From the NCBI GenBank assembly GCA_027002755.1, contig JALWZI010000064.1, forward strand, positions 1 to 25,404: a DNA stretch of 25,404 nucleotides, read 5' to 3'. Below the pieces are notes generated by a model. It did not search any database. It was not told the origin of the DNA and saw only the letters and a list, made by a program, of their open reading frames with translations. Of this stretch, positions 1 to 25,404 are shown piece after piece (positions within the stretch are counted from its first letter, which is position 1; every line of letters starts with the position of its first letter). The DNA is from Campylobacteraceae bacterium. GTDB lineage: Bacteria; Campylobacterota; Campylobacteria; Campylobacterales; Sulfurovaceae. Made by a program: the position numbers and the translations under genes.

Positions 1-231
1 GTGGCGCAGAGACTTTTCGATGCTCCAACTGCGGGGACGGACCTTGAAACTGTTGATGAGGTAGCCCGCCGCCCGGCGGGAGGCTTCGGCTCCGGCGGCG
101 GCGCTGCCGACCCCGTCGCAAAGCACTGCGATACAGAGATCGTCGACCACCCGTACCGCAGCGAAGTCGTCACTGAGGGCTTCATGTCCCTTGGCCAGGC
201 CGAAGGAGGAGGTTTTGAAGAGGGAAGACAT
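1..231 (-). CDS. PP2C-type protein phosphatase, N-terminal part (runs off window)
   Basis: The minus-strand frame from ATG at 231 stays open to the window edge (77 codons). It contains the PP2C metal-binding signature CDGVGS (residues 38-43, Asp39) after a short N-terminal strand region with Asp21-Asp22, followed by the Gly/Ala-rich helix start GAEASRRAAG typical of the family. The ribosome-binding site AAAGGA lies 5 nt before the ATG. PP2C enzymes dephosphorylate Ser/Thr residues using two metal ions. The gene lies downstream of narK on the same strand. In several proteobacteria a fused protein-Ser/Thr phosphatase/kinase sits beside the assimilatory nitrate transporter gene (for example near nasA of Pseudomonas, from memory), so this may be the phosphatase half of such a fusion. 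The kinase half, if present, lies outside the window. The PP2C fold is fairly sure; the fusion is an inference. Confidence 0.8.
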   Translation of the reverse strand, partial: MSSLFKTSSFGLAKGHEALSDDFAAVRVVDDLCIAVLCDGVGSAAAGAEASRRAAGYLINSFKVRPRSWSIEKSLRH

Positions 232-250
232 GGTATTCCTTTCAGGAGTC

Positions 251-278
251 ATTGGTCACTGGTCATTTGTCATTGGGC
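251..278. repeat. Heptad array A, four 7-bp units
   Basis: Four consecutive 7-bp units read ATTGGTC, ACTGGTC, ATTTGTC and ATTGGGC. The reverse complement of the main unit is GACCAAT, the same heptamer (rotated) as array B at 430-457. Arrays A and B therefore flank the hairpin element at 295-433 in inverted orientation. Non-coding, between narK and the PP2C gene. Confidence 0.75.
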
Positions 279-294
279 CAGCTTACCCTAATCC

Positions 295-433
295 TAATGG
301 AGTCCTCTGAAAAATGGCCGGTTTTACTCGATAGCTCTGGCAGTCGCGAACGCAAGCGCCCGTTTCACGGGTTGAGCGCTCCTTTATCGCCATCGAGTAA
401 AACCTCTCTTATCATGTCTTCAGAGGGTTCAAT
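295..433 (+). repeat. Structured hairpin repeat element, copy 1
   Basis: 139-bp imperfect inverted repeat homologous to 14109-14327. The outer stem is 300-311 with 419-430 (12 pairs, two of them G-U if RNA). The inner stem is 320-332 with 392-404 (13 perfect pairs). An apical hairpin has AGCG (355-358) pairing CGCT (377-380) and CCCG (359-362) pairing CGGG (368-371) round the loop TTTCA. The segments 335-351 and 356-385 are nearly identical in copy 2. Relative to copy 2 this copy lies on the plus strand, antisense to narK and the PP2C gene, so it is not a leader of those genes in the orientation seen at pyk. The CCTAAT at 293-298 aligns with the TATAAT of copy 2 but is a poor promoter. It could be a MITE-like element or a non-coding RNA family; not recognised. 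Confidence 0.8.
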
Positions 434-457
434 GACCAATCGCCAATGACTAATGAC
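430..457. repeat. Heptad array B, four 7-bp units
   Basis: Four consecutive units read CAATGAC, CAATCGC, CAATGAC and TAATGAC. The array abuts the right end of hairpin element copy 1 and the narK stop codon side. It is the inverted counterpart of array A. Confidence 0.75.
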
Positions 458-467
458 GGGCGCATCG

Positions 468-1745
468 TTAGATGCGTCCCCCTGCACTCACCCCCCACGT
501 CGTGCGCCAGCGGGTCTTGACCAATGTGATGCCGACGATGGCGATGGCGACGACGGCGGCGAAGAGGAGGAAGCCCGCGGCATAGCCGCCGAAGGCGCTC
601 TTGGACCAGCCCAGGGTCTTGATGAGCGCTGTTCCGCCCAGGCCGCCGGCACAGCCGACGATGCCGGTCATGATCCCCATGTCTTTGCCGAAGCGCTGAG
701 GGACCAGCTGAAAGACCGCGCCGTTGGCCATCCCCAGGTTGGCCATGATCAGAAAGAGGATGAAGATCGCCAGATAGAAATTGTGTATCAGGGTGGCGTT
801 GATGACCGCCAGAACCACGATGGCACCGAAAAAGATATAGAGACTCCTGACGCCTCCCAGCTTGTCGGCAACGGCTCCGCCCACAGGGCGCAGCACTGCC
901 CCGGCAAAGATACAGAGGGCTCCGAAATAGCCGGCGACCACCTTGACGTTCTCCTCCCCGAGATATTCAATACCGAAGGCACTCATTTCGACCTGATAGG
1001 TGTTCATCAGATAGACCTTCATGTAGTTGGCGAAGCCCACGAAGCCTCCGAAACTGACAGCGTAGAAGAGGCTGAACCACCAGGTGTCTCTGTCTCTGAG
1101 GAGCTTCAGGTAGTCACGAAGCTTCTTGGGGTTGGGCTTGTAGACCTCAGCGGGGGCGTCCTTGGCCATGAAGGTGTAGAGGACGAAGATGAAAGCCGAG
1201 AGGATGCCGCCCACGAGGAAGACCGCCTGCCATCCCCAGAGTTCTGCGATCTTGGGGGCGAAGAGGAAGTCCAGGACCACGCCGATGTTCCCCGCGCCCG
1301 CCAGACCCAGTACCAATCCCTGGAGCCGGGGCGGGTACCACTGCCCTGCCTGAGGGAGCGCTACGGCGAAGGAGGCGCCGGCGAAACCGAGGCCGAAGGC
1401 GACCAGGAGCAGCTCGTTGTAGGTGATGCTCTCCCCGCGCAGATAGCCGTAGAAAAGCGAAGCGATGACGATACCCTGGGCGATCAGAGCCGTCTTTTTG
1501 GGGCCGATCTGATCGACGAGGAAGCCCAGAACGATCCGCAGGATCGCTCCGGAGAGGATGGGGATCGCCAGGAGCGTCGCCTTCTGGTTGGGATCGAGGT
1601 GGAAACCGTGGGCCGCCAGAGACTGGCTGATCTCCGTCGCCAGCGGCCCCAACATGGTCCAGACCATGAAACTGAAGTCGAAGTAGAGGAAAGCCGCCAG
1701 CAGGGTGGGGAAGTGGCCGGCCGTTTTGAGTTCGCCGAATTTCAT
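468..1745 (-). CDS. narK: NarK/NasA-type nitrate/nitrite transporter (MFS)
   Basis: 425-residue major facilitator protein with about 12 hydrophobic segments in the inner membrane. Family signatures are visible: GFLVDQIGPKK after TM2 (MFS motif A), the first nitrate signature around AGAGNIGVV (150-158) and the second, glycine-rich one around GIVGCAGGLGG in the C-terminal half. Arg70 and Arg286 fall in ILRIVLGF and VLRPVGG, matching the two substrate-binding arginines of E. coli NarK. ATG 1745 is preceded by AAGGAG at good spacing. It is divergent from nirA with 136 bp between, so nitrate or nitrite brought in would feed the nitrite reductase next door; no nitrate reductase gene is visible here. 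Import for assimilation is inferred from this context; nitrate/nitrite exchange is also possible for the family. Confidence 0.93.
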   Translation of the reverse strand: MKFGELKTAGHFPTLLAAFLYFDFSFMVWTMLGPLATEISQSLAAHGFHLDPNQKATLLAIPILSGAILRIVLGFLVDQIGPKKTALIAQGIVIASLFYGYLRGESITYNELLLVAFGLGFAGASFAVALPQAGQWYPPRLQGLVLGLAGAGNIGVVLDFLFAPKIAELWGWQAVFLVGGILSAFIFVLYTFMAKDAPAEVYKPNPKKLRDYLKLLRDRDTWWFSLFYAVSFGGFVGFANYMKVYLMNTYQVEMSAFGIEYLGEENVKVVAGYFGALCIFAGAVLRPVGGAVADKLGGVRSLYIFFGAIVVLAVINATLIHNFYLAIFILFLIMANLGMANGAVFQLVPQRFGKDMGIMTGIVGCAGGLGGTALIKTLGWSKSAFGGYAAGFLLFAAVVAIAIVGITLVKTRWRTTWGVSAGGRI

Positions 1746-1881
1746 TTGTCATGCTCCTTGAATTGTCATGGCGAAATTATAGATCAGATAATGTCACGTT
1801 GTATGTCTATTTTTTAAACAATAACCTGAAAAGTTTTTGAATATACTTCCGACAGTAAAATGATTTCCGTGAGGTAAATAA
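1746..1881. promoter_or_regulatory. Divergent narK / nirA promoter region
   Basis: AT-rich 136-bp interval between divergent genes. On the minus strand a TATAAT box lies at 1776-1781, about 30 nt before the narK ATG. On the plus strand TATACT at 1842-1847 and TAAAAT at 1857-1862 are candidate -10 boxes for nirA, and GAGG lies 7 nt before its ATG. No clear -35 boxes are visible, as is common for Campylobacterota sigma-70 promoters, and no sigma-54 (GG-N10-GC type) site was found. Boxes were chosen by eye. Confidence 0.5.
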
Positions 1882-3780
1882 ATGAAATTGGAAGCGATCA
1901 ACGCCCGACATTCAAAGATCAACAAAATAGAGAAGCTCAAAGAGACCCGGAACTACGAAGAGGCATGGGAAGCGTTGCAACGCTATGCCAAAGAGGGGTA
2001 CGACGCCATCGACAAGGAGGATATGAGCTACTTTCTCAAGACCTTCGGTATCTTTGACCGTCCCGCGACGCCCGGGAAGTTCATGCTCCGTGTCCGCATC
2101 CCCGGCGGGCGGTTGACGATGGAGCAGGCGATCCGTCTGGGGGAGCTCTCCCGCGACTACGGTGAGGATGCTATGGATCTGACGACCCGGATGCAGGTGC
2201 AGCTGCGCTACCTGAGGATCGAGGATCTTCCTGCCGTATTGGAGGGGCTCGAAGCGGTCGGTATCACCACCTGGCAGACCGGAGTGGACAACTTCCGCAA
2301 CATCGTCACCGATCCTCTTGACGGCCTGGCCTTTGACAATCTGATCGAATGTGCACCGCTCATCGAAGCCATGCAGTCGCTCTGGCTCAAACAGCCCGAA
2401 TACATCAATGTGCTTCCGAGGAAATTCAACAGCGCCATCAGCGGCTCTCTGGCCAACCGCTGCAACCTCTTCGCCCACGATATCTGTTTCGCCCTGGCCA
2501 ACAAGGAGGGGGAGTACGGCTTCAACCTCTATCTGGGAGGCAAGGTGGGTGCCATCGCCGAGCGGGCCGACATTTTCGTCACGCCCGACGAGCTGATGGA
2601 GCTCTACAAAGCTGTCATCGATACCTATATACAATATGGTTTCCGTGACAGCCGCAACCGCAACCGCCTCCACTATCTGATCAAAGAGGCGGGGATGGAG
2701 GCCTTCGTCGCCGCGGTGAAAGAGACTGCCGGACGGGACTTCGACAGCGCCGGGGAAACCCTGGTCAAAACCCCCCGTACCGAAGAGGCCGACGGACGGA
2801 TCCGTCTCAAGGACGGCAGCTGGGCTCTGCACGTGGTCGTCCCCTCGGGGATCTTCCACGGGACGTCCATGATCGAAGCGGCGAAGAATGCCGAGAAACA
2901 CGGTTCGGGAACGCTCAATATCTCCACGACCCAGAATCTCTTCCTCCTGGGGGTACCCACGGAGAAGATCGACGCTGCGCTGGCTAAAGCCCCGTTTGAT
3001 CGCTACCGCAACGTCAACACTCCCTATTTCAATCAGCTGGTGGCCTGTGCCGGATCGGATCTCTGCCCCTACGGGGTCATCCCCAACAAAGCCGACGCCA
3101 TCGAAATGGCCGAGAAACTGGGTGAGCGGGTGCCCCTGCCGGCGGATGCTTCGATCAGGATGCACTGGTCAGGCTGTGTCAAAGGGTGTGGGGTCCATGA
3201 ACTGGGAGATATCGGTTTCGTCGGCTGCAAGGTCAAAGTGGACGGTGAAAGCGCCTACGGGGTTCATATCCAGCTGGGGGGCAAATCGACCGCCAGCCAG
3301 GAGGAGGCCTACACGATCCTCAAAAGCGTTCCGCTCACCCAGGCGACCGACTACGTGTCCCGGCTGGCCCAGGCTTATCGGGACCTGCGCCGGAAACGGG
3401 AGAGTTTCGAGGGTTTCGAAAGCCGGGTGCTGCGACGCTACTCCAAAGGAGCCCTGGGCTTTTTGCTGCACTGGAATGTCCGTATCGCTCTGCCCAAAGG
3501 GTGGGAGGCTCTCGCTATCCGGGAGAACTGGGAAGCCGGCGAAGAGCGCAACGAGATCTTCCTCCTTGGACTGGAGATCTACAAAGTCCTTGCCGGAAAA
3601 AGCGCCTACCAGGGGATCCACCATTACGACCCCATCGAGAAGACCCCCGCCGAAGCGCTCCATCGGCTCAACCCTTCGGTGGACAAGGATCTCAGCGAAG
3701 TGGTGATGAAGATGATCGCGCCGTCCGAAAAACGTTACGAAGTCTTTACGGAAGTGTTGGCGGATCTGGGAATCAAATAG
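1882..3780 (+). CDS. nirA: Siroheme-[4Fe-4S] nitrite reductase (ferredoxin type)
   Basis: 632-residue member of the nitrite/sulfite reductase family, which performs six-electron reduction of nitrite to ammonia (or sulfite to sulfide). The siroheme/[4Fe-4S] ligand set is clear: Cys389-x5-Cys395 in CAGSDLC and Cys432-x3-Cys436 in SGCVKGCG, followed by the conserved GDIGFVG. The N-terminal half carries the ferredoxin-like half-domain (around 65-130) and the conserved NFRNIVTDPLDG and PRKFNSAISG segments. There is no flavin or NADPH domain, so the donor is probably ferredoxin. The neighbours (narK, amtB, glnK) favour nitrite over sulfite. It is longer than typical NirA proteins (about 510-560), mainly through a C-terminal extension after about residue 545 that I do not recognise. 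The start is supported by GAGG upstream. Confidence 0.88.
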   Translation: MKLEAINARHSKINKIEKLKETRNYEEAWEALQRYAKEGYDAIDKEDMSYFLKTFGIFDRPATPGKFMLRVRIPGGRLTMEQAIRLGELSRDYGEDAMDLTTRMQVQLRYLRIEDLPAVLEGLEAVGITTWQTGVDNFRNIVTDPLDGLAFDNLIECAPLIEAMQSLWLKQPEYINVLPRKFNSAISGSLANRCNLFAHDICFALANKEGEYGFNLYLGGKVGAIAERADIFVTPDELMELYKAVIDTYIQYGFRDSRNRNRLHYLIKEAGMEAFVAAVKETAGRDFDSAGETLVKTPRTEEADGRIRLKDGSWALHVVVPSGIFHGTSMIEAAKNAEKHGSGTLNISTTQNLFLLGVPTEKIDAALAKAPFDRYRNVNTPYFNQLVACAGSDLCPYGVIPNKADAIEMAEKLGERVPLPADASIRMHWSGCVKGCGVHELGDIGFVGCKVKVDGESAYGVHIQLGGKSTASQEEAYTILKSVPLTQATDYVSRLAQAYRDLRRKRESFEGFESRVLRRYSKGALGFLLHWNVRIALPKGWEALAIRENWEAGEERNEIFLLGLEIYKVLAGKSAYQGIHHYDPIEKTPAEALHRLNPSVDKDLSEVVMKMIAPSEKRYEVFTEVLADLGIK

Positions 3781-3781
3781 T

Positions 3782-3809
3782 GTTGAGTGCTGAGTGTTGA
3801 GTGTTCAGA
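3782..3809. repeat. Heptad array C, four 7-bp units
   Basis: Units GTTGAGT, GCTGAGT, GTTGAGT and the degenerate GTTCAGA start directly after the nirA stop codon. A looser CCAAT run with 7-8 bp spacing follows at 3829-3856 and includes GACCAAT, the unit of arrays A and B. Confidence 0.7.
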
Positions 3810-3812
3810 GAA

Positions 3813-3827
3813 AGCGCCAAAGGCGCT
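3813..3827 (+). terminator. Short stem-loop after nirA
   Basis: AGCGCC (3813-3818) pairs perfectly with GGCGCT (3822-3827) round an AAA loop, 33 nt after the nirA stop. No T-run follows, so termination is uncertain. Confidence 0.35.
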
Positions 3828-3860
3828 CCCAATATACCAATACACCAATGACCAATAACC

Positions 3861-3878
3861 CCTTGGCGAATGCCAAGG
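3861..3878. other. Palindrome upstream of amtB
   Basis: CCTTGGC (3861-3867) and GCCAAGG (3872-3878) form a perfect 7-bp inverted repeat with a 4-nt GAAT spacer. It is either a second nirA terminator stem without a U-tract or an operator about 55 bp upstream of the amtB -10 candidate. Its function is not decided by the sequence. Confidence 0.4.
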
Positions 3879-3933
3879 ATCAATTGCCTAAATTTTATAC
3901 ACTCCGCTGTACCGATCACGAAAAAATTTGAAA

Positions 3934-3939
3934 TACAAT
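3934..3939 (+). promoter_or_regulatory. Candidate -10 box for amtB-glnK
   Basis: TACAAT lies 34 nt before the amtB ATG inside an AT-rich stretch. There is no convincing -35 and no sigma-54 site. It would drive the amtB-glnK pair. Confidence 0.45.
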
Positions 3940-3973
3940 GTGAGCATCCAAAAATCAATTCAAAGGATGTTCG

Positions 3974-5236
3974 ATGAAGCTGAAACTTCTCGCGCTACTC
4001 GCAACCCTCCTGCCCGTCGTCGCTATGGCGGGCGAAGCCAAGATCGATACGGGCGATACCGCCTGGATGATCGTGGCGACCGCCTTCGTCATGCTGATGA
4101 CCCCGGCGGGATTGGCCCTCTTCTACGGCGGTCTGACCCGTCGGAAAAACGTGCTCAATACTATCGGAATGAGCCTGATTGCTTTTGCCGTCGGTACCCT
4201 GGTCTGGGTCATCGCCGGCTACTCCATCGCTTTCGGTTCCGGTGACATCATCGGCACCGGCAAGATCTTCCTGGCCGGCATCACCGACAAGACGGTCAAC
4301 GGGACCATTCCCGAGCTGCTCTTCGTCGCCTTCCAGGGAACCTTCGCCGCCATCGCCGTGGCCATCGCCAGCGGTTCGATGATCGAGCGGGTGAAGTTCT
4401 CTACCTTCACGATCTTCGCGGCACTCTGGATCCTGGCCGTCTACGCTCCCATCACCCACTGGGCCTGGGGAGGCGGTGAGATGCTCAACTTCGGTGAGAT
4501 GGACTTCGCCGGCGGTACCGTCGTCCATATCAACGCCGGGGTCGCCGGCTTCGTTGTCGCGATGATCCTGGGCAAGCGCCGGGATTACGGCAAAGCGGCC
4601 TTCAAACCCTTCTCTCCCGTTCTGGTGGTTCTGGGTGCCGCGCTGCTCTGGTTCGGATGGTTCGGATTCAACGCCGGTTCCGAGGTGGCTGCCGACGGGG
4701 TCGCCGCCAACGCTTTCCTGGTGACCAATGTCGCGGCCTCTCTCGGTGTGATCGGCTGGATCCTGGTGGAGTACCTCTTCTATAAGAAGGCCACTCTCGT
4801 CGGCGGGGCTTCCGGTGCCGTCGCCGGCCTGGTCGCCATCACCCCCGCCTCCGGTAGCGCCGGAGTGGTCGGTGCCATCATCATCGGCCTTGTCGGCGGT
4901 GCTCTGGGTGCCTTCGGTGTCTCCAAACTGAAGAAGCTCTTCAAGGTCGACGACTCTCTGGATGCCTTCTGGGTCCACGGTCTGGTAGGGATCTGGGGAT
5001 CCATCGCCACGGCGCTCTTCATCGCGCCCTATCTGATGCCCGAGAACTTCAACCTGGGTACGCAGCTGATGGCCCAGATCAAAGCGATCCTGCTCACCAT
5101 CGTCTATAGCGGCGTGGTAACGGCCATCGTCTACTTCATCGCCAGTCTCCTCACCGGTGGCGGACGGGTCGATGACGAGACCGAGCTGATGGGTCTGGAC
5201 GAAGCGGTCCACGGTGAAGAGGCGATCAACCTCTGA
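3974..5236 (+). CDS. amtB: Ammonium channel AmtB
   Basis: 420-residue Amt/Rh family ammonium transporter. An N-terminal signal-like helix (1-19, ending VAMAG) precedes 11 membrane helices. The twin pore histidines are present: His185 in GGTVVHINAG and His335 in FWVHGLVGIWG. The conserved THWAWGGG segment and the helix-1 motif MTPAGLALFYGGL are intact. It conducts ammonium or ammonia across the inner membrane. AAGGA precedes the ATG. glnK follows after 38 bp, the usual amtB-glnK operon, so the channel is probably gated by PII under nitrogen excess. Confidence 0.96.
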   Translation: MKLKLLALLATLLPVVAMAGEAKIDTGDTAWMIVATAFVMLMTPAGLALFYGGLTRRKNVLNTIGMSLIAFAVGTLVWVIAGYSIAFGSGDIIGTGKIFLAGITDKTVNGTIPELLFVAFQGTFAAIAVAIASGSMIERVKFSTFTIFAALWILAVYAPITHWAWGGGEMLNFGEMDFAGGTVVHINAGVAGFVVAMILGKRRDYGKAAFKPFSPVLVVLGAALLWFGWFGFNAGSEVAADGVAANAFLVTNVAASLGVIGWILVEYLFYKKATLVGGASGAVAGLVAITPASGSAGVVGAIIIGLVGGALGAFGVSKLKKLFKVDDSLDAFWVHGLVGIWGSIATALFIAPYLMPENFNLGTQLMAQIKAILLTIVYSGVVTAIVYFIASLLTGGGRVDDETELMGLDEAVHGEEAINL

Positions 5237-5271
5237 TCCCGGAACTCTTGAGAATATATCAACAAGGATAA

Positions 5272-5616
<345 letters not shown>

Positions 5617-5623
5617 CTCCAAT

Positions 5624-5647
5624 CATCCCTCCGGCCCCGGAGGGATG
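5624..5647 (+). terminator. Rho-independent terminator of amtB-glnK
   Basis: CATCCCTCC (5624-5632) pairs with GGAGGGATG (5639-5647), a perfect 9-bp GC-rich stem with a 6-nt loop, beginning 7 nt after the glnK stop. A T-rich run follows. The 110 nt beyond it (to about 5760) are roughly three quarters pyrimidine on this strand and hold no gene. Confidence 0.8.
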
Positions 5648-5795
5648 GACTTTCTTCCAAATTCTTTCCCTCCTTTTCTTACTTTTCGATTCGACTTTAT
5701 TTCCTGGACTTTCAAGTTCTTTTCTTTGCAACCGTTTTTGTCCATCATTTTCATCTCAAGGAGTCTTGCTCCCATGGAATACCTTGAATCTTGAA

Positions 5796-5801
5796 TATAG
5801 T
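5796..5801 (+). promoter_or_regulatory. Candidate -10 box for the split permease pair
   Basis: TATAGT lies 35 nt before the ATG at 5837; an overlapping TATGCT follows at 5801-5806. A six-codon ATG...TGA reading frame at 5774-5794 with AAGGAG upstream was noticed just before it, but it ends upstream of this box, so I give it no weight. Confidence 0.4.
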
Positions 5802-5836
5802 ATGCTATGCTCCGAAAGTTTCACAAAGGAGTCGTC

Positions 5837-6274
5837 ATGTCCGGTGAGAAAAGCGTCAGTTTCCCGAAGAGTCTGAAGCAGGCGGGGCTCTCGATGCTCT
5901 CTATGATGCCCATGATCCTGGCGATCGTGGGGCTGGTCGGACTTTTCCAGAGCTACATCACTCAGCAGATGCTGGTCTCGGTCTTTGACGGAAATGCGGT
6001 GCATGATACACTGGTGGGGACACTGGCGGGGATGGTGGCCGTGGGGCAGGCCATCGTCAGCTATATTCTCGGTGGGGAGCTGCTGGAACAGGGGGTGAGC
6101 CTCTATGCGGTGACGGCCTTCGTCCTGGCCTGGGTGACATTGGGGGTGGTGCAGCTGCCCATGGAGGCCTCGGTTCTGGGGGTGGGGTTCACCTGGCGTC
6201 GGAATCTATTGGCCTTTCTTTCCACGATCCTGGTCTCGGTGGTGACGGTCAGAGTGTTGGAGCTTTGGCGATGA
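5837..6274 (+). CDS. Half-size ArsP/YraQ-like permease, N-terminal half
   Basis: 145-residue membrane protein with about four hydrophobic helices. The start at 5837 (MSGEKSVSFP) is chosen because AAGGAG lies 6 nt upstream; the frame is open further but without a ribosome-binding site. The pattern of proline-containing first helix, a glycine-rich helix (LGGELLEQGVS) and the LGVGFTWRRN segment before the last helix resembles one half of the predicted permease family PF03773 (ArsP/YraQ), as I recall it. The next gene overlaps it by 4 nt (ATGA) and resembles the other half, so the two products probably assemble as one transporter. Substrate unknown; assignment is by eye. Confidence 0.55.
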   Translation: MSGEKSVSFPKSLKQAGLSMLSMMPMILAIVGLVGLFQSYITQQMLVSVFDGNAVHDTLVGTLAGMVAVGQAIVSYILGGELLEQGVSLYAVTAFVLAWVTLGVVQLPMEASVLGVGFTWRRNLLAFLSTILVSVVTVRVLELWR

Positions 6275-6795
6275 GCGGAACGCAGCGACGCCCCCACTGG
6301 ATGGGGGTACGGCTTCTGGCACTGGTGATCCTTCTCTACCTGGGCCTGGCTTTGAGCGGAAGCCCCGGCGTACTGTCGGCGCTTCACAAGGCGCTGGGAG
6401 TTCTGGAGACCCTGTTGCCGATCCTGGCGGTGGTGGTCATCATCTCCGGAGCGATCAACTACTTTTTGAATCCGAAAGCTCTGGCGAAACATCTGGGAGA
6501 GGAGAGCGGCATCCGGGGCTGGATGATCGCTCTGGGAGCGGGGGTGCTCAGCCACGGTCCCATGTACGCCTGGTATCCGGTGATCGCGGAGCTGCGGCGA
6601 CATGGAATGCGCGACGGTCTGGTGGCGGCCTTTTTCTACGCCCGGGCGATCAAGGTGCCGCTTCTTCCGATGATGGTGGCCTATTTCGGCCTGGATTTCA
6701 CCGTGCTGTTGACACTTCTGACGCTGCTGGCCGCCTGGGGGCAGGGGCTCATCATGGACGGTCCTCTTGCCCGACGGGGAGCGGTTCGGCGATGA
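6271..6795 (+). CDS. Half-size ArsP/YraQ-like permease, C-terminal half
   Basis: 174 residues with about five hydrophobic helices. ATG 6271 overlaps the stop of the preceding gene (ATGA), implying translational coupling; a TTG at 6265 is in frame but has no advantage. Residues 55-135 (a helix ending ISGAINYFLNP, then SGIRGWMIALGAGVLSHGP, then a helix with AFFYARAIKVP) resemble the C-terminal part of the PF03773 permease family. The 3' end overlaps the oppositely oriented GGDEF gene by 44 bp. Whether the pair derives from a split single gene or represents an ancestral half-size form cannot be told here. Confidence 0.6.
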   Translation: MSGTQRRPHWMGVRLLALVILLYLGLALSGSPGVLSALHKALGVLETLLPILAVVVIISGAINYFLNPKALAKHLGEESGIRGWMIALGAGVLSHGPMYAWYPVIAELRRHGMRDGLVAAFFYARAIKVPLLPMMVAYFGLDFTVLLTLLTLLAAWGQGLIMDGPLARRGAVRR

Positions 6796-8233
6796 GATAA
6801 CAGTTCTTCCCCTTCTCTTTGGCCTGATACATCGTCATGTCCGCCTGGCGGAGGAGTCTGTCGAGGCGAAGGCCCTTGCGGGGGATGAGCACCACCCCGA
6901 TACTGGCGGTGACACTGCAGACATGCCCTTCGGCATAGATGGGGCGGGCGATGGTCTGCAGGATCCCCTGCAGGATCTCCTCCATCTCTTCCATGCGGCG
7001 GATATGGTTGAGGATCAGCAGGAATTCGTCCCCGCCCAGGCGGAGCAGGACATCGTCGGGACGCAGATGGTGTCGGATCCGATAGGCGGTCTCCTGCAGC
7101 ACCAGGTCCCCCACGGCGTGGCCATAGCTGTCGTTGATAGCCTTGAAATGGTCCAGATCGATGTAGCAGAGGGCGGAGATCGTCTGTTCACGGGTGACCA
7201 GTTCGAGACTGTGTTGGAGTTGTGTCTCCAGATGGTTGCGGTTGAGCAGGCCTGTGAGGGGGTCGCAATGGGCCATTTTCAGTTCGGCCAGCGCCTCTTC
7301 CTTCTCCCGAAAGAGCGTGCCGATGATCAGGACAAGAAGCAGGACGCTCAGGATGAAGAAATTGAGATTGATCAGATTGCAGCTGAGGTCCTTTTCATGG
7401 ACGAAGATCCCCAGATGATAATGGACCATCACCAAGCTGCTCAGGGCCAGAGCGACTCCGCCGCTCAGCGCATAGCTGAGATTGACGGTACTGAGCTGGA
7501 TCAGCAACGGCAGGGTCACCAGCATCAACAGAGCCAGGCTGTGCATTCCGAGGGTGACCTGCAGCAGGTAGTTGAGGAGAGCGGCGGCGATGACGATCAG
7601 GAGGAGTAGCGGTATCCGGATGCGGCGATAGTCTGTCCGGAGGAAAAGGAGCAGCGGAGTCAGCAGCAGCTGGCCCATGGTGTTGCCGAACCACCAGTAG
7701 AAGAGATTGCTTCGGAAGAAGGCGTTGTCCGTCTCCTGGGTCAGATAGAGGACACCGTTGCCCAACAGGGAGCTGAACGGTTGAAGGACGAAGAGGATCA
7801 TCCCCACCAGCAGCAGGATATCCCGGACACTTCGCAGGCGGATATCGATCCGAAGTTTCCGGGCCACTAAGAAAGCGAGGGCCGCTTCGGCACTGTTGAC
7901 CAGAGAGACTCCCAGGGAGGGAAGCAGGTGGAGTCCGGCATCGAGCGCCAGCAGCAGCTGCCCGAGAAAGATCCCCGGGATGATCCTGGGCCCGTAGATC
8001 AGGACAGCCGCCAGGGCGAGTCCCTCGGGCAGAAAGGCGGTCAGGGTGACGATCTTGGCCTGGTAGAAGATGGCGAAGCTGAGTTTCCCGGTGAGAAAAT
8101 AGAACAGGGCCAGGCCGATGAGACGGACCGTCGCATACTGTCGGAGATCCGGCAACGTGCGAAGATCCTTCCGGCGGGTCTGGGATATCGGATTCATTAT
8201 AAGATAAATTCTCTGATGATTAGGATCATTCAT
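6752..8233 (-). CDS. Membrane-anchored diguanylate cyclase (MASE1-GGDEF)
   Basis: About 493 residues. The first roughly 300 form eight or more membrane helices of the MASE1 sensory type (for example a segment with FLPEGLALAAVLIYGPR). A GGDEF domain follows, with intact RLGGDEF (active site 400-404 counting from this ATG) and the allosteric I-site RPDD exactly five residues upstream, so product-inhibited synthesis of c-di-GMP from two GTP is expected. No EAL domain. The start is uncertain: ATG 8233 has AGGAG only 1-2 nt upstream, GTG 8242 is in frame upstream, and ATG 8197 is in frame downstream without a ribosome-binding site. Tail-to-tail overlap with the permease pair. Confidence 0.88.
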   Translation of the reverse strand: MNDPNHQRIYLIMNPISQTRRKDLRTLPDLRQYATVRLIGLALFYFLTGKLSFAIFYQAKIVTLTAFLPEGLALAAVLIYGPRIIPGIFLGQLLLALDAGLHLLPSLGVSLVNSAEAALAFLVARKLRIDIRLRSVRDILLLVGMILFVLQPFSSLLGNGVLYLTQETDNAFFRSNLFYWWFGNTMGQLLLTPLLLFLRTDYRRIRIPLLLLIVIAAALLNYLLQVTLGMHSLALLMLVTLPLLIQLSTVNLSYALSGGVALALSSLVMVHYHLGIFVHEKDLSCNLINLNFFILSVLLLVLIIGTLFREKEEALAELKMAHCDPLTGLLNRNHLETQLQHSLELVTREQTISALCYIDLDHFKAINDSYGHAVGDLVLQETAYRIRHHLRPDDVLLRLGGDEFLLILNHIRRMEEMEEILQGILQTIARPIYAEGHVCSVTASIGVVLIPRKGLRLDRLLRQADMTMYQAKEKGKNCYLIAEPLPVGQEDRP

Positions 8234-8390
8234 ACTCCTCACACTTAATATTATTCAAATAGATACAGAAATTTTCAAAATCTAACTCTTAGAGTATATT
8301 CTTATCTTAACACAATTCTTATGAGGAAAATAAAAATGTTGAAAGTCGAATATTTTTTGATAGGAGTGAGAGAAACAGAGAAAAGTAGGC

Positions 8391-9752
8391 TCAGACCGCC
8401 CCTTCGTCGATCATGGCATCGGCGACCCGGCGGAAGCCGGCGATGTTGGCTCCCATGAGCAGGTCCCCCTCGTGACCGAACTCCCGGGCGGTCTCGTCGG
8501 CGGTCTCGAAGATGCTCTTCATGATGCCGAAGAGTTTGGTGTCCACTTCGGCGAAGCTCCAGCGCTGCATGCTGGCGTTCTGGGCCATCTCCAGCTGGCT
8601 GACGGCGACGCCCCCGGCGTTGGCCGCTTTGGCGGGACCGAAAAGGACGTTGTGCTTCCGGAGGTATTCGAGCGCTTCGGGAGTGGTGGGCATATTGGCC
8701 CCCTCGTTGACCAGGCGGCAGCCGTTTTTGACCAGGTTCCTGGCATCGACGAGGGTCAGTTCGTTCTGGGTGGCGCTGGGGAAGGCTACGTCACAGGGAA
8801 TCGACCAGACGGCATGGCCCCCTTCGGGGTATTGGTGGACCGGGATATAGGTGGCGTCGGGATGGAGCTGAGCGTACTTCTCCAGGGACTCTCTGCCCAC
8901 CTCCTTGATCGCCTTGAGGGTCTTGACGTCGATCCCTTTGGGGTGATGGATGGTCCCCCGGCTGTCGGAACAGGTGACGGGGATCGCTCCCATGCTCTTG
9001 AGCTTTTCGATGGTGTAGGTGGCCACGTTACCCGCCCCGGAGACACAGCAGGTCTTGCCCTTGAGCTCGTCGCCGTGCTTGTTGAGGAGGTGTTCGGCGA
9101 AATAGACCGATCCGTAACCGGTGGCCTCCCGGCGTCCGAAGGAGCCGCCCCAACCGACCCCTTTGCCGGTCATGGCCCCTTCGAAGGTCCCGGTGAGGAG
9201 CTTGTACTGGCCGAAGAGGTAGCCGATCTCCCGGGCCCCGACGCCGATATCTCCGGCGGGGACATCCTTGGTGGTGCCGATATGGCGGTAGAGCTCGTTC
9301 ATGAAGGCCTGGCAGAAGCGGTTGACCTCGGCATTGCTTTTGCCTTTGGGGTCGAAGTTGCTGCCCCCTTTGCCGCCGCCGATCCCGAGGCCGGTGAGGG
9401 CGTTTTTGAAGATCTGTTCGAAACCCAGGAACTTGACGATCCCGAGATTGACGGAGGGGTGGAAACGCAGCCCCCCTTTGTAGGGTCCCAGGGTGGAGTT
9501 GAACTGGACCCGGTAGCCCAGGTTGGTCCGGACTTTGCCGCTGTCGTCGATCCAGGTGACCCGGAAGATGATGGTCCGCTCCGGCAGGATCAGGCGCTCC
9601 AGGATGCTGTGCTCCCGGTATTTCTGCTCCTCTTCCAGCAGGGGAGTGAGGCTTTCGAAGACCTCGGTGGCCGCCTGGTAGAACTCCTCCTGACCGGGGG
9701 AACACTCCCGGATGAATTTCAGAACATCTTCGATGTACTCTTTGGCGCTCAT
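8391..9752 (-). CDS. gdhA: NADP-type glutamate dehydrogenase
   Basis: 453 residues, the usual length of the hexameric NADP-dependent enzyme. It makes glutamate from 2-oxoglutarate and ammonia. Substrate-binding Lys92 (GPYKGGLRFHP) and Lys128 (GGGKGGSNFDP) fall at the same positions as I recall for E. coli GdhA, and CCVSGAGNVA marks the Rossmann domain. The frame is open 40 codons upstream, but ATG 9752 (MSAKEYIEDV) is chosen: AAAGGA lies 8 nt before it and it fits the family N-terminus. With amtB and nirA nearby it completes an ammonia-assimilation set. Confidence 0.96.
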   Translation of the reverse strand: MSAKEYIEDVLKFIRECSPGQEEFYQAATEVFESLTPLLEEEQKYREHSILERLILPERTIIFRVTWIDDSGKVRTNLGYRVQFNSTLGPYKGGLRFHPSVNLGIVKFLGFEQIFKNALTGLGIGGGKGGSNFDPKGKSNAEVNRFCQAFMNELYRHIGTTKDVPAGDIGVGAREIGYLFGQYKLLTGTFEGAMTGKGVGWGGSFGRREATGYGSVYFAEHLLNKHGDELKGKTCCVSGAGNVATYTIEKLKSMGAIPVTCSDSRGTIHHPKGIDVKTLKAIKEVGRESLEKYAQLHPDATYIPVHQYPEGGHAVWSIPCDVAFPSATQNELTLVDARNLVKNGCRLVNEGANMPTTPEALEYLRKHNVLFGPAKAANAGGVAVSQLEMAQNASMQRWSFAEVDTKLFGIMKSIFETADETAREFGHEGDLLMGANIAGFRRVADAMIDEGAV

Positions 9753-9785
9753 GCTTGGGATCCTTTGGAAGAAGTGGGTGGGATC

Positions 9786-9791
9786 ATTGTA
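9786..9791 (-). promoter_or_regulatory. Candidate -10 box for gdhA
   Basis: TACAAT on the minus strand, 33 nt upstream of the gdhA ATG. No clear -35. The rest of 9753-9970 holds the hairpin at 9903-9929 and no convincing gene. Confidence 0.45.
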
Positions 9792-9902
9792 GCACAAAGA
9801 TGTGGGAGAGAGGAGGGTTTTTTGGGTTGGAAAACTACGGCGACGAACAAAACTGATCCAGGTTGGGATCATAGGTTATTTGTGGTCATTTATTGTCATT
9901 CA

Positions 9903-9929
9903 AGGGAGAATGATCGATGCATTCTCTCT
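9903..9929 (-). terminator. Stem-loop downstream of hemB
   Basis: AGGGAGAATG (9903-9912) pairs with CATTCTCTCT (9920-9929) with one G-T, round a 7-nt loop. It lies about 40 nt past the hemB stop on the minus strand. No T-run follows, so it is only a possible terminator. Confidence 0.35.
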
Positions 9930-9970
9930 GCCAATTACCGCGATGCAAATGACACGATATGTCAGTGAGA

Positions 9971-10957
9971 TCAGGTCTTGCTCCCGTGCTCTTTCAGGAG
10001 CATTGCCGCCTCTTTGGCATGGTAGCTGATGATGATATCCGCACCGGCCCGTTTGAAGGCCAGCAGGGTCTCCATCATCACCCGCTCGTAGTCGATGACG
10101 CCGGCTTTGGCGGCCATCTTGAGCATGGAGTATTCGCCGCTGACGTTGTAGACCGCCAGCGGCAGTCGGCTGGCTTCGCGGATGTCCCGGATGATGTCCA
10201 GATAGGCCAGGCCCGGTTTGACCATCAGGATATCGGCGCCTTCCTCTTCGTCAGCCAGGCTCTCCAGGATCGCCTCCCGGCGGTTGGCGGGGTTCATCTG
10301 GTAGCTGCGACGGTCCCCGAAGCTGGGAGCGCTCTCGGCCACGTCCCGGAAGGGACCGTACCAGGCGCTGGCGAATTTGGTGGAGTAGCTCATGATGGGC
10401 AGATGCTCGTAGCCCGCTGCGTCCAGGGCCTCCCGGATGGCGGTGATCATTCCGTCCATCATCCCGCTGGGGGCGATCATATCGGCCCCGGCTTTGGCAT
10501 GGATCACCGCCTGTCTCCCCAGGTTGAGGAGCGTCGCATCGTTGTCCACGGTCTCGAGGACCGGGTCGAGGATCCCGCAGTGGCCGTGGTCGGTGTATTC
10601 ACAGAAGCAGAGATCGGTGACGACGAAGAGATCGGGATGGGCCGCCTTGAGCTCCCGGACCGCTGTCGCGATGATGCCGTGTTCGCAGAGGGCGTCGGAG
10701 CCCACGCTGTCCTTGACATCGGGGATACCGAAAAGGATCACAGATTTGAGCCTCAGGCTTTTGAGCGTGTCACACTCCTTGATCGCCTCGTCGATACTCA
10801 GCTGAAAGACCCCCGGCATGGAGGCGACTTCGTTTCGGATCCCTTCGCCGCTGCGGACAAAGAGAGGGTAGATGAAATCGTCCGTGCTCAGATGGGTCTC
10901 CTGGAGCAGGTCCCGAAGGACCGGAGAGAGACGACGTCGTCGGAATCGGGTGAACAT
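9971..10957 (-). CDS. hemB: Delta-aminolevulinic acid dehydratase (porphobilinogen synthase)
   Basis: 328 residues. It condenses two 5-aminolevulinates to porphobilinogen in heme and siroheme synthesis, siroheme being the cofactor of nirA. The zinc ligands are present as Cys117, Cys119 and Cys127 ([14 protein letters not shown]), placing it in the Zn-dependent class, and the Schiff-base lysines are Lys194 ([15 protein letters not shown]) and Lys247 ([10 protein letters not shown]). AAGGA precedes the ATG at about 7 nt. Divergent from ribA with 76 bp between; TAAAAT at 10987-10992 on the minus strand is a possible -10. Confidence 0.97.
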
Positions 10958-11021
10958 GGGAGCTTCCTTTGGATCGGATTTCGATAATTTTACACGGTTT
11001 TATCTCTGGGGAGGCTTGGGG

Positions 11022-11027
11022 TATAAT
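11022..11027 (+). promoter_or_regulatory. -10 box of ribA, 6 nt before the start codon
   Basis: A perfect TATAAT preceded by GG ends only 6 nt before the ribA ATG at 11034. Transcription usually starts about 7 nt past the box, which would place the first base at or next to the A of the ATG. GAGG at 11011-11014 is about 20 nt from the ATG and would lie upstream of the transcript. Confidence 0.65.
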
Positions 11028-11033
11028 GCCCCC

Positions 11034-11600
11034 ATGAAAAAAATCGAAATCTCCAATATCGCGACCCTTCCGACCCGGCACGGTACCTTCCGGATCCAGG
11101 CCTTCCGTGAAGGGGACAAGGAGCATCTGGCGCTTTTCACCGAGCCCTTGCCCGACATCCCGCTGGTGCGGGTCCATTCCGAGTGTCTCACGGGGGACGC
11201 CCTGGGGTCGGTCAAGTGCGACTGCGGTGAGCAGCTGGAGGCGGCGCTGCAGCGGATCGCCGCCGAGGGAGGCATGCTGATCTATCACCGCCAGGAGGGA
11301 CGCAATATCGGCCTGCTCAACAAGGTCAATGCCTACGCCCTGCAGGATCAGGGTCTCGATACCGTGGCGGCGAACCATCAGCTGGGCTTTGCCGCCGACG
11401 AGCGGACCTATGAGATCGTGGAGACGATCCTGGAGCATTTCGGGATCACCCGGATGCGTCTGCTAACCAACAACCCCCGGAAGATCGAGTCACTGAAAAA
11501 TGTGGAGATCGTGGAGCGGCTTCCTCTCGTCATCGCCCCCAACCCCCACAACGAGAAATATCTGCAGACCAAAAAAGAGCAGATGGGACACCTGCTTTGA
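11034..11600 (+). CDS. ribA: GTP cyclohydrolase II
   Basis: 188 residues, a stand-alone RibA without a fused DHBP synthase. It opens GTP to the pyrimidine precursor of riboflavin. The zinc ligands Cys51, Cys62 and Cys64 (SECLTGD and KCDCG) and the catalytic region [10 protein letters not shown] are intact. The frame is open upstream to 10872, but ATG 11034 (MKKIEISN) fits the family and follows the promoter. There is no Shine-Dalgarno sequence at this ATG, consistent with a leaderless message. The stop codon lies inside a perfect hairpin (11594-11618). Confidence 0.95.
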
Positions 11601-11618
11601 GTGCAAAGCACTCAAAGC
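11594..11618 (+). terminator. Perfect hairpin at the ribA stop codon
   Basis: GCTTTGAGTGC (11594-11604) pairs without mismatch with GCACTCAAAGC (11608-11618) round AAA, and the ribA TGA is part of the stem. It is followed by A/G-rich heptads rather than a U-tract, so it may protect the 3' end or attenuate rather than terminate. Confidence 0.5.
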
Positions 11619-11620
11619 AA

Positions 11621-11648
11621 ATTAGGAATTAGGAATTAGGAATGAGGA
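11621..11648. repeat. Heptad array D, four 7-bp units
   Basis: Units ATTAGGA, ATTAGGA, ATTAGGA and ATGAGGA, starting 2 nt after the ribA hairpin. Confidence 0.8.
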
Positions 11649-11693
11649 ACCGGAGGAATCGGGTAGCGTGGGATTGCGGTCCCATGATCTGGT

Positions 11694-11721
11694 GAGGAGT
11701 GAAGAGTGAGGAGTGAGGAGT
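11694..11721. repeat. Heptad array E, overlapping the rsmG start
   Basis: Units GAGGAGT, GAAGAGT, GAGGAGT and GAGGAGT. The unit resembles a Shine-Dalgarno sequence. Unit 1 supplies GAGGAG 6 nt before the rsmG GTG at 11706, which sits at the end of unit 2, and units 3-4 encode the first residues of the protein. Confidence 0.8.
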
Positions 11722-12338
11722 GTTTTCGGGAGCTTCTTCTACGGAAGTTGGACGAGGCCGGCCTGGAATATGACGAAACACTTCTGAAGCGGCTGGAGCG
11801 TTTCGCCGGGCTTCTGAAAGAGTGGAACGGCATTCACAACCTGACGGCAGACGCTTCGCCGGAGGCGGTGGCGGCCAATGTGCTGGATTCGCTCTATCCG
11901 CTCACATTTGTCGAAAAACCCGATTCATTGCTGGATGTGGGGACGGGGGCCGGATTTCCGGGGTTGATCCTGGCAGCGGCCTGGCCCGAGGTGCCGACGG
12001 TGCTCTGCGAACCGCTCAACAAACGGGCGGCCTTTCTGCGCTATGCGGCGCTGGAGATAGGGTTGGACCGGGTGACGGTGGCACGGAAACGGGTCGAGCA
12101 GCTGGAGCATGCCCCTTTCGGCCTCATCAGCTCCCGAGCCGTGACCGATACCGGGCTGCTCCTGAGACTGACGGCGAAGCTCAGCGATGCCCACACCCGC
12201 TATCTCTTCTACAAAGGAAGCCGTCTGCAGGAGGAGATCGAAGCGTTGCCGCCGGAGCTTCGTCCCCGGATCGTGGAGCGGGAGCCGAGGCGTTACCTCT
12301 ACCTGGAGCCCGAAACCGAAAAATCGGTCCAAACGTGA
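11706..12338 (+). CDS. rsmG: 16S rRNA (guanine-527-N7)-methyltransferase
   Basis: 210-residue RsmG (GidB). It uses S-adenosylmethionine to methylate G527 of 16S rRNA. The SAM-binding motif DVGTGAGFPGL, then CEPLNKRAAFLRYAA and ISSRAV, are characteristic. GTG 11706 is taken as the start because the family N-terminal helix (FRELLLRKLDEAG) needs to be included and GAGGAG lies upstream; both lie in heptad array E, so the first residues (MRSEE) are repeat-derived. It follows ribA by 105 bp on the same strand. Confidence 0.93.
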   Translation: MRSEECFRELLLRKLDEAGLEYDETLLKRLERFAGLLKEWNGIHNLTADASPEAVAANVLDSLYPLTFVEKPDSLLDVGTGAGFPGLILAAAWPEVPTVLCEPLNKRAAFLRYAALEIGLDRVTVARKRVEQLEHAPFGLISSRAVTDTGLLLRLTAKLSDAHTRYLFYKGSRLQEEIEALPPELRPRIVEREPRRYLYLEPETEKSVQT

Positions 12339-12384
12339 TATTATTATCCGGAACATTGGATGAAAATATATAAAGGATAAGGTC

Positions 12385-12726
12385 ATGAAAAAGAGAGAAG
12401 ATCTGGATCTGGAGCATTTCAGGAAACTGCTGGAAGCGGAACGGGAACGACTGCTCAAGGAGATCGACGGCGTCGCCGCCGATACCCGGGGACTGGATGC
12501 CGCTGCGAGTGAAGCGGAAGACCGGGGTGATGTGGCGGAACTGGATGCACAGAACGCCATCGATCAGCGTCTGCTTCAGGATCTGAATCGTCAGCTGGAG
12601 GAGGTCAACGCCGCGCTGAAACGTATCGAGGAGGGCAGCTACGGTCTCTGTGAAAAGACCGGCAAGCCGATCCCCCTCGCGCGGCTCGAAGCCTACCCCG
12701 CCGCCCGCACCCTCGCGGACGCCTGA
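12385..12726 (+). CDS. dksA: DksA/TraR-family regulator with degenerate zinc finger
   Basis: 113 residues. A long N-terminal helical pair (about 7-35 and 52-82) forms the coiled coil that DksA proteins insert into the RNA polymerase secondary channel; the tip region SEAEDRGDVAELDA is acidic. The C-terminal YGLCEKTGKPIPLARLEAYPAARTLADA-type ending (residues 86-113) is the DksA zinc-finger module, but only Cys89 of the four usual cysteines remains, so zinc binding is unlikely. This resembles the cysteine-poor YteA-type members. Probable role: tuning transcription initiation, perhaps with ppGpp. AAGGAT lies just upstream of the ATG; 46 bp after rsmG. Confidence 0.85.
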   Translation: MKKREDLDLEHFRKLLEAERERLLKEIDGVAADTRGLDAAASEAEDRGDVAELDAQNAIDQRLLQDLNRQLEEVNAALKRIEEGSYGLCEKTGKPIPLARLEAYPAARTLADA

Positions 12727-12742
12727 GCGGGGCGGCAGGACC

Positions 12743-12973
12743 ATGTGGCTGAAGCTGCTGATCATCGGAGGGATCCTCTACGCGCTCTATCGGGTCGCGG
12801 GAGGAAAGATCCTGCCGGAGCGAAAAGCGGACCGCCGGGACTCCGCCGAGGAGCCGGAGGAGGGTGAGACCCTGGTGGAGTGCAGCAAGTGCTCCACCTA
12901 CGTGGTGAAAAAAGAGGCGATCTTCTATCAGGGAAAGTACTACTGTTCCGCGGAGTGCCTTCCCAAAAAGTAG
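12743..12973 (+). CDS. Small membrane-anchored zinc-ribbon protein (PP0621-like)
   Basis: 76 residues. One N-terminal membrane helix (about 3-20) is followed by a charged linker rich in Glu, then a four-cysteine module, Cys47-x2-Cys50 and Cys68-x3-Cys72, spaced like the small PP0621/MYND-type zinc proteins of proteobacteria. The start at 12743 is chosen because the frame upstream reads through the end of dksA in a low-complexity fashion; the ribosome-binding site (AGGA 2 nt away) is weak, so coupling to dksA, 16 bp upstream, is likely. Function unknown. Confidence 0.7.
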   Translation: MWLKLLIIGGILYALYRVAGGKILPERKADRRDSAEEPEEGETLVECSKCSTYVVKKEAIFYQGKYYCSAECLPKK

Positions 12974-13003
12974 GATCCCGAACATGTCAATCAAGGAGTG
13001 ACC

Positions 13004-13390
13004 ATGCTGATCTTCGGACATCCCTGGGTGGAGAGCCCCCGGTTCGTCAAAGTCTTTTCGCTGGAGGATATCGCCCGGACGCAGCGGGAGGATATTCTGC
13101 TTCTGGAGCCCCTCAGTGTCTCCATCGATCTGGCCCAGCATTGCCGGAAAAACGACCTCGCCTTCGCCGTGACCATCGGGTCGCTCAAAGAGGCGCTTCT
13201 GGCCAACGCCCTGGAAGCGGCCTATGTCCTCTGCCAGCATGAGCAGGCCATCGAGGTCCAGAAGATCGCGGAGGAGTATCTCTTCGATACCAAGATCCTG
13301 GTCCTGGTAGAGGAGGAGCGGGGGATCGAGACCATGGCCCGTTTCGGGATCGACGGCGTGGTCTTCCCCGACGCCATCGTCCAGGCCTGA
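13004..13390 (+). CDS. Conserved hypothetical protein
   Basis: 128 residues, soluble, with alternating alpha/beta character and no membrane helix or signal peptide. Start at ATG 13004 (MLIFGHPWVES) because AAGGAG lies 6 nt upstream; an in-frame GTG two codons earlier is less likely. Segments such as FAVTIGSLKEALLANALEAAYVL and TKILVLVEEERGIETMARFG look like a small Rossmann- or barrel-like repeat of strands and helices. I do not recognise the family. The rhomboid gene starts on its stop codon (TGATG), so the two are translationally coupled. Confidence 0.7.
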   Translation: MLIFGHPWVESPRFVKVFSLEDIARTQREDILLLEPLSVSIDLAQHCRKNDLAFAVTIGSLKEALLANALEAAYVLCQHEQAIEVQKIAEEYLFDTKILVLVEEERGIETMARFGIDGVVFPDAIVQA

Positions 13391-14079
13391 TGGGAGGCGG
13401 AGGCCTGCGCACGCCCCTGACCTGGGGACTGATCGGGCTCAGTCTCCTGGGGTATGTCGCCGAAGGGATCTGCGGCGGCAGCTGGGGAGAGATCGGCGGC
13501 CGTACTCTCGTCGAGTGCGGAGGGGTCTTCGGACCGGCGATCCTGGAGAGAGGAGAGTGGTGGCGTATCCTCACGGCTATGTTCCTCCACGGCGGCCCTG
13601 AGCATCTGGCACTGAACATGATCTCTCTCATGATCGTGGGGCGGATGATGGAGTACTATTTCCGCGCTTTGGACTATCTGCTGATCTATTTTCTTTCGGG
13701 GATCGGCGGATTCCTCCTCTCCCTCTCCCTGCACCCGGAGACCGTGATCATCGGTGCCAGCGGCGCGATCTTCGGGATCTTCGGGGCACTGGGGGGCTTC
13801 GCGCTCTTTCACCGGGAGCGGCTGGGGAGTCGTTATCATACGTTTCTCAAAGAGTTCGGGGCCATTCTGGGGGTGAACCTTCTTTTCGGTCTGGCGGTCC
13901 CGGGGATCGATATGAGCGCCCATATCGGGGGATTAATCCTGGGCGGAGTCGGCGGATACCTGGCCAGCGGGCATCGGGGGCTCTTTTATCTCTTCGTCGC
14001 AGGGAGTACGATCGGGATCTTTCTCGCGGCCCTTTGGCTACAGCAGCGTTACGCACTCTCCGCGATGCCGCTGTTTTGA
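13390..14079 (+). CDS. Rhomboid family intramembrane serine protease
   Basis: 229 residues with about six membrane helices. The catalytic dyad is visible: Ser124 in GASGAIFG and His178 in SAHIGGLILG. The conserved L1-loop region WWRILTAMFLHGG and the HLALNM segment (His72 and Asn76) are present. Rhomboids cut transmembrane substrates within the membrane; the substrate is not indicated. ATG overlaps the stop of the preceding gene by one base. Confidence 0.92.
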   Translation: MGGGGLRTPLTWGLIGLSLLGYVAEGICGGSWGEIGGRTLVECGGVFGPAILERGEWWRILTAMFLHGGPEHLALNMISLMIVGRMMEYYFRALDYLLIYFLSGIGGFLLSLSLHPETVIIGASGAIFGIFGALGGFALFHRERLGSRYHTFLKEFGAILGVNLLFGLAVPGIDMSAHIGGLILGGVGGYLASGHRGLFYLFVAGSTIGIFLAALWLQQRYALSAMPLF

Positions 14080-14106
14080 GTCCGAACGGTTTCCGCGATG
14101 AGCGGG

Positions 14107-14112
14107 TATAAT
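14107..14112 (+). promoter_or_regulatory. TATAAT box at the head of hairpin element copy 2
   Basis: A perfect -10 box 28 nt after the rhomboid stop. Expected transcription start is about 14118-14120, inside the left arm of the outer stem (14114-14123), so the RNA would begin with the element. It may drive either a stand-alone RNA or a pyk message with a leader of about 250 nt. No -35 box is evident. Confidence 0.6.
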
Positions 14113-14327
14113 TGAGTTCTCTGCAAAATTACCGGTTTCACTTGATAACTCTGGCAGTCGCGAACATGAGAAGCGTCAGCGAAGGACAACTGCTTGTCCT
14201 TCGCAGCTTCGGAACCGTAGCGGTCGGAGAGAAACGAAGCCGCGAAGGAGCGCCCGTTTCACGGGTTGAGCGCTCCTTTGTCGCCATCAAGTGAAACCTC
14301 TCCCAGACGTTTTTCAGAGAATTCAAT
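14109..14327 (+). repeat. Structured hairpin repeat element, copy 2 (pyk leader)
   Basis: 219-bp homologue of 295-433 with an 80-bp longer interior. The ends 14111-14123 and 14315-14327 are inverted repeats matching at 12 of 13 positions. The inner stem 14134-14146 with 14286-14298 is 13 perfect pairs. Relative to copy 1 two inner pairs and one outer pair are changed on both arms so that pairing is kept. The core hairpin is GGAGCG (14247-14252) with CGCTCC (14271-14276) plus CCCG/CGGG. The two copies share conserved single-stranded segments such as CTCTGGCAGTCGCGAAC. It fills most of the 290-bp gap between the rhomboid gene and pyk and could act as a 5' leader, a small RNA or a mobile hairpin. 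Confidence 0.8.
14179..14247 (+). ncRNA. Mutually exclusive hairpins within copy 2
   Basis: GCGAAGGACAA (14179-14189) pairs perfectly with 14194-14204 round a CTGC loop. The overlapping segment 14199-14211 can instead pair with 14235-14247 at 12 of 13 positions, enclosing a small hairpin ACCG/CGGT (14214-14217 with 14221-14224). Since 14199-14204 cannot be in both stems, two folds compete. This stretch is absent from copy 1. Confidence 0.55.
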
Positions 14328-14369
14328 CGATAGTCATTTCCCGATGTAAACGAAAAGAGAGGAGCAGAG

Positions 14370-15842
14370 ATGAAGAAACATTGCAAGATCCTGGCGACGG
14401 TGGGACCGGCCTGCCAGACGGCGGAGCGGTTGACGGAGATGATCCGGGCGGGGGTCAACCTCTTCCGGCTCAATTTCAGCCACGGAGACCACGCCTACCA
14501 CCTTCAGAGCCTGGAGGCGATCCGGGAAGCCTCCCGGCGTACCGGTCTGCATGTGGGGGTCCTGCAGGATATCAGCGGACCGAAAGTCCGTATCGGCAAG
14601 CTGGAGAAGGATCTCTTCCTGGAGGTGGGAGACCGGATCGAGTTCGTCCGGGAGGAGGTGGTGGGGCATTTCGACCGGCCCCATCACCTGGTGGTGAGCC
14701 TCAACCACCCGGAGCTTCTGGACAAGCTCAAAGTGGGTGAGCTGATCTACCTCTACGACGGGATCATCTGTGCCCGGGTGGTGCGGGTCGGCCGGAGTGT
14801 GGAAGCGGAGGTGATCAGCGGCGGGATGCTCTCCTCCCGCAAAGGGGTCAACTTCCCCAATACCCGGCTGGACCTGGATGTCCTGACCGACAAGGACAGA
14901 GAGGACATCGCCTGGGGGGTGGAGCACGGTGTCGATTTCATGGCGATCTCCTTCGTCCAGAAGGCGTCGGACATGGTTCGGGCCCGGGAGCTGGTGGCCT
15001 CCCTTGGCGGAAAGCAGGATCTCATTGCCAAGATCGAGAAGTTCGATGCGGTGGAGAACATCGATGCGATCCTGGAGGTGAGTGACGGGCTGATGGTGGC
15101 ACGGGGGGACCTGGGGATCGAGATCCCCTACTACCGGGTCCCGGAGGTGCAGAAGATGCTGATCCGCAAAGCCAACGAAGCCTCCAAGCCGGTGATCACC
15201 GCCACCCAGATGCTGCTGAGCATGACCCATGCGGAGCGGGCGACCCGGGCGGAGATCAGCGATGTGGCCAACGCGGTTCTGGACGGCTCCGACTGCCTGA
15301 TGCTCTCGGAGGAGAGTGCCATCGGGGAGTACCCGGTCCAGGCGGTGGAGACCATGAGCGCCACGATCCGGGAGGCGGAGGCGGTCTATCCCTATTTCCG
15401 GATCCATCAGTTCCCCTACAACGACGAGATGGATGTCATCGACGAATCGGCGGTGAACCTGGTGGAGAACATCGAGGCGGCGGCGATCCTGGCCATCACC
15501 AGCTCAGGACAGTCGGCGCGGAAGCTCTCCCGCTACCGTCCGAAGCAGCCGATCTACGCCGTGACCCATGCGGAGGAGATCGCCCGCAAGCTGACGATGG
15601 TCTGGGGGGTCGTTCCGGCCTTCCGTTCGGCGGCGGAGAGTGCGAGGCAGATGATGATCGACATCATCCGGCGGGGATTGGAGCAGGGGGTCCTGAAGCC
15701 GGAGCACAACTACGTGGTCACGGCGGGGGATCCTCCGGGGGTGCCCGGCACCACCAACATCATCCGGATCCTGCGCCGTCATGAACTGGAGCACTTCGCC
15801 AAAATGGCCCGGGAGAACCGCATCCCGAAAGATTGGGAGTAA
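14370..15842 (+). CDS. pyk: Pyruvate kinase
   Basis: 490 residues. It transfers phosphate from phosphoenolpyruvate to ADP. Seen in order: the N-terminal barrel start ILATVGPAC, RLNFSHGDH, DISGPKVRIG, the beta-barrel B domain (about 75-170), AKIEKFDAVENIDAI with the catalytic Lys, MVARGDLGIEIP, ATQMLLSM and the C-terminal allosteric domain (about 350-475). The active-site loop reads ATQMLLSM where ATQMLESM is usual. GAGGAG lies a few bases before ATG 14370. It is preceded by hairpin element copy 2 and faces ppx, only 5 bp away. Confidence 0.95.
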   Translation: MKKHCKILATVGPACQTAERLTEMIRAGVNLFRLNFSHGDHAYHLQSLEAIREASRRTGLHVGVLQDISGPKVRIGKLEKDLFLEVGDRIEFVREEVVGHFDRPHHLVVSLNHPELLDKLKVGELIYLYDGIICARVVRVGRSVEAEVISGGMLSSRKGVNFPNTRLDLDVLTDKDREDIAWGVEHGVDFMAISFVQKASDMVRARELVASLGGKQDLIAKIEKFDAVENIDAILEVSDGLMVARGDLGIEIPYYRVPEVQKMLIRKANEASKPVITATQMLLSMTHAERATRAEISDVANAVLDGSDCLMLSEESAIGEYPVQAVETMSATIREAEAVYPYFRIHQFPYNDEMDVIDESAVNLVENIEAAAILAITSSGQSARKLSRYRPKQPIYAVTHAEEIARKLTMVWGVVPAFRSAAESARQMMIDIIRRGLEQGVLKPEHNYVVTAGDPPGVPGTTNIIRILRRHELEHFAKMARENRIPKDWE

Positions 15843-15854
15843 CGCTTTTACTCC
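15836..15854. terminator. Palindrome holding both stop codons of pyk and ppx
   Basis: GGAGTAA (15836-15842) and TTACTCC (15848-15854) form a perfect 7-bp inverted repeat with a 5-nt spacer. The TAA stops of the two convergent genes are the inner ends of the two arms, so both genes end GAGTAA. It may act as a weak bidirectional 3'-end hairpin; there is no U-tract on either strand. Confidence 0.45.
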
Positions 15855-17368
15855 TGCTGTCCCGTCACCTCATCGATCTCGCCGCTGCAGGACGCTTCCC
15901 AGCCGTCGAGAAGTTCGACGCTGATCCCTTTGGGGGTCTGGAGGTTGGCGATCTCTTCGTGGGCCAGATAGAGGGGACGGTCGCTGTGGATCTGCAGGGT
16001 ATCGCCCTTCCAGGAGAAGTTTATGGTGGCTTTGGAAGAGTTTTCGTGGAGGATCAGCGTCAGGGTGTAGGCGAAGCTGAGCCATTTGATCACCTCTTTG
16101 GCAGGGAGCAGAGGTTTGTAGCGGCGATAGAGGGGTTTGTAGTAGAGGGAGTCCCCCTTGGAGCGCATCAGCAGGGCGATGGTGAGCATCTGGGAGTGGG
16201 TGAAGCCGAAGTTGAGCTCCTGCATGGCGATGTAGAAGGCGTGCTGGTGCTCCTTGTAGATGGTGAGCATCTTGCCGATGTTGGAGAGGCTCAGGGCGTC
16301 GGCGAGGAGCCGGCGATGCTCCGGGGTGCTCGGGTAGCGGTCGGTGATGGCCTCGAAGAGTTTGCGCCCGATGCACTGTTTGTTCCCCTCGGGAAGTTTG
16401 AGCAGATCGAAACGGTCTTTGATGCTGCGGAGACTGGGGTTGATCCCCGGAGGAAAGCGCAGGCCGTCCCGGCGCAGCAGGTCGTGGAGGAAGACCCCCT
16501 CCCGCACCCCGACGCCGCTGGTGAGGACCTCTTTGGCCTCCAGGTGCCGCAGGACCTCCAGGAAGATATGGGTCCCCTCCCGGATCGTATCGAAGCGGTT
16601 CTTTTTGATATAGAGTTCGGGGAGGCGTTCGATGGGGGCCTCCACGATCGCCTTGAGGTAGGCTTTGTGCTCTTTGAGCGGATAGCCGAAGGCGTGGATC
16701 TTGTCGAAGGGGTAGTCGCTGCGGAGCATAACCCCTCTCGCCAGGGCCCGGGCGGTTCCGCCGATCCCCACGGCCAGCCGACTGCGAAAACTCTCGGGGA
16801 GGGTCTCGAGACGCTGACGGATATAGGCCCTCGCCTCTTTGAGGCTGCGTCCCGGATCGGTGAAGAGCTCTTTGAGTCGGACGGTCCCCAGGTCCAGAGA
16901 GACCGTTTCGACGATGCGTCCCTCCCGGATCAGGGCCATGTCGGTGGAACCGCCGCCGATATCGACGGTGACCCCTTCCCGGATCGGGAGGAGGTTCAGG
17001 GCGGCCACGGCGCCGTAACGGGCCTCCCTGAGTCCGTCGATGACCCGGATCTGCAAGCCGAGGCGCTGACGGACGACCCGGAGAAAAGCCTCCCGGTTGG
17101 GCGCGTCCCGCAGGGCGGAGGTGGCGACACAGTGGACTTTGCGGACTTTGTATTCCCGAAGAGTGTGGGTAAAGGAGTGCAGGGCTCCGAAGGCCCGACG
17201 GATGCCGACGGGTTGGAGATATCCGCCCGCCTCGTAGGCTCCTTCGCCGATTCGGACCCGGCTCTTTTGCTGAACGATGAGGTGGAAGCCGTAGCGGCTG
17301 GTCCGCTGGAAGATCACCAGGCGGGCGGAGTTGGAGCCGATATCGATAACGGCGATACGTTTGGGCAT
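15848..17368 (-). CDS. ppx: Ppx/GppA family phosphatase (exopolyphosphatase or pppGpp phosphatase)
   Basis: 506 residues from ATG 17368 (MPKRIAVIDIGSNSARLV); the open frame extends 46 codons further but reads through the ferredoxin gene. It has the sugar-kinase/Hsp70-type phosphate loops DIGSNSARL and DIGGGSTDMAL plus GIGGTARAL, then a C-terminal HD-like helical domain (about 300-430, SNIGKMLTIYKEHQHAFYI region) with degenerate metal motif. Family members remove terminal phosphate from polyphosphate or pppGpp; which one cannot be told. It starts 7 bp after the ferredoxin stop. Ferredoxin, Ppx and a CosR-type regulator are also neighbours in Campylobacter jejuni, as I recall. Confidence 0.9.
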   Translation of the reverse strand: MPKRIAVIDIGSNSARLVIFQRTSRYGFHLIVQQKSRVRIGEGAYEAGGYLQPVGIRRAFGALHSFTHTLREYKVRKVHCVATSALRDAPNREAFLRVVRQRLGLQIRVIDGLREARYGAVAALNLLPIREGVTVDIGGGSTDMALIREGRIVETVSLDLGTVRLKELFTDPGRSLKEARAYIRQRLETLPESFRSRLAVGIGGTARALARGVMLRSDYPFDKIHAFGYPLKEHKAYLKAIVEAPIERLPELYIKKNRFDTIREGTHIFLEVLRHLEAKEVLTSGVGVREGVFLHDLLRRDGLRFPPGINPSLRSIKDRFDLLKLPEGNKQCIGRKLFEAITDRYPSTPEHRRLLADALSLSNIGKMLTIYKEHQHAFYIAMQELNFGFTHSQMLTIALLMRSKGDSLYYKPLYRRYKPLLPAKEVIKWLSFAYTLTLILHENSSKATINFSWKGDTLQIHSDRPLYLAHEEIANLQTPKGISVELLDGWEASCSGEIDEVTGQQE

Positions 17369-17375
17369 CGGAGGC

Positions 17376-17627
17376 TCAGTGCTCCTCCTGCAGCTGTTCG
17401 AATTTGAATTTGAGCTCCTCGGCACTCTCGACGTTGTCGGGGTCCGGGATGATGCAGTCGACGGGACAGACGGCGATACACTGGGGCTCGTCGAAGAAAC
17501 CGACACACTCGGTGCAGCGGTCGGGATCGATGATATAGATGGGATCGTTCTCCTCGATCGCTTCGTTGGGACACTCTTCGCGACAGGCGTCGCAGGCGAT
17601 GCATTCCTCGGTGATCAGTAGCGCCAT
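17376..17627 (-). CDS. fdx: 2[4Fe-4S] ferredoxin (YfhL/Alvin type)
   Basis: 83 residues. The first cluster motif is Cys9-x2-Cys12-x2-Cys15-x3-Cys19-Pro. The second is Cys38-x2-Cys41-x8-Cys50-x3-Cys54-Pro with the longer insertion and an extra Cys58 typical of Allochromatium-type low-potential ferredoxins. The acidic tail extends about 20 residues. GAGGA lies 7 nt before the ATG. It is a plausible electron donor for the siroheme reductase nirA, but that is inference. Co-transcribed with ppx. Confidence 0.93.
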   Translation of the reverse strand: MALLITEECIACDACREECPNEAIEENDPIYIIDPDRCTECVGFFDEPQCIAVCPVDCIIPDPDNVESAEELKFKFEQLQEEH

Positions 17628-17659
17628 TGTTCATCCTCGTAGGTGGATTTGATTTCCGA

Positions 17660-17665
17660 GTTATA
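17660..17665 (-). promoter_or_regulatory. Candidate promoter of fdx-ppx
   Basis: TATAAC on the minus strand 32 nt before the ferredoxin ATG, with TTTCGC at 17682-17687 as a possible -35 at 16 bp. It lies in the 74-bp gap after the histidine kinase gene. Confidence 0.4.
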
Positions 17666-17701
17666 GCCAATAGAACCTTAAGCGAAAGAGGTGAGAAGGG
17701 A

Positions 17702-19003
17702 TCAGGAGGAATTTTTCCCGAGAGGCAGGACGAAGGTGGCCACCGCTCCCCGGCCGTCCCGACGGTTGCGCAGTGTCACTTCGGCCCCTAGAGCGTCGGC
17801 GGCGCTTTTGACCAGGAAAAGTCCCAGCCCGGCGCCGGGGGAGTCGGCGGAGCGCTTGAAGGGGGCGAAGAGATCCACCCCTTCGTCGATCCCGGGTCCT
17901 TCGTCCCGGACCTTCACCACCAGCGTCTCTCCTTTGCGGTAGGAGAAGAGGCGCACGGTGCCTCCCTCGGGAGTGAAACGCAGGGCGTTTTGGATCAGGT
18001 TCTGGAGGATCTGGGTCAGGAGCAGGGGCTGGATGCGGGTGCGGAGCTTCTCGGGGGTGAGCCTCGCCTGCAGCCGTTTGCCCGACGCTTCGGCCAGGAG
18101 AGAGAACTCCGCCGCCTTTTTCCGCAGGAGCTCGATCAGGTCCAGCTCCACCGGCGGTTCGAACTGGGCCCCTTCGGCCCGGCCGAACTCCAGGATGGAA
18201 CCTACGATCCGGTTCATGTCATCCACGGTGGCGATGTTCTCCCGGATCACCCGCTCCAGCTCTTCGGGGGTTTTTTTCTTTTTGATCAGCGCCACCTGGC
18301 CCCGGGTCTTGATGACCGCCAGAGGGGTTTTCAGTTCGTGGGCCGTCCCGACGAAGAGCTCTTTCTTGTAGAGCAGGAAGCTCTTGATCCTTGCCACCAG
18401 CTGGTTGATGGAGCGTCCCAGCGGACGAAACTCCAGGGGGATCTGCTCCAGAGCGACGGGTTCGAGGATATTCTCGTTCATCTTCTCCAGTTTCTGGGAG
18501 AAGAAGCGGATCGGGGAGAGGAGCATTTTGGAGAGGAAGAAGGCGTAGAGGATGATCAGCCCCATGGCCAGGACGTTGAGCAGGACGATGGAGCGGAAGA
18601 CCTGATGCTGCAGGCGCTTCTGCTGGGTGATATCGGCGGTGAGGATCAGGTAGCGCTGCTGCCGGAAGTTGTAGGGGAAGAAGGCCTGGAGATAGGTGTG
18701 CCTGTCCCGGACGATCTGCTGAAAGTGTCTCGGGCGGTAGGCCGCTTCCGGGGCCCGGGCGATCCGGGCGTTGATCTTGAGGGTCTTGCGCAGCAGCGTC
18801 CGCTGCTTCTTCAGGGCTTCCTCCAGATTGTCATATTTGGCGAAGAGGTAGTTGGCCTGCTTGATCAGGGAGGCCTTGAGGCTCGTCTCCACACTGTGAT
18901 TGATGTAGGCGTAGAGGATCAGGGAAAAGAGGGTCAGCAGCACCGCCATGGAGGCGGTGAGCTTGATGAGGAAGTTGAGTCTCAGGCTTTTTGAGGAAAG
19001 CAA
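17702..19003 (-). CDS. Sensor histidine kinase, partner of the CosR/HsrA-like regulator
   Basis: 433 residues. There is one membrane helix near 13-34, an extracytoplasmic domain of about 100 residues, a second helix (about 138-158), a linker, then the dimerisation H-box GTAHELKTPLAV with His222 and a full ATPase domain: N-box QNLIQNALRFTP (Asn339), G1 DEGPGI and G2 GAGLGLFL. It would autophosphorylate on His222 and pass phosphate to the regulator encoded upstream. The start appears to be TTG 19003 inside the end of the regulator gene (22-bp overlap), which implies translational coupling; no better start precedes the first membrane helix. Confidence 0.93.
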   Translation of the reverse strand: MLSSKSLRLNFLIKLTASMAVLLTLFSLILYAYINHSVETSLKASLIKQANYLFAKYDNLEEALKKQRTLLRKTLKINARIARAPEAAYRPRHFQQIVRDRHTYLQAFFPYNFRQQRYLILTADITQQKRLQHQVFRSIVLLNVLAMGLIILYAFFLSKMLLSPIRFFSQKLEKMNENILEPVALEQIPLEFRPLGRSINQLVARIKSFLLYKKELFVGTAHELKTPLAVIKTRGQVALIKKKKTPEELERVIRENIATVDDMNRIVGSILEFGRAEGAQFEPPVELDLIELLRKKAAEFSLLAEASGKRLQARLTPEKLRTRIQPLLLTQILQNLIQNALRFTPEGGTVRLFSYRKGETLVVKVRDEGPGIDEGVDLFAPFKRSADSPGAGLGLFLVKSAADALGAEVTLRNRRDGRGAVATFVLPLGKNSS

Positions 19004-19653
19004 AAGCGGTAACCCCGCCGGCGAACGGTTTCGATGGTGACGATCCCCAGGGGTTTGTCCATCTTCTGGCGGATCTGATTGATGGCGACTTCGATGACGT
19101 TGGGGGTGACCAGCTCGGGCTCCTCCCAGATGGCGTCGAGAAGCTGCTCTTTGGAGACGATCTGGTCCTTGTGCATCGCCAGGTGGGTCAGGACCTCGAA
19201 GGGCTTGCCTTTGAGCTCGATGGTCTCACCCTTGTAGATGATCTTCTCCTCTTCGGGATTGATGACGAGATCCTCGATCTCGATGATGTTGCTGCCGCCG
19301 AAGCGGAGTTTGGCTTCGATCCGCATCAGGAGAATGTCGAAATCGAAGGGTTTTTTGATGTAGTCGTCGGCGCCGGCGCGCAGCGCTTCGATCTCGCTCT
19401 CCTTGTCGTCCCGGGCGGAGAGGACGATGACGGCGGTCTTGGGGCGTTTCTCCTTGATCTCGGGGATCAGATCGATGCCGTTGCCGTCGGGGAGCATCCA
19501 GTCCAGCAGAACCAGGTCGTAGTTGCGGATGTCCAGGTAGTAGCGGCCGTCGGCAAGGCTTTCGGCGATATCGTTCTGATAGCCGTACTCCTTGAGCCCC
19601 TCGGAGAGCGTTTTGCTCAGCGTCACTTCATCTTCGATGATAAGAATGCGCAT
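18982..19653 (-). CDS. cosR: OmpR-family response regulator, CosR/HsrA orthologue
   Basis: 223 residues. The receiver domain has the acidic pair Glu8-Asp9, phospho-acceptor Asp51 (LLDWMLPDG), Ser79 and Lys101 (KKPF). The C-terminal winged helix (about 125-220) includes KGKPFEVLTHLA, KEQLLDAIWEEPE and VTIETVRRRGYRFCFP, which I recognise as nearly identical to H. pylori HsrA (HP1043) and C. jejuni CosR (Cj0355c), essential regulators of redox and growth genes. H. pylori HsrA lacks the receiver Asp and no partner kinase is known; here the Asp and an overlapping kinase gene are present. AAAGG precedes the ATG. Confidence 0.92.
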   Translation of the reverse strand: MRILIIEDEVTLSKTLSEGLKEYGYQNDIAESLADGRYYLDIRNYDLVLLDWMLPDGNGIDLIPEIKEKRPKTAVIVLSARDDKESEIEALRAGADDYIKKPFDFDILLMRIEAKLRFGGSNIIEIEDLVINPEEEKIIYKGETIELKGKPFEVLTHLAMHKDQIVSKEQLLDAIWEEPELVTPNVIEVAINQIRQKMDKPLGIVTIETVRRRGYRFCFPQKA

Positions 19654-19672
19654 CGATTCAGCCTTTGTTCAG

Positions 19673-19693
19673 TTTAAGATTTTTTTAATTATA
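19673..19693 (-). promoter_or_regulatory. cosR promoter with overlapping direct-repeat operator
   Basis: The minus strand carries TATAAT at 19688-19693, preceded by TGT (extended -10), about 35 nt before the cosR ATG. Read on the plus strand, TTTAAG (19673-19678) and TTTAAT (19684-19689) form a direct repeat with an 11-bp period over this box. Tandem half-sites one helical turn apart are typical of OmpR/PhoB-family operators, and TTTAAG-like hexamers are what I recall for HsrA. Autoregulation is a reasonable inference. Confidence 0.6.
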
Positions 19694-19730
19694 ACACAAA
19701 TATATCACAAAATCTTCCCGCGGCTCCGAT

Positions 19731-19747
19731 TTCATCCTCAATTCATC
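19731..19747 (+). promoter_or_regulatory. Direct repeat upstream of the FtsX operon
   Basis: TTCATC at 19731-19736 recurs at 19742-19747, an 11-bp period, 60-77 bp before the FtsX gene start. It is a candidate operator for an OmpR-type regulator. No strong plus-strand -10 is visible nearby (TATCCT at 19757-19762 is the best). Confidence 0.4.
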
Positions 19748-19807
19748 TCCACCCTCTATCCTGCCGAAAGAATCCCGAACCCGGGACCATTGACAGGAGA
19801 GTGACCG

Positions 19808-20890
19808 ATGTTCATCCATGCCTTCAAGTCGCTTCGGGCCAATCCGATGCGTACCCTGCTGGTCTTCGGCAGTCTGACGGTTTCCGTTACTGCCGTTTTC
19901 CTCATCAACGCCATTGCCCACGGTATCGTCTCCTCCTACAGCACGATCCTCCGCAGTGACGGGGATCTGATCGTGACCCAGGCGAAGATCTCGGATACCT
20001 TTTTCAGTGATGTCGATACCGCGCTGATCCCGAAGATCCGGAAGATCCCGGGTGTGGAAAAGGTCACGGCCATGATCGTGGGGGCCAGTCCGGTGGAGCG
20101 TCTCCCCATCGTGGCGGTCTACGGTCTCTCCCCGGAGCGTATGGAACGATACCGGCTGCTGAGGGGCCACTACCCCGGCCCGGGGGAGGTGATGGTCGGT
20201 CGGAGCATCGCCGGCAGGCTGCCGATGCCGGCCCTCTCTATCGGTGACCGGCGCTTTCGGATCGCAGGGGTGTTCGGTTCCGACACCGGGTTCGAAAGCG
20301 GAGGGGTGGTCCTGACCCTGAAAGATGCGGGAACGCTCTTCCATAAAAAGGCCTCCATGCTCTTTGTGGATCTCGACGGCCGGGTACCGGCAGAGAAAGT
20401 GATCGCAGCCGTGGCGGCGCTCTCTCCCAAGATCGAAGTCAAAAGTACCGAGAGCTTCGTCAAGAACTACCATCAGTTCCGCATCATCGAAACCTCCGCC
20501 GACGTGATCAGCCTCATCGCGCTCCTGATGGGTCTGATCTCCATCGCCTCCATCATGAGCGTGACGATGCTGGAACGCAAATACGAATTCGGCATTCTCC
20601 GGGCGTTGGGATACGGACGAGGCGTGATCGTGGGACGGATCCTTCTCGAGACGCTCTGGATCGGGGTCGCGGCTTATCTGACGGCCCTGGCAGCCGCTCT
20701 GGGGATCCTCTGGATCCTGCGTCGTCTGCCGGCACTTCAGGGATATGTGGACGGGATCATCACCCTTCCCATGGCGGTGGAGGTGGGGCTCGCGGCCCTG
20801 GGGATAACGGTGCTGGGGGCGATCCTCCCGGCCTGGAAGAGTTCGGGGATCGATCCCATGGAACTGATCACACGGGGGAGTCGGGCATGA
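19808..20890 (+). CDS. FtsX/MacB-family ABC transporter permease
   Basis: 360 residues with the FtsX layout: one membrane helix near 17-40, a large periplasmic domain (about 41-230, MacB-like), then three C-terminal helices (about 235-260, 280-305 and 322-345). It ends with the family's cytoplasmic tail PAWKSSGIDPMELI. AGGAG lies 9-10 nt before the ATG. The 3' end overlaps the ATPase gene by 4 bp, so the two form one type VII ABC system of the LolCDE/MacB kind, which usually moves lipoproteins or substrates within the periplasm rather than through the membrane. No adaptor protein is encoded nearby. Confidence 0.9.
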   Translation: MFIHAFKSLRANPMRTLLVFGSLTVSVTAVFLINAIAHGIVSSYSTILRSDGDLIVTQAKISDTFFSDVDTALIPKIRKIPGVEKVTAMIVGASPVERLPIVAVYGLSPERMERYRLLRGHYPGPGEVMVGRSIAGRLPMPALSIGDRRFRIAGVFGSDTGFESGGVVLTLKDAGTLFHKKASMLFVDLDGRVPAEKVIAAVAALSPKIEVKSTESFVKNYHQFRIIETSADVISLIALLMGLISIASIMSVTMLERKYEFGILRALGYGRGVIVGRILLETLWIGVAAYLTALAAALGILWILRRLPALQGYVDGIITLPMAVEVGLAALGITVLGAILPAWKSSGIDPMELITRGSRA

Positions 20891-21510
20891 TCGTCGCCGT
20901 GGACCTGGTGCATTTCTACGGGCAGGAACGGGTGATCGACGGGATCAGTCTGCAGATCGCTCCGGGGGAGTTCGTGGCCCTGACGGGAGAGAGCGGCAGC
21001 GGAAAGTCGACCCTTCTGTCGATTCTTTCGACCCTCCTGCATCCCGATTCCGGGCATATTTTCATCGATGGACAATCGATGGAGACCCTGAAGGACCCCA
21101 ACCGGTTTCGCCGGGAATACATAGGGTTTGTGTTTCAGTTCCATTATCTGATCCCCTACCTGAATATCCGGGAAAATGTCGCGCTTGCCGCCCCGAAACG
21201 GTCCGGAGAGGAGATTATGGAACTCCTGGAACGGCTGGGGATCGGAGCGATCGCCCACAAGATGGCCGATGAGGTCTCGGGAGGACAGCGGCAGCGGGCG
21301 GCGATCGCCCGGGCCGTGGCCAACGGACCGAGGATCCTCTTCGCTGACGAACCCACGGGCAATCTGGACTCGAAAAACTCCGAGAAGGTCTTCGATCTCT
21401 TCCGCAAGATCGCCGATGAGGGAACGACCCTGGTGGTGGCGACCCATGACCGGCGCCTGGCGGAGCGGGCCGACCGGATCATCGAAATCAAGGATGGCCG
21501 TCTTGTCTAG
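20887..21510 (+). CDS. LolD/MacB-type ABC ATPase
   Basis: 207 residues. Walker A GESGSGKST (34-42, Lys40), Q-loop Gln84, signature VSGGQRQR (130-137), Walker B ILFADEPTGNLDS (150-162) and the H-loop THD near the end are all intact, so it is an active ATPase. DEPTGNLDS is typical of the LolD/FtsE/MacB group. ATG overlaps the permease stop. The next gene starts inside its last codons. Confidence 0.95.
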   Translation: MIVAVDLVHFYGQERVIDGISLQIAPGEFVALTGESGSGKSTLLSILSTLLHPDSGHIFIDGQSMETLKDPNRFRREYIGFVFQFHYLIPYLNIRENVALAAPKRSGEEIMELLERLGIGAIAHKMADEVSGGQRQRAAIARAVANGPRILFADEPTGNLDSKNSEKVFDLFRKIADEGTTLVVATHDRRLAERADRIIEIKDGRLV

Positions 21511-23128
21511 GTACCTCTCGATCCATCTGCCGATCAATATGGCCATTCTCGCGCTTTCGGTGGCGGTGGGACTCCTTGTCTCCGTCGAGCTGCTGGGCGT
21601 GATTCCCGATTCGCAGATCCTGCAGCCGCTGCGCCTGCGTTCGGTGCATATCTCGCTGATGCTCTACGGCGCGATCCCCCTGCTGCTCTCTTTTCTGCCC
21701 TTTTTGCTGATCGAGAAGGAGACCGGTCGGCTTCCTTCCCGGATGTTGCATTATCTGAACCTCTATGCTTTGAGCTGGTATCTCTTTTTGATCCTGATGG
21801 TTCTGACGCTGCTGCTGGGGGATCGCCGGGGGCTGCCCTTCTACGATTTCGACTATCGGCTCAATTTCCTCCTGGCCCTGGCGGGTGTTTTCTATATCGT
21901 TGCGCTTTTCAAAGCGGTGCGGCGTTATGAGAGGCTGCCTCTCTGGGTACGGGTCTCGCTGGGGGTGACCCTGTTGGCTCCGGTGGCGCTGCTGCTCCTA
22001 ATGAACCCGGTCAACGGGCCGGTCACCCAGACGCTCAAAGGGCCCCACGGCGACAATACTCTGGGGATGAGTTTCGCCCTGCTGCCGATCTATTATCTGG
22101 CCTTCAAACTCCTCTCCCGAGCGCCCTTTCGGGCACGTGGGACGATCTTCTGGATCCTGCCGCTGGGCGGCTATCTGTTGACACTGCTCTGGCGCTTCTT
22201 CGTAGGGCCTTTGAGCTACGAGGGAGAGTGGGCGGCCCAATGGCTGACGCTACTGTACATTCCGCTGCTCTGGCGCTGGTGGCGGGATGCCGATCTGAGC
22301 CTCGCGGCCCGCCGGGTTCTGGGAATCTCCGTGGCGGCGTTTCTTTTTGTGGATCTGGAGGGGAACCTCCTTTTCATCCCCCAGCTTCACTGGCTTTTCC
22401 ACCGCAACGATCTGGTAGTGGGCCATGCCCACCTGGCCATGGGATTGGGGGTAGGGTTTCTGGCGCTTTCACTCTATGCGGAGCGGATTGTCCGCCGGGC
22501 CACGCTGCTTTTTGTGTGGCTCTTCGCAGCCGGGATGGCGGCCATGGCACTGGCCCTGAGCCTGGCGGGGGTCACCGAGGCGGGATGGAAGGTCGGTGAG
22601 GTGATGCTCTACTGGAAGCTCCGGACACTTTTTGGCGGGGTGGTGCTGCTGGCCTTCCTCCTCTGGATTCCCCGGCAGATCCCCGAGAGCTGGCGAGGCT
22701 TGGAGTGGTACAACCTGCTGGGATTTCTCGGAGACGGGGTGGGGGCCGTGGTCCTTGTTTTTTCCGGGGAGTGGCTCTATCGGCAGATGGGGTGGCCTTT
22801 TGAGCTGCAGGACCACTGGGTGATCTTCGCCTTCATGGCGGGGACAGCCGCCATGCACTTTCTGGCCCTTCGCTTTCGCGGTTCTTCCCAGGTTTTGACG
22901 CTGGGTACTGCCCTGATCCGATTTTTCACCGGGTCCGCTTTTGCCGGTCTGGCGGTGGCAGGTGTGCTGGGGATCGAAGGGTGGGGCGTCGCAGCCTACG
23001 ATCTGGGTTACGCCTATCTCTATTTTCTCTTTCTCCACTCCGGTGTGAAGGAACCGGCAGAGAGTCCGGAGGGATCTTTGACCACCGACATATTCACAGG
23101 GAAGGATTCAGAAAGGATCGAACCATGA
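21494..23128 (+). CDS. CcoN-like heme-copper oxidase homologue lacking CuB ligands
   Basis: 544 residues, about 12-14 membrane helices. By-eye alignment to cbb3 oxidase subunit CcoN: LRSVHISLMLYG (His52) matches the TM2 low-spin heme ligand segment RPLHTN. FVDLEGN...HRNDLVVGHAHLAMG (Glu289, His311 and His313) matches the FEGP...TDWTVGHVHSG region carrying the ligands of both hemes. The CuB site is missing: CcoN YGHN aligns with HGDN (Asp187; His185 is two residues away) and CcoN AGPHH aligns with VGPLS (238-241). It is probably a di-heme or heme-binding protein unable to reduce oxygen. ATG 21494 overlaps the ATPase gene by 17 bp with a weak ribosome-binding site; ATG 21539 is the alternative. 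Homology is fairly secure, function unknown. Confidence 0.7.
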   Translation: MAVLSRYLSIHLPINMAILALSVAVGLLVSVELLGVIPDSQILQPLRLRSVHISLMLYGAIPLLLSFLPFLLIEKETGRLPSRMLHYLNLYALSWYLFLILMVLTLLLGDRRGLPFYDFDYRLNFLLALAGVFYIVALFKAVRRYERLPLWVRVSLGVTLLAPVALLLLMNPVNGPVTQTLKGPHGDNTLGMSFALLPIYYLAFKLLSRAPFRARGTIFWILPLGGYLLTLLWRFFVGPLSYEGEWAAQWLTLLYIPLLWRWWRDADLSLAARRVLGISVAAFLFVDLEGNLLFIPQLHWLFHRNDLVVGHAHLAMGLGVGFLALSLYAERIVRRATLLFVWLFAAGMAAMALALSLAGVTEAGWKVGEVMLYWKLRTLFGGVVLLAFLLWIPRQIPESWRGLEWYNLLGFLGDGVGAVVLVFSGEWLYRQMGWPFELQDHWVIFAFMAGTAAMHFLALRFRGSSQVLTLGTALIRFFTGSAFAGLAVAGVLGIEGWGVAAYDLGYAYLYFLFLHSGVKEPAESPEGSLTTDIFTGKDSERIEP

Positions 23129-24108
23129 ACGCATTTGCATTGACATTGCTGGTGGCAGCCCAGTTTCTCTATTATCTGCTGATTGCCCAGACAGGGATCG
23201 TGGAGTATTTCCATTCGGATCTCTCCCGTATCTTCTGGCTGCCTCTGGGCGGGGTCGTGGGAACCGTGCTGAGTTCCAGACTCCCCGGCAGCGAACGGAA
23301 GCGCCTGACCGGACTGCTGATTCTGCAGGGGCTGATCACGCTGCAGTATCCCGCTCTCTCTCCCACGCTCCTGTGGCTTTTGGGGATCGTCATGGGGGCC
23401 AGCGCTCCTCTGATGGTTCGGCTGTTGCGTGAAGGGGGAGCGCCGGTCATGGGAGGCGCTCTGGGACTCTCCTATCTGGTCGGGACACTGCTTTTTACCA
23501 GTCCGGCGGCCTGGCGGGGACCGCTGGGGATCGGACTGACCCTTCTGGCGCTACTGCTGCTTCCCTGGGCAAAGGGGAGACGAAACCTTTCCGCCTTGCC
23601 GCCTCTGGGTGCCGTATCGATCGCGACGATGGCACTTTGGGCTTTCTTCGATTCGGCACTTTTCGAAACGCTTTCCCGTGACGCTTCGCTCTCCATCTGG
23701 CGGGACGGATACAGTCTCGAGATCGCCACATTCCATCTCGCGGGGGTTTTGCTGGCTCTTTGGTTTCCCCTGGAGTGGCGACGTTCCCGGCAGTTCGTCG
23801 CTCTGCTTTTTTCGGCGGCCTATCTGAGCTATCTCCTGGCGTTGCCCCTGGTGCTGGCAGCGGTCTATCCGGTGGTGATCTCCTACTACAACGTGGTGAT
23901 CCTGCGCCGTTTGTCCCGGGAGCGGGAACTCTCCCGCATCGCTGCGGCGATGCTGGCCATCGGCTGGGGAGCTGCGGGAGCCGGCCTGGGAGCGGCACTG
24001 ACAGGCGGGACGATTTTTGTCGCGATCGTTGTGCTGCTCTACGGTATCGGACACCTGCTTCGTGTTTCACGTTCATTTCATCTTCAACGTGCAGAATCAC
24101 TTAAGTGA
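23125..24108 (+). CDS. Polytopic membrane protein of unknown function
   Basis: 327 residues, about 10-11 hydrophobic helices with few charged loops and an Arg/Ser-rich C-terminus. The start at 23125 (MNAFALTLL) overlaps the preceding stop by 4 bp (ATGA) and has AAGGA 7 nt upstream. The layout with a mid-protein break after the LLLLPWAKGRR loop resembles a compact MFS-like or heme-handling carrier, but I recognise no family motif. Its coupling to the CcoN-like gene suggests a joint role. Confidence 0.65.
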   Translation: MNAFALTLLVAAQFLYYLLIAQTGIVEYFHSDLSRIFWLPLGGVVGTVLSSRLPGSERKRLTGLLILQGLITLQYPALSPTLLWLLGIVMGASAPLMVRLLREGGAPVMGGALGLSYLVGTLLFTSPAAWRGPLGIGLTLLALLLLPWAKGRRNLSALPPLGAVSIATMALWAFFDSALFETLSRDASLSIWRDGYSLEIATFHLAGVLLALWFPLEWRRSRQFVALLFSAAYLSYLLALPLVLAAVYPVVISYYNVVILRRLSRERELSRIAAAMLAIGWGAAGAGLGAALTGGTIFVAIVVLLYGIGHLLRVSRSFHLQRAESLK

Positions 24109-24190
24109 AGATTTTCGAACAGATCAGCTTGGGACGTGAGGCGGCTTGCTGCCGTGCTTGCGACTTTCACAATCAAATAGGAGTCTTCTG

Positions 24191-24715
24191 ATGAAAAAAC
24201 TGACCGTGACACTCTTGCTGGGTTTTGCGACCCTGCTTTCGGCCGCTTCGCTGCATCTGCAAAAAGGGTATATCAAAGCCCATACCCAGGTACTGGGGGA
24301 TTCCACCATCGACCCTGCCACGGGGCGGGTCCATGCCGCCCTGAAGTTCAACGGGGACCCCACGACTCTGCGCGGCAGCGTCTGGATCCTGGCCAGGGAT
24401 CTTCGCTCCGACAACAAAGAGCGCGATCAGCATATGTACGAAGTGCTGGAGGTCAAAAAATATCCCAGGATCCGCTTCCGGATCGATCGGGTCCGGCGTC
24501 AGGGTTCCGGATATCTGATCGAGGGGACCCTGAACCTGCACGGCAGAAGCCATGCGGTAAAGGTCCCGGCGAAGATCACCGGCAAAGGATCGAAACTGGA
24601 GCTGACCGCCCGTTTCCGGATCCTCATGAGCGATTACGGGATCCAGCCTCCCAAACTTCTTTTTCTGACGGTTCGGGACGCCGTGGATCTCACCGTCTAT
24701 CTCCGGACGAAGTGA
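24191..24715 (+). CDS. YceI family periplasmic protein
   Basis: 174 residues. A signal peptide (MKKLTVTLLLGFATLLSA, cleavage probably near residue 18-20) precedes a YceI-type lipocalin-like beta barrel: an N-terminal strand with STIDPATGRVHAAL, a middle RDQHMYEVLEVKKYPRIRF segment corresponding to the family's R-D-x-H-L...F-D-x-x-x-x-P signature, and the LTLHG-like GTLNLHGRSHAVKVP. Family members bind polyisoprenoids or similar amphipathic ligands in the periplasm. ATG 24191 is chosen because AGGAG lies 7 nt upstream and it gives the signal peptide. An 82-bp gap separates it from the previous gene. Confidence 0.88.
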   Translation: MKKLTVTLLLGFATLLSAASLHLQKGYIKAHTQVLGDSTIDPATGRVHAALKFNGDPTTLRGSVWILARDLRSDNKERDQHMYEVLEVKKYPRIRFRIDRVRRQGSGYLIEGTLNLHGRSHAVKVPAKITGKGSKLELTARFRILMSDYGIQPPKLLFLTVRDAVDLTVYLRTK

Positions 24716-24725
24716 CCGGATCTCC

Positions 24726-25404
24726 GTGTTACGTGTTCCTGTCGAACGAATCGAGATCGTTACCGAGACCTCTGATCTCAAGGGCTTGCGGATTCTCCAC
24801 CTGAGCGATCTGCACCTCTCCGCCCGCCACTGCGAAGGTGACCTGGAGCGGCTGGTGGAACGCATCAATGGGACGAACCCGGATCTTGTGGCGATCACCG
24901 GTGATCTGATCGATACGACGGTGGGCCGGGTCCGTTCGCTGATCCCCCTCCTGGGAGCGATCGAGGCTCCCACTTTTTTCGTCAGCGGGAATCACGATCA
25001 GGTCTACGGCTACCGCGCACTGGTCGTGCTGCTGGAAGAGGCGGGGATCACGGTGCTGGACTCCCGGCGGCAGCGCCTGCGTCTGCGGAACAGGGAGATC
25101 GAAGTGGCGGGATTGCCGGATCGTTTCGCCCCCTTTTTCGGCCGACGGCGGAGTTTCGGACATCTGGGTCCCGAAAGCAGGAGAGAGGTACCGCTGATCT
25201 TTCTTGCCCATCAACCCAAAGATTACGGCCACGCGCTGAGGGCCGGCAGTGATCTCTTTCTCTGCGGCCATACCCATGGGGGGCAGATCTGGCCTTTTCA
25301 CTGGCTGGTCCGGCTGAGCCAACCCTTTCTCGAGGGATTGCACCAAGTGGAGGGGATGGAGGTCTTTGTCAGCCGGGGGGTAGGGACCTGGGGGATCCAT
25401 CGGC
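24726..25404 (+). CDS. Metallophosphoesterase, YkuE/YaeI-like (3' end cut)
   Basis: 226 codons are visible from GTG 24726. The complete calcineurin-like metal set is present: Asp28 and His30 (LSDLHL), Asp60 (TGDLID), Asn89-His90 (SGNHDQ), His162 (FLAHQP) and His182/His184 (CGHTHGGQ). Together with GVGTWG at 219-224 this places it in the YkuE/YaeI group, some of which act on lipid-linked phosphates such as UDP-diacylglucosamine. There is no obvious membrane helix before the domain. It starts 10 bp after the YceI stop, so it is probably in the same operon. The last part (about 20-30 residues by family length) lies beyond the window. The GTG start has a weak ribosome-binding site. Confidence 0.9.
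   Translation, partial: MLRVPVERIEIVTETSDLKGLRILHLSDLHLSARHCEGDLERLVERINGTNPDLVAITGDLIDTTVGRVRSLIPLLGAIEAPTFFVSGNHDQVYGYRALVVLLEEAGITVLDSRRQRLRLRNREIEVAGLPDRFAPFFGRRRSFGHLGPESRREVPLIFLAHQPKDYGHALRAGSDLFLCGHTHGGQIWPFHWLVRLSQPFLEGLHQVEGMEVFVSRGVGTWGIHR

Follow-up and report, generated by a model that had tools for sequence, protein, structure and literature searches.

Is the folded repeat that stands upstream of pyk in this DNA a transcribed leader of that gene, or is it there for another reason? The window, that is the whole stretch of 25,404 nucleotides analysed here (contig C64 of genome G000), contains two copies of the repeat, and both fold with the shared outer and inner stems that a first, sequence-only reading had described. 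Outer ends, core and the 13-bp inner stem (P1) are common to the two, the core being conserved; an 84-nt internal module of copy 2, which the sequence-only reading had not set apart, is replaced by a few bases in copy 1. At 132 and 212 bp, both copies fall within the 70-300 bp given for MITEs in excerpts of PMC3733652, and like these they are taken to be without coding capacity; by eye, an open frame happens to occur in copy 1. The parts are as follows, with a strand where one was assigned; R1 denotes a covariance model built from 21 short copies.

299..430: copy 1, short form, 132 bp (predicted limits; R1 match at 317-407)
14113..14324: copy 2, long form, 212 bp (predicted limits)
296..298: target duplication AAT, left of copy 1
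431..433: target duplication AAT, right of copy 1
14110..14112: target duplication AAT, left of copy 2 (the last three bases of TATAAT)
14325..14327: target duplication AAT, right of copy 2
299..314: left terminal inverted repeat, copy 1 (inner limit approximate)
415..430: right terminal inverted repeat, copy 1 (inner limit approximate)
14113..14128: left terminal inverted repeat, copy 2 (inner limit approximate)
14309..14324: right terminal inverted repeat, copy 2 (inner limit approximate)
320..332: P1 5' arm, copy 1, GGTTTTACTCGAT
392..404: P1 3' arm, copy 1, ATCGAGTAAAACC
14134..14146: P1 5' arm, copy 2, GGTTTCACTTGAT
14286..14298: P1 3' arm, copy 2, ATCAAGTGAAACC
349..379: conserved apex hairpin, copy 1, AACGCAAGCGCCC..GGGTTGAGCGC
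14253..14265: P3 hairpin, copy 2, CCCGTTTCACGGG
14166..14249: 84-nt internal module, long copies only, with its own covarying stems (+ strand, tentatively, from G.U pairs)
14107..14112: TATAAT, host sequence overlapping the target duplication (+ strand)

Both two-sided changes that had been reported in the inner stem, from GGTTTTACTCGAT/ATCGAGTAAAACC to GGTTTCACTTGAT/ATCAAGTGAAACC, are real, and in the outer stem C304-G426 has indeed become T14118-A14320. A seed alignment of 21 copies was made with MAFFT without structure, the structure being written afterwards from that alignment; 97.6% of its cells are paired and 11 of 22 pairs are doubly changed, which none of 500 shuffles reached. In a set of 103 aligned copies, which includes two partial matches of long forms and, being fitted to the R1 model, leans towards it, 97.2% of pair cells are paired and double changes occur at 20 of 22 pairs, again beyond all 500 shuffles. 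This set holds 369 doubly changed cells against a shuffle mean of 86, in shuffles that ignore the relatedness of copies, and structures slid along it give 29-44% pairing. Arms varying without compensation, which the sequence-only reading had named as evidence against its own view, are not what these copies show, and its proposal of selection on structure is supported.

Most copies have GGTTTCACTCGAT, or a sequence close to it, as P1 arm; the arm is GTTCTTTGGGTCAAG in G010, TTTTTTGCCCGAT in G036 and CCAAAAGTGAG in G016, and pairing in P1 is complete apart from single mismatches. G030 likewise has arms of differing sequence. Covariation extends to the inner helices P2 (3 bp) and P3 (4 bp), and the unpaired stretches beside P2 keep their sequence from copy to copy. 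Changes on the two sides of pairs were counted by parsimony on FastTree trees of 99 copies from which the tested columns had been removed, a change being a departure from the commonest pair. Such changes numbered 9 and 9 for P2 pair 33-69, 16 and 16 for P3 pair 54-60, and, among P1 pairs, for example 7/7 (5-96), 11/8 (9-92), 18/17 (12-89) and 2/1 (16-85). Independent path pairs were few (two for 33-69 and five for 54-60), and all were concordant. The interior of the element is a folded unit, with conserved ends and apex and with arms that are free in sequence and held to pairing. The fold is selected or self-maintained.

Self-maintenance could come about if, in a DNA hairpin, template switching copied one arm onto the other, so that covariation appeared without selection on structure. 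This process is described, in the abstract of PMC8794818, as making multibase compensatory changes and keeping stems perfect. One copy, at 824-914 of L207 (G017), differs from the other seven G017 copies fetched in the distal half of P1, on both arms, and this replacement as a block on both sides looks like template switching. Against it stand the covariation of the 3-bp P2 and the 4-bp P3 and the lack, among 101 copies, of any with the reverse complement of TTTCA, the usual P3 loop sequence; nor does arm copying explain why unpaired bases of core and apex are conserved across genera and families. Where the covariation of the long arms is concerned, template switching is the chief competing explanation; it is a poor account of P2, P3 and the conserved unpaired bases, and as an explanation of the whole we consider it rather unlikely.

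The two window copies are part of a larger population. With copy 2 as query, 36 BLAST matches were obtained in G000 (1.57 Mb, 75.55% complete), and a chance resemblance of the two copies is therefore excluded; the matches sort into 23 places with eight long, 13 short and two partial copies. In a set of relatives, 21 of 60 genomes had a match. R1, run with up to 24 scored candidates in each genome, has matches in 50 of the family's 175 genomes, spread over seven of 11 genera, so that the further copies called for by the earlier proposal exist; among 398 genomes drawn from the order it matches 17, three of them in other families. Copy number in the R1 search ranges from 0 to more than 20 among members of the genus, with no match in G002, G003, G007 and G012. 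G011 has 12 R1 matches, and copies are also numerous in G001, G110 and G150. Viral contigs, plasmids and phages gave no match to the element. No published description of it was found in a literature search that covered titles and the openings of abstracts, and subscription journals thinly.

Several sites are occupied in one genome and empty in another. Upstream of pyk the element is absent from all eight other genomes of the genus with a nucleotide match to pyk (six read directly; G001 and G011 deduced from the lengths of BLAST gaps), and L059 and L064 are likewise without it. Between G110 and G150, one site is filled in L162 and empty in L150, with no clean duplication at the junction, and one intergenic region carries separate insertions about 75-80 bp apart in L156 and L153. 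G000 and G001 share one common insertion, whose two versions differ mainly by the presence of the 84-nt module.

The ends of the element are terminal inverted repeats of two types, type A being about 16 bp long and imperfect and type B (GGGCACCTCTAAAAA) nearly perfect. Target duplications were sought around 112 copies (101 from set A3 plus 19 more, minus eight orthologous loci), of which those with at most three mismatches at both ends were scored, 44 of type A and 13 of type B, and the others left unscored. With end boundaries chosen after the flanks had been viewed, 3-bp duplications flank 30 of the 44 type A copies (shuffled mean 15.3, maximum 23) and 4-bp duplications five of the 13 type B copies (shuffled mean 0.72, maximum 4), counts reached in 0 of 2000 shuffles in either case. 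The type A duplications are mostly ATN. There was no excess at 1, 2, 4 or 5 bp for type A or at 1, 2, 3 or 5 bp for type B, and 14 type A and eight type B copies have no duplication. The TATAAT box at 14107-14112, from which the sequence-only reading had derived the 5' end of an RNA, is present as described; since it ends in the target duplication AAT, it belongs to the host sequence into which the element inserted. A fortuitous transcript may start near 14118.

Gene context was determined with a simple gene finder for 120 copies, orthologous ones included. Ninety-four lie between two called genes without overlap. When the strand opposite to the one drawn in the sequence-only reading is taken as sense, 38 of these are antisense to both neighbours and 22 sense to both, while 20 are between divergent and 14 between convergent genes. 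The 38 against 22 is a lean, not the fixed orientation that a leader or a terminator needs. Fourteen copies overlap a called gene, and most of the 13 listed touch one gene end. Two copies, at 824-914 of L207 (G017) and 826-916 of L218 (G141), are wholly inside called open frames of 352 and 173 aa.

Because the pyk site is empty elsewhere, duplications flank the copies and their orientation to genes is inconstant, the element is read as a non-autonomous inverted-repeat element and not as a pyk leader; the mobile hairpin, which the sequence-only reading had held out as its own alternative, is thereby supported. Very probably, the window copies are insertions of a non-autonomous, MITE-type transposable element with a folded interior. 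A transposase would act in trans on the terminal inverted repeats and would leave duplications of 3 bp, mostly ATN, at type A ends or of 4 bp at type B ends; as these differ in length, the two types may need different enzymes. Some protein might in addition recognise the folded single strand, as RNA or single-stranded DNA, through its unpaired conserved bases, and such recognition could promote the spread of the element or make it better tolerated. The position upstream of pyk would then be incidental.

Parts of the element also occur in other combinations. The 84-nt module, with a conserved loop (AACTGCTT) and covarying stems, has 16 of 25 predicted pairs doubly changed among 31 sequences and is also found outside the element (L045, L046, L047, L048, L058 and L140). 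Beyond the family, matches of the model shrink to the apex AACGCAAGCGCCC..GGGTTGAGCGC, or a sequence close to it, in the centre of long hairpins with unrelated arms. Such differently armed hairpins occur in G240, G353, G210 and G246; by eye, those of G353 and G246 have type A-like ends and those of G240 and G210 other ends. The exact apex pattern is present in five of 397 genomes drawn from the phylum, the matches listed all being in the same order, and a control pattern gave no match among the matches listed. Hairpins that share the apex and differ in their arms come from five families of one order.

The ends, too, are found around other contents. Type A ends enclose, by eye, a CGTC-REP-like pair in L268, L283, L289, L346 and L347 (G009), in L342 and L343 (G001) and in L348 (G005); L268, L283 and L289 are about 132-133 bp long, like the short form. 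Between type B ends there is either a 266-bp element or next to nothing.

The former, also dispersed, is a second element some 266 bp long that has GGGCACCTCTAATAA as its ends and variable paired arms; it was seen at 1250-1515 of L264 and in L295 and L259. It occurs in G034, G083, G036, G027, G030, G151, G124 and G080, with end pairs 251 bp apart, and a comparison of L163 with L144 revealed an insertion of it (about 265 nt) in G150, near a shared copy of the first element, that is absent from G110. In L303, L307, L309 and L313 two type B ends by themselves form minimal hairpins of about 32-55 bp, and L296, L298, L300, L301 and L306 have solitary type B ends without a nearby partner.

A broader reading is that the element represents an undescribed, order-wide class of mobile elements in which the folded single strand is the unit of selection, a protein recognises the folded ends and the apex, and arms and modules are exchangeable, in other words an RNA or single-stranded DNA parasite that gathers structured modules. 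We offer it tentatively and consider it rather unlikely.

Imperfect pairs were used to ask on which strand the fold might act. Among 99 distinct copies, the core, read on the strand of the sequence-only reading, has 43 A.C against 15 G.U pairs, and A.C is also found at two other positions adjoining P1, in 59 of 99 and 32 of 99 copies. Since A.C on this strand is a wobble pair on the other, it is the strand opposite to pyk to which the core leans. With each genome counted once, the figures become 31 against 15 (p 0.026), and with each genus counted once 24 against 15 (p 0.20); the imbalance does not differ significantly from that of transitions in columns without pairing (24 against 18; Fisher p 0.38). 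In 90 of 99 copies the opposite strand also has the better minimum free energy, although this does not count as independent evidence. Contrary to the core, the 84-nt module leans to the pyk strand, with 21 G.U against 6 A.C pairs in a count by hand and, in addition to these, one nearly fixed U.G pair (30 of 31).

These data bear on the possibility that the copies are dispersed genes for an independent noncoding RNA carried by a transposon. The covarying multi-helix fold with its conserved unpaired bases, and the second covarying module inside long copies, would suit such an RNA. The contrary leanings of core and module speak against it, as does the variation from no copy to more than 20 within one genus. 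Promoter scans, made for the two window copies, gave no two-hexamer match near copy 2 (14000-14420) and one weak match inside copy 1. No known RNA family had been recognised at first reading, and Rfam indeed has no match in the window at gathering score; at a relaxed threshold there was one chance-level match per copy, with scores far under gathering. An independent RNA is therefore judged unlikely.

A search for the enzyme that might move the element was made through PF01797, PF01609 and end patterns, and no insertion sequence with the same ends was found by these routes. DDE_Tnp_1 (PF01609) was rejected as the mover, as it has no match in the element-rich genomes G000, G001, G004 and G006. 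An IS1380-family element of G080 (L319, 972-2674) has GGGCACCTCCAA at both ends; it was dismissed as a parent because its own ends lie further in; it had inserted into a minimal type B hairpin, where it sits with TCCAA as 5-bp repeat. IS1380 copies 82-84% identical to it in G034 and G036 are without the GGGCACCTCCAA outer ends. Within the stretches fetched, neither the solitary type B ends (G034, G036 and G016) nor the solitary type A ends proved to be ends of insertion sequences.

Single-strand transposition of the REP or IS200/IS605 type by a tyrosine transposase has in its favour that hairpins are essential in those systems and that Y1 domains are present in 20 of 26 genomes examined. Linkage and co-occurrence are both lacking: PF01797 gave no Y1 match in the copy-rich genomes G000, G004, G005 and G006 (of which only G004 is 99% complete), there are matches in G002 and G007, both without the element, and 12 fetched Y1 loci contain no copy of it. 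The Y1/RAYT transposase was accordingly rejected as the mover, and, with target duplications pointing to another chemistry, this route is very improbable. Three of the Y1 loci were looked at (L107, L108 and L109), and their Y1 genes, of about 256-264 aa, lie between inverted AGGGGTCAGGTGA-like repeats.

A cis-acting transcribed leader of pyk, in favour of which one may cite the location of the element between TATAAT and the gene and the G.U pairs of the module, is already largely refuted by the eight empty pyk sites, the presence of this element at 22 further places of the genome and its unfixed orientation to genes, and is the least probable reading of all.

The interior of a MITE is commonly regarded as what is left of a parent transposon. 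In the folded, MITE-type element proposed here the interior core is strongly constrained and its pairing survives the replacement of arms, so that dependence of a small DNA transposon on a folded strand becomes testable. The locus also warns against taking strong covariation next to a promoter as proof of a riboswitch-like leader.

Among known systems, NEMIS/Correia, RUP, ERIC and CIR, bacterial MITEs whose transcripts fold, are described in excerpts of PMC2229807 and PMC3733652 as elements of about 100-200 bp with terminal inverted repeats, target duplications and stable long stem-loops, and the present element resembles them in all four respects. It differs from them in that its arms are replaced with pairing kept while ends and apex are conserved, in its two types of ends with 3- and 4-bp duplications, in an internal module that may be present or absent, and in that no related insertion sequence was found. 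REPINs/RAYT elements (PMC3116915) are likewise small, non-autonomous hairpin elements relying on an enzyme acting in trans; unlike them, this element is not linked to Y1 transposase genes. CGTC-tagged REPs, which according to excerpts of PMC3733652 are short dispersed palindromes reported in Sulfurovum sp. NBC37-1, share with it small size, dispersal and palindromic sequence, whereas it has target duplications, a longer multi-helix fold and, by eye, no noticeable GTAG or CGTC tag.
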